Below, in pieces: positions 1-64,000 of a DNA stretch of 64,000 bases. Under the pieces are notes generated by a model. It was not told the DNA's origin and searched no databases. It saw nothing but the letters and a program-made list of their open reading frames with translations. This DNA comes from Pseudomonas marvdashtae (GTDB lineage Bacteria; Pseudomonadota; Gammaproteobacteria; Pseudomonadales; Pseudomonadaceae), in NCBI RefSeq assembly GCF_014268655.2, contig NZ_JABWQX020000001.1, positions 558,001 to 622,000 of the forward strand, read 5' to 3'. A program made the translations under genes and the position numbers. Position 1 is the first letter of the stretch; each line of letters begins with the position of its first letter.

Positions 1-22
1 CGCGTCGGTAGCTTGAGTCCTG

Positions 23-66
23 TCACTGCTCATCAGTGATCGGGTTTAGCAGCTCGTGGCGAAACA
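23..66 (+). promoter_or_regulatory. Upstream target-like sites of the DUF6124 leader RNA, copy 1
   Basis: A 6-bp inverted repeat (TCACTG/CAGTGA, 23-28 and 34-39) is followed by TTAGCAG at 46-52, which is the exact complement of CTGCTAA at 167-173 in the cloverleaf RNA. GAAACA at 61-66 complements part of the hairpin loop at 152-161. The same order of elements occurs before the second DUF6124 gene. P1 and P4 C4/CI loci likewise carry target-like sites on both sides of the antisense RNA. Function here is inferred. Confidence 0.5.
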
Positions 67-114
67 GGTTGTGCAAGGCGTCATCCAGTCAGGATTCCCA
101 ATCCTGCACTTGAT

Positions 115-189
115 GGTAGCTGTGCGCAGGGCGTCCTCGGACGCGCCGGTTTCTTGTTTCCCCGGTCTGCTAACCTGCGTACAGCTGCC
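115..189 (+). ncRNA. C4/CI-like structured antisense RNA, copy 1 (leader of DUF6124)
   Basis: The stretch folds as a cloverleaf. The outer stem 115-120/184-189 (GGTAGC/GCTGCC) continues without a break into a 10-bp stem 121-130/174-183. Inside are hairpin 1 (131-135/140-144) and hairpin 2 (145-149/162-166, loop 150-161). The segment CTGCTAA (167-173) is left single-stranded. Comparison with the copy at 16177-16251 shows compensatory changes in the 10-bp stem and a completely different hairpin 1 with pairing kept. The loop (152-161) complements the ribosome binding region of the next gene (231-240), and 167-173 complements 199-205. This matches the arrangement of phage P1/P4 C4 RNA. The family assignment is from memory of that architecture, not from a search. 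Confidence 0.72.
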
Positions 190-198
190 TCCCATCGT

Positions 199-240
199 TT
201 AGCAGCGAGCGGGTGATGGCTCCAATGACAGGAAGCAAGA
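199..240 (+). promoter_or_regulatory. Predicted antisense target covering the DUF6124 ribosome binding site, copy 1
   Basis: TTAGCAG (199-205) pairs with CTGCTAA (167-173). GGAAGCAAGA (231-240) pairs over 10 bases, one of them G-U, with the hairpin loop TCTTGTTTCC (152-161). The second site contains the Shine-Dalgarno-like AGGAAG, just upstream of the ATG at 243. Pairing order is antiparallel as needed for one continuous antisense interaction. Occupancy would hide the start of translation. Confidence 0.6.
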
Positions 241-242
241 CA

Positions 243-602
243 ATGGCAAAAGTTACTCCGAATCCTCCGGACGCAGACGGACATGTCTCCCGCGCCCAGT
301 CCGCTCGCAACAAGAAAATCGACGATGCTGCCACTCGCGCTTTGGATTTCTATCTGAAACCTAAGCCCAAAAACGAAACGTCCGACAAGCCCAACACCAT
401 TTTTCGTATTGATCCTGAGGTCGATTCTGAGTGTTTGCTTGCGAATCTGAGTGAAAACCTGGCTTCGGCTAATGCAATGATCAGCGATCTGGCGTTTGAT
501 CTGGATGGGTCAAGGCGACATATTGCGTTGGGGATTTTGCAAGTGATTGAGGTGAGTGAATTGTTGGCGAATCGGGTGTTGGATATTGTTGAGGTGAGGT
601 AG
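243..602 (+). CDS. DUF6124 (formerly DUF3077) family protein, copy 1
   Basis: This 119-residue protein of unknown function belongs to a family that is very common and multi-copy in Pseudomonas. It has a polar N-terminus (MAKVTPNPP), a short helical segment RNKKIDDAATRALDFYLKP, and a C-terminal helical half rich in Leu/Ala/Ser (CLLANLSENLASANAMISDLAFDL). It has no signal peptide or membrane segment. The ATG at 243 was chosen because it follows AGGAAG and aligns with the second copy (16311-16670), which is also 119 residues and nearly identical in the C-terminal half. It is preceded by the cloverleaf RNA and closed by a strong hairpin. Tight RNA control suggests that the product is harmful or regulatory when overproduced; that is inference only. 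Confidence 0.85.
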   Translation: MAKVTPNPPDADGHVSRAQSARNKKIDDAATRALDFYLKPKPKNETSDKPNTIFRIDPEVDSECLLANLSENLASANAMISDLAFDLDGSRRHIALGILQVIEVSELLANRVLDIVEVR

Positions 603-615
603 AGGAAAAGCGTTA

Positions 616-651
616 CGCGTAAAAGATCTTCTTAGTAAGATCTTTTACGCG
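616..651 (+). terminator. Terminator hairpin between DUF6124 and the rhs immunity gene
   Basis: The arms 616-630 and 637-651 form a perfect 15-bp inverted repeat with a 6-base loop. Each arm has an AAAAGATCTT/AAGATCTTTT stretch. It sits between two converging genes and can serve both strands. The T-run lies inside the stem rather than after it, so termination strength is uncertain. Confidence 0.65.
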
Positions 652-715
652 GCTAGAGTTCTACTTGAGATTCCAGTCTGCATAATGATCTGCCGAGACT
701 CTATGCATTTGGTTT

Positions 716-1036
716 TCATGTGGAGCTGTCGAGTTGGTTGATCATAATATCCAGTCTACTAGCAATATGTAGTAGCCAGTGCTCACCGGTTCCCCATTCG
801 TTCCAGTAACAGTAATAGCAGCTAAGCTCCTTCAGGAGGTACTCCCTTAATTTTTGTTCATCTTTGTTGTCTCTGATAAGTAAGTTGATTTCCTGTTGAA
901 CGAGTCTCAGGACGTCAATGTCGGATTCGGTTAAAAAAGCACTGATAACCTCTTCTGCACTTTCATGCTCTATCGTCCAATCTTGATGAAAGTAAGCGCC
1001 AAAAAAATCATGTAACTCTTCAAATTTTGTGTTCAC
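716..1036 (-). CDS. Immunity protein for the Rhs RNase A-like toxin (CdiI-like)
   Basis: This is a small acidic protein of 106 residues with no signal peptide. Its start (GTG at 1036) overlaps the rhs stop codon by four bases (GTGA), the usual coupling of a polymorphic toxin to its immunity gene. The N-terminal pattern ELHDFFGAYFHQDW, followed by a helical region, resembles the CdiI family that partners RNase A-like CdiA toxins. That resemblance is from memory. The gene is AT-rich compared with the rhs core, as is the toxin tip, consistent with the two being exchanged together. Expected role: bind and block the C-terminal nuclease of the producing cell or its sisters. Confidence 0.75.
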   Translation of the reverse strand: MNTKFEELHDFFGAYFHQDWTIEHESAEEVISAFLTESDIDVLRLVQQEINLLIRDNKDEQKLREYLLKELSCYYCYWNEWGTGEHWLLHIASRLDIMINQLDSST

Positions 1037-4000
1037 GGTTCAGGGAATCCTGTAAGTAAAAAATATCCTTCTGGTTTTTTAGGGTCTTTTATCAATACGA
1101 AGAGGGCTTTGTATGCTGGTGCGTAATCATCGTGGCCGCGTATTAAACTAACTCCCACCGGTTGGGCGTAGGTATGTGTGATAGTCGTCTTCCCTTTTTT
1201 GCTGTTTAAGAATTTTTCAATTTTCTTTTCGTTCGATGCAATTGCTCTTGCAGCAGACGACTCAGCAGTCGCTCTGTCAGGAAATGTGGAGGCCGCTGGG
1301 ACATTCGGCTCTGCTTCTATCCTTTGGGCTAGCTGCGCATCTGTTCTGCCTATGTGCTTCCGAATCAAATGCCCACCTCGAGCCTCATGCGCAGCCAAAC
1401 CTCCCCCCGGCACAATTTCGCTGAACGGCCCATCCGCCTCAATATCACCAGGACACTGACAGGCTAACCCCAACGGATCCACCCACCCCGTCGGGTTCAG
1501 GGTATACCGATACCCATTGAGCCCACCCGCCAGCTTGCTCGGATCCGCCGTCAGGTACCGCCCCGTCTCCGGATTGTAGTATCGGTGGCGGTTGTAGTGC
1601 AGGCCGCTTTCCCGGTCGTGGTATTGCCCTTGGAAACGTAGCGGTTGATGCAGTCGGGGGCCGTCGCCGTGGCGCAGTTCGGTGAGTTTGCCGTAGCCGT
1701 TGTAGCGCGCTGCCCAAACCACTTCGCCTTGATGACTGGTCAGTTCCTGGGGCGTGCCGAGATGGTCGAGGTGGTAGTAGAACGGCGTGGCTTTTTCTGG
1801 GCCTTCGCCTTCGAGCAGGGCGAGGGGGCGGAAGGTGCCGGGCTCAAAGATGTAGCTTTGGTAGTGCTGGTCGCTGCTTTCGGCGACGACTTGGTCGCCT
1901 TGCCAGATAAATTCGCTGGTCTGGTCGTCCACGGTCTTGCTGATGCGTCGGCCGAAGGCGTCGTAGCGGTAGGACGTTTCGCTGCCGTCCGGGCCGGTGA
2001 CGCCGATGAGGCGGTGTTGGCTGTCGTAGCGGTATTCGGTGACCAGGCATTGGGCCGTGCCGCGGCGTTCGCGGACGAGGTTGCCGTAGGCGTCGTAGTC
2101 GTAGTGGCGGTCGCCCTCCATCAAGAGTCGGTTGCCCTTGAGGGTGGTCGGGCCGGGGCGATCCTGCATCAGCAGGTTGCCGGCCGGGTCGTGGGCGAAG
2201 CGTTCCGGGGCTTGGTTGTGGGCGTAGTCGATGCGCAGCAGGCGATCTTGCTTGTCGTATTGGTAGCTGCGGCGGTTTCGTGTGTCGGACAGCGCGGCGA
2301 GGTTGCCGCCCGCGTCGTAGGAATAGTCGCGCCAAAACAATTGCTGTTGCTGGGTCTGCCACACGGTCTGGGCCTTGAGGCGGCCTTGTTCGTCGTAGCT
2401 GTAGTCGCTGAGCAGCAGGCCCTGTTGGCGTTGGGTTTCGCGTCCGCCTTTGAAACGGTGCTCGGTCAGGCACGTGCCGTTGAGGTCGATGGCGATCAGC
2501 GCGCCGCCCGGGAGGTGGCGATAGTCGAGGGTGCTGCGATCGGGCAGGCGGCAATGGATCAGCCGGCCCGCGCTGTCGTAGCGATAACGCAGGGTGGCCC
2601 AGCCCTGGTGTTCGGCGACGAGGCGGTCTTGCGCGTCGTATTCGTAGGCCAGCGGCCAGTTGCCGTCGTCGACGCTGACCAAGCGCCCGAGGGCGTCGTA
2701 GCGGTACTCGACCGTTTCGCCGTCGGGCAAGGTCTTGCGCAGCAAACGGCCGGCGGTGTCGCGTTGGTATTGGGTGACCCGCTGGCTGCCGTCGGCACCA
2801 AATTCGGTCTTTTCCAGCAGGTGGCCGTTGAGGTCGTAGGCGTAGCCGGTGCGCTGGCCGTCGAAGCCGGTTTCCTGTCGGATCAGTCCGTTGGGCGTGT
2901 AGTCCAGCTGATATTTTTCACCGGACTCGTTCTCGATTTCCGTCAGCAACAGCCGCGCCGAGTCGTAGCGGTATTTCAATTCGCTGCCGTCGGGGTTGAG
3001 GCGGCGGCTGATCAGGTGCAGGTCGTCGGCGTATTCGTAGCGGGTGATGCGCCCCAGTTCGTCGCGTTCGGCGGTGACCTTGCCGTAGGCGTTGTAGCTC
3101 CAGGCGCGGGTCGCGCCGGTGGGCAGGGTGGTTTGCAGCAAGCGGCCGACGGCGTCCCATTGGTAATGGGTGATGGCGCCGTGTTCGTCCTGGCGGGTCA
3201 GCAAACGCCCGAGGGCGTCGTAGGAAAAGATCCGCTGGCTGTCGTCGGGCAGGATTTCTTCGGTCAACTGGCCCAGGCGATTACGGACAAAGGCGTGTTG
3301 GCTGCCGTCCGGGTAGCGGATGGAGATCAGTTGGCCTTGGGTGTCGTAGGAGTACCAGGTGCTGTGGCGATCCGGGTCGATGGCCTCGATCACATCGCCC
3401 TGTTCATTGCGCCGGTAGGTCCACACCGCGTTACCGCGCTGCCGAGCGTGCAGGAAACCGTTGCGGTACTCGTAGGACGTGGGCTCGCCTTCGGGCGGAA
3501 TCAGCGCCGCCAGCCGTCCGACTTCGTCGTAGCGGTATTCGGTCACCGCGCCGAGCGGGTCTTGTTCGGCGACCAGCCGACCCTGTTCGTCATAGGCCTT
3601 GAGGTGCTCACCGCCATCAGGATCGACCTGGCGCACCAGCCGCGCCCGGTCGTCATGGACGTACACTTCCCGGCTGCCGTCGAGGTTCTGGACCGTGACG
3701 CTGCCGTCCTCGCCCCAGCTGTAGCGGCTGTCCATCTGCGCGAACGAAGCCCAGTGCCGCACACAGCGGGCTGCCGGACCGAGGCCTTGCCATTCCCAAT
3801 AAAAACTCGCGCCGCCGGCCAGTTGCCGTTGGAGGATGACGTGCTGGTCGTCGTAGTCGTAGCGTTCACTTTCGCCGGCGGCGTTGGTCGCTTCGATCAA
3901 CCGGAAACGGGCGTCGTAGCGGTAGGTCACCAGCGTCTGTTCGGTGCGCCAGGCTTCGTCCGGATGCAGTTCCGGGTGAAAACCCTGGTAGTCGATGGCG

Positions 4001-5823
4001 ACCAGATGACGATGTTCGTAGCGCAGGCGCAGGCAGCGTCGAGCGCCGTTGTCCAGGCGGCTGATGTCGCCGTAGATGTTGCGCTGGATCGTCAGGCGGT
4101 TGTCGTACCGATCGCTCAGGGCGATCAGACGTCCGTCGCGAAAGTGTAGGAAAGGCGCACCGTCGCCGGGTTGGGCGATGATCAGTTCGTCCGGCTCGCT
4201 GCTCAGGTAGATCGCCGCACGGGCCAGGCTGTTGTGGATCGCAGGGCGTTGCAGGCTCGGTCGGGGAAACGTGGTGCGGCGGTTTTCCTGGTCGATCCAG
4301 ATGACCTGCTCGCCTTCAATCAAAAGGCGATGGGCCAGGGCATGACTCCAACCGCGACCGAGCCCAATGTCCAGGTCGGCGGCGCTGGTGCGATAAAGGC
4401 GGGTGAAGACGAAGGGCATGCGCCCGTCGAGGGTGCCATCTTCCAGGGTCAGCAGTTCTTCGCCGGTGACCATCGACACCGGGCAGCCGTGGGTGCGGGT
4501 CTGGTCGGCGCTGTCGGCGGGGTCGCCGTTGGGGTTTTTCGATTGGGCGGGGGCGTCGTCGTGGGGTTCGTATCTGCTTAGCTGCGTGGAAGGCAGGGAT
4601 TTTTCCCGCACGACCGGGAGCGGATTACTGACCGACAGCGGTGGGGAATCTCCCGTGGTGATCTGCAAAGGCGTGACCGGTGCTGGTCCCGCCGACGTTC
4701 CTCGGCCACTGACCACCAGTGGTTTGAGAACATCGGCGTGTTTGTCGAGGCTGTCGCCGCCGAGTTGTCCCAGGCGTTGGCTGGATGCCTGCAACCACTC
4801 CCGGGCTCGTTCCGAACGGATCAAGTTCAGCGCCTTGCCACTCACGCGCAGACCCAAGCCCAGGCCACCGGTAATGGCCGTCAGGAGAAAGTTGATCAGC
4901 ACCGAGGCGCGCATTTCGCCCATGACTTCGGCAACGTACTGCGGCGGCAGCATCTGCAGCCAACTGGTGAAGGCCGCGGTGTAGACGAAGAGCAAAGGCT
5001 CGTCACTCAAGATCATCAGGGCCTTGGCAATCGCCTGCGATGAAGCTTCCACCAATTGCTCAAGCTCGACCTCGGTGAGGTATTCCAGCAACTTTTCACT
5101 GTTGGCCTGCAGGTCCGCCAACAGATCAAAGATCTGTTTGACGTTGTCCCACAGTCCATACACGGCTCTTTCAAAACCGCGCTGCTCGGCTTCTTGCAAC
5201 ACGTTAAAACGCTTCACGAAGCCGCTTTCGGAGAACTCTTTCCACAGCGGTTGAAACTCGTCCCACTCGGCTTTCAGCCAACCTTCGAGTTCGGCGATCA
5301 CGAGGTGGTAGGAGGCGTACAGAGCCTTCACATGATCGGTCGTGACATCAGGGAAAAAGGTGATGCGGTAGCGCTGCCCGCGATCGCACTTGGGGATTTC
5401 CAGGATGCCGCTGGGGCCGATAACGTGACGGACTGGCTCGCCAAATACTTCCTTCCCCTGCTCGCCCCCAATGATCGGTTCGAGCATCACCGGCGTGTCG
5501 CCGATCGGCACGAAACGCGCGGCCTGGAACATGTGCACCAGCGTCAACGGGCCTTGGGCCGGGCAGGCCGCCACTAAGGCGCTGACCTGTTTGCCGCCAT
5601 TTTTTGCTGGCGCGAGCGACACCTCGTTGCCCACCTTGAACATCTGTTCGATGTCCAACGCCCGACCAGTCCAGAAACGCTCCGCCCAACTGTCGTAGTC
5701 GTTCAGGCAGTGGCGAAAGTCCTGCAACATCGCCTCGACATCCGGCTGGTCAGAGTCCATGGCTGCCATTACCAGCGAACCAATGATGTTGCCCTGGGCA
5801 AGGATTTTGTCGTAGTTGGACAT
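1033..5823 (-). CDS. Rhs-repeat polymorphic toxin with C-terminal RNase A-like domain
   Basis: This is a large protein of about 1596 residues. The N-terminal region (about 1-400) has a hydrophobic stretch (LINFLLTAITGGLGLGLRV). A DUF6531-like segment starting near HGCPVSMVTGEELL follows, then a long array of YD/Rhs repeats, then the core end motif NGYRYTLNPTGWVDPLGL. The last roughly 143 residues after DPLGL are the variable tip. The pattern GGGLAAHEARGGHLIRKHIG...TFPDRATAESSA resembles the bacterial RNase A-like CdiA-CT domain, so RNA cleavage in target cells is the likely action. The Rhs shell normally encloses the tip and is cleaved near DPLGL. ATG 5823 was taken as start; a GTG at 5841 would add six residues. 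No PAAR motif, Eag chaperone or vgrG is adjacent, so the delivery partner must be elsewhere. Confidence 0.9.
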   Translation of the reverse strand: MSNYDKILAQGNIIGSLVMAAMDSDQPDVEAMLQDFRHCLNDYDSWAERFWTGRALDIEQMFKVGNEVSLAPAKNGGKQVSALVAACPAQGPLTLVHMFQAARFVPIGDTPVMLEPIIGGEQGKEVFGEPVRHVIGPSGILEIPKCDRGQRYRITFFPDVTTDHVKALYASYHLVIAELEGWLKAEWDEFQPLWKEFSESGFVKRFNVLQEAEQRGFERAVYGLWDNVKQIFDLLADLQANSEKLLEYLTEVELEQLVEASSQAIAKALMILSDEPLLFVYTAAFTSWLQMLPPQYVAEVMGEMRASVLINFLLTAITGGLGLGLRVSGKALNLIRSERAREWLQASSQRLGQLGGDSLDKHADVLKPLVVSGRGTSAGPAPVTPLQITTGDSPPLSVSNPLPVVREKSLPSTQLSRYEPHDDAPAQSKNPNGDPADSADQTRTHGCPVSMVTGEELLTLEDGTLDGRMPFVFTRLYRTSAADLDIGLGRGWSHALAHRLLIEGEQVIWIDQENRRTTFPRPSLQRPAIHNSLARAAIYLSSEPDELIIAQPGDGAPFLHFRDGRLIALSDRYDNRLTIQRNIYGDISRLDNGARRCLRLRYEHRHLVAIDYQGFHPELHPDEAWRTEQTLVTYRYDARFRLIEATNAAGESERYDYDDQHVILQRQLAGGASFYWEWQGLGPAARCVRHWASFAQMDSRYSWGEDGSVTVQNLDGSREVYVHDDRARLVRQVDPDGGEHLKAYDEQGRLVAEQDPLGAVTEYRYDEVGRLAALIPPEGEPTSYEYRNGFLHARQRGNAVWTYRRNEQGDVIEAIDPDRHSTWYSYDTQGQLISIRYPDGSQHAFVRNRLGQLTEEILPDDSQRIFSYDALGRLLTRQDEHGAITHYQWDAVGRLLQTTLPTGATRAWSYNAYGKVTAERDELGRITRYEYADDLHLISRRLNPDGSELKYRYDSARLLLTEIENESGEKYQLDYTPNGLIRQETGFDGQRTGYAYDLNGHLLEKTEFGADGSQRVTQYQRDTAGRLLRKTLPDGETVEYRYDALGRLVSVDDGNWPLAYEYDAQDRLVAEHQGWATLRYRYDSAGRLIHCRLPDRSTLDYRHLPGGALIAIDLNGTCLTEHRFKGGRETQRQQGLLLSDYSYDEQGRLKAQTVWQTQQQQLFWRDYSYDAGGNLAALSDTRNRRSYQYDKQDRLLRIDYAHNQAPERFAHDPAGNLLMQDRPGPTTLKGNRLLMEGDRHYDYDAYGNLVRERRGTAQCLVTEYRYDSQHRLIGVTGPDGSETSYRYDAFGRRISKTVDDQTSEFIWQGDQVVAESSDQHYQSYIFEPGTFRPLALLEGEGPEKATPFYYHLDHLGTPQELTSHQGEVVWAARYNGYGKLTELRHGDGPRLHQPLRFQGQYHDRESGLHYNRHRYYNPETGRYLTADPSKLAGGLNGYRYTLNPTGWVDPLGLACQCPGDIEADGPFSEIVPGGGLAAHEARGGHLIRKHIGRTDAQLAQRIEAEPNVPAASTFPDRATAESSAARAIASNEKKIEKFLNSKKGKTTITHTYAQPVGVSLIRGHDDYAPAYKALFVLIKDPKKPEGYFLLTGFPEP

Positions 5824-6056
5824 GCAGACATCTCGCAACACAGAAGTGGGCGCGAGACTGTGCCGGGGTTGGCTGAAGAAATAAGTCAGGGAAGGTGACA
5901 GTACGTGTAGGGCAAATCCCTAATTCATCCAGCCATTAAAAAAACCGCCCCTTTGGCACCGATAACATCGTTTCTCGGCGGCACGGCTTTTCCCTATATT
6001 GGCCCACAGATCCGGCGGATGGCTCAACGTCCGCCCCCTCAGTGCGAGTAGTCACA

Positions 6057-7310
6057 ATGAACAAAAAACCTGACAGCGCAGGGCTGATCAACGCAGGAGC
6101 GGGCACCCGGGCGGTGTGGGGAGGGGAGCAAGTCAGGCATCCCTACAACGCCACCCAGACCCCCATCGTGGTCAGCGCTGCATACGGTTACGACGACATC
6201 GACGTCTGGTACGACGTCGCGCTGGGCAAGGCCCCCGGCTTCATCTATAGCCGCATGAGCAATCCGACTGTCGAGACCGTCGAAGCGAAGATTCGCGAAT
6301 TGGAAATGGCTGAGTCCGCCGTCGCCTTCAGCAGCGGCATGGCGGCGATCAGCAGCGTGCTCTACACCTTCCTCGCCAATGGCGATCGCGTGGTCTCGAC
6401 CAAGGACAGCTACGGCGGCACCAATAAAATCTTCGAAGAATTCCTGCCCCGTACCGGCGTCGCGGTGACTTTGTGCGAGACCTTTGATCACGAGGAAATC
6501 GAGCGTGAGATCGCCAAGGGCTGCCAAGTGCTGTACCTGGAAACGCCGACCAACCCGACCTTGAAAATACTCGATATCCGCCGTCTGGTCGCCGCCGCAA
6601 AACGCGTCGGCGCGGTGGTGGTGGCGGACAATACCTTCGCCACGCCGCTGAACCAAAACCCGATGGCGTTGGGCGTGGACGTGGTGATCCACAGCGCGAC
6701 CAAATTCCTCAGCGGCCACGGCGATGTGCTCGGCGGCCTGGTGTGCGGCAGCGAAACCTTGATGGCGAAGGTGCGTCACTACCGGGAAATCAACGGCGCG
6801 ACACTCGATCCGTTCTCGGCCTACATGATCATCCGTGGCATGAAGACCCTGGCCCTGCGCATGCGCCAACAGCAGGCCAGCGCCCGCGCCCTGGCCGACT
6901 ATCTCTGCACCGAACCCTTGGTGGAATCGGTCAACTATCCCGGCCTGCCGAGCCATCCGAATCACGCCGTGGCCTGTGCGCAAATGTCCGGTTTCGGCGC
7001 CATCGTCAGCTTTGTCCTGAAGGGCGGCATGGACACGGTCAAGGTGCTGTTGCCGCGCCTACGGTTTGCCCATTGCGCGGGCAATCTTGGCGCGGTGGAA
7101 ACCATCTACGGTCCGGCCCGCACCACCAGTCACGTCGAAAATACTTTAGAGGAACGCCTCGCCCTGGGCATATCCGAAGGGCTGGTGCGGGTCTCGGTCG
7201 GCATCGAAGACACGGACGATCTGGTGGACGATCTGAAACAGGCATTCGCCTTCGTCAGAAAGACCCTTGATCCGCAACTCAATGAAGTCCACAGCGAGAC
7301 CGCAAGCTGA
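6057..7310 (+). CDS. Cys/Met-metabolism PLP-dependent lyase (methionine gamma-lyase / cystathionine gamma-synthase type)
   Basis: This 417-residue fold-type I PLP enzyme has the family landmarks: YSRMSNPT near 64-71, SYGGT near 118-122, the cofactor aspartate in VVADNTF (about 188-194), and the Schiff-base lysine in SATKFLSGHGD (Lys216). Family members catalyse beta- or gamma-elimination or replacement at sulfur-bearing amino acids; exact chemistry cannot be read from sequence. It is followed by an MmuP-like permease, a LysR regulator and a threonine-synthase-like gene, which suggests catabolic use of an imported methionine or S-methylmethionine type compound rather than biosynthesis. ATG 6057 is preferred to a start at 6042 because homologous sequence begins near MNKKPDSAGL. 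Confidence 0.8.
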   Translation: MNKKPDSAGLINAGAGTRAVWGGEQVRHPYNATQTPIVVSAAYGYDDIDVWYDVALGKAPGFIYSRMSNPTVETVEAKIRELEMAESAVAFSSGMAAISSVLYTFLANGDRVVSTKDSYGGTNKIFEEFLPRTGVAVTLCETFDHEEIEREIAKGCQVLYLETPTNPTLKILDIRRLVAAAKRVGAVVVADNTFATPLNQNPMALGVDVVIHSATKFLSGHGDVLGGLVCGSETLMAKVRHYREINGATLDPFSAYMIIRGMKTLALRMRQQQASARALADYLCTEPLVESVNYPGLPSHPNHAVACAQMSGFGAIVSFVLKGGMDTVKVLLPRLRFAHCAGNLGAVETIYGPARTTSHVENTLEERLALGISEGLVRVSVGIEDTDDLVDDLKQAFAFVRKTLDPQLNEVHSETAS

Positions 7311-7444
7311 AGTTTGCACGTTGATACTCCGCAACAAGGCCGTTAGCGGGGCGTTCATGAATAGGAATAATAATAAAAGCTCAGCGGCGCTTGTCTTACT
7401 CGCGCAGACGCAGATGCGCGCCCTGGCATTTCATGAGAACAACC

Positions 7445-8875
7445 ATGTCCATAACAGAACAACAACTCAATACGCGGGCCGGCTTCAAGCAGGAAATGCA
7501 GACGCGCCATATTGTCATGCTGGCCTTGGGCGGCGTGATCGGCACCGGGCTGTTCCTGACCTCCGGCTACACCGTCAACCAGGCAGGGCCGATGGGCGCG
7601 GTGATCGCCTATATCATCGGCGCGCTGATGGTCTACATGGTGATGATGTGCCTGGGTGAACTGGCGGTGCAGATGCCGGAAACCGGTTCGTTCAGCACCT
7701 ACGCCACGCGCTTCCTCGGCCCCGGCACCGGCTACACCGTGGCGTGGCTGTATTGGCTGACGTGGACGGTGGCGATCGGTTCGGAATTCACCGCCGCCGG
7801 CATCCTCATGACCCGATGGTTTCCCGACACACCGGTGTGGATCTGGAGCGCACTGTTCGCGGGCTTGGTGTTTTTGACCAACGTGATTTCGGTGCGGCTG
7901 TTCGCCGAAACCGAGTTCTGGCTTTCGCTGATCAAAGTGCTGACCGTGGTGGTGTTCCTGCTGATCGGCGGTGGCGCGATTCTGGGCCTGTTGAACATCG
8001 ACCAGGCCCACAGCATCGGCTTGAGTAACTTCACTCGTGAGGGACTTTTTCCTACCGGCTTCATGCCGATTGCGATGACGCTGTTGGCGGTGTCCTTCGC
8101 CTTCTCCGGCACTGAACTGATCGGCATCGCCGCCGGCGAAACCAAGGACCCGCAACGCAACGTGCCGCGCGCCATCCGCACCACGGTGCTGCGCCTGGCG
8201 GTGTTTTTCGTCGGGACAATTTTTGTCCTGGCGACGCTGCTGCCGCGCGAACAGGCCGGTCTGGTGGAGAGCCCGTTCGTCACCGTCTTCACCTACATCG
8301 GCATTCCGTATTCGGCCGACATCATGAACTTCGTGATCATCACCGCCTTGCTGTCGGCGGCCAACTCCGGTCTGTACGCCGCCTCGCGGATGCTCTGGAC
8401 CCTCAGCGACCAAGGCCACCTGCCCAAGCAGTTCTCGTCCCTGACCCGCATGGGCACGCCGCTCAATGCGATTATCGTCAGCATGGCCGGTGGCGCGGCC
8501 TCGTTGCTCAGCAGCGTGTTTGCCGCCGACACCATCTACCTGGCGCTGGTGTCGATTTCCGGCCTGGCCGTGGTGGTGGTGTGGATGAGCATCGCCGCGA
8601 GCCAGATAGCGTTCCGTCGACACTTCGTCGCCAACGGCGGCGATGTGCGCGACCTGACGTTCCGCGTCCGTGGTTATCCGTGGGTGCCGCTGGGAGCGCT
8701 GGTCTGCTGCAGCCTGGCGTGCGTGGGCATTGCCTTCGACCCAGAGCAGCGGGTGGCGCTGTACTTCGGCTTGCCCTTCATCGCCTGGTGTTACTTCGTG
8801 TATTACATTACCCGCAAAGGCCGCCAGCGACGCTTGTCGGTCGCCCTTGCGGCACAACCGTCCGACGCGTTCTAG
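7445..8875 (+). CDS. mmuP: Amino-acid permease, MmuP (S-methylmethionine) type
   Basis: This is a 476-residue APC-superfamily transporter with about 12 membrane segments. It starts with the diagnostic [17 protein letters not shown] block and later carries [16 protein letters not shown] and [15 protein letters not shown]. Long stretches ([22 protein letters not shown]-like segments, ACVGIAFDP) agree closely with E. coli MmuP as I remember it. Expected role: proton-coupled uptake of S-methylmethionine or a related amino acid across the inner membrane. The start at 7445 (MSITEQQ) fits the family; the upstream in-frame extension is poor. The gene follows the PLP lyase after 134 bp, and no mmuM homocysteine methyltransferase is nearby. 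Substrate is inferred from similarity. Confidence 0.75.
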
Positions 8876-8933
8876 GCTCCGTCGGCGGGACGGGCAACCT
8901 GCTCGGTGCGTGGGGGTCAACGAGGTCCAGACC

Positions 8934-9818
8934 ATGAAGCAAAAAACGCTGCCCCCCTTGAACTGGCTCCGGGCGTTCGAAGTGTCCGCCCGCTGCCTGA
9001 ACTTCACCCACGCCGCCGACGAATTGTTTTTGACCCAAGGTGCGGTCAGCCAGCAGATCCGCCAACTGGAAAGTCACTTGGGCGTGGCGCTGTTCAAGCG
9101 GTTGCCCCGTGGCCTGGGCCTGACCGAAGAAGGCCAGGCCTTCCTGCCCGTGGTCCAGGACGCGATCACGCGATTGGCGGTGGGCACCAACGAGATCTTC
9201 GGCCAGCACAAACGCCGGCCGATCAAGGTGCGCGGCAGCCTGGCGTTTTTCGTGCATTGGCTGGCGCCGAAACTGGTGGATTTTCGCCAGGCTCATCCGC
9301 AGGTCGACATCCGCTACATCAGCAACATCTGGGTCAAGGAGCTGGACGGTGAGGACGACATGGAAATCCGCTGGGGCCACGGTCAATGGCCTGGCCTGGT
9401 GTCGCAGCGCCTGACCTGGGACAGCTTGTTCCCGGTGTGCGCGCCAGCCTTGATGACAACGCTGAAGGAACCGGCAGACGTGGCCAAGCATCCGCTGCTG
9501 CACGTGCTGGGCTACGAAGAAGGTTGGGGTTATTGGTTGAACAGGGTCGGCGCGGACTCGGTTGATTCCTCGACCGGCATGCAGTTCGACACGCTGGTCT
9601 GCACCTTGCGCATGGCCGAGCTGGGGCAGGGGATTGCCTTGGCGCGGTCGTCGATGGTCAGTGACTTGCTGGCGGACGGACGTCTGGTCGAACCCTTCGC
9701 CCAGCGCATCGAAGCCAGCGAATCGTTTTACCTGGTGCGCAGTTCCGGGGCCGAGCAACACCCGGACGCGGCGAAGTTTTCCACCTGGTTGGTGGAGCAG
9801 GCGCATCGTTTCAAATGA
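8934..9818 (+). CDS. LysR-family transcriptional regulator, GcvA-like
   Basis: This 294-residue protein has an N-terminal winged helix-turn-helix (LNWLRAFEVSARCLNFTHAADELFLTQGAVSQQIRQLE, residues about 9-47) and a substrate-binding effector domain behind it. The N-terminal wording PPLNWLRAFEVSAR is typical of GcvA-like LysR proteins. It lies 58 bp after the permease and 19 bp before the threonine-synthase-like gene, all in the same direction, so it probably controls this cluster. ATG 8934 has GAGG upstream. The co-inducer is unknown; an amino acid of this pathway is the obvious candidate. Confidence 0.85.
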   Translation: MKQKTLPPLNWLRAFEVSARCLNFTHAADELFLTQGAVSQQIRQLESHLGVALFKRLPRGLGLTEEGQAFLPVVQDAITRLAVGTNEIFGQHKRRPIKVRGSLAFFVHWLAPKLVDFRQAHPQVDIRYISNIWVKELDGEDDMEIRWGHGQWPGLVSQRLTWDSLFPVCAPALMTTLKEPADVAKHPLLHVLGYEEGWGYWLNRVGADSVDSSTGMQFDTLVCTLRMAELGQGIALARSSMVSDLLADGRLVEPFAQRIEASESFYLVRSSGAEQHPDAAKFSTWLVEQAHRFK

Positions 9819-9837
9819 AGTGTTTACGGAGTTGACC

Positions 9838-11202
9838 ATGCGCTATGTGAGTACCCGAAATTCCGCCGTGCAGGTCGATTTCGAAAAAGTCGTGCTGTCG
9901 GCCATCGCCGAGGACGGCGGGCTGTTCGTCCCCACCGAATTGCCGCAATTCGAACCCCAGGACATCGCCAATTGGTCCACTTTGTCCTATGACGAACTGG
10001 CCTATCGAGTGATGCGTCCGTTCGTGGGCGAGGCGATCCCGGAAGATGATTTCAAGCGTCTGCTCAAGGAGGCCGGCAGCCAGTTCAGCCATCGCTCCCT
10101 GGCGCCTTTGCATCAAGTCGATCGCAACGAATGGGTGCTGGAATTGTTCCACGGCCCGACCCGTTCCTCGAAGGATTTCGCCGCGCAATTGCAGGCGCGG
10201 CTGGTGCAATATTTTCTGCGCAAACGCGGACGCCGCGCCGTGGTGATTGGCGTCACCAATGGCGACACCGGCCTGGCCGCCATCGAAGCGTTCAAGCACT
10301 GCGACGAGACCGACGTGGTGGTGATTTATCCCGAGGCCGGCGTACCACAAGACCAGCTTCAAGATCTGCAAGCGACGGCCCATCCGCGGGTGCATCAAGT
10401 GGCCGTGGAGGGCAGTTTCGATGAGTGCCAGACCCTCGTCACGCAACTGTTCCGAGAGCATGAGGCGATCAGTTTCAACTCCAGCAACTGGGTCAGCGTC
10501 ATGGCGCAGTTGGTGTTTTATTTCCACGCCGTGCTGCAACTGGGCGGCGGTCAACGGCCCATCGGTTTCAGCGTGCCGGCGGCGAGTTTCGCCGAAGTCT
10601 ATGCCGGCTACATCGCGCAGAAGATGGGTTTGCCGATCACGCAAATGATCGTCGCCACCAACCAGAATGACGCGTTGCATCAGTTCTTTTTGAAGAATCA
10701 TTACTCGCGACTGCGCGCCAGCAAGACCCTGTCGCCGGCCATGGATTTGTCGATTTTCTCCAACCTGGAACGGTTTCTCTGGGAGCTCTACGGGCACGAT
10801 GACCAAGCGGTGAGCGCGCTGATGCACACCTTTGAAACCCGTGGCGAAATGAGCATCGCCAACGAGTTCTGGTTGCAGGCGCGGATGATCATCGACTCGT
10901 ACGCGGTCAGTGATGAGCAGACGCTGGAGGAGATCACTTCGTTGTACCGCGACACCGGTTATGTCATCGATCCACACACCGCCACCGGCGTGCTCGCGGC
11001 CCGTTTGTACCGCCGCAGTCTGGTGGCGCCGATGGTGACCCTGGGCGAGATCTCACCTATTAAATCGGCGGTGTTGCTCGGTGAGCTGGGGATCCCCGTG
11101 GCGGCGCAACAGCGTCCGATGTCCGCGCATGGCCCGGCGCAGATCCATCGCATCCAGCCAGACGACCTCGGCGCTCTCCATCAACTGCTCGGCACCCTGT
11201 AG
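9838..11202 (+). CDS. Threonine-synthase-like PLP enzyme
   Basis: This is a 454-residue fold-type II PLP protein with a ThrC-type N-terminus (RYVSTRNSAVQVDFEKVVLSAIAEDGGLFVP) and the cofactor-lysine motif FHGPTRSSKDFAAQ (Lys112). Threonine synthase makes threonine from O-phosphohomoserine. Here the gene is separated from thrB and the housekeeping hom-thrC pair and sits with a lyase, a permease and a second homoserine dehydrogenase, so it may act on a related homoserine derivative. GGAG stands before ATG 9838, and the Lrp gene follows after 11 bp. It appears intact. Biosynthetic versus catabolic role cannot be decided from sequence. Confidence 0.8.
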   Translation: MRYVSTRNSAVQVDFEKVVLSAIAEDGGLFVPTELPQFEPQDIANWSTLSYDELAYRVMRPFVGEAIPEDDFKRLLKEAGSQFSHRSLAPLHQVDRNEWVLELFHGPTRSSKDFAAQLQARLVQYFLRKRGRRAVVIGVTNGDTGLAAIEAFKHCDETDVVVIYPEAGVPQDQLQDLQATAHPRVHQVAVEGSFDECQTLVTQLFREHEAISFNSSNWVSVMAQLVFYFHAVLQLGGGQRPIGFSVPAASFAEVYAGYIAQKMGLPITQMIVATNQNDALHQFFLKNHYSRLRASKTLSPAMDLSIFSNLERFLWELYGHDDQAVSALMHTFETRGEMSIANEFWLQARMIIDSYAVSDEQTLEEITSLYRDTGYVIDPHTATGVLAARLYRRSLVAPMVTLGEISPIKSAVLLGELGIPVAAQQRPMSAHGPAQIHRIQPDDLGALHQLLGTL

Positions 11203-11213
11203 CCGGAGGCCCC

Positions 11214-11651
11214 ATGAAGCGAATCCTCGACCCCCTCGACGAACGCATCATCGCCGAACTGCGCCTCAACGCCCGCGCCGCCCACGCGGAGCTGGCGGCC
11301 AAGGTCAACCTTTCGCGCAACGCCGTCCGCCAACGCATCGAACGCCTCGAACGCGACGGCGTGATCCAGGGCTACACCGTACGCACCGGCGAGGGCGCGC
11401 AAGCGTCGTCGAACATCAACGCGGTGATCTTCGTCTACCGCTACGACCGCATGCGCGGCGCCGAAGTACTGCAGGCCCTGCAAGCCATGCCCGAAGTGCT
11501 CCAGTGCGATGTGATGAGCGGCGAGTTTGATTTGATGCTGCGGGTGGCCGCGGCGAACCCGGAGCGAGTGCACAAGGTCTGGAAAGACATCTCGGCGCTG
11601 CCCGGCGTGGAAAACACCGTGACGTCGTTTGTGTTGTCGTCGGTGGTCTGA
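11214..11651 (+). CDS. Lrp/AsnC-family transcriptional regulator
   Basis: This 145-residue protein has an N-terminal AsnC-type helix-turn-helix (LDERIIAELRLNARAAHAELAAKVNLSRNAVRQRIERLERDGVI) and a C-terminal RAM/ACT-like domain that binds amino acids and forms the oligomer (MPEVLQCDVMSGEFDLMLRV). GGAGG at 11205-11209 precedes the ATG. It is likely the last gene of the upstream unit and a regulator of the homoserine dehydrogenase/aldehyde dehydrogenase pair behind it. Target sites are not identified. Confidence 0.88.
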   Translation: MKRILDPLDERIIAELRLNARAAHAELAAKVNLSRNAVRQRIERLERDGVIQGYTVRTGEGAQASSNINAVIFVYRYDRMRGAEVLQALQAMPEVLQCDVMSGEFDLMLRVAAANPERVHKVWKDISALPGVENTVTSFVLSSVV

Positions 11652-11665
11652 AGCCCGGTGATGCC

Positions 11666-11778
11666 GATCATTCCCACGCTCCGCGTGGGAATGCCGCCAG
11701 GGACGCTCCGCGTTCCGCTTCTGAGAGGTGACGCAGAGCGTCACGGGATACATGCCCACGCAGAGCGTGGGAACGATT
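11666..11778. repeat. Intergenic palindromic repeat, GATCGTTCCCACGC type, copy 1
   Basis: The element consists of nested inverted repeats (TTCCCACGCTCCGCGTGGGAA, GGACGCTCCGCGTTCC and the mirror GCAGAGCGT versions), ending in GTGGGAACGATT. A closely related copy lies at 30324-30432 and a fragment at 34361-34391. It is a dispersed Pseudomonas extragenic repeat, non-coding. Confidence 0.85.
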
Positions 11779-11917
11779 GAATCCACACCCACCACTTCGC
11801 CCACCCCCTGGTCAAAACGCCCAAAAAATAGAGCAAATTGGCATATTTCACTGCCCACCCCGCACCCCTAATCTTGATCCAACAAACCTCATCACCCGGA
11901 TCAAGGACATAACAAAA

Positions 11918-12976
11918 ATGACTGAATACAAACTCGCGCTAGTCGGCTTCGGCGGTGTAAACCGGGCCTTGGCTCAGCTGATTGCCGAGCGCAATCAGCA
12001 GTGGAAAACCGAACTCGGCTTCACCCTGAAAATCGTCGGCGTGACGGACCTGTTCCTCGGTTCGGTGATGAACCGCCACGGCCTCGACGCCGCGTCGCTC
12101 ACCCGACTGCCCGCCACCCAAGGCGCCATGGCGCAACTCCCCGGCGGCACCGTCGACGCCCTCAACGAAACCGTGATCAAAGACTGCGGCGCCGACATCA
12201 TCGCCGAAGCCACCTTCACCAATCCGGTGGATGGCGAGCCCGCCACCTCGTTCTGCCGCTGGGCCCTGGAGCGCGGCAAACACGTGGTCACCACCAACAA
12301 AGGCCCCATCGCCCTGCACGGCGCCGAACTCAAGGCCCTGGCCCAACGCAACAACGTCGCCTTCGAATACGAAGGCTCGGTGATGAGCGGCACCCCCGTC
12401 ATCCGCCTCGCCAAACAATCCCTGGCCGGCAGCGTCATCACCGGCTTCGAAGGCATCCTCAACGGCACCTCCAACTTCGTCCTCACCTGTATGGAAGGCG
12501 GCCTCGGGTTCGCCGAAGCCGTCAGCCAGGCCCAAGCCCTGGGCTACGCCGAAGCCGACCCAACGGCAGACGTCGCAGGCCATGACGTGCGCCTGAAAGT
12601 GGTGATCCTCGCCAACGAACTGCTCGATGCCAAACTCACCATCAACGACGTCACCTGCAGCGGCATCGCCTCCCTCAGCCTCGACGACATCGAAAAAGCC
12701 CGCCACGACAACGCCCGCTGGAAACTCATCGGCGCCGCCACCCGCCAGGCCGACGGCTCCATCAGCGCCAGCGTCGAACCGCGCCTGCTCAGCAACGACC
12801 ACCCCCTGGCGAGCATCAGCGGCGCCACCAACGCCGTCTCCTTCACCAGCGAACTGCTCGGCGCCGTCACCGTCTCCGGTCCGGGCGCAGGCCGCACCGA
12901 AACCGCCTTCGCACTGCTGTCGGACATCATCCACATCCACCAATCGGCAACCCGCAAACAGGAGCACAACCAGTGA
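11918..12976 (+). CDS. Homoserine dehydrogenase, short form without ACT domain
   Basis: This 352-residue NAD(P)-dependent enzyme has an N-terminal Rossmann motif ([16 protein letters not shown]), [11 protein letters not shown] with the conserved lysine, the catalytic-domain signature [14 protein letters not shown] and [19 protein letters not shown]. It interconverts homoserine and aspartate-4-semialdehyde. It lacks the C-terminal ACT domain of the feedback-regulated biosynthetic form and is coupled (4-bp overlap) to an aldehyde dehydrogenase, which favours an oxidative, catabolic direction. ATG 11918 has AAGGA about 11 bases upstream. The 266-bp gap before it holds a repeat and an AT-rich stretch where its promoter probably lies. 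Confidence 0.88.
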
Positions 12977-14385
12977 ACGTATCGCGCCTGGCCCTGGCGG
13001 TCGTCGAGCCGCACATCGAAGTCCTCAACCCGTTTGACGGCAGCGTCGTCGGCACCGTCGCCGACGTGTGCGCCTCAGAAGTCCCCCGACTGCTCGAGAC
13101 CGCACGCAGCGGCGCAAAAGCCTGCGCCGCACTGCCGCGCCATCGCCGCGCAAGCATCCTCGAACACGCCGCCCTCAACATCGAACGCGACGCCAAAGCC
13201 TTCGCCCGGCTGATCGTCGACGAAGCCGGCAAGACCCTCAAACAGGCGGAAAAAGAAGTCAAACGCTGCGTCAACACCCTCAAGCTCTCCGCCGAAGAAG
13301 CCAAGCGCAACGCCGGCGAAATCGTCCCGTTCGACGCCTACGAAGGCGCCGAGTCGCGCCAAGGCTGGTTCACCCGCGAACCCCTCGGGCTGATCGTCGC
13401 CATCACCCCCTACAACGACCCGCTCAACCTCGTCGCCCACAAACTCGGCCCGGCCATCGCCGGCGGCAACGCGGTTGTCCTCAAACCGTCCGAACTGGCG
13501 CCGTTGTCAGCCCTCAAACTCGTCTCCTACCTCGTCGCCGCCGGCCTCCCCGAAACCGTGGTCACCGTCGCCACCGGCGGCGCCGAACTCGGCAAAGCCC
13601 TGGTCGCCGCCCGCGACGTGCGCATGATCTCCTTCACCGGCGGCTTCGTCACCGGCGAACAAATCGCCCGCACCGCCGGCCTGAAAAAACTCGCCATGGA
13701 CCTCGGCGGCAACGCCCCCGTCATCATCATGGGCGACTGCAACCTCGACGCCGCAGTCGAAAGCTGCGTCTCCGGCGCTTTCTGGGCTGCTGGGCAAAAT
13801 TGCATTGGCACCCAACGGCTGCTCATTCATGCACCGATCTACGAAGCTTTTCGCGAACGCTTCGTCAACCAAGCCCAAGCGTTGGTGGTCGGCAACCCAC
13901 TGCTCGCCAACACCGACATCGGCCCGATGATTACCCAACAGGCTGCGCAGGACGCTGAACAGGTGGTGAACGAAGCCCTGGAGCAAGGCGCCACGTTGCT
14001 CTGCGGCCATCGGCGTCAGGGCAATTGCTATGCGGCTACTGTCTTGGAAAATGTCGATCATTCCAGCCGGATTTGGTGCAACGAAGCGTTTGCGCCTGTG
14101 GTGGTGTTGCAGGTGTTCGAGACGTTTGACGAGGCGATTGCGTTGGCTAACGAGCCTGAGTACGCGCTGCATGCTGGGATTTTCACCAATGACCTCAGCA
14201 CCGCGATGAGCGCTGCACGACGGATTGAGGCGGGGGGCGTGATGATTAATGACTCGTCGGATTTCCGGTTTGATGCGATGCCGTTTGGCGGGTCGAAGTA
14301 TGGGAGTTTGGGCAGGGAAGGGGTGCGGTTTGCGTATGAGGAAATGACCCAGCCGAAGGTGGTTTGTTTGAATACGTTGGGGTGA
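12973..14385 (+). CDS. Aldehyde dehydrogenase coupled to homoserine dehydrogenase
   Basis: This is a 470-residue ALDH-superfamily protein. It has the cofactor-site landmarks [23 protein letters not shown] and KPSE, and the catalytic cysteine in [11 protein letters not shown] (Cys277). At the position of the usual general-base glutamate (xELGG) it reads MDLGG, with aspartate at residue 243. The GTG start overlaps the preceding stop (GTGA), with AGGAG upstream, so the two proteins are made together. In context it may oxidise aspartate semialdehyde or a related semialdehyde released by homoserine dehydrogenase; substrate is inferred only. Its last codons contain a 20-bp sequence that is repeated after the fic gene. 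Confidence 0.82.
14361..14380 (+). repeat. 20-bp direct repeat, left copy (3' end of aldehyde dehydrogenase)
   Basis: GGTTTGTTTGAATACGTTGG lies within the last codons of the aldehyde dehydrogenase and recurs without mismatch at 15935-15954, on the far side of fic. The pair brackets 1.55 kb. Confidence 0.85.
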
Positions 14386-14419
14386 GGGGTTAGTCAGTCC
14401 GAAGGAGTCGCTTTACCTG

Positions 14420-14740
14420 TCATGTCGCTAAAACACCGTTTTGACGACGCGTTTTGTTCTCATGTCGCCGGCAGCGACATGAGGAGGGAACGTGTCGCAG
14501 AAATCAAAAAACAGCGACACGTTGTGTCAGCCCTCATGTGTAAACGGGCTTGTTCACGAAGAGGCCAGCAAACCCAACCCGCAACCAAAATGATGTGCGC
14601 CTGAAGACACGTCGCTAAAACGCCATTTCGACAACACGTTCCGCCCTCATGTCGTCGTCAGCGACATGAGAGCAGAACGTGTCGCAAAAATCGAAAAACA
14701 GCGACACGTTATCCCCTCGTGTTTACACTGACGACACGAG
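14420..14740. repeat. Tandem nested inverted repeats before fic
   Basis: Two units of about 105 bp (14420-14524 and 14607-14711) share the same series: TGTCGCTAAAAC, a palindrome TCATGTCG...GCGACATGA (14460-14482; 14647-14669), and a 10-bp inverted repeat AACGTGTCGC/GCGACACGTT (14489-14498/14514-14523; 14676-14685/14701-14710). A third short hairpin CTCGTGT/ACACGAG is at 14716-14740. No credible gene is present between 14386 and 14795. The function is unknown; the core GTCGC/GCGAC half-sites could be a protein-binding array or structured RNA. Confidence 0.8.
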
Positions 14741-14795
14741 AGGGTGCCGGATTGAACGCCCTTGCCCTTCAATCTAAAGGACCAGGATCGCCCCC

Positions 14796-15917
14796 ATGAC
14801 TGCAGCTCCTCACGTCTGGCAGGCCGATAAGCCGTATAACCAATTACCGCCTCTGCCTCCAGCAGCCGAACTGGAAACCCGTGCAGTACTCAAGCGCTGT
14901 ATCGAGGCGCGCACGGCCTTGGCTGAGTTGAAGCAGGCAGCCGAACTGATACCCAACCAAACGGTACTGATCAACACCATTCCCTTGCTGGAAGCCAAGG
15001 ACAGTTCCGAAATCGAAAGTATCGTCACCACCACGGACTTGCTCTTTCAGCATGCCCAAGAGAGTGACGGCCATGCCGATCCGGCGACGAAAGAAGCCCT
15101 GCGCTACCGCAAAGCCCTACACCACGGCTACCTATCGCTGGCCGAGCGCCCATTATCCACAGGCACTGCAGTCGAAATCTGCCGCACGCTCAAAGGCGTG
15201 AACATGGACATTCGACGCGTACCAGGCACTCAACTAGCCAACGACCGTACCGGCGAAATCATCTACACCCCACCGGACGGCGAAGATCATCTGCGTGATT
15301 TGCTCGCTAACCGGGAGCGCTTCCTGCACAACGAGACGGATCTGGACCCGCTGGTGCGTATGGCCGTCGGGCACTACCAGTTCGAAGCTATTCACCCGTT
15401 CACCGATGGCAATGGCCGTACCGGGCGGGTGCTTAATACGCTGTTCCTGATTCAGGAGGGGCTGCTGAATCTACCAATTCTCTATCTCAGCCGTTACATC
15501 ATTGCCCACCGAGCCGACTACTACCGTCTCCTGCTCGACGTCACCCGCGAACAGGCATGGGAGCCCTGGTTGCTCTACATGCTTAGCGCCGTGGAAGAAA
15601 CCGCCCGCTGGACCTGCGCCAAAATCGCCGCCATCCGCAGCCTGTCCGAACACACGACCCAATTCGTTCGTGAGCAACTGCCGAAAATCTATTCCCGTGA
15701 ATTGGTGGATGTGATTTTCGAACAGCCGTACTGCCGCATCCATAACGTCGTCGAGAAACAAATTGCCGGGCGCCAGGCTGCCTCTCGCTACCTCAAAGAT
15801 CTCGTTGACATCGGCGTTCTCCAGGAAGCGCAGGTCGGCAAGGAAAAGCTCTTTATCCACCCGAAACTGATGCAATTGTTGACTCGGGATAACAATGAGT
15901 TCAGGCCTTATGGCTGA
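14796..15917 (+). CDS. Fic-domain protein (AMP-transferase type) with winged-helix C-terminus
   Basis: This 373-residue protein carries the complete Fic motif HPFTDGNGRTGR (His200 to Arg211), the signature of nucleotide transfer, usually AMP, to a target hydroxyl. A Fic_N region precedes it and contains SSEIES near 70-75, the position of the inhibitory helix motif (S/T)xxxE(G/N); the glutamate (Glu74) is present but Ser replaces the final Gly/Asn. The C-terminal part (RIHNVVEKQIAGRQAASRYLKDLVDIGVL) looks like a winged helix. No separate antitoxin gene is visible, consistent with built-in inhibition. The gene is alone between two copies of a 20-bp repeat and behind tandem palindromes, so it is probably acquired. 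Confidence 0.9.
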   Translation: MTAAPHVWQADKPYNQLPPLPPAAELETRAVLKRCIEARTALAELKQAAELIPNQTVLINTIPLLEAKDSSEIESIVTTTDLLFQHAQESDGHADPATKEALRYRKALHHGYLSLAERPLSTGTAVEICRTLKGVNMDIRRVPGTQLANDRTGEIIYTPPDGEDHLRDLLANRERFLHNETDLDPLVRMAVGHYQFEAIHPFTDGNGRTGRVLNTLFLIQEGLLNLPILYLSRYIIAHRADYYRLLLDVTREQAWEPWLLYMLSAVEETARWTCAKIAAIRSLSEHTTQFVREQLPKIYSRELVDVIFEQPYCRIHNVVEKQIAGRQAASRYLKDLVDIGVLQEAQVGKEKLFIHPKLMQLLTRDNNEFRPYG

Positions 15918-15934
15918 CCTGCTCAGTCGAATGC

Positions 15935-15954
15935 GGTTTGTTTGAATACGTTGG
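15935..15954 (+). repeat. 20-bp direct repeat, right copy (after fic)
   Basis: This is identical to 14361-14380, the 3' end of the aldehyde dehydrogenase gene. Here it is not part of any gene. Confidence 0.85.
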
Positions 15955-16005
15955 AAACGGGGTGTTTATTGGCGCGCTTGGAATCCAGAGGCGACTGACG
16001 TTTTC

Positions 16006-16035
16006 TTGCGCCATTGCCTACAACTACGCCAGAAT
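16006..16035 (+). promoter_or_regulatory. Possible sigma-70 promoter of the second leader RNA
   Basis: TTGCGC (16006-16011) and CAGAAT (16030-16035) are spaced by 18 bases and lie upstream of the conserved leader. Each hexamer matches four of six consensus bases. The corresponding part of copy 1 is outside the window, so conservation cannot be checked. Confidence 0.3.
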
Positions 16036-16079
16036 CCGCCGGCTTGTGCGTTTTAGGGGCCGCGGGTAGCTTGAGTCTG

Positions 16080-16120
16080 TCACTGAGCATCAGTGATCGG
16101 GTTTCGCAGCCCGGACTCTA
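16080..16120 (+). promoter_or_regulatory. Upstream target-like sites of the DUF6124 leader RNA, copy 2
   Basis: Inverted repeat TCACTG/CAGTGA (16080-16085/16091-16096) is followed by TTCGCAG (16103-16109), the complement of CTGCGAA at 16229-16235. GACTCTA (16114-16120) complements seven bases of the hairpin loop at 16215-16223. The order is the same as in copy 1, but the paired bases are changed together. Confidence 0.55.
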
Positions 16121-16176
16121 TAGGCGCACAACGTCACCTTCGAAAGCAGATCGCCCATGTCTGTGATTTCGTCAGA

Positions 16177-16251
16177 GGTGGCTGTGCGTGGGAGACCCCT
16201 TGGGTCTGCCGGTCCCTAGAGTCCCGGTCTGCGAACCCGCGTACAGCTGCC
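16177..16251 (+). ncRNA. C4/CI-like structured antisense RNA, copy 2 (leader of DUF6124)
   Basis: It has the same cloverleaf as 115-189. The outer stem is 16177-16182/16246-16251 (two G-U pairs), followed by a 10-bp stem 16183-16192/16236-16245. Hairpin 1 is AGACCC-CTT-GGGTCT (16193-16207). Hairpin 2 is 16208-16212/16224-16228, whose loop carries CCTAGAGTC (16215-16223), and the free segment is CTGCGAA (16229-16235). The loop complements GACTCTAGG at 16293-16301 over nine bases, covering the ribosome binding site of the next gene. The free segment complements 16265-16271. Stem bases covary with copy 1. Confidence 0.75.
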
Positions 16252-16264
16252 ACCCCAACTTCGT

Positions 16265-16301
16265 TTCGCAGCGAATGGTGGTAGCTCCAACAGACTCTAG
16301 G
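16265..16301 (+). promoter_or_regulatory. Predicted antisense target covering the DUF6124 ribosome binding site, copy 2
   Basis: TTCGCAG (16265-16271) and GACTCTAGG (16293-16301) are the exact complements of 16229-16235 and 16215-16223. The Shine-Dalgarno AGGAG (16299-16303) overlaps the second site and lies seven bases before ATG 16311. In addition GGTGGTAGC (16277-16285) can pair with GCTGCCACC (16246-16254), an alternative to the closing stem of the cloverleaf. Confidence 0.62.
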
Positions 16302-16310
16302 AGCTTTACC

Positions 16311-16670
16311 ATGGCTAAAATTACACCAAACCCTCCGATTACAGACGAGCATGTGTCCCGCGTTCAGGCTGCTCGTAATAAAAAGCTTGATGAGGCTGCC
16401 GATCGGGCTTTGGATTTTTATCTAAAGCCTACGCCGAAGAAAGAAACGTCTGACAAGGCCGGCTCCATCTTTCGTATCGCACCTGATATTGATTCGGAGT
16501 GTCTGCTCGCCAGTCTCAGTGAAAACCTGGCTTCGGCCAATGCCATGATCAGTGATTTGGCGTTTGATCTGGATGGGTCGCGACGGCGTGTTGCGATGGG
16601 GATTTTGCAGGTGATTGAGGTGAGTGAGCTGTTGGCGAATCGGGCTTTGGATATTGTTGAGGTGAGGTAA
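16311..16670 (+). CDS. DUF6124 (formerly DUF3077) family protein, copy 2
   Basis: This 119-residue protein of unknown function is the paralogue of 243-602. The halves starting ECLLASLSENLASANAMISDLAFDLDGSRR are almost identical, while the N-terminal third differs more. It is predicted soluble and mainly helical, with no signal peptide. The start is fixed by AGGAG seven bases upstream. It follows the second cloverleaf RNA and is closed by a strong terminator. Both copies keep an intact frame. Confidence 0.85.
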   Translation: MAKITPNPPITDEHVSRVQAARNKKLDEAADRALDFYLKPTPKKETSDKAGSIFRIAPDIDSECLLASLSENLASANAMISDLAFDLDGSRRRVAMGILQVIEVSELLANRALDIVEVR

Positions 16671-16697
16671 CAAGGGGGCGCGCTAACCCCGGGAATG

Positions 16698-16728
16698 AAA
16701 AAAGGTCTTGCATGGCAAGACCTTTTTT
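16698..16728. terminator. Bidirectional intrinsic terminator
   Basis: The arms are AAAAAAGGTCTTGC (16698-16711) and GCAAGACCTTTTTT (16715-16728) with loop ATG. It lies between the DUF6124 gene and the converging membrane-protein gene, with a T-run usable on either strand. Confidence 0.9.
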
Positions 16729-16738
16729 ACATGGTGGC

Positions 16739-17305
16739 TTATAGCTTAGCCATCACTGCCGTATAGATCAACAGGGTCAGTCCAACACCCGTCAGTGAAA
16801 TCCAGAAGCAGTTGGCAGCAGTTATTTTGGAGTTTTGCTGACCTAGCGGATCATTTTCCAGATGGTTAATTGCCGACTGAACCCGAAGTAGGCAAAACAG
16901 GTTAAAAAGCAACGTTGCTGCTGGAATTGCTGGATGAGCTCCTGGTGCGCTCGGCCAGAATGCGGCATAAATCCCGACAAACTCGGAAACTATAAGTGCA
17001 AATGCAAGTATGCGCGGGTGCCATTTGTAGCGCGTGTGAGAAATATATAGTTGTCGATCAATTTTCATGTGTAATGAATAAATAAATAGCACGCCCATGA
17101 TGGTACGTATCAAGGGCAGCACTCTTGCATTGGTGGCGATCCTGTATGTTTTCCAGTTTTTGTACAGCCAGTAGGTGTAATAGTAGCCAAGGGTCAATAA
17201 AAACATAACGATGAATTTGTTTTTCGAGACAATGTAGAACCGAGGGGCGGCTAGCAGAGGCGTCACTTTGGTTATGGGGGTCGATTCTTCGGCAGGTGTC
17301 GTCAT
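16739..17305 (-). CDS. Small inner-membrane protein of unknown function
   Basis: This 188-residue protein has about four hydrophobic segments: FIVMFLLTLGYYYTYWLYKNW, LIRTIMGVLFIYSL, ILAFALIVSEFVGIYAAFW with the following TLLFNLFCLL, and CFWISLTGVGLTLLIYTAV. The opening FYIVSKNKFIVMFLLTLGYYYTYWLYKNW is reminiscent of DUF4234-type proteins, but I do not recognise a defined function. It is transcribed toward the DUF6124 terminator. Upstream lie three palindromes and the Mrr gene, on the same strand. Confidence 0.7.
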   Translation of the reverse strand: MTTPAEESTPITKVTPLLAAPRFYIVSKNKFIVMFLLTLGYYYTYWLYKNWKTYRIATNARVLPLIRTIMGVLFIYSLHMKIDRQLYISHTRYKWHPRILAFALIVSEFVGIYAAFWPSAPGAHPAIPAATLLFNLFCLLRVQSAINHLENDPLGQQNSKITAANCFWISLTGVGLTLLIYTAVMAKL

Positions 17306-17524
17306 GAGTAAACTCTAAAAGGTTTGGCTGTAGTCATTCGATGGGGTGAGTATTTTAATGAGGTTGTGATACTCGGGGCGAATGGTAGCAAGGTCCTAAA
17401 ACAAAAAGTTGTAGGATGGCTCCCAAGAGGGGATACGTATTGTCTGGGGTTGAAGCGGAACTTAGATGTAGGAAGTATTGCTGTAGGAATGTTCTGAGAA
17501 TGCGCGGCTAAAGCGATGGACTCA

Positions 17525-17681
17525 AATTGTGCAAGAGGTACTTGCACAATTATCGGGAGTTATCCAAGCGGTGAGCACTGAGGTCGTGCAACAGCTTGCT
17601 GCACAATTGCCCAGACAAGAGAGGCGTTTTTGTATAAGAGAGCCCGGAAACACACTCAGATGTCCAACAACCTGTTGGACA
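17525..17681. repeat. Three successive palindromes with CAATT flanks
   Basis: Palindrome 1 has 11-bp arms 17525-17535/17541-17551 (AATTGTGCAAG/CTTGCACAATT). Palindrome 2 (17586-17604) is imperfect, GTGCA...TGCAC. Palindrome 3 has 9-bp arms 17661-17669/17673-17681 (TGTCCAACA/TGTTGGACA). Each right arm runs into CAATT. They sit in the 430-bp gap between the membrane-protein gene and mrr, which otherwise shows no gene. They could be repeated operator sites (GntR-like half-sites) or RNA hairpins. Confidence 0.6.
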
Positions 17682-17735
17682 ATTGAACACGTCTGCGAGA
17701 CATCAGTGGGGCCGATGACCGGCAAGCCGACTGGG

Positions 17736-18647
17736 TCAATCTTCCACGAAGTAATCGCTATCCAAGTGCTTCACTTCGTAAACCTGTTTGACGTTGCAGC
17801 CGAGATTGTTTTCGACCATCAGCCGCGCCAACTCCAACCCATCGATCAACACCACTTTGATATCCAGGCTCAAGGCGGCTTCACGGGCCCCGTTGGAGAA
17901 GTCCGAAGTGGTAATGAACACACCCTTGCGAGCGCGTTGGCGGGTGAGGGCGCCGATGAACTTATCGATTTCCGGGCGGTGTACGGTATTGGTCCAACGC
18001 TTGGCTTGCAGGTAGATGACGTCCAGGCCGAGCTTGTCCTCCTTGATGATGCCGTCGATGCCGTCGTCGTTGGTTTGTTGCGTCGCTCGACCTGCTTCCT
18101 TGCGTGAGCCACCGTAGCCCATGGCGATCATCAGATCGACTACCAGTTGCTCGAAAAAAGTTGGTGAAGCTGCACGCACGAGGGCCAGCAGTTCATCCGC
18201 CAATGACTGCGTCAGCGCCTGGTGTGCTGCGGCCAGTTGCTCGTCGGGAGTCGCTTGTTCGACCGGTTCGCTCTGCAAGGCTAACGCTGGGTCATCGGCG
18301 GGACTGGTCGTATGGAACGCGGCGAATTCCGGGTATTGCTTGAGCCACCTAACGGTAATACGTGCCGGCCCGCTGTTCAGCGCCTCTCGACCGCGTTCGG
18401 TGATTTGCACCAGTCCCTTTGCCGGAATGCTCAGCAGCCCCGCCTTATTCAGATAGGTGCGCGCCCAACCGACTCGATTGTTGATCACCGTTTGCTTGCC
18501 GGAAGGTAGGCGTTCGCTGCGCTCCTCCTCGCTGAGCTGAAACTCGTTGGCGATGCGCTCGCGAAGTTCGCTTAGGGCTAGCGGAGTATTGTCGGCGACG
18601 GTGGCCAGGATCGGTCGCATGACGCTCTGGAAATCTGGGATGGGCAT
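17736..18647 (-). CDS. mrr: Mrr-like type IV restriction endonuclease
   Basis: This 303-residue protein is the usual length for Mrr. The N-terminal winged-helix Mrr_N domain (MPIPDFQSVMRPILATVAD ... VINNRVGWARTYLNKAGLLS) is followed by a C-terminal PD-(D/E)xK nuclease domain. The nuclease domain has GYGGSRKEAGRA, then DDGIDGIIKEDKLGLDVIYLQAKRW (Asp, then Gln-Ala-Lys) and FITTSDFSNGAREAA. Mrr enzymes cut DNA that carries foreign adenine or cytosine methylation. The start at 18647 has AGGAAG seven bases upstream and fits the family; an in-frame ORF reaches 18923 but without family similarity. It lies next to a restriction-modification pair on the same strand. Confidence 0.9.
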   Translation of the reverse strand: MPIPDFQSVMRPILATVADNTPLALSELRERIANEFQLSEEERSERLPSGKQTVINNRVGWARTYLNKAGLLSIPAKGLVQITERGREALNSGPARITVRWLKQYPEFAAFHTTSPADDPALALQSEPVEQATPDEQLAAAHQALTQSLADELLALVRAASPTFFEQLVVDLMIAMGYGGSRKEAGRATQQTNDDGIDGIIKEDKLGLDVIYLQAKRWTNTVHRPEIDKFIGALTRQRARKGVFITTSDFSNGAREAALSLDIKVVLIDGLELARLMVENNLGCNVKQVYEVKHLDSDYFVED

Positions 18648-19185
18648 AGATAACTTCCTGTTCAGTTGCCGGGGCGTATTAAAGCAGGTGCGGATCGAGG
18701 TTGTCGTGCGCTCAAACTGATGCATTGCGACCGCGTTTGTCCCTTCATGTGTATCTGCAGCACATTGGCGGAAATCGTTGAGGGCGTGCGCCAGTTCTCC
18801 ATGGAAAGCCTTGGCCTGGATGGCTTTGGTGGCGTGTGAGACGAAAGGAACTGACTGCTTTGAGAAACAATGTGCTTGACCCTGCATCCTGAATAATGAG
18901 CCCGCGTTGTTTGAGCTGGGCACTCTGCAGAAGTGTCGTTGACGGGCTTACTGAAAAACTACCGGGCATAAAAAACCCGCTCAATTTGTGCTTGGCTGCC
19001 GGAGCAGCCATAGGCATGGCGGGTATGTTACGCGGGAGCTTATGTGCGGCTGCACCGTTTTACAAGCTATTTGGCACTGCGAGAATGAGCGCGGGTATTG
19101 TTTTGTCGGATGGTTTGAAAACCTGTGCACCCGCGTATGCGTAAAGGTAAGCGTCCTCTGTCCGACTTTTCAGGGAAAGACTTCT
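18648..19185. other. Intergenic stretch without a convincing gene
   Basis: This 538-bp gap separates mrr from the restriction enzyme gene. Short open frames exist on both strands, but none has a ribosome binding site plus a recognisable product. The piece 18720-18870 reads in frame ahead of mrr as a plausible protein fragment (AIQAKAFHGELAHALNDFRQ), possibly a decayed gene. No repeat family was recognised. Confidence 0.5.
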
Positions 19186-20103
19186 CTACTTGGTGGATCC
19201 TATAAATGCGCCCAGCTTGTCTAGGTCATGCGCCCAAAAAAGGGCGAGGCCACGTTGCTGAGCTTGCTCTAGGTTCATAACCTTGAATACACCTGAAAGC
19301 ATAGCTGCCGGTACGACCTGTAAGGTACCAAACATCTTGAGCCAGTACTCAGCCTTTACCGCTGCGTCATTATTAAGTCGTTTGACACTGTTGGTTGCGC
19401 TATTTGACACCTTGCATTCGATAGCCATCAGGCGAGAGTCATGCAGGCGCACCACGACATCAGCTTTACGCTCACCTAGCAGGCACTCCGCGCAAAATTG
19501 CATTGGTTGCGGGCCTTTTACAATCGTTGTTATCGTCGCAGCCGTAACTTCAGTAAAGCCCTGGCTTCGTAGGTAATCCTTTACTTGAGTTTCCTGCCCA
19601 TCTTTTCCGACAACTCTTCTTTCAGTGGCTATTCGCTGGGCTGCAAGAAGCACGGAGGATGCAAGTAGAGCGGCGTCACGCTCTTGGTCCGTGGGGGCGG
19701 TCCCCGCGTTAAGCCATGGGAAGCGATGGATGTCGATTACTCGTTCGATGACCTCAAAAAGTTTTCTGACGTCTTCGGGCTTTTTTTTCAGAACTCCAGG
19801 AGCAATCGAGTCCACGTCGGCGATTACCTGAAGATCATCGTCCGAAATTGGCGGACCAGCGAGATAGCGCAGCGTCTCACCCAGACCAGAACCGTAGGCG
19901 TCGGCTAGGTTTGCGTCTGTGATTCCGTCGGGATTCAGGTTGTTTAATTTTTGAAATAGTAACTCGAATTTATTGCGAGCATTTTGATAATGTGACTCCC
20001 AGGCTCCCGAAACAGATAATCGTTCTGTCCTGAACAATGATGCAGATACAGTGGCGTCCTCGGCTAGTTCCTCAGTTGTCCATCGAGCGGGTGAGCTGGT
20101 CAT
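19186..20103 (-). CDS. XamI-family type II restriction endonuclease
   Basis: This 305-residue protein has a C-terminal PD-(D/E)xK-like core: ERKADVVVRLHDSRLMAIECKVSNSATNSVKRLN, with the aspartate and the E-C-K triad in the right order. The N-terminal part (SLFRTERLSVSGAWESHYQNARNKFELLF) and overall layout match XamI-type enzymes as I recall them. Its ATG overlaps the stop of the methyltransferase (ATGA), so both are made from one transcript, methyltransferase first. Recognition sequence cannot be predicted. The surrounding DNA is less GC-rich than the core genes, in line with horizontal gain. Confidence 0.8.
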   Translation of the reverse strand: MTSSPARWTTEELAEDATVSASLFRTERLSVSGAWESHYQNARNKFELLFQKLNNLNPDGITDANLADAYGSGLGETLRYLAGPPISDDDLQVIADVDSIAPGVLKKKPEDVRKLFEVIERVIDIHRFPWLNAGTAPTDQERDAALLASSVLLAAQRIATERRVVGKDGQETQVKDYLRSQGFTEVTAATITTIVKGPQPMQFCAECLLGERKADVVVRLHDSRLMAIECKVSNSATNSVKRLNNDAAVKAEYWLKMFGTLQVVPAAMLSGVFKVMNLEQAQQRGLALFWAHDLDKLGAFIGSTK

Positions 20104-21695
20104 GCCGTTAAAAATTCCAGGCTGGGAACACGCAGACGTTCAATTTCCTTCGGCTCGAACTTAGTCAAGCCACCGGCATATGTTCTGCCACTTCCTGTGT
20201 TGATGTTCTCGTTAAGCCACTTAACCAGCCTAGGTAGAGCATGTGGGGCTAGGGTTTCACGAGGGTAAAGACCATGGGCTATGTTGATGTGTCTTGCAGC
20301 ACAGGTGTTTAGTGTGAACTGAGGTGGCCGTCTAGCCATGTAGGTACAAAGAATGGGCGCTGGAGCTTTGAGGCCCACTGACCACCATGCTCTACGGTGC
20401 TGAGCTATGTAGCTCTGATCCGCGCCTTGATTTTTTGCCCACAATAAAAAGTCGTTGATACGCTGACGTTCTTCATGGCTGAAGTCATCAAGGTCTGGCG
20501 GTAAATCGATTACTCGACGCAAAACGTCAGAGGAGCTCAAATTTGCTCCTGCTTCAATCAAATCCCGGGCTTTAGTAACAGCAGGTAGCATCACGCGTTC
20601 AGGCAAGTCCCTCGCATGATCACCAGCAATCCAAATACTATTCGCCCCTGTTACCTGTCCTCTATGCACACGGAACAATTCGCCGAGCTCAATTTCACCA
20701 GCTTTCGTCGTCACCGATGGGCGAACTATGATTGACCAGCGAGCAGCGGCCTGCAGTTGTTCTCGGGGAACATCTGTCCCTTTGGTTAAGCCTTTGAGGC
20801 GGGTCAGTTCTGCTACAGAGTGAACTCGTATGGGTTTGCTAGTCTCGCCAACCTGAAAACAGGTTATAGCAGCAGTGGTTGCGGTCCCTGGGAAAGCCTC
20901 AATTGTTGGTTCAAGTACATGTAGAGCAATGCCTCCAAGCTCTTCCAATAGCAACTTGCGTAGCGCAGAACCGTAATTGACATCCATCCATTCCGCTGAG
21001 GTGATGAAAGCTCCTATGTCTCCTTTCTTGGCCAAGAGGCGTGTCTGCAAGAAGAAATGTACATGCAGTCCGGCCAAGGCACTTGCTTTAATACCTAATC
21101 CTGCGAAGCGGGAGGCGTACCATTCTTTCCAGTCAGTACTAATGTCGTGATGTCGGACGTAAGGGGGGTTGCCAATAAAAGCAGTCATACCCTTGCATCG
21201 AGGTAATTTGACCTCCCTATAATCTTTGACTAGAACGGTAGAACGGTCATCCCAGCCGCGCACGCTAAGATTTGCTCGCAGCATGAGCGCAGCCAAAGGG
21301 TCCATCTCAACGGCTATCAGTTGTGCGGCTGGGAACGCGGCGCCAGCCGCCAGAATGAATCGTCCAGATCCCGCTCCTGGGTCGACAATACGAGCCGGAT
21401 CCCCGTGGCGTGAGAGCCAAGTCATCATCGAGCGTACAATTGGGTGGGGAGTGTATACCGCGCCAGTAGCACGACGCTCGAAGGGCGATCGAATGGCGGA
21501 GAAAGCTTCCCCAAGAGGATCGGCACCGCGCAAAATGGCTTTGCGGACGGTGTTGAGCTCAATCTTGGGTACACAGAGCTCAGATGCTTCTACTGTTTTT
21601 GCGAGTTTTTGTTCCGCCTTGGAAAGGCTGTCTTGCCCAGTTTGCAGTAGGGCGAGGCACATGGAGATCACGTCTCGTTCTGTCTGCATTGTCAT
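20100..21695 (-). CDS. N6-adenine DNA methyltransferase of the XamI-like system
   Basis: This 531-residue protein has the SAM-binding motif VDPGAGSGRFILAAG and the catalytic motif GNPPYVRHH, the NPPY class of adenine-N6 methyltransferases (Eco57I-type). A long C-terminal part probably holds the target-recognition region. It protects host sites from the partner endonuclease. The start at 21695 is chosen because it directly follows the stop (TGA 21697-21699) of the small upstream gene, indicating translational coupling; a second ATG is two codons later. An in-frame extension to 21755 lies inside the upstream gene and is unlikely. Confidence 0.88.
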   Translation of the reverse strand: MTMQTERDVISMCLALLQTGQDSLSKAEQKLAKTVEASELCVPKIELNTVRKAILRGADPLGEAFSAIRSPFERRATGAVYTPHPIVRSMMTWLSRHGDPARIVDPGAGSGRFILAAGAAFPAAQLIAVEMDPLAALMLRANLSVRGWDDRSTVLVKDYREVKLPRCKGMTAFIGNPPYVRHHDISTDWKEWYASRFAGLGIKASALAGLHVHFFLQTRLLAKKGDIGAFITSAEWMDVNYGSALRKLLLEELGGIALHVLEPTIEAFPGTATTAAITCFQVGETSKPIRVHSVAELTRLKGLTKGTDVPREQLQAAARWSIIVRPSVTTKAGEIELGELFRVHRGQVTGANSIWIAGDHARDLPERVMLPAVTKARDLIEAGANLSSSDVLRRVIDLPPDLDDFSHEERQRINDFLLWAKNQGADQSYIAQHRRAWWSVGLKAPAPILCTYMARRPPQFTLNTCAARHINIAHGLYPRETLAPHALPRLVKWLNENINTGSGRTYAGGLTKFEPKEIERLRVPSLEFLTA

Positions 21696-21696
21696 T

Positions 21697-21879
21697 TCAC
21701 TTTCGTTTTGGGTCTGAGAAGAGATAGCCTTGACCGCTGTGCTGTTTCTCGGCAAACGCGCGCATAAAATCCCGCAACACGTCTGCTGCTACACGATCTT
21801 GGGCGCGGCAGGCCTGCACGAAAGCTTCGCGCAAATCTCTCTCAACCCTAATTCGCATTCCGGAGTCTTTGATAGCCAT
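21697..21879 (-). CDS. Small ribbon-helix-helix-like protein upstream of the methyltransferase
   Basis: This 60-residue protein reads MAIKDSGMRIRVERDLREAF then VQACRAQDRVAADVLRDFMRAF. The pattern of a beta strand (RIRVE), a helix and a second helix is that of CopG/Arc-type DNA-binding proteins. Its stop is one base from the methyltransferase start. It may be the control protein of the restriction-modification operon, although such controllers are usually helix-turn-helix C proteins. No good Shine-Dalgarno is seen before ATG 21879, and the frame remains open to 22053, so the start is uncertain. Confidence 0.6.
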   Translation of the reverse strand: MAIKDSGMRIRVERDLREAFVQACRAQDRVAADVLRDFMRAFAEKQHSGQGYLFSDPKRK

Positions 21880-22539
21880 GTAGCGAAGGGTAGCATGTGG
21901 ATGTACAGATGTGTATCCAATTGTGGATTCAGAGCTAGCCTGTCGTTGCCTGCCACTTCTGAGATTTTTACCCGCAACGTTTTTTAGCTTGCTATGGTGT
22001 TGGCCGAGTTCACGCATTATGAAATGCATGCATTGATTGGCAAAAACATGCACTTGGCTCTCCCAACCAGCTGTGGGAACTGGTCAGAAAAGGCTCTGAT
22101 ATAGGCTTATAGCCTTTTCTTTCCGTGGATCCATAGAGGAAAAAGTGCTGTGGGTGCCTTCAATGGGTGAAAAAACTTTCCACCAGACATTAAAAAGCCG
22201 GCTTATGGCCGGCTTCTCGTTGACTGATTCAGCTCGTTTTTGACAAACCTTACCAGCCTTCAAAACGTACATCCGGCTCTTGCGGCCGGCTGTGGGACTT
22301 GGTCAGAAAGTGATCTGCCTTGTCGGTGCGAGGCGTGGGCTCGCAAATGTGGGGCGGAGGATACGCGGGTTTGCTTTGGAATCCCAGTGGTAAGTGGTGT
22401 GGAATCATTGGGTTAGGGTGATTTAGGGGGAAAGCAGGGGGCTGCTGCGCAGCCCAGCGGGGATAAATCCCCTCGCCACAAAAAGCTCCTGCCACAGCTC
22501 CTATTGCAGTTCCTGCCACGGTTTCTGCTCTTGGGTGGG
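21880..22539. other. Non-coding stretch with hairpins
   Basis: I see no supportable gene here. The stretch contains an inverted repeat AAAAGGCT...AGCCTTTTC (about 22087-22122), a hairpin AAGCCGGC/GCCGGCTT (22195-22215) that could end transcripts on either strand, two copies of a GCTGTGGGA..TTGGTCAGAAA-like sequence (near 22070 and 22289), and half of a GAGGGGATTTATCCCC-type repeat at 22436-22480. Confidence 0.55.
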
Positions 22540-23271
22540 TTAGTCGGACACCGGCGGTCTCTGTTTGTTGAGCGTTGACCACCAGAACACCCAGCCGATC
22601 ACGTGGATGTGTTGCGCGTCGATCTGGTCCGCACTGAACACCTCATCAGGATACGCAGCGCTGTTATGGCTACGCAGGCGCAGTCGGTTGCCGGGGATTC
22701 TGTGGAGGTATTTGATCCGCAGCATTCCATCATGCTCAAGCGCATAAATCTGGCCGTCGACGATTTGCGTCAGGCCGCGGTCGATGGCGAGGGTGGAGCC
22801 GTCTTCGATGCGTTCGGCCATGCTGTCGCCGACCATGGTGGTGCAGATGGCGTCGCTGGGGTCGATTTCCAGGGACTCGAGATGGCTGCGGGGCAGGCGG
22901 ATGGATTGGTCGGGGATTTCGGTGATGTGGGTTTTGCTTTCGCCGGGGGCGATGGGCACTTCCTTATAGAAAGGCAGTTCGATGTCCGTGGGTTCTTGAA
23001 TGCTGTAGACGCCGTCGTTTTCGGCGGCTTCATAGGTGATGCCGGGGCCGAGGCCGAGCGGGGTTTGTGGGCCTTCGCCGGTGGCGAGCCATTGCGGGCT
23101 GACGGTCAGCAGGCCGGCGATGCTGTAGATGCGTCCCGGTGGAATGCCACGGTTGAACCAGTTGTTCACGTGCTGCGATTTCACGCCGTACAACTTCGCG
23201 AAGTCGGCGGATCGGATGTTGGCTTCTTTGAGAAGGGCTCTGAAGCGATCGCCACTGGAAAGTATTTTCAT
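22540..23271 (-). CDS. LexA/CI-type repressor (XRE helix-turn-helix plus S24 peptidase)
   Basis: This 243-residue protein has an N-terminal phage-type helix-turn-helix (FRALLKEANIRSADFAKLYGVKSQHVNNWFNRGIPPGRI) and a C-terminal S24 self-cleaving domain. The nucleophilic serine is in MVGDSMAERIEDGSTLAIDRG and the lysine is in MLRIKYLHRIPG. Such repressors are inactivated by RecA during DNA damage. No prophage, pyocin or lysis genes adjoin it, so its targets are elsewhere or lost. ATG 23271 (MKILSSG) matches the family, though the ribosome binding site is weak; a TTG at 23307 is the alternative. The region upstream (23272-23420) has palindromic AT-rich sequence that could be its operator. Confidence 0.85.
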   Translation of the reverse strand: MKILSSGDRFRALLKEANIRSADFAKLYGVKSQHVNNWFNRGIPPGRIYSIAGLLTVSPQWLATGEGPQTPLGLGPGITYEAAENDGVYSIQEPTDIELPFYKEVPIAPGESKTHITEIPDQSIRLPRSHLESLEIDPSDAICTTMVGDSMAERIEDGSTLAIDRGLTQIVDGQIYALEHDGMLRIKYLHRIPGNRLRLRSHNSAAYPDEVFSADQIDAQHIHVIGWVFWWSTLNKQRPPVSD

Positions 23272-23423
23272 AAACGGAAAGTTTAGAGACGACCGTGCGT
23301 TCGGCAATAAACATGTCGTGCAAATTTATAAGATGATCTTTCCGTTTGCAGGAATCGAAACTGGCGCGTTAAACGCATTTAAACGTTGCTAATACGAAGT
23401 TGTATTAACTTCCCTGAAAGCAT

Positions 23424-23450
23424 AAAAAAACCCCGGTACGAGCCGGGGTT
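23424..23450 (-). terminator. Intrinsic terminator of ppa
   Basis: Read on the minus strand it is AACCCCGG-CTCGTA-CCGGGGTT followed directly by a T-run. It lies 17 bp after the ppa stop codon. Confidence 0.92.
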
Positions 23451-23466
23451 CTTTCTTAGTTCGGTC

Positions 23467-23994
23467 TTAGCCTTTGTAGGCGGCAACCGACTGGGTGATC
23501 GCTTCGCGGGCGGCGTCTGCACCGGCCCAGCCTTCGATCTTGACCCACTTGCCTTTTTCGAGATCTTTGTAGTTCGCGAAGAAGTGCTCGATCTGCTGGA
23601 TCAGCAGTGGCGGCAGGTCGGTGTATTCCTTCACGTCGACGTACAGTTGCGACAGTTTGTCGTGCGGTACGGCGATGACTTTGGAATCGCCGCCGCCGTC
23701 GTCGGTCATGTTCAGGATGCCGACCGGACGGGCGCGGATGACCGAGCCTGGGGCGACTGGGTAAGGGGTCACGACCAGCACGTCGAGGGGGTCGCCGTCG
23801 TCGGCCAGGGTGTTGGGGATGTAACCGTAGTTGGCCGGGTAGAACATCGGGGTGGCCATGAAACGGTCAACGAACAGGCAATCGCTGTCTTTGTCGATTT
23901 CGTATTTGATCGGGGCGTGGTTGGCCGGGATTTCGATCGCGACGTAGATGTCGTTCGGCAGGTCTTTGCCAGCCGGAATCTTGCTGTAGCTCAT
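23467..23994 (-). CDS. ppa: Inorganic pyrophosphatase
   Basis: This 175-residue family I soluble pyrophosphatase hydrolyses pyrophosphate to two phosphates in the cytoplasm, pulling biosynthetic reactions forward. It has the signature DGDPLDVLV with three metal-binding aspartates, [16 protein letters not shown], and the lysine/tyrosine residues of the active site ([14 protein letters not shown]). The length is normal. It is monocistronic: promoter upstream at 24055-24084 and strong terminator downstream. Confidence 0.97.
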
Positions 23995-24054
23995 TGGGCG
24001 GTGCCCCCGTTAGTTGACCAAATGACTGGTCGGATTGACCAAAAAGTGGCGGCG

Positions 24055-24084
24055 ATTATAGGCATATTCGACCGCTGATGCCAC
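24055..24084 (-). promoter_or_regulatory. Probable sigma-70 promoter of ppa
   Basis: On the minus strand a perfect TATAAT (24060-24055) has GTGGCA (24084-24079) 18 bases upstream. Two direct repeats TTGACCAA/TTGGTCAA type lie between it and the ppa start, in the untranslated leader. Confidence 0.5.
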
Positions 24085-24105
24085 GTTACCAGGGTCGTAG
24101 AGACC

Positions 24106-24918
24106 TTAGTATGACGCCTGATAGACCGGATCTTCGGCCTGAAGTTGCCGCAGCCGGGCCAATGGGTCCTGGCGGTAGAACGCTTTGAGCTGTTCATACA
24201 CCGCCGGATAGGCCTGGTGCAGCAGGTCCGGGGCGCTGAAGAAGTATTCGCTGGTGACGGCAAAGAACTCCGCCGGGTTTTCCGCCGCGTAGGGATCGAT
24301 GGCGGTTTCGGCGTCGGGGTTCTGGTCGAGTTGGCGGTTGAGGTCGTCGAAGGCGTGTTGCATGGCCTCGGCCCAGTCGCCGACGCGCATGTCGGCGTGC
24401 AGCGGTGGCAGGCCGTTGGCGTCGCCGTTGAGCATGTCGAGTTTGTGCGCCAGTTCGTGGATCACCAGGTTGTAGCCTTCCCAGCCGCCGCTGGCGAGCA
24501 CGCCGTCCCAGGCCAGGATGATCGGGCCTTGGGGCCAGGCTTCGCCGCTGTGTTCGCCGTCCCACTCGTGTTCGATGCCGCTGGCGTCGCGGTAGCGCTG
24601 GGGGCTGAGGAAGTCGTCGGGGTAGAGGACGATTTCGTGGAAGCCCTGGTACCAATTCAATTCGCCCAGGTGCATCAGCGGCAATTGGGCCTGGGCGGCG
24701 AGCAGCAGGCGTTGTTCCTGGTGCAGCTCGACGCCGGGCAGGGCGGTGAGGTGCTTGTCGTGCAGGAACAGTACGCAGGCCTCACGCAGCCATTGGTCTT
24801 CTACAACGCTGATGCCGTCGAGAAAGCTCAACTGATGACGCACCCGCTGCCAGGTTTCTTCGGTAATGGGGTGTTTGGCGAGGGTGCGTCGGCGGCGCCA
24901 GTTGCTTAGCGACCACAT
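24106..24918 (-). CDS. mtfA: MtfA-type zinc metallopeptidase
   Basis: This 270-residue protein has the zinc-site motif HELAHKLD and a downstream glutamate in AENPAEFFAVTSEYFF, as in MtfA/DUF980 peptidases. E. coli MtfA interacts with the Mlc repressor and affects sugar uptake; whether that role holds in Pseudomonas is unknown. No signal peptide; cytoplasmic. The DedA gene is just upstream on the same strand (6-bp gap), so they may be co-transcribed. Confidence 0.9.
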   Translation of the reverse strand: MWSLSNWRRRRTLAKHPITEETWQRVRHQLSFLDGISVVEDQWLREACVLFLHDKHLTALPGVELHQEQRLLLAAQAQLPLMHLGELNWYQGFHEIVLYPDDFLSPQRYRDASGIEHEWDGEHSGEAWPQGPIILAWDGVLASGGWEGYNLVIHELAHKLDMLNGDANGLPPLHADMRVGDWAEAMQHAFDDLNRQLDQNPDAETAIDPYAAENPAEFFAVTSEYFFSAPDLLHQAYPAVYEQLKAFYRQDPLARLRQLQAEDPVYQASY

Positions 24919-24924
24919 GGGCGA

Positions 24925-25581
24925 TCAGCGGGTTTCGGCGTTCGAGCCGCGCTGGCTCATTTTGCTGCGCACCAGGCCGATGATCATCGGCAGCAGCGAC
25001 AGCAGGATGATGCCGACCACCAACAGCGACAGGTTTTGCTTGATGAAGGGCACGTTGCCGAAGAAGTAGCCGAGGGTCACCAGGCCGCCGACCCAGAGGA
25101 CGGTGCCGAGGACGCTGAAGCCGAAGAAGCGCAGGTAGTTCATTTTGCCGACGCCGGCGACGAAGGGGGCGAAGGTGCGGATGATCGGCAGGAAGCGCGC
25201 CAGGGTCACGGTTTTGCCGCCGTGCTTGGCGTAGAAGTCGTGGGTTTGTTGCAGGTAGTCGCGGCGGAAGATTTTAGAGTTGGGGTTGCTGAACAGTTTT
25301 TCGCCGGCGGTGCGGCCGATGATGTAGTTGGTGCTGTCGCCGAGGATGGCTGCGAGCATCAACAGGCCGCCCAGCAGGACCGGGTCCATGGCGCCACCGG
25401 CGGCTACGGCGCCAGCGATGAACAGCAACGAATCGCCCGGCAGGAACGGCATGACCACCAGGCCGGTTTCACAGAAGATCACCAGAAACAGGATGGCGTA
25501 GACCCATGTCCCGTAGTTGGTCACCAGCAGGTCGAGATAGACGTCGAGATGCAGAATGAGGTCGAGGGGGTTGAAGTCCAT
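24925..25581 (-). CDS. DedA-family inner-membrane protein
   Basis: This is a 218-residue DedA/SNARE-associated family protein with the conserved stretch [19 protein letters not shown], the loop [11 protein letters not shown], and the motif [22 protein letters not shown] with its essential arginines. DedA proteins are linked to lipid-carrier translocation, membrane potential and envelope-stress resistance. About four to five membrane segments are seen. ATG 25581 has AAGGTG seven bases upstream. Confidence 0.92.
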
Positions 25582-25774
25582 GCGTAACACCTTGGTGGCG
25601 GCCCGGCTCGGCGGGCTGGTGGGTCTGGCTTTGAGTATGACTACAGCGTGTGTAGCTTTTTCTTACAAGCCGGGAAGAGCGGCATTATACGGCGGGGCGG
25701 GGGAAGTGCGGGGTGAGTTTGTAGCTGGGGATTTCTGGGGGAGGGGCTGGATGAGGCCTGACTCGGATCGCTTT

Positions 25775-25906
25775 TGTGGCGAGGGAGCTTGCTCCCGCTG
25801 GACCGCGAAGCGGTCCCAAGGCAGCCAACTTGGGCAGCCTGGTGTACCGGGTGCTCAGGTTTTGGGGCTGCTGCGCGGTCCAGCGGGAGCAAGCTCCCTC
25901 GCCACA
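25775..25906. repeat. REP-pair element, GTGGCGAGGGAGCTTGCTCCC type, copy 1
   Basis: Two inverted REP units (TGTGGCGAGGGAGCTTGCTCCCGC and its mirror) enclose a central part with a nested GGACCGC/GCGGTCC hairpin. Near-identical copies are at 32265-32395 and 36752-36850. It lies in the 365-bp gene-free gap between dedA and the acetyltransferase gene. Confidence 0.9.
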
Positions 25907-25946
25907 GGGGTTCACTCAGCCACAGAGGTTCACCCAGCCATAGCGC

Positions 25947-26408
25947 TCAAAGCCCTTCGCTGATCGGCAGCACGTAGTTCTTGAACTCGGTGTCTTCCTT
26001 GAAGCCGATCGATTCGTAGGTTTTCTGCGCGACGTCGTTGTTGCTGCTGGTGGAGACGCGCATGCGGACGGCGTTGGTTTCCTTGGCCATTTTTTTCGCG
26101 GTGCGGATCAGGTTGTCGGCGACGAGTTGGCGGCGGGCGTCTTCGGCGACGTAGATGTCGTTGAGGATCCACACGCGCTTGAGCGATAGCGACGAGTAGC
26201 TTGGGTAGAGCTGGCAGAATCCCAGCAATCGGCTGTCGTCGTCATCCGGCAGGGCCAGGTAGATGACCGATTCCTTGCGGCGCAGGCGTTTTTCCAGGAA
26301 CGCCCGGGACGAGTCCGGGTAGGGCAGCGAGCCGTAGAATTCCCGGTATTTGACGAACAATGGGGTCAGCAGGTCCAGGTGTTCCAGCGTCGCTTGGATA
26401 ATCCGCAT
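25947..26408 (-). CDS. GNAT-family N-acetyltransferase
   Basis: This 153-residue protein shows a GNAT fold pattern: MRIIQATLEHLDLLTPLF at the start, WILNDIYVAEDARRQLVADNLIRTAKKMAKE as the acetyl-CoA motif A (R-R-Q-L-V-A variant), and NDVAQKTYESIGFKEDTEFKNYVL at the end. The acceptor is unknown. It directly precedes the ethanolamine operon in the downstream direction, as in P. aeruginosa, but no functional link is evident. The start at 26408 suits the family. Confidence 0.85.
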   Translation of the reverse strand: MRIIQATLEHLDLLTPLFVKYREFYGSLPYPDSSRAFLEKRLRRKESVIYLALPDDDDSRLLGFCQLYPSYSSLSLKRVWILNDIYVAEDARRQLVADNLIRTAKKMAKETNAVRMRVSTSSNNDVAQKTYESIGFKEDTEFKNYVLPISEGL

Positions 26409-26514
26409 GGTAGGTCTCGTCTGCAAAGGTCGACATCAAGTCTGACAACAACGTCGGACCGCCGTGCCAAGATGCTGCCTGAAAGCGGATCGAAAGCGCA
26501 ATTGCAAATCAGGA

Positions 26515-27339
26515 TCAGCTTGGGGGCGGCGCCAGTAGGAAATTACCTTTCATATCGGCACCATTTTCCGACTCTAGAGTGTGAAGCTGGGCTTCGTCCT
26601 TCAGATTGACCCCCGAGAGCTGCCGACGGCAGGCCTCTCGCATCAAGTAGATCAGGCGGTGGGCCGCCATGCCGTAGCTCAGGCCTTCGAGGCGGACGTT
26701 GGAAATGCAGTTGCGATAGGCATCGTTCAGGCCGACCTTGGGTGCGTAAGTGAAATACAGGCCCAGGCTGTCGGGGGAGCTGAGGCCGGGGCGTTCGCCG
26801 ATGAGGATCACCGACATCTTGGCACCGAGCCGTTCGGCCACTTCATCGGCCACGGCGACGCGGCCTTGCTCCACCAGAACGATGGGCGACACCGACCAGC
26901 CTTCAGCCGTGATCTGTTCTTCCAGTCGCGCCAAAAACGGCAAGGTATGGCGATGCACCGCCAGCGCCGACAGGCCGTCAGCCACGACGATGGCCAGGTC
27001 CACGCCGCCGGGATGGGCTGTGGCGTGGTCCTGCAGAATCTGCACCGAAGCCTCGTCGAGCCGTCGGCCCAGGTCCGGGCGTTGTAGATAGCTGTGTCGA
27101 TCCGCCGCCGCACTGTGCAGTAGCAGGCTTTCACGGCCGCGCTCAGTGAGTTGCGCGCGGATGCCTTGATGGTCGAACGCCAGGTGCACCGCATCGCGGG
27201 CTTGGGCGTGGGCGAACTGGAAGTCCAGTTGCGCCGAGGTCGGCAGGCTGGTGCCGGTGCGGCCCAGGGCGATGCGCGCCGGGGTCAGGTTGCGCAGGTT
27301 CAGCCAAGGGTTTTGTGGATCGACAGGTGGTTTATCCAT
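26515..27339 (-). CDS. eutC: Ethanolamine ammonia-lyase, small subunit
   Basis: This 274-residue protein is the small subunit of the adenosylcobalamin-dependent enzyme that splits ethanolamine into acetaldehyde and ammonia. It has the EutC features [20 protein letters not shown] and [32 protein letters not shown], and [20 protein letters not shown]. It begins 11 bp after the eutB stop and is the last gene of the operon. ATG 27339 was chosen over upstream in-frame starts because similarity begins at [12 protein letters not shown]. Confidence 0.96.
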
Positions 27340-27350
27340 GGACAGGTCTC

Positions 27351-28745
27351 TTATCCCAAATGTGCGAGGGCGTGACGAAACGCCGGCGGCAGGTTGTCGC
27401 CGAACCGCACCCGGCCATCGGCCTGGGTGAAGATGCCCATGTTCGCCAGCCACGTTTCAAATTCCGGCGCCGGTTTCAGGCCCAGGGTCTGGCGGGCGTA
27501 GAGGGCGTCGTGGAACGAGGTGGTCTGGTAGTTGAGCATGATGTCGTCGGAGCCGGGGATGCCCATGATGAAGTTGATCCCGGCCACGCCCAGCAACGTC
27601 AGCAGGGTGTCCATGTCGTCCTGGTCGGCTTCGGCGTGGTTGGTGTAGCAGATGTCGCAACCCATCGGCACGCCCAAAAGCTTGCCGCAGAAGTGGTCTT
27701 CGAGGCCGGCGCGGATGATCTGTTTGCCGTTGTACAGGTATTCCGGGCCGATGAAGCCGACAACTGTGTTCACCAGGAACGGGTTGAAATGTCGCGCCAC
27801 GGCGTAGGCCCGCGTCTCGCAGGTCTGTTGATCGACGCCGTGGTGGGCGTTGGCCGACAGTGCGCTGCCCTGGCCGGTTTCGAAATACATCAGGTTGTTG
27901 CCGAGGGTGCCGCGATTCAGGCTGAGCCCGGCGTCGTAGCCTTCCTTCAAAATGTTGAGGCTGATGCCGAAGCTGGCGTTGGCCGCTTCGGTGCCGGCGA
28001 TGGACTGGAACACCAGGTCAAGGGGCACGCCGCGGTTCGCCGCTTCGATGGAGGTGGTGACGTGGGTCAGCACGCAGCCCTGGGTGGGGATGTCGTAGCG
28101 CTGGATGATGGCGTCGAGCATTTCCAGCATCGCGCAGATCGAGGCGGTGCTGTCGGTGGCCGGGTTGATGCCGATCATGGCGTCGCCGTTGCCGAACAGC
28201 AGGCCGTCGAGGATGCTCGCGGCGATCCCGGCCGGTTCGTCGGTCGGGTGGTTGGGTTGCAGGCGGGTGGACAAGCGTCCGCGCAGGCCAAGGGTGCCGC
28301 GGAACTGGGTGACCACGCGGATTTTCTGCGCCACCAGCACCAGGTCCTGCACGCGCATGATCTTCGAGACAGCGGCGACCATTTCCGGCGTCAGGCCGGG
28401 CGCCAGTGCCCGCAGGCTTTGTTCATCGGCGGCGTCGCTGAGCAGCCAGTCGCGAAAACCGCCGACCGTGAGGTGGCTGACCGTGGCGAAGGCTTGTTTA
28501 TCGTGAGTGTCGACGATCAGCCGGGTGACTTCGTCGACCTCGTAAGGAATCAGCATTTCTTGCAGGAAATGGCTGAGGGGCAAGTCAGCCAAAGCCATTT
28601 GCGCGGCCACGCGCTCGCCATCGTTGAGCGCGGCGATCTCGGCGAGGAAATCCCCGGAACGCGCCGGGCTGGCCTTGGCCATCAGGTCTTTGAGGCTGTC
28701 GAAGCGGTAGGTCTGGGCGCCGACCGTGTGTGCAAAACTGGCCAT
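27351..28745 (-). CDS. eutB: Ethanolamine ammonia-lyase, large (catalytic) subunit
   Basis: This 464-residue TIM-barrel subunit carries the active site. Recognisable EutB stretches are [52 protein letters not shown] and [19 protein letters not shown]. It works with EutC and coenzyme B12 in the cytoplasm. No microcompartment shell genes are present, so this is the short Pseudomonas-type pathway in which the acetaldehyde goes straight to ExaC. Length normal. Confidence 0.97.
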
Positions 28746-28760
28746 ACAGGTTCTCCGTGA

Positions 28761-28781
28761 CGGCGCCGCTGGGCGGCGCCG
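28761..28781 (-). promoter_or_regulatory. Hairpin between eat and eutB
   Basis: A 9-bp GC-only inverted repeat (28761-28769/28773-28781, loop of three) lies in the 57-bp gap between the permease and eutB. No T-run follows, so it is more likely an mRNA-stabilising or processing hairpin than a terminator. Confidence 0.5.
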
Positions 28782-28802
28782 TGGTTTTCGGCACGTTACG
28801 GC

Positions 28803-30251
28803 TTAGTGCAAGGCTTCTTCGGCTTTTTGAATGGCCGCGAATTCCTCTTCGGGCGTGCCTGCGACCAAGTGATGCCGACTGTAGAAGGCAAAGTAAGCAA
28901 TTAACACTCCATAGATGATCGCGGCGCCGATCACCACCCTAGGGTCGACCAGGAAGCCCGCCACCACGGCGATGCACGCCAACACCAGGGCCACGCCCGA
29001 GGTGAAGATGCCGCCCGGCGTGCGGTACGGCCGGTCCATTTTGGGGCGACGGATGCGCAGGGTGATGTGCGCGGCCATCATCAGCACGTAGGAAATGGTC
29101 GCGCCGAACACCGCCACCAGAATCAACAGGTCGCCCTGGCCGGTCAAGGACAGGCCGAAACCGATGATGCCGGGAATCACCAGCGCCAAGACCGGTGCTT
29201 TGCTTTTATTGGTTTCCGAGAGTTTGCGCGGCAGGTAGCCAGCGCGGGACAAGGCAAAGATCTGCCGCGAGTAGGCGTAGATGATCGAGAAGAAACTGGC
29301 AATCAAACCGGCCAGGCCGACAAGGTTGACGAAGTGTCCCATCCAGGTCGAGCCGCCGTAGGCCTTGGCCAGGGCTTCCACCAGCGGGTTGCCCGACGCC
29401 ATCAGCGCGTTCGAGCCGGCGCCGCCCGGCCCGATCACCAGGATCAGCAGGGCGAAGGCCACCAACACCAGCATGGCGCCGATCAGGCCGCGCGGCAGGT
29501 CGCGCTTGGGGTTCTTGGTTTCTTCAGCGGCCAGGGGCACGCCTTCCACGGCGAGGAAAAACCAGATCGCATAAGGGATCGCTGCCCAGACGCCGACGTA
29601 GCCGAACGGCAGGAACGAACTGGCCCCCGCGGCCTCGGTGACCGGGATATCCAGCAGGTTGGCGACGTTGAAGTGCGGGACCATTGCCACCAGGAAAACT
29701 CCCAGCGCCAGGGCGGCGACGGCGGTGATGATGAACATCAGCTTGAGGGCTTCGCCGACGCCAAATATGTGGATGGCGATGAAAATGATGTAGAACGCCA
29801 GGTAGATCATCCAGCCGCCAATGCCGAACAATGACTGGCAATAGGCGCCGATGAACACGGCAATCGCCGCCGGGGCGATGGCGTATTCGATCAGGATCGC
29901 CGTGCCCGTGAGAAACCCGCCCCAGGGCCCGAATGCGCTGCGGGCAAAGCCGTAGCCGCCGCCGGCGGTGGGGATCATCGAGGACAGCTCGGCGAGGGAA
30001 AAGCACATGCACAGGTACATCGCGGCCATCAGCAGCGTGGCCAGGAACATCCCGCCCCAGCCGCCCTGGGCCAGGCCGAAGTTCCAGCCGGCGTAGTCAC
30101 CGGAAATGACATAGGCCACGCCGAGGCCCACCAGCAGGATCCAGCCCGCCGCGCCTTTTTTCAGTTCGCGTTGTTGGAAATATTCGGAGCCGACTTTTTC
30201 GAAGTCGACCGAGGACGTTGCCGGTTGCGGATTTGCATGATCGCTTGGCAT
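28803..30251 (-). CDS. eat: Ethanolamine permease
   Basis: This is a 482-residue APC-family transporter with 12 or so membrane segments. The N-terminus ELKKGAAGWILLVGLGVAYVISGDYAGWNFGLAQGGWGG and the stretch SSMIPTAGGGYGFARSAFGPWGGFLTG are typical of ethanolamine permeases (Eat/EutP). FLAVEGVPLAAEETKNPKRDLP is the conserved cytoplasmic loop. It brings ethanolamine into the cell and lies between exaC and eutB on one strand, so the four genes probably form one sigma-54-driven operon. Confidence 0.95.
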   Translation of the reverse strand: MPSDHANPQPATSSVDFEKVGSEYFQQRELKKGAAGWILLVGLGVAYVISGDYAGWNFGLAQGGWGGMFLATLLMAAMYLCMCFSLAELSSMIPTAGGGYGFARSAFGPWGGFLTGTAILIEYAIAPAAIAVFIGAYCQSLFGIGGWMIYLAFYIIFIAIHIFGVGEALKLMFIITAVAALALGVFLVAMVPHFNVANLLDIPVTEAAGASSFLPFGYVGVWAAIPYAIWFFLAVEGVPLAAEETKNPKRDLPRGLIGAMLVLVAFALLILVIGPGGAGSNALMASGNPLVEALAKAYGGSTWMGHFVNLVGLAGLIASFFSIIYAYSRQIFALSRAGYLPRKLSETNKSKAPVLALVIPGIIGFGLSLTGQGDLLILVAVFGATISYVLMMAAHITLRIRRPKMDRPYRTPGGIFTSGVALVLACIAVVAGFLVDPRVVIGAAIIYGVLIAYFAFYSRHHLVAGTPEEEFAAIQKAEEALH

Positions 30252-30323
30252 AAGGGTTTACCTGTTTTTATTGTTTTTTGGCCCTGTTGGAGCGGGGCTG
30301 CTCTTGAAACCAATGTTGCATTG

Positions 30324-30432
30324 GATCGTTCCCACGCTCCGCGTGGGAATGCCTCTACGGACGCTCCGCGTTCGGCTCTTTGGGACGCGGAGCGTCCCTG
30401 GCTGCGTTCCCACGCAGAGCGAGGGAACGATC
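30324..30432. repeat. Intergenic palindromic repeat, GATCGTTCCCACGC type, copy 2
   Basis: It has the same structure as 11666-11778: GATCGTTCCCACGCTCCGCG at the left, GGGACGCGGAGCGTCC in the centre and GGGAACGATC at the right. It fills the gap between exaC and eat. If these genes share a transcript, the element lies within it. Confidence 0.88.
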
Positions 30433-30455
30433 AGCCGGGCGCAATTTCCCGCAGG

Positions 30456-31976
30456 TTAGAAGAACCCCAACGGATTGATGTCGTAGCTCACCAGCAGGTT
30501 CTTGGTCTGCTGGTAGTGATCGAGCATCATCTTGTGGGTTTCACGCCCGACGCCGGACTTCTTGTAGCCACCGAACGCGGCGTGCGCCGGGTACAGGTGG
30601 TAGCAGTTGGTCCAGACGCGACCGGCCTTGATCGCCCGGCCCATGCGGTAGGCGCGGTTAATGTCGCGGGTCCAGAGGCCGGCGCCAAGGCCGAACTCGG
30701 TGTCGTTGGCGATCGCCAGGGCTTCGGCTTCGTCCTTGAAGGTGGTGATGCTCACCACCGGGCCGAAGATTTCTTCCTGGAACACGCGCATCTTGTTGGT
30801 GCCCTTGAGCAGGGTCGGCTGGATGTAATACCCGGTCGCCAGGCTGCCCTCGAGTTTTTCCACCTTGCCGCCGGTCAGCAGCTCGGCGCCTTCGCCCTTG
30901 GCGATTTCCAGGTAGGACAGGATCTTGTCGAATTGCTGCTCGGACGCCTGGGCGCCGACCATGGTGTCGGTGTCCAGCGGGTCGCCGCGCTTGATCTGCT
31001 GGATCTTTTTCATCACCACTTGCATGAATTCGTCGTAGATCGACTCCTGCACCAGCGCGCGGGATGGGCAGGTGCAGACTTCGCCCTGGTTGAAGAACGC
31101 CAGCACCAGGCCTTCGGCGGCTTTTTCGATGAAGCTCGGCTCGGCCTGCATGATGTCTTCGAAGAAGATGTTCGGCGACTTGCCGCCCAGTTCCACGGTG
31201 GACGGGATGATGTTCTCGGCGGCGCATTTCATGATGTGCGAGCCCACCGGGGTGGAGCCGGTGAAAGCAATCTTGGCGATGCGCTTGCTGGTGGCGAGGG
31301 CTTCGCCGGCTTCTTTGCCGAAACCTTGCACCACGTTCAGCACGCCCGGCGGCAGCAGGTCGCCGATCAGTTCCATGAGCACGCAGATGCCCAACGGGGT
31401 TTGCTCGGCGGGCTTGAGCACTACGCAGTTCCCGGCGGCCAGGGCCGGGGCGAGTTTCCAGGCGGCCATCAGCAGCGGGAAGTTCCACGGGATGATCTGC
31501 CCGACCACGCCCAGCGGTTCGTGGATGTGATAGGCCACGGTGTTGCCGTCGATCTCGGCGGCGCTGCCTTCCTGGGCCCGCAGGCAACCGGCGAAGTAGC
31601 GGAAGTGGTCGGCGGCCAGGGGGATGTCGGCGTTGAGCGTTTCGCGCACGGCCTTGCCGTTATCCCAGGATTCGGTGATCGCCAGGGTTTCGAGGTTCGC
31701 TTCGATGCGGTCGGCGATTTTCAGCAGGATCAGCGAACGGGCCTGGGCCGACGTAGCGCCCCAGGCATCAGCGGCGGCGTGCGCGGCGTCCAGGGCCTTT
31801 TCAATGTCTTCGGCGGTGGAACGCGGGAATTCGGCAATCGGCTGGCCATTGACCGGGGACGTATTGGTGAAGTACTGACCTTTGACCGGCGCGACGAACT
31901 CGCCGCCGATGTAGTTGCCGTATTTTGCCTTGAACGAAACGATAGCGCCTTCAGTACCGGGGTGAGCGTAACGCAT
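30456..31976 (-). CDS. exaC: NAD-dependent acetaldehyde/aldehyde dehydrogenase
   Basis: This 506-residue ALDH of the AdhB/ExaC/AldB group turns acetaldehyde from ethanolamine cleavage into acetate. It has [22 protein letters not shown], the general base in [14 protein letters not shown] and the catalytic cysteine in [13 protein letters not shown]. The C-terminal [26 protein letters not shown] is characteristic. It is the first gene of the ethanolamine operon, next to a -24/-12 promoter and opposite eatR. Confidence 0.93.
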
Positions 31977-32045
31977 GATGAGTTCTCCTTGGCTTTTGTG
32001 CTTAGTAGGGAGCCGCGCAAAAACGCGCTGGTACTTAAGCCTAGA

Positions 32046-32060
32046 GCAAAGGTTGGGCCA
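32046..32060 (-). promoter_or_regulatory. Sigma-54 (-24/-12) promoter of the ethanolamine operon
   Basis: Read on the minus strand, TGGCCCAACCTTTGC (32060 down to 32046) has GG and GC exactly ten bases apart, matching the sigma-54 pattern TGGC-N8-TTGC (-24/-12). It lies about 70 bp upstream of the exaC start and opposite a sigma-54 activator gene. Confidence 0.78.
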
Positions 32061-32123
32061 TTGCCTTGCAGGGCCCGGAAATCAAGACTTTAGAAGGAGT
32101 TGGCCGGACAAACGGAGGGCCTG

Positions 32124-32153
32124 TGTCACGGTTGCGATACGCAAGGTGTGACA
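32124..32153. promoter_or_regulatory. Probable EatR enhancer site (30-bp palindrome)
   Basis: Outer arms TGTCAC (32124-32129) and GTGACA (32148-32153) enclose inner arms TTGCG/CGCAA (32132-32136/32140-32144). The centre is about 90 bp upstream of the -12 element, the usual distance for a sigma-54 activator site. A second partial TGTGACC half-site follows near 32175. Confidence 0.65.
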
Positions 32154-32264
32154 GTTTGTGCCAGATACGAGACGGTCTGTGACCGGCAGGTCGCGCCAGC
32201 ATTGCAAAGGCGATTGGGCTGGAGGATGCTGGCTCCGACGGCGAGGCCATGGACGGACCGCTTT

Positions 32265-32395
32265 TGTGGCGAGGGAGCTTGCTCCCGCTGGACCGCGAAG
32301 CGGTCCCAAGGCAGTCAACTCGGTCAGCCTGATACACCGCAAACTCAGGTTTTGGGGTTGCTGCGCAGCCCAGCGGGAGCAAGCTCCCTCGCCAC
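32265..32395. repeat. REP-pair element, GTGGCGAGGGAGC type, copy 2
   Basis: It is nearly identical to the element at 25775-25906 apart from the centre. It lies between the palindrome and the eatR start, in the 470-bp divergent region, and so separates the enhancer from eatR. Confidence 0.9.
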
Positions 32396-32446
32396 GGGGT
32401 AATGTGTCGGCAGGTCCAAAAGGTCCTTCGGGGAGAACAATAAGAA

Positions 32447-34351
32447 ATGCACAGCAACCATTTGAGTCGCCATGCCCAGCAAGTCCTGACGGTCACCCAA
32501 GGCAAGGCCCATCTGCAGGGCCCTGGCAGCGATCCGTCGATTGCCCGTTCCTGGCTGCGCTGCCTCGAGGACTATCACCTCGACCCGGCCCAGAACCTGG
32601 CGCCGACGGTGCTGGAGCATGGCCGTGTGCTGGAAAGCCGCGAGCGCCTGCAACAAGTGCTGCACATCGCCGGCAATGAAATGACCAGCCTGCACCAGCA
32701 ACTGTCCGGCGCTGGCCACGCGGTGCTGCTGACCGACGCCCGGGGCGTGATCCTCAATTGCGTCACCGCCCCCAGCGAACGGAAGATTTTCGAACGGGCC
32801 GGCCTCTGGCTCGGCGCCGACTGGAGCGAAGCCTGCGAAGGCACCAACGGCATCGGCACCTGCCTGGTGGAGCGCCAGGCCCTGACCATCCACCAGGAAG
32901 AACACTTTCGTGGCCGCCACACCGGCCTGACCTGCTCGGCCAGCCCGGTGTTCGATCCTCATGGCGAGCTGTTGGCAGTGCTCGACGTGTCCTCGGCCCG
33001 GCCAGACGTCTCGCGCCAGAGCCAGTTCCACACCATGGCCCTGGTCAATCTCTCGGCGAAGATGATCGAGAGCTGCTATTTCCTCCGTTGCTTCGACAAT
33101 CAGTGGCTGCTGCGCTTTCATTTGCAGGCCGAGTCCGTGGGACTGTTCAGTGAGGGTTTGCTGGCGTTCGACGGCGAAGGGCGGATCAACGCGGTCAACC
33201 AGAGCGCGTTGAACCTGTTGGGACACATCCGTGGCAGCCTGCTCGGCCAGCGCGTCGAGGACTTTTTCGATTGTTCGCTGGATGAGTTGCTGGGCCGGGC
33301 CAGCGCCCAGGCGAGTGCAAGTTGGCCGTTGCGCACTCGCGACGGCCGGCCGCTGTTCGCTGTCCTGCGCGGCCAGCCCCGTAGCGTGCCGGCGCCGGTC
33401 GCGCCGACGCTCAAAGTTGTCGAACCCGCACGCCTGCCGGGCATCTGCCTCGGCGACGCGGCGTTGCAGGAGCATTTTCGCAAGGCGCTGCGAGTCTTCG
33501 AGCGCGACGTGCCGCTGTTGATCCACGGCGAAACCGGCTCCGGCAAGGAGGCGTTCGCCAAGGCGGTGCACCACGCCAGCCAGCGCGCCGGGAAAAATTT
33601 CGTCGCGCTCAACTGCGCGGCCATCCCGGAAAGCCTGATCGAGAGCGAGCTGTTCGGTTATCGCGGCGGCAGCTTCACTGGCGCGCGCAAGGAAGGCATG
33701 CGCGGCAAGCTGCAACAGGCCGACGGCGGCACGCTATTCCTCGATGAAATCGGCGACATGCCCCTGGCCTTGCAGACCCGTTTACTGCGGGTGCTGGAAG
33801 ATCGCCAGGTAGTGCCCATCGGCGGCGAACCCGAGGCGGTGAACGTGCGCATCATCAGCGCCACCCACCGGCAATTGCTCGACCGGGTCCAGGACGGCAG
33901 TTTTCGGGAGGATTTGTATTACCGGCTCAACGGCCTGGAAATCCCGTTGCCGGCGTTGCGCGAGCGCAGTGATAAAGCCCAACTGCTGGATTTCCTGCTG
34001 GCCGAGGAGAGTGGCGCCGACACCGTGTTCATCGACGAACCGGCGCGCCAGGCACTGCTGGGATTCGATTGGCCGGGCAACGTGCGGCAACTACGCAATG
34101 TGCTGCGGACCCTTGCCGCGTTGTGTGATGGCGGGCGGATTGGGATCGAGGACTTGCCGGCGATGATTCGCCAGCGTCCGGTGGCAGTGGTTGAAACGGT
34201 GGCGGAGCGGCCGCTGGAAGACGCCGAGCGCCTGGCATTGCTCGATGCCCTGGAGCGCCAGCGCTGGCACATGACCCACACGGCGGCGCAACTGGGGATC
34301 AGCCGCAATACCCTCTACCGCAAGCTGCGCAAACACGCCATCGCTCGCTGA
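32447..34351 (+). CDS. eatR: Sigma-54-dependent activator of ethanolamine catabolism (AcoR type)
   Basis: This 634-residue protein has an N-terminal GAF-type sensor (ERKIFERAGLWLGADWSEACEGTNGIGTCL), a central PAS-like segment (GLLAFDGEGRINAVNQSALNLLGH), an AAA+ domain and a C-terminal Fis helix-turn-helix (HMTHTAAQLGISRNTLYRKLRKH). The AAA+ domain has Walker A GETGSGKE near 361, the sigma-54 contact loop GSFTGA near 407 and DGGTLFLDEIGDMP. It stands opposite the ethanolamine operon, the same arrangement as PA4021 in P. aeruginosa. It presumably senses ethanolamine or acetaldehyde and drives the -24/-12 promoter at 32046-32060. Confidence 0.92.
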   Translation: MHSNHLSRHAQQVLTVTQGKAHLQGPGSDPSIARSWLRCLEDYHLDPAQNLAPTVLEHGRVLESRERLQQVLHIAGNEMTSLHQQLSGAGHAVLLTDARGVILNCVTAPSERKIFERAGLWLGADWSEACEGTNGIGTCLVERQALTIHQEEHFRGRHTGLTCSASPVFDPHGELLAVLDVSSARPDVSRQSQFHTMALVNLSAKMIESCYFLRCFDNQWLLRFHLQAESVGLFSEGLLAFDGEGRINAVNQSALNLLGHIRGSLLGQRVEDFFDCSLDELLGRASAQASASWPLRTRDGRPLFAVLRGQPRSVPAPVAPTLKVVEPARLPGICLGDAALQEHFRKALRVFERDVPLLIHGETGSGKEAFAKAVHHASQRAGKNFVALNCAAIPESLIESELFGYRGGSFTGARKEGMRGKLQQADGGTLFLDEIGDMPLALQTRLLRVLEDRQVVPIGGEPEAVNVRIISATHRQLLDRVQDGSFREDLYYRLNGLEIPLPALRERSDKAQLLDFLLAEESGADTVFIDEPARQALLGFDWPGNVRQLRNVLRTLAALCDGGRIGIEDLPAMIRQRPVAVVETVAERPLEDAERLALLDALERQRWHMTHTAAQLGISRNTLYRKLRKHAIAR

Positions 34352-34360
34352 GCTACGGAC

Positions 34361-34391
34361 GATCGTACCCACGCGGAGCGTAGGAACGATC
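34361..34391. repeat. Fragment of the GATCGTTCCCACGC-type repeat
   Basis: A single short hairpin GATCGTACCCACGCGGAGCG followed by TAGGAACGATC is left, just after the eatR stop; it may act as its terminator. Confidence 0.6.
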
Positions 34392-34464
34392 AATCGATCA
34401 GATCAGAAAGAGTGCGATTTCCCCCTCCCTACGCTAACCTGCGGCCATGTTTACGAGGTCGACT

Positions 34465-35814
34465 ATGCACATCCATATTCTCGGTATTTGCGGCACTTTC
34501 ATGGGTTCGATGGCGGTCCTGGCCAAGGAGCTGGGCCATCACGTGACCGGTTCCGACGCCAACGTCTACCCGCCGATGAGCACGCAACTTGAAGCCCAGG
34601 GCATCGAGCTGACCCAAGGTTATGACCCGGCGCAGTTGGACCCGGCGCCGGACCTGGTGGTGATCGGCAATGCCATGTCCCGTGGCAACCCGGCGGTGGA
34701 ATACGTGCTCAACAAAGGCCTGCCGTATGTGTCCGGGCCGCAGTGGCTGGCTGATCATGTGTTGCAGGGGCGTTGGGTCCTGGCCGTGGCCGGTACCCAC
34801 GGCAAGACCACCACCAGCAGCATGCTCGCCTGGGTGTTGGAGCACGCAGGCATGAGCCCTGGCTTCTTGATTGGCGGCGTGCCGCAGAACTTCTCGGTGT
34901 CGGCACGCCTGGGCGGTACGCCGTTCTTCGTGATCGAGGCCGATGAATACGACAGCGCGTTCTTCGACAAGCGTTCGAAATTCGTCCACTACCGTCCGCG
35001 TACGGCGATCTTGAACAACCTGGAGTTCGATCACGCCGACATCTTCCCTGATCTGCCGGCCATCGAGCGGCAATTCCACCATTTGGTCCGCACGATTCCA
35101 AGCGAAGGCCTGGTCATCCATCCGACCACCGAGCCTGCTCTGCAGCGCGTCGTCGAAATGGGTTGCTGGACCCCGGTGCAGACCACCGGCGCGGGAGGCC
35201 AATGGCAGGTGAAGTTGCTCAAGGATGACGGCTCGGAGTTCGAAGTGATGTTCGAGGGCCAATCCCAAGGCGTGGTCGAGTGGGACATGACCGGCCAACA
35301 CAACGTCGCCAACGCCCTGGCCACCTTGGCGGCAGCACGGCATGTCGGCGTCGTGCCCTCCATGGGCATTGCCGCGTTGAGCGCCTTCAAAAGCGTAAAA
35401 CGGCGGATGGAGAAAGTCGCCGAGGTCAACGGCATCACCATTTATGACGACTTCGCTCACCACCCGACGGCCATCGCCACCACCCTTGACGGTTTGCGCA
35501 AGCGCATCGGCGACGCGCCGCTGATTGCCATCATCGAGCCGCGCTCCAACTCCATGAAGCTCGGCGCGCACCGTGATGGCCTGCCGGAAAGCGTGGTCGA
35601 TGCCGATCAGGTCATCTGGTACGCACCGGCCAACCTCGGTTGGGACCTCGGCGCGATCGCCGCGCTGTGCACGGTGCCGTCGATTGTCAGCGATTCCCTG
35701 GACGGTATCATCGAGCGTGTGAAAAGCCAGGCCCAGCCGGGCACTCACGTGGTGATCATGAGCAACGGCGGCTTCGGCGGCCTGCACGGCAAACTCGCCG
35801 AGGCGCTGAAATGA
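34465..35814 (+). CDS. mpl: UDP-MurNAc:tripeptide ligase of peptidoglycan recycling
   Basis: This 449-residue Mur-ligase-family protein reattaches recovered murein tripeptide to UDP-MurNAc. It has the N-terminal [24 protein letters not shown], the ATP-binding loop [56 protein letters not shown] and [19 protein letters not shown]. These are diagnostic for Mpl rather than MurC. ATG 34465 has GAGG upstream and overlaps nothing; its stop overlaps the ubiX start (ATGA). Confidence 0.96.
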
Positions 35815-36458
35815 GCACTCTTTTGCAGGACGGCGGCCCGGAGCGCATCACCCTGGCAATGACCGGTGCGTCCGGCGCCCAGTATGGCTTGCGCTTGCTC
35901 GATTGCCTGGTGCGCGAAGACCGCGAGGTGCACTTCCTGATCTCCAAGGCCGCGCAACTGGTGATGGCCACCGAGACTGACGTGACCCTGCCACCCAAGA
36001 CGCAGATGATGCAGGCCTTCCTCACCGAATACACCGGTGCGGCGGCGGGGCAGATTCGCGTGTACGGCAAGGAAGACTGGATGTCGCCGGTGGCTTCGGG
36101 TTCCGGTGCGCCGGCGGCCATGGTGGTGGTGCCGTGTTCCACCGGGACGCTGTCGGCCATTGCCACCGGGGCTTGCAACAACCTGATCGAGCGCGCCGCG
36201 GACGTCACGCTCAAGGAGCGCCGCCAGTTGATCCTCGTACCGCGGGAAGCGCCGTATTCGAGCATTCACCTTGAGCACATGCTCAAGCTGTCGAACATGG
36301 GCGTGACCATCCTGCCGGCCTCGCCGGGCTTCTATCACCAGCCGCAAACCATCGACGACTTGATCGATTTCGTGGTCGCGCGGATTCTCAATCTGCTGAA
36401 CATCCCCCAGGACATGTTGCCGCGCTGGGGTGAGCATCATTTGAGCAGTGATGAATAA
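35811..36458 (+). CDS. ubiX: Flavin prenyltransferase UbiX
   Basis: This 215-residue protein makes the prenylated FMN cofactor used by the UbiD decarboxylase in ubiquinone synthesis. It has the family motifs [65 protein letters not shown] and [29 protein letters not shown]. It is translationally coupled to mpl (4-bp overlap). Length normal. Confidence 0.96.
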
Positions 36459-36735
36459 GCTGCTGATCGTGCTGCTGGCGCTGCAACTGACCGGTTGCGC
36501 CACCGCCCGCACGCTCGACGCCGCCAAACCGGGTGCGCCGGTGGTATACGCGGGCACGCGCCTGGATCTTTACGCCCTGAACGGTGGTTGCTGCGCCAAG
36601 GACCGCTTTGGTGCCGAAGCGCCGAGTTATCCGGGTGTGGATCTTCCGGGCAGTGCGCTGCTCGATACCTTGTTGTTGCCGCTGTCGTTGTTGACGGCGC
36701 TGGGCGTAGGGTTCCAGGCTACTGGCGGCATGTAA
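36451..36735 (+). CDS. YceK/YidQ-family small lipoprotein
   Basis: This is a protein of about 94 residues with a short hydrophobic leader and lipobox LTGC ([18 protein letters not shown]), so it is predicted to be lipid-anchored. The mature part has the YceK/DUF1375 pattern ([12 protein letters not shown]...[26 protein letters not shown]). The function is unknown. The start lies inside the last codons of ubiX; a GTG three bases upstream is the alternative start. Confidence 0.85.
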
Positions 36736-36751
36736 CAGACGCCTAGAACCC

Positions 36752-36850
36752 TGTGGCGAGGGAGCTTGCTCCCGCTGGGCCGCGGAGCGGCCCTAAGCTT
36801 CTTGGGCTGATCCAGATCCGAGGGCGACGGGAGCAAGCTCCCTCGCCACA
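36752..36850. repeat. REP-pair element, GTGGCGAGGGAGC type, copy 3
   Basis: It has the same inverted REP units as 25775-25906, with a shorter centre. It lies between the lipoprotein gene and the converging oxidoreductase gene, where it may end transcription from both sides. Confidence 0.88.
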
Positions 36851-36876
36851 ATGACGTCCGACTCGGCATCACAGGG

Positions 36877-37518
36877 CTATTTACCCAGCTTGCGCAACTC
36901 ATCCGACTCCACCACCCGCATCCCATCCTCTTCTTCCAGCGCCAGCCGCCACATGGCCCGGGCCAATTGGCAGGCTTCGATGCCGTGGTACTTGCCTGGG
37001 ATCAGCTTCGACAAAGGCCCGGCCAGTTGCTCGGCCAGTCGCGGTTCGACGCGGTCGCCCAACAACAGGGAAGGGCGGCAGATAGTCAGTTGCGGCCAGT
37101 CCTGGGCCTTCAGGGCTGCTTCCATCTCGCCTTTGACCCGGTTGTAGAAAATCGACGACTTCGCATCGGCATTCAGGGCGCTGATTACGATCAGGTGTCG
37201 CGCGCCGAGTTCGCGGGCGCGTTTGGCGAAGGCCACCACCAGATCCAGGTCCACCGCCCGGAAGGCTTGTTCGGAGCCGGCTTTCTTGATCGTCGTGCCG
37301 AGGCAGCAGAAAGCGATATCGACCGGGCCGGCCAAGCTTGGCAGCACCTCGGCCGGTTCCCCAACCGGATTCTCCAAGTGCGGATGCTCGGCCAGAGGCC
37401 GGCGGGAAGGCGCCAGTACCCGAGTAATGGTCGGCTCGTTGAGCAGCCGGTCCAGTAGATGTTCCCCGGTCAACCCGGTCGCGCCGGCGAGCAAAACATG
37501 CTGAGGCGTCAAGTACAT
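36877..37518 (-). CDS. NAD(P)H-binding protein, atypical SDR (HTATIP2/NmrA-like)
   Basis: This 213-residue protein has the dinucleotide-binding motif [18 protein letters not shown] at the N-terminus, [53 protein letters not shown] in the centre and [12 protein letters not shown] with the Tyr-x3-Lys pair. This is the TIP30/CC3-like group of atypical SDRs. Substrate unknown. Next gene upstream on the strand is the MORN/C13 lipoprotein. Confidence 0.85.
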
Positions 37519-37545
37519 AGTGTTTCCCCCTTGATACGGTTCAGC

Positions 37546-39264
37546 TTAGTTGCTCTTTTTACCCTCGTCGTTCAGTGCAGCACTTTGCAATGCTTTTCGC
37601 GCCTGTTGTTTGCGCAGCAATTGCCAGTGGGACAACACGGTCCGGGGCGCCCAGATCTGCGGCTCCGAGGCTTCGAAGTTGTCCGCCTGCTCCCGTTCGG
37701 CAACGATGCCCTTGGCGAGCTTGAAGGCTTGTTCCAGGTCGTCGGTCTGGTTCAGCGCCTGGGCGAACAGGGCGTCGCCGAAGTAGGTGAAGTTGGCTTC
37801 TTCGGAACAGCCAAAAGACACCCGGTCGGCCCGGGACGCGGTCATGACCAGCGTGCGCTCATTTTTCAGGGCCGGGATGAAACCGCCGGAATAACAGGCT
37901 GAAATCACCACGATCTTGTCGCGATTCTTCAGCGGCGCCAGGACCACGGCCAGTTCATCGGCGGGCAGGTCGGCCAGTTCCATGCGTGGTTGATCGAGCA
38001 CCAATTCATGCTCGCTGGTGCCGTGGCTGGTCAGGTAGATGAAGATCAGGTCTTCCGGGCCGCTGCGCTCGGCCAGGGTAGCGGCGGCACGGCGCAGGCT
38101 TTCACGGCTGGCCATGGGCCGATCGCCGAGGTGATCGCGGTGGTTCACCAGTCGGATCTGGCCAAATGCGTTGAAACGGCTGGCGAGCATGTTGGCGACG
38201 TAGTCGGATTCGCGCAGGAACACGCTTTGCTTGCCGTCGCCGCCCAGGGTCAAGCTGTACAGTTCCACGGCCGGGGTCGAGGCTGGGATGTTGGCGAGGG
38301 CATCTTCCAGCAGCCGGCCTTGGGCCAGGACGCCGAGTTCCAGGACGTCCGGCAGCAGCTTGCCGTCGGCGTCGCGTATCCGCTGGCCGTTGGCCCAGGT
38401 GCCGCTTTGCACAGTGCCGTCGGTCAGCACCAGGGTGCCGCGCCCGTGGTAGCTGTCGCCTTCGAACTGGCCGATGTAGAAGCTGCCGTCGGGCAGGTTG
38501 AGGCGGCCCTCACCGGTGAAGCGCCATTCATTGAAGCGGCCGAGGTAATGGCTGCCGTCGGCGCCAATCAACTCGCCCTTGCCGGTCAGCGCGCCGTCCT
38601 TGAACTGACCGATCCAGACGTCGCCATCGGCATTTTCGTAGCGGCCACGACCGTTGAGTTGGTTGTTCCTGAAGCCGCCGACATAAACGTCGCCATCGGC
38701 GCTGTTGAAGGTGCCCTTGCCCTGGAGCTGGCCGTCGACGAAGTGCCCGGTGAATTGGTTGCCGCTGGCATCGAAGCGCTGGCCTTCGCCGTTGGGCTTG
38801 CCGTTGGCGAAGGGGCCCTGGTATTGGCTGCCGTCGTCGAGCTCCAGGCGTCCGAGACCGGAGTAGCGGTCGGCCTTGAACTCGCCCCGGTAGGTCATGC
38901 CGTTTTCCTTGAGCGTCCCTTCGCCGTCCCGCCGGCCCAGCTTGAAGCTGCCGGTGTAGCTGCTGGTCGGTGTAGTCAGGCTGCCCTGGCCGTGGAACAG
39001 GCCTTGCTGGAACTGGCCGCGATAGACTTCGCCATTGCTGCCATGCCATTCCCCGGTGCCATGCCACTGGCCTTTGTCGAATTGGCCGGCGTACCAGCTG
39101 CCGTTGGGGTAATCGATGCGGCCCTGGCCTTGCAAGAGCCCATCCACCAGATCGCCGCGATAGCGCCCGCCGTCGGGCAGGCGCGCATCGGGGGGCAACA
39201 GCGATTCGCCGTCGCCACAAGCGGTGAGCAATAGGGCCAGAGTCAGGGGGACAAGTGCGCGCAT
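37546..39264 (-). CDS. Lipoprotein with about 12 MORN repeats and a C13/caspase-like protease domain
   Basis: This is a 572-residue protein. The leader MRALVPLTLALLLTACGDG has a lipobox (LTAC). Residues about 30-310 are a run of about twelve 22-24-residue MORN units (YRGDL.DG...G.G...; WYAGQF, YRGQF, YTGSF, YRGEF, YQGPF and so on). The C-terminal domain has the His of IYLTSHGTSEHEL and the Cys of VVISACYSGGF spaced as in peptidase family C13 (legumain-like, caspase fold). The catalytic dyad is intact. It is probably envelope-located; substrate is unknown. The start at 39264 was chosen for the lipobox leader. A P. aeruginosa relative occupies the same position (PA4016, from memory). Confidence 0.88.
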   Translation of the reverse strand: MRALVPLTLALLLTACGDGESLLPPDARLPDGGRYRGDLVDGLLQGQGRIDYPNGSWYAGQFDKGQWHGTGEWHGSNGEVYRGQFQQGLFHGQGSLTTPTSSYTGSFKLGRRDGEGTLKENGMTYRGEFKADRYSGLGRLELDDGSQYQGPFANGKPNGEGQRFDASGNQFTGHFVDGQLQGKGTFNSADGDVYVGGFRNNQLNGRGRYENADGDVWIGQFKDGALTGKGELIGADGSHYLGRFNEWRFTGEGRLNLPDGSFYIGQFEGDSYHGRGTLVLTDGTVQSGTWANGQRIRDADGKLLPDVLELGVLAQGRLLEDALANIPASTPAVELYSLTLGGDGKQSVFLRESDYVANMLASRFNAFGQIRLVNHRDHLGDRPMASRESLRRAAATLAERSGPEDLIFIYLTSHGTSEHELVLDQPRMELADLPADELAVVLAPLKNRDKIVVISACYSGGFIPALKNERTLVMTASRADRVSFGCSEEANFTYFGDALFAQALNQTDDLEQAFKLAKGIVAEREQADNFEASEPQIWAPRTVLSHWQLLRKQQARKALQSAALNDEGKKSN

Positions 39265-39357
39265 AACCGGATCCAAGTAATCAGGCGAGGAGTATGCCGC
39301 AGCTATGCGCGTTGAAGCGATGCGAAACTGCATGAGCGGTTTCGCGACCGCGGGGGT

Positions 39358-39813
39358 TTACACGAAGCAGAGCGACAGCGGCTCGGCAATGTAGGCCGGT
39401 TTGTCCGACCCTTCGATTTCCAGGGTGGCGATGGCCTTGAGCAGCCATTGGCCGGGTTTTTTCTCGGTGACTTCCACCAGGTCGACCTTGAGGCGGACCT
39501 TGGAGTCGACTTTTACCGGTTGGATGAAACGCACGCTGTCCAGCCCGTAGTTGACGACCATTTTCACGCCCTCGGGCAGGATCAGGATGTCTTCCATCAA
39601 TTTGGGCATCAGTGACAGCGACAGGAACCCGTGGGCGATGGTGCTGCCGAACGGGGTCTGCGCGGCCTTGACCGGGTCGACATGGATGAACTGGAAGTCG
39701 CCGGTGGCTTCGGCGAACAGGTTGATGCGGTCCTGGTCGATGGTCAGCCAGTCGGAACGTCCAAGTTCCTTGCCGACATAATCTTTGAGCGCTGTTACGG
39801 GAACGTAGGGCAT
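39358..39813 (-). CDS. MaoC-family (R)-specific enoyl-CoA hydratase-like protein
   Basis: This 151-residue single hot-dog-fold protein has the hydratase 2 motif FAEATGDFQFIHVDPVKAAQTPFGSTIAHGFLSLSL, with catalytic Asp and His. Family members hydrate trans-2-enoyl-CoA to (R)-3-hydroxyacyl-CoA. ATG 39813 has AAGGAGA upstream, a strong ribosome binding site. It stands alone between the MORN gene and lrgA, and its physiological substrate is unknown. Confidence 0.9.
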   Translation of the reverse strand: MPYVPVTALKDYVGKELGRSDWLTIDQDRINLFAEATGDFQFIHVDPVKAAQTPFGSTIAHGFLSLSLMPKLMEDILILPEGVKMVVNYGLDSVRFIQPVKVDSKVRLKVDLVEVTEKKPGQWLLKAIATLEIEGSDKPAYIAEPLSLCFV

Positions 39814-40002
39814 TGAGACTCTCCTTGGTTCATCTGTCCTGCTTTTTTGGAACGGGGATCTGCGCCCCCGAGAACCACTGTAGATCAACATGGCGCGCCG
39901 GGAAGGTCATCGACCATGCTTTTTACGAATGCCGAACCATAGCGCCGGCGTGCTTATAATGCCGGCGCATTCTTTGAGTAAGTGTTGCAGGGGAGAGAGC
40001 GG

Positions 40003-40368
40003 ATGTTGTTACGGGGCCTGACCTGGCTGGTGCTGTTCCAATTGCTGGGCACCGCCTTGAATCATTTGTTCCTGCCAATCCTGCCGGGGCCGATCATTGG
40101 CCTGCTGCTGTTGCTGGGCTACCTGATCATCCGCGGAGAAGTCAGCGAGCCGTTAAACCTGGCCGCCAGCAGCCTGTTGCGTTATCTGCCGTTGCTGCTG
40201 GTGCCGCCGGCGGTGGGGGTGATGGTGTACGCGCGGGCGATTGCCGCCGACTTCTGGGCGATTGTCGGTGCACTGGTGTTGTCCTTGATCCTGTCCGTAG
40301 CGTTGACGGGCGTGCTGATGCAGCGCCTGTCCCGGCGTCACAGTGTCGAGCCGGAGGACGCCCAATGA
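40003..40368 (+). CDS. lrgA: CidA/LrgA-family holin-like membrane protein
   Basis: This 121-residue protein has about four membrane segments and the conserved PGPIIGLLLLLGYLIIRGEV and LRYLPLLLVPPAVGVMVY. Members act with LrgB in export of small metabolites and in control of murein hydrolases; the holin role is debated. GGAGAGAG precedes the ATG. Its stop overlaps the lrgB start (ATGA). Confidence 0.9.
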   Translation: MLLRGLTWLVLFQLLGTALNHLFLPILPGPIIGLLLLLGYLIIRGEVSEPLNLAASSLLRYLPLLLVPPAVGVMVYARAIAADFWAIVGALVLSLILSVALTGVLMQRLSRRHSVEPEDAQ

Positions 40369-41081
40369 TGTTCGACTGGCAGGGCGCCTGGACTTCGGTG
40401 ATTCATCATCCACTGTTCGGCATCGGCATTACCCTGGGCGCTTATCAACTGGTCTTGGCGGCGTTCGAAAAGACCCGCTGGGTGTTCCTGCAACCGGTAT
40501 TGATGTCGATGCTGCTGTTGATCGCTGTGCTGGTCGGCTGCGGCATCAGTTACGCGGAGTACCGCAAGAGCACAGAAATTCTCAGCATTCTGCTGGGTCC
40601 GGCCACGGTGGCGCTCGCGGTGCCGTTGTATTTGAACCTGCGGCGAATCCGTCAATTGTTCTGGCCGATTTTTACTACGCTGGTGATAGGCGGGGTGTTC
40701 GCCACCGGTTCTGCGGTGGTACTGGGCTGGGCCTTCGGCGCCGAACACATGATTCTGATGACCATGGCGCCCAAATCGGTGACCTCGCCAATCGCCATGC
40801 TGGTGGCCGAGCAGATCGGCGGCGTGGCGGCGATGGCGGCGGTGTTCGTGTTGATCACGGGCGTGCTCGGGGCGATTTTGGGCCCGAGCATTTTGACCCG
40901 GCTGGGTGTCCACAGTCCTGAGGCCCGTGGCATGGCCCTGGGCCTGACCGCCCATGCGGTGGGTACGTCGGTGGCGTTGCAGGAAAGCGAGGAGTCGGGT
41001 GCCTTCGCGGCACTGGCGATGAGTCTGATGGGCGTGGCCACGGCGGTGTTGCTGCCGCTGGTGGTGTCGATGACTGTTTAA
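40365..41081 (+). CDS. lrgB: LrgB/CidB-family membrane protein
   Basis: This 238-residue protein has many membrane segments and the LrgB signature ILLGPATVALAVPLYLNLRRI and MAPKSVTSPIAMLVAEQIGG, plus LGVHSPEARGMALGLTAHAVGTSVALQ. It is the partner of the preceding LrgA-like protein (4-bp overlap). Confidence 0.94.
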   Translation: MMFDWQGAWTSVIHHPLFGIGITLGAYQLVLAAFEKTRWVFLQPVLMSMLLLIAVLVGCGISYAEYRKSTEILSILLGPATVALAVPLYLNLRRIRQLFWPIFTTLVIGGVFATGSAVVLGWAFGAEHMILMTMAPKSVTSPIAMLVAEQIGGVAAMAAVFVLITGVLGAILGPSILTRLGVHSPEARGMALGLTAHAVGTSVALQESEESGAFAALAMSLMGVATAVLLPLVVSMTV

Positions 41082-41091
41082 GGAATGGGTT

Positions 41092-41682
41092 ATGAGCTTG
41101 CCGCTGTTCCCGTTGAACACCGTACTGTTCCCTGGTTGCACTCTCGATCTGCAGATATTCGAGGCGCGTTACCTGGACATGATCGGGCGCTGCATGAAAA
41201 AGGGCGAAGGCTTCGGCGTGGTCTGCATCCTCGACGGCGAGGAGGTTGGAATCGCGCCGGACGGCTATGCGCGGGTAGGTTGTGAAGCGCTGATCACCGA
41301 TTTTTCCCAGCAAGAGAATGGCCTGCTGGGTATTCGCGTGTTGGGCGGACGACGTTTTCTGGTGCACAGCAGCAGCGTCCAGGCCGATCAACTCACCGTG
41401 GCAGAGGTCGAGTGGCTCGAGGACGAGCCGGAACAACCGCTACAGGATGAAGACGCCGATCTGGTCGCCTTGCTCAAGGCCCTGGCCGAACACCCCATGG
41501 TCGAAGCGCTGAACATGGGTACCGAAGCGACCGGCCAGCAATCGCTGGCCAATCAACTGGCCTATCTGCTGCCGTTCAACGAACTGGACAAGATCGACCT
41601 GCTGCAACTCGACGATCCCCAGCAGCGCCTGGATGCGATCCAGGCCTTGCTCGATGAATTGCAGGGCGAACTGTTCGCCTGA
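41092..41682 (+). CDS. LON substrate-binding-domain protein
   Basis: This 196-residue protein is a free-standing LON N-terminal (LonN/PUA-like) domain: SLPLFPLNTVLFPGCTLDLQIFEARYLDMIGRCMKKGEGFGVVCI. It lacks ATPase and protease domains. Family function is unclear; adaptor or substrate-binding roles are proposed. It follows lrgB by 10 bp and is probably the third gene of that operon. Confidence 0.9.
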   Translation: MSLPLFPLNTVLFPGCTLDLQIFEARYLDMIGRCMKKGEGFGVVCILDGEEVGIAPDGYARVGCEALITDFSQQENGLLGIRVLGGRRFLVHSSSVQADQLTVAEVEWLEDEPEQPLQDEDADLVALLKALAEHPMVEALNMGTEATGQQSLANQLAYLLPFNELDKIDLLQLDDPQQRLDAIQALLDELQGELFA

Positions 41683-41700
41683 CACGACTGCGCCGATGCA

Positions 41701-43017
41701 TCAATAGGCATACCGCAACATCGCGTGCGGCAGATGCCGCAGGGCGAAGAAGCTGAACGCCGCCATCAGTGCCGGGAGCACCAGCCACCAGACTTTTGGC
41801 GACATGGCGCGAAGCGGCTCCTGGCGCTGGCTCAACCACAGGACCGCGGCGCAGACGGTGGCGGCGAGCATGGCGCCGGCGACAACGTCGCTCGGCCAAT
41901 GGGCGCCGAGGTACACCCGCGACAAGGCAATGGCCAGCGCCGGCAACGAGGCGAGTAACAGCCAGGTCAGGCGCAGGCGTGGCGGTTGGCCGCGCCCGGC
42001 CAGTATCGCCAGGGCCAGGAACAGCGCAAAGGCGCCGGAGGCGTGGCCGCTGGGCATGCTGTAGCTGGTCAATGGCTCGCTCAGGATTTCAGGGCGCACG
42101 CGGGCGAAGAACAGCTTGAAGCCAGTGTTGGCCAGGGCGGTGAGCAGCATTGTGCCGCCGGCAAAGATTGCCTGCCGCCATTGTCGTGCCACCAGCAGCA
42201 ACCCGGTCACCAGGCTGCAGACAATCAACATGTAGCGGAATTCGCCGATCAGCGTGAAGGTCACGGCGATCTCGTCCAGTGTCGCGCTGCGATGTTCCTG
42301 GACCAGGGCTATCAGGCCTTGGTCGAACGCCGTCAGGTAGCGAAAACCGATAAACAGGCCGATCAGGATCGCCAGGCCAACCACCGCGATGATCGCCGAG
42401 GCGTGGCGATGGCGACGCAGGCTGCTGTTGACGCTGAGTCCAAGCATCACGGCGATGCTGCCGATGACGACACCGGCCTGTGGCCAGAAACCTTCGGGCA
42501 GCGGCAGGCGGAACGCCGCTCCGGTGGCCCAGCCCGGCAGCAGGTACGCCACGGTCCAGCCTGCCGCCGCTACCAGGCTGACAGCGGCGAAGCGCAGGAA
42601 CGGCATGTCGCACATCCCGGCCACCATCGGCAGCATTGGCCGCAGCGGTCCGATAAAGCGCCCCACCAGCAGGCTGGCGATGCCGTAGCGTTGGAAGTAG
42701 CTCTCCGCCGCGCCCATCCATTCCGGATGTTGCCGCAGCCCCGGCAGGCGCCGGATGTTCTGGTGGAAATGCCGGCCGAGCAAGTACGACACCAGATCCC
42801 CGAGCAGTCCCCCTAGAAGGCCCAGCAGCAACGTTTCGCCCAAGGACAACGCGCCGCTGCCGGCCAGCACCGCAATCGCGAACAACAGCACCGTGCCCGG
42901 TACGATCAGCCCGGCGATGGCCAGGCATTCCACGCAAGCGACGACGAACACCGCCACCGCCAGCCATTGCGGATTTACAGTCAGCCAGCCGGTAATGCTA
43001 TCGAGCCATGGGCCCAT
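41701..43017 (-). CDS. DedA-PAP2 fusion, probable membrane phosphatase
   Basis: This is a 438-residue integral membrane protein made of two domains. Residues about 1-190 are DedA-like (GLIVPGTVLLFAIAVLAG, DLVSYLLGRHFHQN, LLVGRFIGPLRPMLPMVAGM). Residues about 225-420 are a PAP2 phosphatase with all three motifs: KLFFARVRPE, PSGHASG and SRVYLGAHWPSDV. It could both flip and dephosphorylate a lipid phosphate such as undecaprenyl pyrophosphate; that is inference. The ATG at 43017 has GGAG eight bases upstream. It converges on the LON-domain gene with an 18-bp gap. Confidence 0.9.
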   Translation of the reverse strand: MGPWLDSITGWLTVNPQWLAVAVFVVACVECLAIAGLIVPGTVLLFAIAVLAGSGALSLGETLLLGLLGGLLGDLVSYLLGRHFHQNIRRLPGLRQHPEWMGAAESYFQRYGIASLLVGRFIGPLRPMLPMVAGMCDMPFLRFAAVSLVAAAGWTVAYLLPGWATGAAFRLPLPEGFWPQAGVVIGSIAVMLGLSVNSSLRRHRHASAIIAVVGLAILIGLFIGFRYLTAFDQGLIALVQEHRSATLDEIAVTFTLIGEFRYMLIVCSLVTGLLLVARQWRQAIFAGGTMLLTALANTGFKLFFARVRPEILSEPLTSYSMPSGHASGAFALFLALAILAGRGQPPRLRLTWLLLASLPALAIALSRVYLGAHWPSDVVAGAMLAATVCAAVLWLSQRQEPLRAMSPKVWWLVLPALMAAFSFFALRHLPHAMLRYAY

Positions 43018-43077
43018 AAAGACAACTCCATTGTTGTTCAAGCGGTCTGCAATTTTTGTCAGGGAGCGGTGCTGCGT

Positions 43078-43758
43078 TCAGGCAAGCAAAAAATAATCAC
43101 GGCCCTCGACCTGGCCGCGCCGCAACGGATTGCGGGTGCACCACGGTGCGTAGGCGGCATCGACGAAGCGGTAGGGCAGGTGTTCGTCCCGTCCCAATGG
43201 GATGCCCAAACGAGTGGTCTGGATCACATTGACCGTCGGCACGCCCACATCTTCCACCAGCAACCGTTCGGGGTCGAAGCGCTTCGCGTCCCAGTCCGGC
43301 ACTTTCAGTCCCAGCGCCTTGCACAGCAAGGTCTGTCCTGCACAAAGCTTTTGCGGTGTGCGTGGTCGACCCTGGGCGTCGGGGTTGTTGAGCAGCATCT
43401 GCGCCAGGCTCGCCGGGCCGCTGATGGCGTCGACCCAGGGATACGCCGATTTGATCAATACCGCGTTGCCCGGGCCCTGGGCGCTGAAGTTCAGCGAATC
43501 GCCGCCGCGGGCGTAGTACATATAGATGTGGCCGCCATCCAGAAACAACGCCCTGCGTTTTTCCGTATAGCCCAGGGAGGCATGGCTGCCTTTCTCAGCG
43601 AAGTAATACGCTTCGGTCTCGATGATTCGCGCGCCGAGCCACACGTCACCGACTTTGTGGCGAATGACCTTGCCCAGCAGATCCTGGGCGAGTACTTGGG
43701 CGTCGCGATCAAAAAAAGCGTGGGGCAAGGCAATGGGCGCGGTTGGCGAATCGGTCAT
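43078..43758 (-). CDS. mpg: 3-methyladenine DNA glycosylase, Mpg/AAG family
   Basis: This 226-residue alkyl-adenine glycosylase removes methylated purines from DNA. It has LAQDLLGKVI, the catalytic region ARIIETEAYYFAEKGSHASLGYTEKR, FLDGGHIYMYYARGGDSLNFSAQGPGNAVLIKSAYP and the GPASLAQ motif. The start at 43758 (MTDSP) is preferred; the ribosome binding site is weak and an in-frame extension reaches 43806. Confidence 0.92.
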   Translation of the reverse strand: MTDSPTAPIALPHAFFDRDAQVLAQDLLGKVIRHKVGDVWLGARIIETEAYYFAEKGSHASLGYTEKRRALFLDGGHIYMYYARGGDSLNFSAQGPGNAVLIKSAYPWVDAISGPASLAQMLLNNPDAQGRPRTPQKLCAGQTLLCKALGLKVPDWDAKRFDPERLLVEDVGVPTVNVIQTTRLGIPLGRDEHLPYRFVDAAYAPWCTRNPLRRGQVEGRDYFLLA

Positions 43759-43956
43759 GGCGAGGAACGGAGTAGGGCCAAAGATAGCGCGATGATAACA
43801 ACGCAAAGCTTAATTACCGCTGAACATTCGCGGGAATACCTGCGAATAGTGCCGGTTTTGCTCCTCCGCCGGTCACCGCTGCGAGTCCATGCTGTTAGTC
43901 GAGGGTTACGACAGCTATAATCTGCCGCTTTCCTCTTTGCCAAGACCACACAGACC

Positions 43957-45228
43957 ATGACTGAGTCCGTTCTTGACTACATGACCCGCCTGGGTCGCGC
44001 CGCCCGCGAAGCGTCGCGCATCATCGGCCGTGCCAGCACCGCGCAGAAAAACCGCGCCCTGCAGGCCGCCGCCAATGCGCTGGACGCCGCGCGCGCCGAG
44101 TTGTCCGCCGCCAACGAACTGGACCTGGCCGCTGGCCGGGCCAATGGTCTGGAGCCGGCGATGCTCGAGCGCCTGGCGCTGACTCCGGCGCGTATCGACG
44201 GCATGATCGTCGGTCTGCGTCAGGTCGCGGCACTGCCGGACCCGGTCGGGGCGATCCGCGACATGAGCTATCGGCCGTCGGGTATCCAGGTCGGCAAGAT
44301 GCGCGTACCCCTGGGCGTGGTCGGGATCATCTACGAGTCGCGGCCGAACGTGACCATCGATGCCGCGAGCCTGTGCCTTAAGTCCGGTAACGCGACCATC
44401 CTGCGCGGTGGCTCCGAGGCGATTCATTCCAACCGCGCCATCGCCGCCTGCATCCAGCGCGGCCTGGCTGAAGCCGATCTGCCGGCGGCGGTGGTGCAAG
44501 TGGTGGAAACCACCGATCGCGCGGCAGTCGGCGCGCTGATCACCATGCCTGAATTCGTCGACGTCATCGTGCCGCGCGGCGGCAAGGGGCTGATCGAACG
44601 GGTCAGCCGCGACGCCCGCGTGCCGGTGATCAAGCACCTGGACGGCATCTGCCACGTCTACGTCAGTGCCCACGCCGAGCTGCCGAAAGCCCAGCGCATC
44701 GCCTTCAACGCCAAGACTTATCGTTATGGCATCTGCGGTGCGATGGAGACCCTGCTGGTGGACCAGGCTGTCGCCAAGGATTTCCTGCCATCGATGGCCG
44801 CCCAGTTTCGCGAAAAAGGCGTCGAGCTGCGCGGCTGCGAGCGGACCCGGACGATCATCGACGCGGCGGTCGCCACCGAGGAAGACTGGAACACCGAGTA
44901 CCTGGCGCCGATCCTGTCGATCCGCGTGGTCGACGGGCTCGACCAGGCGATCGAGCACATCAATCGCCATGGCTCCCACCACACCGACTCCATCGTCAGC
45001 GAACACCAGGGCGAAACCCGGCGTTTCGTGGCTGAAGTGGACTCGGCGTCGGTGATGATCAACACCCCGACTTGCTTCGCCGATGGCTTCGAGTATGGAT
45101 TGGGTGCCGAGATCGGCATTTCTACTGATAAGCTGCACGCCCGCGGCCCGGTGGGCCTCGAAGGCCTGACGTGCGAAAAGTACATTGTGGTCGGTGACGG
45201 CCAGCTGCGCGGCCAGGAGCCGGTCTGA
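43957..45228 (+). CDS. proA: Glutamate-5-semialdehyde dehydrogenase (gamma-glutamyl phosphate reductase)
   Basis: This 423-residue second enzyme of proline synthesis reduces glutamyl-5-phosphate with NADPH. It has [37 protein letters not shown]-type [14 protein letters not shown] with the motif that holds the catalytic residues, and [41 protein letters not shown] at the end. It is first of a long, tightly packed gene series ending at lipA. Confidence 0.97.
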
Positions 45229-45256
45229 CTTGGGCGATCTCGACCCACTGGCCTCT

Positions 45257-45913
45257 ATGACTACGACCGCGCCAAAGCGCATCGGTATCCTGGGCGGCAC
45301 GTTCGACCCGGTGCACATCGGCCATCTGCGCGGCGCACTGGAAGTCGCCGATGCCCTGGGCCTCGATGAGCTGCGCCTGACGCCAAGCGCCCGGCCACCT
45401 CATCGGGATACGCCGCAGGTGTCGGCGCAAGACCGCCTGGCGATGGTCGAGTGCGCGGTGGCCGGTGTGGCGCCGTTGGTGGTGGACGCCCGCGAATTGC
45501 AGCGGGACAAGCCGTCCTACACCATTGATACCCTGGAGCTGATGCGCGCCGAACTGGCCGCCGATGCCCAGGTTTTCCTGCTTCTGGGCTGGGACGCATT
45601 TTGCGGCCTGCCCACTTGGCATCGCTGGGAAGAGTTGCTCCAGCATTGCCACATCCTGGTGCTGCAACGCCCGGATGCCGACAGCGAACCGCCGGATGCC
45701 TTGCGCAACCTGTTGGCGGCGCGCTCGGTGAGCGACCCGCTGGCCCTCAAGGGGCCGAGCGGACAGATTGCATTCGTCTGGCAGACACCGCTCGCGGTAT
45801 CCGCCACCCAGATCCGTCAACTGCTGGCCAGCGGTAAGTCGGTACGTTTCCTGGTGCCCGACGCGGTCCTGGCCTACATCGATGCGCACGGTCTGTACCG
45901 TGCGTCGAACTGA
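45257..45913 (+). CDS. nadD: Nicotinate-mononucleotide adenylyltransferase
   Basis: This 218-residue nucleotidyltransferase of NAD synthesis joins nicotinate mononucleotide with ATP. It has [17 protein letters not shown] (the HxGH motif) and [13 protein letters not shown] (the ISTxxIR-type motif). ATG 45257 fits the family and lies 28 bp after proA. Confidence 0.96.
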
Positions 45914-45983
45914 ACAAGGTGTGCTTCGCCGACACGAATCAACGTGTACCGAAGTGCCCGAACATGAGCAAAACGAGTTTTAT

Positions 45984-46478
45984 ATGACTGACAAAGACCT
46001 GAACAAAGTAAAGCGCAAGGGCACCTTCAAGAGCGCCCCGCTGCCGGTAGAGGCGCATACCGGCGTGGTGCTGGCTGGCGAAGAGCTGGTCAAGGTGGCC
46101 GTGGCGGCCCTGGAAGACGTCAAGGCCCAGGACATCCAGGTGATCGACGTTCGTGAAAAGCAGAGCATCACCGACTACATGATCATCGCCACCGGTACCT
46201 CCAATCGCCAGATCGGCGCGATGCTCGACAAGGTCCGCGAAGCGGTCAAGGCCCAGGGCGTCAAGCCGTTGGGCGAAGAAGGCAAGGGCGACAGCGACTG
46301 GGTCCTGTTGGACATGGACGACGTCATCGTGCACATGATGACCGCCTCGGCGCGCCAGTTCTATGACCTGGAACGCCTGTGGGCAGGCGCCGAGCAGAGC
46401 CGTTCGGCCAGCGCCGCGCACCACAGCCCGGAAAACCCCCATGAGCACTTCACCAAGCTCAACAAAGACCAGCAATAA
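45984..46478 (+). CDS. rsfS: Ribosome silencing factor RsfS
   Basis: This 164-residue protein binds ribosomal protein L14 and keeps the subunits apart in starvation. The core (VALEDVKAQDIQVIDVREKQSITDYMIIATGTSNRQIGAMLD and GDSDWVLLDMDDVIVHMMTASARQFYDLERLW) is diagnostic. Compared with the usual 105-120 residues it has a basic N-terminal extension of about 30 residues (MTDKDLNKVKRKGTFKSAPL) and a C-terminal tail of about 25. The extension has its own ATG; no alternative ATG occurs near the core start. Confidence 0.95.
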   Translation: MTDKDLNKVKRKGTFKSAPLPVEAHTGVVLAGEELVKVAVAALEDVKAQDIQVIDVREKQSITDYMIIATGTSNRQIGAMLDKVREAVKAQGVKPLGEEGKGDSDWVLLDMDDVIVHMMTASARQFYDLERLWAGAEQSRSASAAHHSPENPHEHFTKLNKDQQ

Positions 46479-46487
46479 GGGATCGCT

Positions 46488-46955
46488 GTGCGACTGCGCC
46501 TGATCGCCGTCGGTTCTCGCATGCCCAAGTGGGTGGAAGAAGGCTGGCATGAATATGCCAAGCGTCTTCCGTCCGAGCTGGCCTTGGAACTGGTGGAAAT
46601 TCCGCTCAATACCCGTGGCAAGAACGCTGACGTGGCGCGCTTCATCCGCCAGGAAGGCGAAGCCATGCTGGCCAAGGTCGGGCCGAACGAGCGGATCGTC
46701 ACCCTCGAAGTCCATGGCAAGCCCTGGAGCACCGAGCAGTTGGCAGTCGAGCTCGATCGCTGGCGGCTGGATGCGCGCACGGTCAATTTCATGGTCGGCG
46801 GCCCGGAAGGGCTGGCGCCGGAAGTCTGTGCCCGAGCCGATCAACGCTGGTCCTTGTCGCCCCTGACGTTGCCGCACCCGCTGGTGCGGATCCTGATCGG
46901 TGAACAGTTGTATCGTGCCTGGACAGTCCTGTCCGGGCACCCTTATCACAAGTAA
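46488..46955 (+). CDS. rlmH: 23S rRNA pseudouridine-1915 N3-methyltransferase
   Basis: This 155-residue SPOUT methyltransferase modifies helix 69 of 23S r[31 protein letters not shown] at the start, [14 protein letters not shown] in the SAM-binding knot and the C-terminal [30 protein letters not shown] are hallmark sequences. The start is GTG with AGGG upstream, nine bp after rsfS. Confidence 0.96.
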
Positions 46956-46965
46956 TCCTGCCCTC

Positions 46966-48861
46966 ATGCCCCAGCCGATTCGCATCAAGGACCACGAAAA
47001 AGACGCCCGCCTGGTGCGGGGCCGCGTCGTGTTCGGTGCTATTGCGGTGGTCACGCTGATCGGCGTGCTGATCGCGCGGCTGTATTTCCTCCAGGTGATC
47101 CAGTACGAGTACCACTCGACCCTGTCGGAAAGTAACCGTGTACATGTTCAGCCGATTCCGCCGACCCGCGGGCTGATTTTCGACCGCAATGGCGTGGTGG
47201 TGGCCGACAACCGGCCCAGCTTCAGCCTGAGCATGACCCGCGAGCGCTCCGGTGACTGGCAGCAGGTGCTCGACGTGATCGTAGAAGTGTTGCAACTGAC
47301 GCCCGAGGATCGGGCGATCTTCGAAAAGCGCATGCGCCAGGGCCGGCGTCCCTTCGAGCCGGTGCCGATCATGTTCGAGCTGACCGAAGAACAGATCGCC
47401 CTGATCGCCGTGAACCAGTTCCGCCTGCCGGGCGTCGAGGTGGTGGCGCAACTGGTGCGGCATTATCCCCAAGGGCCGCACTTCGCCCATTCGGTCGGCT
47501 ACATGGGACGGATCAACGAAAAAGAGCTCAAGACGCTCGATCCGGTCAACTACAGCGGCACTCACCATATCGGCAAGACCGGCATCGAGCGTTTCTACGA
47601 AGCCGAGCTGCACGGCCAGGTGGGTTACGAGGAAGTCGAGACCAACGCCCGCGGCCGCGTGCTGCGAGTGCTCAAGCGCACCGACCCGATTCCCGGCAAG
47701 GACATTGTCCTGAGCCTGGACATCAAATTGCAGGAAGCCGCGGAAGCAGCGCTGGGCGGACGGCGTGGCGCGGTGGTTGCCTTGGACCCCAATACCGGCG
47801 AAGTCCTGGCGATGGTCAGCCAGCCGAGTTTCGACCCGAACCTGTTCGTCACCGGCATCAGTTTCAAGGCCTACGCCGAGCTGCGCGATTCCATCGACCG
47901 GCCGCTCTTCAACCGTGTGCTGCGCGGGCTCTATCCGCCGGGCTCGACCATCAAGCCGGCCGTGGCGATTGCCGGGCTGGACGCTGGCGTTGTGACTGCG
48001 TCGAGCCGGGTCTACGACCCGGGTTACTACCAATTGCCGAACTACGACCACAAGTACCGTAACTGGAACCGCACCGGTGACGGCTACGTGGACCTGGAAA
48101 CGGCGATCATGCGTTCCAACGACACCTACTTCTACGACCTGGCCCACAAGCTGGGGATCGACCGGTTGTCGTCCTATATGAACAAGTTCGGCCTCGGTCA
48201 GAAGGTGTCCCTGGACATGTTCGAGGAATCCCCTGGCCTGATGCCATCGCGGGAATGGAAACGGGCGACCCGCCGCCAGGCCTGGTTCCCCGGCGAAACC
48301 CTGATCCTGGGGATCGGCCAGGGCTACATGCAGGCAACGCCCTTGCAACTGGCCCAGGCCACGGCCCTGGTGGCGAGCAAGGGCAAGTGGTATCGCCCGC
48401 ACCTGGCCAAGACCATTGAAGGCCAGAAACCGGTGGACCCGGACCCGGTGCCGGACATCATCCTGCGCAACCCGTCGGACTGGCAGAAGGTCAACATCGG
48501 CATGCAGCAGGTGATGCATGGCGCCCGGGGCACCGCGCGCAAGGCGGCCATTGGCGCGCAATATCGCATCGCCGGCAAGAGCGGCACGGCCCAGGTCGTG
48601 GCGATCAAGCAGGGCGAGAAATATGACCGCTCCAAGGTTCAGGAGCGCCATCGTGACCACGCCTTGTTCGTCGGCTTCGCGCCGGCCGAAAATCCCAAGA
48701 TCGTTGTGTCGGTGATGGTCGAGAACGGTGAGTCCGGTTCTGGTGTCGCCGCGCCGGTGGTGCGCCAGATCATGGACGCCTGGCTGCTGGATGAGCACGG
48801 TCAGCTCAAGCCCGAATACGCAAGCCCCACCACTGCGGAGGCTACGGCCCGTGAAGAATAA
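46966..48861 (+). CDS. mrdA: Penicillin-binding protein 2, elongation transpeptidase
   Basis: This 631-residue class B PBP has one N-terminal membrane anchor (VVFGAIAVVTLIGVLIARLYFLQVI), a pedestal domain beginning PTRGLIFDRNGVVVADN and a transpeptidase domain. The transpeptidase domain has PPGSTIKPA (SxxK serine), RSNDTY (SxN) and GKSGTAQ (KTG-like). It cross-links side-wall peptidoglycan with RodA and MreBCD. Start codon 10 bp after rlmH. Intact. Confidence 0.97.
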   Translation: MPQPIRIKDHEKDARLVRGRVVFGAIAVVTLIGVLIARLYFLQVIQYEYHSTLSESNRVHVQPIPPTRGLIFDRNGVVVADNRPSFSLSMTRERSGDWQQVLDVIVEVLQLTPEDRAIFEKRMRQGRRPFEPVPIMFELTEEQIALIAVNQFRLPGVEVVAQLVRHYPQGPHFAHSVGYMGRINEKELKTLDPVNYSGTHHIGKTGIERFYEAELHGQVGYEEVETNARGRVLRVLKRTDPIPGKDIVLSLDIKLQEAAEAALGGRRGAVVALDPNTGEVLAMVSQPSFDPNLFVTGISFKAYAELRDSIDRPLFNRVLRGLYPPGSTIKPAVAIAGLDAGVVTASSRVYDPGYYQLPNYDHKYRNWNRTGDGYVDLETAIMRSNDTYFYDLAHKLGIDRLSSYMNKFGLGQKVSLDMFEESPGLMPSREWKRATRRQAWFPGETLILGIGQGYMQATPLQLAQATALVASKGKWYRPHLAKTIEGQKPVDPDPVPDIILRNPSDWQKVNIGMQQVMHGARGTARKAAIGAQYRIAGKSGTAQVVAIKQGEKYDRSKVQERHRDHALFVGFAPAENPKIVVSVMVENGESGSGVAAPVVRQIMDAWLLDEHGQLKPEYASPTTAEATAREE

Positions 48862-49996
48862 TTTCGACCGCATCCTGTCCAGCGAAGACGTGATGCGCCG
48901 CCGCGCCACTTTGCTGCAACGCATGCACATCGACGGGCCGTTGCTGATCCTGCTGCTGACGCTGGCTGCCGGCAGCCTGTTCGTGCTGTATTCGGCCAGT
49001 GGCAAGAGCTGGGACCTGCTGGCCAAACAGGCCACCTCGTTCGGCATCGGCCTGGTATCGATGATCGTCATCGCGCAGCTCGAACCACGGTTCATGGCGC
49101 GCTGGGTGCCGCTGGCCTATGTCGTAGGCGTGGGTTTGCTGGTGGTGGTGGACATCATGGGCCACAACGCCATGGGCGCCACCCGCTGGATCAACATTCC
49201 CGGGGTGATCCGTTTCCAGCCCTCGGAATTCCTCAAGATCATCATGCCGGCGACCATCGCCTGGTACCTGGCCAAACGTTCCTTGCCGCCGCAGCTCAAG
49301 CATGTGTGCGTCAGCCTGTTGCTGATCGGCATCCCGTTTATCCTGATCGTCCGCCAACCGGACCTCGGCACCTCGCTGCTGATCCTGGCCGGCGGCGCCT
49401 TCGTGCTGTTCATGGGCGGGCTGCGCTGGCGCTGGATCCTCAGCGTGATCGCCGCCGCCGTGCCGGTGTCGGTGGCCATGTGGTATTTCGTGATGCACGA
49501 CTACCAGAAGCAGCGCGTGCTGACCTTCCTCGATCCGGAAAGCGATCCGCTGGGCACCGGCTGGAACATCATCCAGTCCAAGGCCGCCATCGGTTCCGGC
49601 GGGGTGTTTGGCAAGGGTTGGCTGATGGGCACCCAGTCGCACCTGGACTTTTTGCCAGAAAGCCACACCGACTTCATCATCGCGGTGATGGGCGAAGAGT
49701 TCGGCCTGGTGGGCATTTGTGTGCTGCTGCTGATCTATTTGCTGCTGATCGGCCGGGGGCTGGTGATTACCGCCCAGGCGCAGACGTTGTTCGGCAAGTT
49801 GCTCGCGGGCAGCCTGACCATGACGTTTTTTGTTTATGTTTTCGTCAATATCGGTATGGTCAGTGGCCTGCTGCCGGTCGTGGGGGTGCCGTTGCCATTC
49901 ATTAGCTACGGAGGAACTTCGCTGGTGACACTACTGTCAGCGTTTGGGGTTTTGATGTCGATTCATACGCACCGCAAGTGGATCGCACAGGTTTGA
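48851..49996 (+). CDS. rodA: SEDS peptidoglycan polymerase RodA
   Basis: This 381-residue SEDS glycosyltransferase pairs with PBP2 to make side-wall glycan strands. It has about ten membrane segments, GATRWINIPGVIRFQPSEFLK, VRQPDLGTSLLI and the C-terminal VVGVPLPFISYGGTSLVT. The GTG start at 48851 overlaps the mrdA stop by 11 bp, with GGAGG nine bases upstream, so the two are coupled. Confidence 0.96.
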   Translation: MKNNFDRILSSEDVMRRRATLLQRMHIDGPLLILLLTLAAGSLFVLYSASGKSWDLLAKQATSFGIGLVSMIVIAQLEPRFMARWVPLAYVVGVGLLVVVDIMGHNAMGATRWINIPGVIRFQPSEFLKIIMPATIAWYLAKRSLPPQLKHVCVSLLLIGIPFILIVRQPDLGTSLLILAGGAFVLFMGGLRWRWILSVIAAAVPVSVAMWYFVMHDYQKQRVLTFLDPESDPLGTGWNIIQSKAAIGSGGVFGKGWLMGTQSHLDFLPESHTDFIIAVMGEEFGLVGICVLLLIYLLLIGRGLVITAQAQTLFGKLLAGSLTMTFFVYVFVNIGMVSGLLPVVGVPLPFISYGGTSLVTLLSAFGVLMSIHTHRKWIAQV

Positions 49997-50013
49997 ATAA
50001 GGTGAAGAGTTCA

Positions 50014-51024
50014 ATGCAAGCAATGCGTGGCTGGTCGACGCGATATGCGCCGTGGGTCGGCCTGGTCGGCTTCCTGGGCTGCGCGCCGCAGGCCCTGGCC
50101 GGCGAATACGAGGGCTCGCCGCAGGTGGCCGAGTTCGTCGGTGAAATGACCCGTGACTACGGTTTCGCCGGTGAACAGCTGATGGGCGTGTTCCGCGAGG
50201 CCGAGCGCAAGCAATCGATCCTCGACGCGATTTCCCGGCCCGCCGAGCGCGTCAAACAGTGGAGCGAGTACCGGCCGATGTTCATCACCGAGGCGCGGAT
50301 CGCCCGGGGCGTGGACTTCTGGCGCCAGCATGAGGCGGCCCTGGCCCGCGCCGAGCAGGAATATGGCGTGCCGGCCCAGGTCATCGTGTCCATCATCGGC
50401 GTCGAAACCTTCTTTGGCCGCAACACCGGCAATTTCCGCGTGGTCGACGCACTGTCGACCCTGGGCTTCGATTACCCGCCGCGCGCCGAGTTCTTCCGCA
50501 AGGAGCTGCGCGAGTTCCTGCTGCTGGCCCGCGAAGAGCAGGTCGATCCGCTGACCCTCAAGGGATCCTACGCAGGCGCCATGGGCCTGCCGCAATTCAT
50601 GCCCAGCAGTTTCCGCGCCTACGCGGTGGACTTCGACGGCGACGGCCACATCAATATCTGGACCAACCCGACCGATGCCATCGGCAGCGTCGCCAGCTAT
50701 TTCAAGCGTCACGGCTGGGAGGCTGGCCAGCCTGTGGTCAGCCGCGCCGACGTGCGTGGCGAGCAGGTGGACGAGGGCTTGACCGAAGGTATCGAGCCGA
50801 CGAAAACCGTCGGGGAGTTGCGAGCGCTGGGCTGGTCGAGTCATGATGCGCTGCGTGACGACATGCCGGTCACCGCGATGCGCCTTGAAGGCGAGCAGGG
50901 CCCTGAATATTGGATGGGCCTGAAGAATTTCTACGCGATTACGCGTTATAACCGCAGCGTGATGTACGCCATGGCCGTACATCAACTGTCTGAAGAGCTG
51001 GTCAAAGCACGGGGCGTCAAATAA
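50014..51024 (+). CDS. mltB: Lytic murein transglycosylase B
   Basis: This 336-residue periplasmic transglycosylase cleaves glycan strands to 1,6-anhydroMurNAc. It has a signal-like N-terminus ending near APQALAGEYEG, the catalytic glutamate in IIGVETFFGRNTGNFRV, and KGSYAGAMGLPQFMPSSFRAYAVDFDGDGHINIW. There is no clear lipobox at the expected place (LGCAPQ could serve). The ATG at 50014 was chosen for its AAGGTGAAGAG ribosome binding site. Confidence 0.93.
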   Translation: MQAMRGWSTRYAPWVGLVGFLGCAPQALAGEYEGSPQVAEFVGEMTRDYGFAGEQLMGVFREAERKQSILDAISRPAERVKQWSEYRPMFITEARIARGVDFWRQHEAALARAEQEYGVPAQVIVSIIGVETFFGRNTGNFRVVDALSTLGFDYPPRAEFFRKELREFLLLAREEQVDPLTLKGSYAGAMGLPQFMPSSFRAYAVDFDGDGHINIWTNPTDAIGSVASYFKRHGWEAGQPVVSRADVRGEQVDEGLTEGIEPTKTVGELRALGWSSHDALRDDMPVTAMRLEGEQGPEYWMGLKNFYAITRYNRSVMYAMAVHQLSEELVKARGVK

Positions 51025-52052
51025 TGCGGGCATTGCCTACCTATCAACCCCTGAAAGCCAGGCCCCTCAAGCTGGTGGCATTGGCGGCGCTGTCGTTGTT
51101 GGTCGTCAGTTGTTCGACCAGTCGCGCACCGACCCAGAAAACCCCCACCACCGCCGTGCGCGCCACGCCGGGCCTGGACATCAACCGGGCCCACAAGGAC
51201 GGCGCCCCGTGGTGGGACGTCGATGTCTCGCGCATTCCCGACGCGACGCCGACGCTGCACACCGGTCCCTACAAGGCCAATCCGTATACGGTGCTGGGCA
51301 AGACCTATTTCCCGATCGCCGAATCCAAGCGCTACGTCGCTTCGGGCACGGCGTCCTGGTACGGCACCAAGTTCCACGGCCAGAACACCGCCAATGGCGA
51401 AGTGTACGACCTGTACGGCATGAGCGCGGCCCACAAGACCTTGCCGCTGCCCAGTTATGTACGGGTGACCAACCTGGACAACAACAAGACGGTGATCCTG
51501 CGGGTGAACGACCGTGGGCCGTTTTATTCCGATCGCATCATCGACTTGTCGTACGCGGCGGCGAAAAAGCTCGGTTACGCTGAAACCGGCACTGCGCGGG
51601 TCAAGGTCGAAGGTATCGATCCCCAGGAATGGTGGGCCCAGCGTGGCCGTCCGGCGCCTTTGATGCTCAACGAGCCGAAAGTGGCGCAAAATGCCGCGCC
51701 GACCCTGACGGCCTCCACCGGTACGGTCGAGCAATGGACCCCGCCGCCGCAGCAACATGCCGCGGCCGTGGTGCCTGTGCAGGTCGACGCAAAAAAAAAC
51801 GCTTCTGCAACAGCGTCTGGCCAGTATCTGCAAGTGGGCGCGTTCGCCAACCCGGACGCTGCAGAGCTGCTCCGATCGAAGCTGAGTTCGATGGTCAGCG
51901 CGCCGGTGTTCATCAGCTCGATCGTGCGCAACCAGCAGACACTGCATCGGGTGCGCCTGGGGCCGATCGGTTCTCCGGGTGAAGTCCAGCAGGTACAGAA
52001 CAGCGTGCGCCTGGCCAATCTCGGTTCGCCGAGCCTGGTCACCGCCGAGTAA
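51024..52052 (+). CDS. rlpA: Septal-ring/wall lytic lipoprotein RlpA
   Basis: This 342-residue lipoprotein (leader ending LLVVSCSTS) has a double-psi beta-barrel domain. The barrel's YVASGTASWYGTKFHGQNTANGEVYDLYGMSAAHKTLPLPS and VNDRGPFYSDRIIDLSYAAAKKLG include the catalytic Asp. A C-terminal SPOR domain follows (QYLQVGAFANPDAAELLRSKL), which binds denuded glycan. In P. aeruginosa RlpA is a transglycosylase acting on peptide-free strands. It starts within the mltB stop (TAATG). Confidence 0.95.
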   Translation: MRALPTYQPLKARPLKLVALAALSLLVVSCSTSRAPTQKTPTTAVRATPGLDINRAHKDGAPWWDVDVSRIPDATPTLHTGPYKANPYTVLGKTYFPIAESKRYVASGTASWYGTKFHGQNTANGEVYDLYGMSAAHKTLPLPSYVRVTNLDNNKTVILRVNDRGPFYSDRIIDLSYAAAKKLGYAETGTARVKVEGIDPQEWWAQRGRPAPLMLNEPKVAQNAAPTLTASTGTVEQWTPPPQQHAAAVVPVQVDAKKNASATASGQYLQVGAFANPDAAELLRSKLSSMVSAPVFISSIVRNQQTLHRVRLGPIGSPGEVQQVQNSVRLANLGSPSLVTAE

Positions 52053-52220
52053 CTGATTGAAAGCCCGCTGCGGTTGGAGCGGGTCAGGTTGTTGGCTCCA
52101 TGAATAACAAAAGCCCGGCAAGGGTTGTGAGTGAGCAACTTAAATACGCGGCAGCTCCTTGATGAGTTGCCTGTTTTAGTTCTGCCTTCGGGCAGTTCCA
52201 TTAGCGATTTCGAGAGACGG

Positions 52221-53378
52221 ATGAACATCACCACCTTTGCCAAGCGCCTTTGCCTGCTAGTCCCGCTGCTTCTTTCACCGGCCGCGTTCGCGGTCGAGAT
52301 GATGCCGGCGCCCCCTCAATTGGCCGCCAAATCCTTTGTGCTCATGGATGCCAGCAGCGGCGAGGTCCTGGTAGAAAACAACGGTGACCAGCGCCTGCCA
52401 CCGGCCAGCCTGACCAAGCTGATGACCGCGTACATCGCGACCCTGGAGATCCGTCGTGGCCAGATCGGTGAAAACGATCCGGTGACCGTCAGCGAAAACG
52501 CCTGGCGCACCGGCGGTTCGCGGATGTTCATCAAGGTCGGTTCGCAAGTGACCGTCAGCGACCTGCTGCACGGCATCATCATCCAGTCCGGCAACGACGC
52601 CAGCGTCGCCCTGGCCGAGCACATCGCCGGCAGCGAAGATGCGTTCGCCGACATGATGAACAAGACTGTCGCCGACCTCGGCATGACCAACAGCCACTTC
52701 ATGAACCCGACCGGCCTGCCGAACCCGGAACACTATTCGTCGGCTCACGACATGGCACTGCTGGCGCGGGCGATCATCCACGAAGACCCGGCGCACTACG
52801 CCATTTATTCCCAGAAGGAATTCTTCTGGAACGGCATCAAGCAGCCTAACCGCAACCTGCTGCTGTGGCGCGACAAGACCGTCGATGGCCTGAAGACCGG
52901 ACACACCGAAGAGGCCGGCTATTGCATGGTGTCCTCGGCTGTCCGTGACGGTATGCGCCTGATCGCCGTGGTGTTCGGCACCAACAGCGAAGTGGCTCGC
53001 GCCGCCGAGACCCAGAAGCTGCTGACCTACGGTTTCCGCTTCTTCGAAACCCAGACCTTCTATCAGAAGGGCACCGAACTGGCCCAGGCCCAGGTCTGGA
53101 AAGGCGCCACCAACCAGGTGAAGGCCGGCCTGGCCCAGGACCTGACCATGACCTTGCCGAAAGGCCAGCTCAAGAAGCTCGCCGCCAGCATGACCATGAA
53201 CCCGCAACTGACCGCGCCGATCGCCAAGGGCGACGTCATCGGCAAGGTCGAAGTCAAACTGGACGACAAAGTGGTGCACAGCGCCGACCTGATCGCGCTG
53301 GACGCGGTCGAGGAAGGTGGTATCTTCCGCCGCATGTGGGATAGCATCCGTCTATTCTTCTACGGCTTGTTCAACTGA
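52221..53378 (+). CDS. dacA: D-alanyl-D-alanine carboxypeptidase (PBP5/6 type)
   Basis: This 385-residue low-molecular-mass PBP trims pentapeptides. It has a signal peptide (LCLLVPLLLSPAAFAVEM), the active-site motif PASLTKLM (SxxK), SGNDAS (SxN) and DGLKTGHTEEAGYC (KTG). The C-terminal PBP5 domain ends in an amphipathic anchor (FRRMWDSIRLFFYGLFN). It is separated from rlpA by 168 bp, so it may have its own promoter. Confidence 0.96.
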   Translation: MNITTFAKRLCLLVPLLLSPAAFAVEMMPAPPQLAAKSFVLMDASSGEVLVENNGDQRLPPASLTKLMTAYIATLEIRRGQIGENDPVTVSENAWRTGGSRMFIKVGSQVTVSDLLHGIIIQSGNDASVALAEHIAGSEDAFADMMNKTVADLGMTNSHFMNPTGLPNPEHYSSAHDMALLARAIIHEDPAHYAIYSQKEFFWNGIKQPNRNLLLWRDKTVDGLKTGHTEEAGYCMVSSAVRDGMRLIAVVFGTNSEVARAAETQKLLTYGFRFFETQTFYQKGTELAQAQVWKGATNQVKAGLAQDLTMTLPKGQLKKLAASMTMNPQLTAPIAKGDVIGKVEVKLDDKVVHSADLIALDAVEEGGIFRRMWDSIRLFFYGLFN

Positions 53379-53394
53379 TTCGAGTGTTGACCTG

Positions 53395-53427
53395 CATGGC
53401 CCCGTTCCTTTCCGGCACGGGGCCATG
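53395..53427 (+). terminator. Hairpin between dacA and ybeD
   Basis: There are 11-bp arms CATGGCCCCGT (53395-53405) and ACGGGGCCATG (53417-53427) 16 bp after dacA. Only a weak T-rich sequence follows (TTCGTTACC), so it may only partly end transcription and let ybeD-lipB-lipA be read through. Confidence 0.55.
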
Positions 53428-53459
53428 TTCGTTACCACGGCTTGCGAGGCCGTTACGCC

Positions 53460-53732
53460 ATGACAGACGAAGTAAAGGCGCCAAAGATCGAATTTCCCTG
53501 CGCGGATTATCCGATCAAAGTAATCGGCGACACCGGTGTGGGTTTCAAGGACAGGATCATCGAGATCCTTGAGAAGCACGCCACCGTTGACCACAAGACC
53601 CTGGCCGAGCGCCAGAGTACCAACGGCAAGTACACGACGATCCAGTTGCACATCATTGCCACTGGCCAGGAACAGCTCTACGACATCAACAGCGAGCTGC
53701 GAGCGACCGGTTTCGTGCACATGGTGTTGTGA
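53460..53732 (+). CDS. YbeD/DUF493 family protein
   Basis: This 90-residue small ferredoxin-like-fold protein has the family stretch [24 protein letters not shown] and ends [10 protein letters not shown]. Function unknown; it lies between dacA and lipB in many gammaproteobacteria. GAGG lies ten bases before the ATG. The stop overlaps the lipB start. Confidence 0.93.
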
Positions 53733-54379
53733 TGCCGGGCACGCTGGGCTTTCGCGAGCTGGGCACCATGGCTTACGAGCCGGTCTGGCATGCCATGCAG
53801 CGCTTCACCAACGAACGCGGCACCACCGCCGGCGATGAAGTCTGGCTGGTCGAGCACCCGTCGGTGTTCACCCAGGGCCAGGCTGGCAAGGCCGAGCACC
53901 TGTTATTGCCAGGGGATATCCCGGTGGTGAAGGTCGACCGGGGCGGACAGGTGACTTACCATGGCCCCGGCCAGTTGGTTGCCTATCTGCTGCTGGACGT
54001 GCGCAAGCTGGGGTTCGGCGTGCGCGAGTTGGTCACCCGCATGGAAACGTGCCTGATTGACTTGCTCGCCAGCTACGGTGTGAGCGCGGCGGCCAAGCCG
54101 GATGCACCAGGCGTGTACGTCGACGGGGCGAAGATCGCCTCGCTGGGCTTGCGCATCCGCCATGGCTGTTCGTTCCACGGCCTGGCGTTGAACGTGGACA
54201 TGGACCTTGAGCCGTTTCGACGGATTAATCCCTGTGGCTACGCAGGGCTGGCGATGACCCAGCTGCGCGATCACACAGGATCGATTGAATTTGCCGAGGT
54301 AAGTGCCCGGCTGCGTGCGCAGCTCGTCAAACACCTCGACTATGCTGAGCAGACGACCCTCACGGGCGGAATCGACTGA
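53732..54379 (+). CDS. lipB: Octanoyl-ACP:protein octanoyltransferase
   Basis: This 215-residue enzyme moves octanoyl from acyl carrier protein to lipoyl domains, the first step of lipoate synthesis. It has [45 protein letters not shown] and the C-terminal [29 protein letters not shown] with the acyl-accepting cysteine. ATG 53732 follows ybeD with a 1-bp overlap; a GTG at 53729 is also possible. Confidence 0.96.
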
Positions 54380-54380
54380 T

Positions 54381-55403
54381 ATGACTACTGATGCAGTGCA
54401 AACCATGATCCCGACGCTGGACGTCACCGAACGTCCGGCCCCGCGTGCCAAGGTAGAGGCCGGCGTCAAGCTGCGCGGCGCCGAGAAGGTTGCACGCATT
54501 CCGGTCAAGATCATCCCGACCACTGAACTGCCAAAGAAACCCGACTGGATCCGCGTGCGCATCCCGGTTTCCCCGGAAGTCGACCGGATCAAGGCCCTGC
54601 TGCGCAAGCACAAGCTGCACAGCGTCTGCGAAGAAGCCTCCTGCCCGAACCTGGGCGAGTGCTTCTCCGGCGGCACCGCGACCTTCATGATCATGGGCGA
54701 CATCTGCACCCGTCGCTGCCCGTTCTGCGACGTCGGCCACGGTCGTCCGAAGCCACTGGACACCAATGAGCCGCAAAGCCTGGCCATCGCCATCGCCGAC
54801 TTGAAGCTCAAGTACGTGGTCATCACCTCGGTGGATCGCGACGACCTGCGTGACGGCGGTGCCCAGCACTTTGCCGACTGCATCCGCGAGATCCGCAAGC
54901 TGTCGCCAAACGTCCAGTTGGAAACCCTGGTGCCCGATTACCGTGGCCGCATGGACATCGCCCTGGAAATCACCGCGGCCGAGCCGCCGGATGTGTTCAA
55001 CCACAACCTGGAAACCGTGCCACGCCTGTACAAGGCCGCGCGCCCCGGTTCGGACTACCAGTGGTCGCTGACCCTGCTGCAACGCTTCAAGCAGATGATG
55101 CCGCACATTCCGACCAAGTCCGGCTTGATGCTGGGCCTGGGTGAAACCGACGAGGAAGTCATCGAGGTCATGAAGCGCATGCGCGAGCATGACATCGACA
55201 TGCTGACCCTGGGCCAATACCTGCAACCGTCCCGTAGCCACTTGCCGGTGCAGCGTTTCGTGCACCCGGACACCTTCGCCTGGTTCGCTGAGGAAGGCTA
55301 CAAGATGGGCTTCAAGAACGTTGCGTCCGGTCCGCTGGTACGGTCTTCGTACCATGCTGATGAGCAGGCGAAACTGGTCAAGGCAGAGCTGTTGGGTTCC
55401 TGA
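54381..55403 (+). CDS. lipA: Lipoyl synthase
   Basis: This 340-residue radical-SAM enzyme inserts two sulfurs into octanoyl groups. The auxiliary cluster motif [12 protein letters not shown] and the radical-SAM motif CTRRCPFC are both intact, and the C-terminal [16 protein letters not shown] contributes the third ligand (RSSYHA). Its start is one base after the lipB stop. A strong terminator follows. Confidence 0.97.
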
Positions 55404-55466
55404 TCGGTACCCAAATGCAACAATGACTGCAGGGCTCATCGGCGGCCCGTAGCGGTTCACTTATGG

Positions 55467-55504
55467 AAAAGGCGCTTCTCCTGAAAGGGAAAAGCGCCTT
55501 TTTT
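55467..55504 (+). terminator. Intrinsic terminator after lipA
   Basis: The arms are AAAAGGCGCTT (55467-55477) and AAGCGCCTTTT (55492-55502) followed by more T. It marks the end of the proA-lipA series. Confidence 0.92.
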
Positions 55505-55718
55505 GCTTTGTTCCGAGGCCTGTGTCTGCCTGTTGGTGAGGGAAAAGGGGCCATTGTCGCGCTGCCGTGTGTACAGCTTGTTTGTTCCAGCCTCCTGTTC
55601 ACCTAATCGCTGCTTTCCGTATTTCATGTAGTCCTTTTCCTATTTTGCAGTTGAGCCCTCTACTCGACCCCGGCTCTCAGCGAGAATGCCCGGTCGCCCC
55701 TCCTGTAGAGAAACGCCG
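55505..55718. other. Gap before vgrG, no gene seen
   Basis: This is the remainder of the 315-bp gap between lipA and vgrG. It holds no convincing ORF or repeat. A vgrG promoter may lie here, but no clear -10/-35 pair was picked out. Confidence 0.4.
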
Positions 55719-57029
55719 ATGTCCGATCCAGCCTGCGAGTTATCATTTCGTCTGGAGATAGCCGGTCTGTCCGAAGCTCTTACCGTCGTGGCCTTCACGG
55801 GCCGTGAAGCCATCAGCGAACCTTTTGTTTTCGAGGTGGAACTGGTGCTCGGCGACCTGACCCTGGACTTGGCGGGATTGCTGTACCGCGACGTATGGTT
55901 GAGTTTCGGGGCGCCGGATCGGGGCATCCACGGACAGCTTCACGAGCTTGTCCACCGGCATGGCGAGGCCTGTCGCGTGCGCATCGGGCCGAAGCTGGCG
56001 TGCCTCGCCCAGCGCTTTAGCCAACGGGTGTTCAATGCTTGTTCGGTGCCGCAGATCATTCGCCAGGTGCTCAAGGGGCATGGCATCAGTGGTCGCAACT
56101 TATGCCTGGACCTGAGCGGCGAATATCCGCCGCAGGATGTGTGTACCCAATATCGAGAATCGGACCTGCACTTCCTCCAACGGGTGTGCGCCCAGGCAGG
56201 GATTCACTTCCATTTCGAACACGCTCGGGATCGGCAGTGCCTGGTTTTCGCTGATACGGTGGTCGGAGTTCCCATCGCCGCCAAAGCGGTTTGCAGCGAT
56301 GAAGGGCAAACCGGCGCAGTGCAGGCCTTCAGGGTACAGGTTGACGCTTCGGGAGTGCCGGTGGCACAAGGTCGCAGCGATCTGATGCACTTGCGTGCCG
56401 AGCAGGTTCTGTCTCTGACCGCACATTCATTCGAAAGACGGAACCAGCGCTGGCGATTGACCAAGGTGGAGCACCGAGGCCAGTCCGGCCTATATGGCAA
56501 CCATTTCCGGGCCATTCCCTGGGAGTGGCCTTTCGTGGCGGACAGGGTGCCAGCCAAGCCCGTCATGGTGAGCAGGCAACGCGGATGGGTCGTGGAGGTC
56601 GACGAACCACCGCTGGCCGGACGAGTGGCGGTTCAGTTCGACTGGGCCTATCAGGGGGAGGGCGCCAGCCCCAGCCATTGTTGGCTGCCATTGGCGCCCG
56701 AGTTGGCGTCGCGCGGTGCGGGGGCCATTCGCGAGGGCACCGAAGTATTGGTGAGTTTTATCGAAGGCGATCCTGATCGGCCTTTGGTCTGCGCATTTCT
56801 CGGCGCTTCTGCCGACGCCCAGACGCCACAGACGGCCTCGTCGGCCCCGTCCTCTCAGGCGTCCTCGGAGCCGTCTGGAGTCGACACTTCCTTGTTGTCC
56901 GCAATCCAGGCAGGCGAGCCGCTGGTCTTGCTTTGCCTGCTGCCCGGCGGGGGACGCTTCAGTCCTTGTGCCGAGCCAGTGTGTACGTGCCGCATGTTGA
57001 CGCGGCACGGCGCGGGCGCTGCTCCATGA
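55719..57029 (+). CDS. Short type VI secretion VgrG spike protein
   Basis: This 436-residue protein has the VgrG N-terminal gp27-like part (ISEPFVFEVELV..., LHELVHRHGEACRVRIGPKLACLAQRFSQRVFN, YRESDLHFLQRVCAQAGIHFHFEH) and the gp5 OB-fold (WVVEVDEPPLAGRVAVQFDWAYQGEGASPSHCWLPLA...VLVSFIEGDPDRPLVCAFL). It then ends within about 75 residues in a Ser/Pro/Ala-rich tail plus a hydrophobic/cysteine-rich end (LVLLCLLPGGG). Full VgrGs usually continue with a beta-helix to about 600 or more residues, so this copy is short. It overlaps the DUF4123 gene (ATGA). No other T6SS gene is in the window. Confidence 0.88.
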   Translation: MSDPACELSFRLEIAGLSEALTVVAFTGREAISEPFVFEVELVLGDLTLDLAGLLYRDVWLSFGAPDRGIHGQLHELVHRHGEACRVRIGPKLACLAQRFSQRVFNACSVPQIIRQVLKGHGISGRNLCLDLSGEYPPQDVCTQYRESDLHFLQRVCAQAGIHFHFEHARDRQCLVFADTVVGVPIAAKAVCSDEGQTGAVQAFRVQVDASGVPVAQGRSDLMHLRAEQVLSLTAHSFERRNQRWRLTKVEHRGQSGLYGNHFRAIPWEWPFVADRVPAKPVMVSRQRGWVVEVDEPPLAGRVAVQFDWAYQGEGASPSHCWLPLAPELASRGAGAIREGTEVLVSFIEGDPDRPLVCAFLGASADAQTPQTASSAPSSQASSEPSGVDTSLLSAIQAGEPLVLLCLLPGGGRFSPCAEPVCTCRMLTRHGAGAAP

Positions 57030-57823
57030 CTGTCGCAATCCTGCCTGGCCCGGCCCCGCAATGGTTGCTGCTCGATGTGCCGGACGCGCCGGAGGCTGCG
57101 CAGCGCCTGCGCGAGCAATTCACAGAGGCGCGACGGTTCCCCCTGCTCGAAGACACCGAGTTCGACGAACTGAAGAAGCACGGCCCGTTGTTGGTGGATT
57201 TACGCCAGTCGCCCGCGCTGGCCAGCCTGTGCCAATTGGACGCCCAGTCCTGGCCAGGGCTGCTATTGGTGAGCGCGACGCCGGTCGAGTCGCTGCTGGC
57301 GCATTTGCGTCGCATGTTGACCGTGACGCTTGGCCTTCACCACAAGGCTTTGTTGAACTATTACAACCCGCACACCGCCAGCTATTTCTTCGATGGTTGC
57401 GATCCTCGGGAGCTCAGCTGCTGGCTCGGGCCGATCAGCGTATTGCGATGGTTCGGTGGTACTTGGGCTGACCGGGCGATGGGCTGCCAAGGTTGGCAAC
57501 AGCTCTCTAATCCAAGGCTGCCGGTGCCGGCGCTGGAGACCGAACATGGTCTCAGCGACCGGCAGCAAATCAGGTTGCAGGAGTGCCTGCTGGAGCGTCA
57601 CGTCTGGCAATGGTCCCGCTCCACGGGGCATGACTATTGGGTGCTCTGGGAGTATCTGCAACAGGGCCGGGCGCTGGGGTTCAGCGAGCAGGCGGTTGTC
57701 GACGGCTGGTTGTGGTTACGTCTGCAATATCCCGATGACCGGCCAGTGCCAGGGCTGGTGGGCGGCTCGCAGCGAGAACGTCTCGATCATCTGCGTCGGC
57801 TGTGGCAGGACGATGAAGGCTGA
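57026..57823 (+). CDS. DUF4123 (Tap/TEC) T6SS adaptor protein
   Basis: This 265-residue protein has the DUF4123 features WLLLDVPDAPEAAQRLREQF, PLLEDTEFDELKKHGPLLVDL, SATPVESLLAHLRRMLTVT, LLNYYNPHTASYFF and WLGPI. Such adaptors load a specific effector onto the VgrG encoded upstream. Here the next gene is a converging MATE transporter 4 bp away, so no cargo effector or immunity gene follows. Confidence 0.88.
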   Translation: MTVAILPGPAPQWLLLDVPDAPEAAQRLREQFTEARRFPLLEDTEFDELKKHGPLLVDLRQSPALASLCQLDAQSWPGLLLVSATPVESLLAHLRRMLTVTLGLHHKALLNYYNPHTASYFFDGCDPRELSCWLGPISVLRWFGGTWADRAMGCQGWQQLSNPRLPVPALETEHGLSDRQQIRLQECLLERHVWQWSRSTGHDYWVLWEYLQQGRALGFSEQAVVDGWLWLRLQYPDDRPVPGLVGGSQRERLDHLRRLWQDDEG

Positions 57824-57827
57824 GCCG

Positions 57828-59177
57828 TCATCGAGCGGCAGCGTCGAGCCAGCCATCACGCCGGTGCAAGCGCCAGGCGACGGCGCCGAGCGTCAGGCTG
57901 CGCAATACCATGAACGACAGGAAGCTGATCCACAGTCCGTGGTTACCCAGTCCTTGCAGCGCCCAGGCGAATGGCAACGCCAGCAACAGCGTCAGCAGCA
58001 TGCCGTTGCGCATTTCCCGGGCGCGGGTGGCGCCGATGAACAAGCCATCGAGCAAATAGCTCCACACCGCAATCAACGGCAGCGCCGCGAGGTAAGGCAC
58101 GTAGTGGTAGGCGGTGTCGCGCACATCGGGGATGTTGGTTTGCATATCGATGAATAAATGCCCAGCAAGCAGAAACAGCAAGGCAAATCCGACGCTTGCG
58201 ATGAGCGACCAGCCGCAGGCGACCACCAGCGAGCGGCGCAGGGCCAGGCGATTCCGGGCGCCGATGGCGTGGCCACACAGCGCCTCGACGGCGTGGGCCA
58301 GGCCGTCCAGGGCATGGGCGGTCAACAGCAAGCCATTGAGCAGCAGGGCGTTTGCCGCCACCGTCGCATCCCCCAGGCGGGCGCCTTGCACGGTGATCAG
58401 GAAAAATACCGATTGCAGGATCAGGCTGCGGATGAAAATGTCCCGGTTCACCGCCAGCAATGGTCGCCAGCTCTGCCACAACCCCAGGGCCGCCCAGGCG
58501 ATTCGTCCTGGCCAGGCGCGCAACGTGTGGCGGGCCAGGGCCAAGCCCACCAGCGCGCCCGTCCACTCGGCAATGACTGACGCCCGCGCCGAACCGGTCA
58601 CGCCCCAATCCAGACCAATGACGAACCAGAGGTTCAAGGCGATGTTCACCAGATTGGTGACCAGCAGGATCACCAATGGCGCGCGAGCATTCTGGGCGCC
58701 GAGAAACCAGCCCACCAGCGCGTAGCTGGCCAACGCCGCGGGCAGGCCGAAGAGTCGGGTGTGAAAGAAATCCCGCGTCAGCTGATCGAGTTCGGCCGAT
58801 GGCTGCATGAAATGCAACGCGACGTCGCTCAGCGGCACGCCCACCGCGCCGAGCACAATCGCCAGCCCCATCGCCAGCAGCAGTCCTTGCAGCAACACCT
58901 GCCGCAACGCCGCCCCGTCACCCCGCCCGGCTGCCTGGGCGGCGAACCCGGTGGTGCCCATGCGCAGGAAACCCATGGCCCAGGCCAATACGGTATACAG
59001 ACTCGCCCCGACGGCCACCGCGCCCAATTGATGGGCGTGCGGCAAGTGGCCGATGACGGTGCTGTCGACCAGCGCTACCAGCGGCACGGATATGTTCGAG
59101 AGAATCATCGGCGCGGCCAGCGCCCATACCCGGCGATGGGTGAGGCGGTCGCGCCAGTCAGCGATCAGGTTGGACAT
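57828..59177 (-). CDS. MATE-family multidrug/cation antiporter, DinF group
   Basis: This is a 449-residue protein with 12 membrane segments. LAAPMILSNISVPLVALVDSTVIGHL at the N-terminus and GFLRMGTTGFAAQAAGRGDG are MATE/DinF hallmarks. Family members export toxic compounds using Na+ or H+ gradients. It is not obviously part of an operon. Intact length. Confidence 0.93.
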   Translation of the reverse strand: MSNLIADWRDRLTHRRVWALAAPMILSNISVPLVALVDSTVIGHLPHAHQLGAVAVGASLYTVLAWAMGFLRMGTTGFAAQAAGRGDGAALRQVLLQGLLLAMGLAIVLGAVGVPLSDVALHFMQPSAELDQLTRDFFHTRLFGLPAALASYALVGWFLGAQNARAPLVILLVTNLVNIALNLWFVIGLDWGVTGSARASVIAEWTGALVGLALARHTLRAWPGRIAWAALGLWQSWRPLLAVNRDIFIRSLILQSVFFLITVQGARLGDATVAANALLLNGLLLTAHALDGLAHAVEALCGHAIGARNRLALRRSLVVACGWSLIASVGFALLFLLAGHLFIDMQTNIPDVRDTAYHYVPYLAALPLIAVWSYLLDGLFIGATRAREMRNGMLLTLLLALPFAWALQGLGNHGLWISFLSFMVLRSLTLGAVAWRLHRRDGWLDAAAR

Positions 59178-59243
59178 GGTGGCTCCTGGATGGAGCGCGA
59201 TTGTAGCGGCTTCCAGTTGATCGTTCCTCTGCGTTCGGACTCA

Positions 59244-59275
59244 TTGTGGCGAGGGGATTTATCGCCTCGCCACAA
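59244..59275. repeat. Single short REP hairpin (GTGGCGAGGGGATTTATC type)
   Basis: The inverted repeat TTGTGGCGAGG.../...CCTCGCCACAA has 11-bp arms and lies between two genes on the same strand. It is related to the larger REP pairs and to the half-element at 22436-22480. Confidence 0.8.
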
Positions 59276-59304
59276 TGGTATGCGGCTCGGGATCGATCAG
59301 AGCT

Positions 59305-59598
59305 TTAGTGAATGATCCAACTCAACAACCACAGCCCCAGTACCAGCCAGATGATGCCCATCACAATCGACGCCCGCATGAACGCGCGGATCGCCGAATA
59401 CAGCAGCATCAGGCCGAGGATCAGCGCGATGATGCTGATGATCGACGTGTCCATGCCGAGGGTGCGGGACAAGCCATCGACGAAGTTGCCGCCGGCATTG
59501 GCCAGGGTATTGAACAGGCCGCTGAGCAGATCGACGATAAAACGGATCACCGAACCGAGCGCCTGGCCAAGCCATTCGAAAAAGCTTTCTACCTGCAT
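59305..59598 (-). CDS. Small membrane protein of unknown function
   Basis: This 97-residue protein opens with an amphipathic segment (MQVESFFEWLGQALGSVIRFIVDLLSGLF) followed by two hydrophobic segments (IISIIALILGLMLLYSAI and IVMGIIWLVLGLWLLSWII). ATG 59598 is preceded by AGGATG. Not recognised; codon use is ordinary for the genome and the frame is clean, so it is probably real. Confidence 0.65.
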   Translation of the reverse strand: MQVESFFEWLGQALGSVIRFIVDLLSGLFNTLANAGGNFVDGLSRTLGMDTSIISIIALILGLMLLYSAIRAFMRASIVMGIIWLVLGLWLLSWIIH

Positions 59599-59761
59599 GT
59601 GTGCATCCTGATGAAGGGGGATCGAAATCGAGCCTGGGCTCCTGATAGTAGGAGCGATGGAGGCTGCGATGGTTCGATTATGGGGTATTTCGCCGCTTCG
59701 TACCGAGACGCTTGCCTTCCCCCCATCATCCCCCGAAGCTATGCGCATTCAGGAGAGCCCG

Positions 59762-60070
59762 ATGAACCTTGTTGAACTGACCGAACGCCTGCACGCCATA
59801 CGTGACCGTAACGATTGGCGGCAATTTCACAGCCCGAAAAACCTCGCCATGGCCGCCAGTGTGGAGATGGCTGAGCTGGTGGAGATCTTCCAATGGTTGA
59901 CCGAGGACCAGTCGCGCCAATTGCCGGGGGATAAACTGGCCCATGCCGGGCAGGAGATCGGCGATATCGTGTTGTATCTGCTGTTGCTTTGCAGCGAGCT
60001 GGGGCTGGACATGGACGCCGTGGTACGCAGCAAGTTGGCCGACAGCGAGCGGCGGTTCGCCAATGAGTGA
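59762..60070 (+). CDS. MazG-like nucleotide pyrophosphohydrolase
   Basis: This 102-residue all-helical protein has the metal-binding pattern EMAELVEIFQW...EIGDIVLYLLLL (ExxE then ExxD) of the MazG/dCTPase superfamily. It probably cleans up abnormal nucleoside triphosphates. AGGAGA precedes ATG 59762. The last eight bases overlap the cmoM start. Confidence 0.9.
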   Translation: MNLVELTERLHAIRDRNDWRQFHSPKNLAMAASVEMAELVEIFQWLTEDQSRQLPGDKLAHAGQEIGDIVLYLLLLCSELGLDMDAVVRSKLADSERRFANE

Positions 60071-60812
60071 CCGTCATTTCGATCAGCTCGCCACGCGCTT
60101 CGCTGAAAAAATCTACGGCGGCGCCAAGGGCGCGATTCGTCTGGCCGTGCTCCAGGCCGATCTGCTTGAAACCTTGCCAGACCGCCCGCTGCGGGTATTG
60201 GACATTGGCGCGGGGCTTGGACACATGTCGTTGTGGCTGGCCGAGCGGGGCCATCAGGTCACCCTGGCCGAGCCGGCCGAGCCCATGCTCGAAGGCGCCC
60301 GCCAGCGGTTTGCCGAGGCCGGCCAGAGCGCGACGTTCATCCAGGCGCCGTGGCAGGACCTGCTCGGCCAGCTCCCCGAGCCTTACGACCTGGTGCTGTG
60401 CCATGCGGTGCTCGAATGGCTGGCCGAGCCTCACGCGATCCTGCCCGTGCTGCATCAACTGACGGTGCCCGGCGGCTGGTTGTCCCTGGCCTTCTACAAC
60501 CGTGACGCGCTGGTTTATCGCAACCTGCTCAAGGGGCATTTTCGAAAACTGCGCAAAAACGACATGGCCGGCGAAAAACAGAGCCTGACGCCGCAACAAC
60601 CCCTTGATCCGCGGGAATTGGCGGCGCAACTTGAAGACTTGTGGCAGGTCGAAATCCAGAGTGGCGTGCGGGTTTTTCATGACTACATGCCGGTGGAGTT
60701 CCAGGGGCGCGTAGAGCTCGCGCAGTTATTGGAAATGGAACTGGCCCACCGTCGCCATCCGGCGTTTGCCGGTTTGGGACGTTATCTGCACTGGGTCTGC
60801 CGTCCGGTGTGA
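60063..60812 (+). CDS. cmoM: tRNA 5-carboxymethoxyuridine methyltransferase
   Basis: This 249-residue SAM-dependent methyltransferase methylates cmo5U34 to the ester in certain tRNAs. DRHFDQLATRFAEKIYGGAKGAIRLAVLQADL and the SAM motif VLDIGAGLGHMSLWLAERG, with CHAVLEWLAEP and SLAFYNRDALVYRNLLKGHF, are typical of CmoM (SmtA). It is coupled to the MazG-like gene. Confidence 0.93.
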   Translation: MSDRHFDQLATRFAEKIYGGAKGAIRLAVLQADLLETLPDRPLRVLDIGAGLGHMSLWLAERGHQVTLAEPAEPMLEGARQRFAEAGQSATFIQAPWQDLLGQLPEPYDLVLCHAVLEWLAEPHAILPVLHQLTVPGGWLSLAFYNRDALVYRNLLKGHFRKLRKNDMAGEKQSLTPQQPLDPRELAAQLEDLWQVEIQSGVRVFHDYMPVEFQGRVELAQLLEMELAHRRHPAFAGLGRYLHWVCRPV

Positions 60813-60824
60813 CTGGAGAGCGAA

Positions 60825-61433
60825 ATGAAAGGTCGTTCAGGGTTATTGGTGTTGTGCCTGGGACTGGCAGCCTGCCAGGGCAGCAACCCGTATGTGGCGA
60901 CATCCAATCCGTTGCCGCCGGCTCCGCCGGAGGCCGCCAAGGTGTTCGATCGCAGCGCCTATCCGGCGCCGCCCCGTGACTATGGGCGCTACCGCAGTTG
61001 GGCCTGGCTCAATGGTCGGCTGCCACCCGGCACGGCCTGGGCGGATTCGGCCCAAGTGGCCGAGGCGGTGAGCGAAGCCCTGGACCAGCGTGGCCTGCGC
61101 CCGCTGCATGACAATCGGCCGGCGGACCTTTTCGTCAGCGCCGACCTGCGCCTGGAGACTCGCATCCGCCAGGTTCGGGAAGATTATGATTCGGGTTATT
61201 ACGGCGGCTACAACCGCTACGGCCCAGGCTACGGCATGTACAACACCGTTCCGATGGTGCGCACCTACCAGGAACAGGTCGTGGTGGTTCGGGTGGACCT
61301 GTTCGATGCCCGCAATGGCCAGCCGGTATGGAGCGCCAGTGCCGAGACGAGCCAGCGAGGCGATCAAAGCGAGCGCACCGACGCCATTCGTGAAGCAGTG
61401 GAAAAGGCCATGTCGGCTTATCCCCCCAGTTGA
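60825..61433 (+). CDS. DUF4136 lipoprotein, copy 1
   Basis: This 202-residue lipoprotein has a leader with lipobox LAAC ([16 protein letters not shown]). The DUF4136 core has [47 protein letters not shown] and [20 protein letters not shown], with a Tyr/Gly-rich loop ([16 protein letters not shown]). Function unknown; envelope-located. Followed after 20 bp by a second member of the same family. Confidence 0.9.
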
Positions 61434-61453
61434 TTACGCAACGGAGAAAAACC

Positions 61454-62011
61454 ATGTTTCGCCGTCTTGCCTTGTTTGCCCTTGTCCTGTTGCTTGGCGC
61501 CTGTGCTTCCAATCAGGTCAACCATGATTTCGACACCAGCCGCGATTTCGCCGCCTACCGCAGCTGGAGCTGGAAAGAGCCGGCGTTGCAGTATCGCCCC
61601 GACGACCCACGCATCCAGAGCGACCTGACCGAGCAGCGGATCCGCCAGGCCGTCGCCGATCAACTTGACCAGCGTGGCCTGCGTCCGGCGCCTGCCGGTG
61701 CCCGGGGCGATGTGCAAGTCCAGGCCTACCTGATCGTCGAGGATCGCCAGCAGCAAGTGACGACCAATTACGGTGGCGGTTGGGGCGGTCCTTGGAATGG
61801 TTACTGGGGCGGGCCGATGTACAACGAAACCCGCAACGTCAGCTACAAGGTCGCGACGGTGCAGATCGATCTGCTCGATGGCAAGGACGGCAAGCTGGTG
61901 TGGCGCGGCAGCGATGAGCAACTGCTGAGCAATTCGCCCAACCCGACCGATCGCAGCACCAAGGTGCGCGAGACAGTGGGGCGGATCCTGTCCAATTATC
62001 CGCCGCGCTGA
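61454..62011 (+). CDS. DUF4136 lipoprotein, copy 2
   Basis: This 185-residue lipoprotein has lipobox LGAC (LFALVLLLGACASNQ). It shares the core [54 protein letters not shown], a Gly/Trp-rich loop and VQIDLLDGKDGKLVWRGS with the preceding gene, so the pair arose by tandem duplication with considerable divergence. ACGGAG stands upstream of ATG 61454. Confidence 0.9.
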   Translation: MFRRLALFALVLLLGACASNQVNHDFDTSRDFAAYRSWSWKEPALQYRPDDPRIQSDLTEQRIRQAVADQLDQRGLRPAPAGARGDVQVQAYLIVEDRQQQVTTNYGGGWGGPWNGYWGGPMYNETRNVSYKVATVQIDLLDGKDGKLVWRGSDEQLLSNSPNPTDRSTKVRETVGRILSNYPPR

Positions 62012-62024
62012 CCGTGAAAATTCT

Positions 62025-62054
62025 TGTCGGGAGCGAGCAGATTCGCTCCCGACA
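62025..62054. terminator. Hairpin after the DUF4136 pair
   Basis: The arms are TGTCGGGAGCGA (62025-62036) and TCGCTCCCGACA (62043-62054). It lies between two converging genes and probably acts as a terminator, though there is no long T-run. Confidence 0.6.
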
Positions 62055-62083
62055 GAGGATTTATCGCCAAAACCGTCTGTTGC

Positions 62084-62947
62084 TCAAGCCACCGCCGGCC
62101 GCCACGTCCCGATCATATGCTCCAGCTCCCCAGCGCCTACCAATCGCAGCTTCCCGCTGGACCCCGCGGCGCTCGCCAGCAGTGTCACTTCGCTGGGAAG
62201 GCGTACCGGTTTCTTGAAGGTCACGTCGATCTCGATGTTGGCCTCGGGCAAATGGTCATCCAGCGCCGCCAAGGTCCGCGCCTTGTTCCATAGGCCGTGG
62301 GCAATGGCGCTAGGGAAACCGAACAGACGGGCGCTGGCGCTGCTCAGGTGGATCGGATTGTAGTCACCCGACACTTTCGCGTATTGCCGGCCAATGTCAG
62401 CCGGTGCGGTCCAGCGCGCCACTTCGGCCAACTCGTGGTCGACCTGCGGAGGGTCTTCGACCAAGGCACCATCAAGCTGGACGCCCTTGCACAACATCTG
62501 GCTTTCGGCCTCCCACAGCGGTCCCAATTGATCCTCGATACGGGTCACCAGATCGAACACCGCACCCTTGGCATGGGCTTGCAGGTTTTCGACATTGACG
62601 CTGGCCCGTACCTGACCGACCCCGCCCATGGGCCGCAGCACGCGGATGCGATTGCTCAGGTGGATCAGCCCCAGCAGCGGGAACGGAAAGTCCCGGTCGG
62701 TCAATAATCGCATTTGCAGGGCGAACGCCAGGACGTGCGGATAAGTCGGCGGCAGCAGCCCGCTTTCAGCGAAACCGCAGACCTTGCGATACGCCGCCAG
62801 GCGTTGCTGATCGACTTGGATCATCTGGCGCAGTCCAACGTCCGGCAACGTGGTACCGGTGATCTTGCGGCGTGTCGCGGCCTTTGCGTACAGCCCGGAC
62901 ATCGACGGCGCGGCGGTTATTTCATGCCATTGGATCGTCATGGTCAT
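62084..62947 (-). CDS. MaoC-like (R)-hydratase/dehydratase, double hot-dog type
   Basis: This is a 287-residue protein. The C-terminal half carries the hydratase 2 motif YAKVSGDYNPIHLSSASARLFGFPSAIAHGLWNKA with catalytic Asp and His; the N-terminal half is a second, degenerate hot-dog domain. It probably dehydrates (R)-3-hydroxyacyl thioesters. The start (62947) overlaps the stop of the FabG-like gene (ATGA), so the two enzymes likely act on the same intermediate in sequence. Confidence 0.9.
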   Translation of the reverse strand: MTMTIQWHEITAAPSMSGLYAKAATRRKITGTTLPDVGLRQMIQVDQQRLAAYRKVCGFAESGLLPPTYPHVLAFALQMRLLTDRDFPFPLLGLIHLSNRIRVLRPMGGVGQVRASVNVENLQAHAKGAVFDLVTRIEDQLGPLWEAESQMLCKGVQLDGALVEDPPQVDHELAEVARWTAPADIGRQYAKVSGDYNPIHLSSASARLFGFPSAIAHGLWNKARTLAALDDHLPEANIEIDVTFKKPVRLPSEVTLLASAAGSSGKLRLVGAGELEHMIGTWRPAVA

Positions 62948-64000
62948 GCCCCCAACAGGCTTTGTCCGCAGACTCGCAGCGCCTGTCCGGTGACGGCGCC
63001 GGTTCCCGGTTGGGCGAGCCAGGCCACGGCTTCGGCGACATCCTGAGGCAAGCCGCCCTGGCCCAGCGAGCTCATGCGCCGCCCGGCTTCGCGCAGGCCA
63101 AAGGGAATATCGGCAGTCATGCGCGTTTCAATGAAGCCCGGCGCCACCGCATTGATACTGATCCCTCGCATCTGCAGGGCTGGCGCCCAAGCCTGTGCCA
63201 GGCCGATCAGCCCGGCCTTGCTCGCGGCGTAATTGGTTTGGCCGCGATTGCCGGCGATGCCACTGATGGACGCCAGCAAAATCACCCGGCCGTTATCGCG
63301 CAGGGTGCCATTGTCGAGCAGGGCTTTGGTGAGCACTTGCGGTGCGTTGAGGTTGACAGCCAGTACTGCATCCCAGAATTCCGGGGTCATGTTGGCCAGG
63401 GTCTTGTCGCGAGTGATGCCGGCGTTGTGCACCACGATATCGACGCCGTCGGGCAAATGTCCGATCAACTGCGTGGCTGCGTCTTCGGCACAAATGTCCA
63501 GTGTCACGCTGCGCCCGCTCAGGCGCGCAGCCAGCGCTTCGAGATCGGCCTTGGCCTGCGGAACGTCCAGCAGGATCACGTCGGCGCCATCACGGGCGAG
63601 GGTTTCGGCAATCGACGCACCAATGCCGCGCGCCGCGCCGGTAACCAGCGCCTTGAGCCCCGTCAGCGGTCGGGTCCAGTCCTGGACCTGGGTCTCACAG
63701 GCCTTGAGGCGGATGACCTGGCCGGAAACGTAGGCGCTTTTCGGCGACAGGAAGAACCGCAGGGCGCCTTCCAGCTGCGCTTCGGCACCGTCGCCGACGT
63801 ACAGCAATTGCAGCGTCCCGCCGTTGCGCAGCTCCTTGGCCAGGGAACGGCTGAAACCTTCCAAGGCCCGCTGGGCGCTGGCAGCAAACGGATCGCCGAG
63901 GCTTTCCGGGGCGCGGCCGAGGATGACGACATGGGCGCTGTGGTCGAGGTTTTTCATCAGTGGCTGGAAAAACTCGCGCAGCTGCTTGAGCTGGTCAACC
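62944..64000 (-). CDS. High-molecular-weight 3-oxoacyl-ACP/CoA reductase (FabG4-like), 5' end outside window
   Basis: The readable 352 residues end the protein; the frame stays open to the right edge (DQLKQLREFFQPLMKNLDH before the first in-window Met), so the true start lies beyond 64000. A degenerate N-terminal Rossmann-like part is followed by a full SDR domain. The SDR domain has ALVTGAARGIGASIAETLARDGADVILLD, VHNAGITRDKTL, the catalytic SISGIAGNRGQTNYAASKAGLIGL (Ser-Tyr-Lys) and APGFIETRMT. This is the long FabG type of about 450 residues. Coupled with the MaoC gene, it suggests an (R)-3-hydroxyacyl reduction-dehydration pair. Confidence 0.92.
   Translation of the reverse strand, partial: VDQLKQLREFFQPLMKNLDHSAHVVILGRAPESLGDPFAASAQRALEGFSRSLAKELRNGGTLQLLYVGDGAEAQLEGALRFFLSPKSAYVSGQVIRLKACETQVQDWTRPLTGLKALVTGAARGIGASIAETLARDGADVILLDVPQAKADLEALAARLSGRSVTLDICAEDAATQLIGHLPDGVDIVVHNAGITRDKTLANMTPEFWDAVLAVNLNAPQVLTKALLDNGTLRDNGRVILLASISGIAGNRGQTNYAASKAGLIGLAQAWAPALQMRGISINAVAPGFIETRMTADIPFGLREAGRRMSSLGQGGLPQDVAEAVAWLAQPGTGAVTGQALRVCGQSLLGA

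Follow-up and report, generated by a model that had tools for sequence, protein, structure and literature searches.

The window, i.e., the whole 64,000-nucleotide stretch of Pseudomonas marvdashtae DNA analyzed here, contains two genes for DUF6124 proteins, each preceded by a structured leader (Table 1). C4 is a phage immunity RNA that was worked out in coliphages P1 and P7, and both leaders contain a member of this antisense RNA family (Rfam RF01695), with scores of 80.5 bits for copy 1 and 62.1 bits for copy 2 (E value of 1.3e-9) against a cut-off of 45. The GenBank record of phage P1 (AF234172) annotates a1, b1, C4, a2, b2, and icd, in that order, and the window leaders share the element order a1-b1-C4-a2-b2-gene. 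Both have the C4 architecture of a closing stem (P1) and two hairpins (P2 and P3), with b' in the P3 loop and a' single stranded. In both, a' is complementary to a2 and b' to b2, which sits at the ribosome binding site (RBS). The gene that follows this layout is DUF6124 here and not icd/ant, which distinguishes the loci from a P1-type immI operon.

Table 1. Features of the two C4-DUF6124 modules, in positions of the window
Feature	Position	Strand	Basis or remark
Copy 1			
a1 TTAGCAG	46..52	+	string placement
C4 antisense RNA	109..195	+	RF01695, alignment
b' TCTTGTTTCC	152..161	+	string placement
a' CTGCTAA	167..173	+	string placement
a2 TTAGCAG	199..205	+	string placement
b2 GGAAGCAAGA	231..240	+	string placement
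DUF6124 protein, 119 aa	243..602	+	start by eye; PF19619 match G000:C1:558399-558584, 100 bits
Copy 2			
Conserved upstream unit, candidate promoter/operator	16005..16072	+	23-nt core CGCCAGAATCCGCCGGCTTGTGC at 16027-16049
a1 TTCGCAG, upstream complement of a'	16103..16109	+	string placement; a1 matches own a' 7/7 in 31/31 copies
b1 GACTCTA, upstream complement of b'	16114..16120	+	string placement
Segment predicted to pair with 5' arm of C4 closing stem (16177-16187) in uncut leader	16126..16138	+	minimum-energy fold, pair probabilities
C4 antisense RNA	16171..16257	+	RF01695 match, alignment
b' hairpin loop CCTAGAGTC	16215..16223	+	alignment, string placement
a' CTGCGAA, single stranded	16229..16235	+	alignment, string placement
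a2 TTCGCAG	16265..16271	+	string placement
Segment between a2 and b2, predicted partner of closing-stem 3' arm (16245-16253) in uncut leader	16278..16286	+	minimum-energy fold
b2 GACTCTAGG, overlapping Shine-Dalgarno	16293..16301	+	string placement
DUF6124 protein, 119 aa	16311..16670	+	PF19619, 96.2 bits (cut-off of 27)

All 31 C4s of the window's genome have GG at the P1 processing point. By analogy with the phage, position 16177 is presumed to be the mature 5' end of the copy 2 C4, as generated by RNase P. Upstream of C4, the core CGCCAGAATCCGCCGGCTTGTGC recurs with 0 to 3 mismatches at 23 of the 31 C4 loci, while upstream sequences differ at the other 8, and this conserved stretch is perhaps a shared promoter or operator. 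Promoter-like elements can be seen by eye in the copy 2 unit (TTGTGC at 16044-16049 and TAGCTT at 16067-16072, with a 17-nt spacer); a consensus promoter scan upstream of copy 2 found none. The gene directly upstream of copy 2 (window 14796-15917) encodes a Fic family protein with Fic_N, Fic, and SoFic-like C domains. Ahead of its start, the DUF6124 frame of copy 2 runs back without a stop through C4, as far as a GTG at 16188 (160 aa; window 16188-16670), which is probably due to chance in G+C-rich DNA. The copy 2 gene is followed at window 16697-16727 by an A/T-flanked hairpin and a T run that looks like a terminator by eye and is absent from the scan output.

A sequence-only reading of the two leaders had described the pairing elements without recognizing the C4 family, the 31 copies where it counted two, or the upstream a1/b1 sites. 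All of the strings that it named in both copies lie where it placed them, including the complementary pairs CCTAGAGTC/GACTCTAGG and CTGCGAA/TTCGCAG of copy 2. The loop pair of copy 1, TCTTGTTTCC/GGAAGCAAGA, does form 10 bp, but these include one G-U and the longest Watson-Crick run is 5, so that the two strings are not exact complements. Hairpin 1 (P2) differs in sequence between the copies and keeps its pairing in the RF01695 alignments, as had been claimed. The two compensatory stem changes reported are reduced to one: in a comparison of 16 closing-stem pairs, A-T is replaced by G-C at one of them, a two-sided change, and two others are altered on a single side and remain paired (A-T to G-T and C-G to T-G).

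From these two copies, the reading had argued for selection on pairing, and had proposed a family-wide test of loop/RBS covariation. Such covariation was found, by permutation rather than with R-scape. Across the 31 C4s of the window's genome, the mean longest Watson-Crick run of b' with b2 was 7.39 nt in the own leader versus 4.50 nt with the other 30 copies. The corresponding values were 6.81 versus 4.25 nt for a'/a2, 7.00 versus 4.57 for a'/a1, and 5.94 versus 4.40 for b'/b1. None of 20,000 permutations reached the observed value for any of the four pairings, and the outcome was the same in all three genomes with complete C4 sets (31, 47, and 45 C4s). Complementarity is 7/7 for a2 in 28 of the 31 copies and for a1 in every copy. 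Within C4, two-sided changes occur once or more in 16 of the 22 predicted pairs over the 31 copies, counted on a consensus that did not recover P3. Sixty single loci from 60 genomes, including G062 and G111, also beat 20,000 permutations for all four pairings (b'/b2, 8.00 versus 4.78); this is a biased choice, i.e., the best-scoring listed C4 of each genome (the second best for G088). Twelve of the 123 C4s could not be parsed; in these, and in a thirteenth, b' and a' were assigned manually on the basis of folds, and over-long loops were trimmed by rule. Own partners thus fit better than foreign ones across the wider family, and we conclude that the covariation is family-wide, as expected from selection on pairing.

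C4 matches number 31 in the window's genome, every one above the cut-off, and DUF6124 matches number 34. By position, 26 of the 31 C4s precede a DUF6124 match; these include one locus with a disturbed frame (L047) and one with only a DUF6124 fragment after intervening sequence (L036). At the latter (G000:C2:109370-111060), C4 is followed by repeat-like sequence in place of a2/b2 and the fragment lies farther on, i.e., it is a broken module. Three C4s (L027, L030, and L032) are followed by other small frames that match no Pfam family, one (L017) lacks a following frame of 60 aa, and one (L045) lies at a contig end. Conversely, 7 of the 34 DUF6124 matches (L048 to L054) lie away from any C4 match, which indicates that C4 control is dispensable, and an eighth is truncated by the start of a contig. 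Four DUF6124 loci without C4 (L049 to L052) retain leader remnants by eye, as if C4 had been lost, and the frame of L051 is broken.

Of 119 genomes of the genus searched, 110 contain C4 (109 above the cut-off; 33 candidates per genome were scored, so that counts per genome are lower bounds) and 95 contain DUF6124 (94 above the cut-off). In a class-wide draw of 185 genomes, C4 was found in 7, including the window's own, and DUF6124 in the own genome only. Elsewhere in the genus, C4 precedes a DUF3077 gene at one locus (L108) and a Bro-N gene at another (L096). The latter gene matches PHROG antirepressor families, and this putative target is a link to a phage origin. By look, C4 leaders also stand before a Bro-N protein at six loci of other genomes of the genus (L094, L097, L098, L100, L101, and L104). 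DUF3077 was rejected as a C4 target in the window's genome, where two adjacent matches occur at one place with no listed C4 adjoining. Judged by title and the opening of the abstract, no paper listed in a search of the accessible literature covers these Pseudomonas modules.

The b' loop is unique within its genome for every C4 of the three complete sets (31/31, 47/47, and 45/45), and none of the 2,536 within-genome pairs (465 + 1,081 + 990) have b' in common. Uniqueness of loops of ∼12 nt is unsurprising by itself; the informative part is the matched comparison of paralogues. Genomes G062 and G111 have 21 b' loops in common, while the window's genome has one in common with G062 and none with G111. 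At a protein identity of ≥95%, b' was common to 0 of 20 within-genome pairs versus 10 of 26 between-genome pairs, and at 85 to 95% to 0 of 25 versus 5 of 35 (pooled Fisher test P = 1.3e-4, with pairs that are not independent). At a four-fold-site divergence of <0.2, the counts were 0 of 15 within genomes versus 16 of 39 between genomes. At 0.2 to 0.3, both were zero (0 of 30 and 0 of 27), so the matched signal rests on the closest pairs, largely from one genome pair. These analyses used loci with an open frame of ≥60 aa (29/31, 44/47, and 43/45), and the four-fold-site comparison further required 60% identity and 25 four-fold sites.

Duplex energies separate own from foreign targets well, though imperfectly, in this model. 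The own target was strictly best by joint a and b energy for 25/31, 32/47, and 31/45 C4s and by b' alone for 25/31, 23/47, and 21/45; C4 was the best regulator of its own target, by the joint energy, in 28/31, 23/47, and 18/45 cases. Watson-Crick runs of ≥7 nt occur in 27/930, 97/2162, and 110/1980 non-cognate b'/b2 combinations, and own runs of <7 nt in 9/31, 16/47, and 12/45. For the two window copies, an in silico 2-by-2 exchange gave b' duplexes of −13.5 and −15.5 kcal/mol with own partners and −4.0 and −5.4 crosswise. By these energies, each RNA is predicted to act on its own gene and to spare the paralogue, which fits b' loops that are unique within genomes and yet common between two genomes. 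The orthogonal specificity proposed in the sequence-only reading is therefore supported by unique b' loops, also among near-identical paralogues, and by the better fit of own partners, but imperfectly, as the own target is not always the best one. The RBS region of a C4-less locus (L051, G000:C2:590600-592300) pairs with copy 2 b' at −17.9 kcal/mol, which is stronger than the own target of copy 2 (−15.5), and jointly at −25.7, a value reached by none of 930 non-cognate pairs. It was rejected as a trans target of copy 2, since its frame does not join its ATG. Among the four C4-less leaders tried, L052 likewise matched strongly (−22.5), the site lying upstream.

We consider it highly probable that the leaders are antisense RNA modules of the C4 type, each repressing DUF6124 in trans through a private b', and that they form mostly separate circuits. 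One transcript would carry a1, b1, C4, a2, b2, and the DUF6124 gene, as in phage P1, and C4 would be cut from it, which in P1 is done by RNase P. The freed C4 would fold into its three-stem form, exposing the 7-nt strand a' and the hairpin loop b'. Pairing of a' with a2 and of b' with b2 over the DUF6124 RBS would then stop translation; both the trans action and the repression are modeled on P1. With b' as a private address that differs in every C4 of a genome, the modules would be largely separate circuits. In most copies of the window's genome, the uncut transcript is predicted by folding to hold C4 inactive through a1/b1. Family membership, layout, covariation, and b' uniqueness are computed results on which this proposal builds.

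The private addresses could also have arisen without selection for orthogonality, if old leaders persisted beside coding regions that gene conversion and purifying selection had homogenized. This explanation is the less probable one in our judgment, though it deserves real weight. Divergence of paralogue leaders extends beyond the address, the C4 stems of paralogues being 0.84 identical versus 0.81 in random pairs (300 pairs drawn from all three genomes), purifying selection does hold the proteins, and at a four-fold-site divergence of 0.2 to 0.3 the between-genome pairs have no common b' either. However, paralogue leader pairs are similar on both sides of the divergent part, with identities of 0.88 to 0.89 at −260 to −200 and 0.92 to 0.95 in the coding sequence, and dissimilar at −200 to −140 (0.59 to 0.63), which covers b1 and the stretch up to C4, and at b2 (0.69). 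One tandem pair has 5 differences in 366 coding positions and identical proteins, and its C4 stems and promoter are 0.95 and 0.88 identical, yet its b' loops are only 0.5 identical, like those of random pairs. Between-genome pairs with the same b', which were selected for that property, have leaders that are 0.93 to 0.99 alike throughout.

DUF6124 is the only Pfam assignment of the copy 2 protein. A comparison with solved structures returned nothing useful (best E value of 0.72), and no paper was found under the family name in the literature searched. The pN/pS ratio of 0.12 (45 within-genome and 61 between-genome pairs) indicates, at the sequence level, that the proteins are under purifying selection. 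An antisense RNA that covers the RBS of a gene for a small protein, present in many dispersed and tandem copies, resembles a type I toxin-antitoxin system, in which DUF6124 would be toxic, C4 would be the antitoxin, and orthogonality would keep addiction modules independent; Icd, the target of C4 in P1, is annotated as an inhibitor of cell division. We regard this as unlikely. The protein has no PADLOC match, and the existence of DUF6124 genes without C4, some with leader remnants by eye, is hardly compatible with a strong toxin.

The minimum-energy fold of the uncut copy 2 leader (z = −7.4) differs from the C4 fold. In it, a1 pairs with a' and b1 with b', and the two arms of the closing stem are taken up by the flanking segments listed in Table 1; pairing of the segment between a2 and b2 with the 3' arm is weaker in other copies (median of 0.31). 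The mean closing-stem probability in native leaders of the three genomes was 0.24, 0.30, and 0.32 (30/31, 38/47, and 36/45 loci, as a1 and a frame were needed). It rose to 0.77, 0.77, and 0.80 after shuffling the segment from a1 to C4, which contains b1, and to about 0.71 (0.68 in a second random draw), 0.78, and 0.78 with the upstream part of another copy. The native value was below the shuffled one in 96 of 104 leaders. Cut at GG, all leaders (30/30, 38/38, and 36/36) had a closing-stem probability of ≥0.5, compared to 8, 12, and 13 when uncut. The effect was weaker at 59 of the 60 single loci (0.51 versus 0.83; lower at 46 of 59 and below 0.5 at 27 of 59). The predicted trap barely forms in copy 1 (closing stem of 0.69), and the same computation found it absent from the phage P1 leader (0.88), so that a trap is predicted in copy 2, weak in copy 1, and absent in phage P1. 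The accessibility of b2 was almost unchanged (0.54 native and 0.53 shuffled). Thus, a1/b1 may be a cis trap of the uncut RNA, from which cutting at the presumed RNase P site would free C4; this is a thermodynamic prediction that leaves out cotranscriptional folding, pseudoknots, and proteins.

Alternative leader folding is predicted, and C4 and its target lie in one leader by position, as they would in a folding attenuator whose C4 pairs with b2 of the same transcript and has no trans action. Such a cis-only device is very unlikely, as it needs no unique address, and b' is unique within genomes and often kept between two genomes. Avoidance of shared addresses in this way would be expected only from a trans-acting C4. 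Furthermore, b' and a' scarcely pair downstream in full-leader folds (medians of 0.00, with pseudoknots outside the model), and in P1 it is the processed C4 that binds target mRNAs (PMC5320573), a review listing C4 among trans-acting RNAs (PMC12197685).

Least probable of all are recent prophage remnants that merely retain a phage immunity RNA: C4 is a phage family and some C4s of related genomes precede Bro-N antirepressor-like genes, but DUF6124 has no PHROG match (E values up to 0.01), copy 2 is preceded by a Fic gene, and tblastn with the copy 2 protein found DUF6124 in a single record among 50,697 from phages and in none of 72,556 plasmids, compared to the 95 of 119 genomes of the genus.

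A trans-acting C4 with a cis trap also allows a more far-reaching reading, which we offer tentatively and rather doubt: dozens of mutually exclusive, self-addressed C4 switches per Pseudomonas genome, with trap, release, and self-sustaining on/off memory. A new transcript would trap its own C4 via a1/b1 and the segment mimicking the closing stem, and cutting would release the trans repressor. By binding the a1/b1 sites of a new transcript, mature C4 would also keep that transcript's trap from forming and thereby promote more C4. If true, each module would be a self-sustaining on/off memory, and address exclusion would amount to phage heteroimmunity inside one genome.

The genus has a C4 set in which most members have a matched target gene and each has a private b' loop. 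If the modules work as predicted, they are a natural collection of largely orthogonal antisense pairs and a ready-made test case for the divergence of specificity following duplication. They would also give a handle on the DUF6124 family and make the role of the a1/b1 sites testable.

The modules resemble the C4 (immI; RF01695) of phages P1 and P7 in the three-stem fold, in the pairing of a'/b' with a2/b2 before the gene with b2 at the RBS, and in the upstream a1/b1 and the GG processing point. In P1, RNase P excises C4, which pairs with its target with b' partly over the RBS (PMC5320573; reviewed in PMC12197685). A 4-nt difference between P1 and P7 in C4 and its targets restricts cross-reaction (Citron and Schuster 1990, as cited in PMC5320573), so that the two phage RNAs are mutually orthogonal, as predicted for the Pseudomonas modules. 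Unlike in the phages, the target is DUF6124 instead of icd/ant and the genomes counted carry 31, 47, and 45 C4s. The a1/b1 trap predicted for the uncut RNA is a further difference from P1.

The Group 1 small RNAs (sRNAs) of Acinetobacter baumannii are similar in number and form, with 21 similar sRNAs of C4 fold in one genome, a variable pairing loop, and read coverage that begins at GG (PMC5320573). That loop is called a' there, and the naming may differ from that of the P1 record used here. The section on these sRNAs names no target genes and describes their upstream Region 1 as having very limited P1/P7 homology (PMC5320573). In contrast, almost all of the C4s studied here have matched sites both ahead of a gene and upstream. 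The c4-a1b1 motif, a structured motif of gammaproteobacteria and phages whose name indicates an upstream a1/b1 region, is presented in text that states no function for it (Weinberg 2010, PMC2864571). In the 123 leaders of the present analysis, covariation links a1 and b1 to C4, and the two sites are predicted to trap it.

To our knowledge, the Sib/ibs type I toxin-antitoxin systems have no C4 fold and no shared leader. They do have an antisense RNA family that discriminates its target mRNAs, via domains TRD1 and TRD2, but the targets are membrane peptides of 19 aa (IbsC) (PMC8309996). The RNA family of the Pseudomonas modules is known, and what is new is its copy number, its target family, the exclusivity of its addresses, and the predicted trap.
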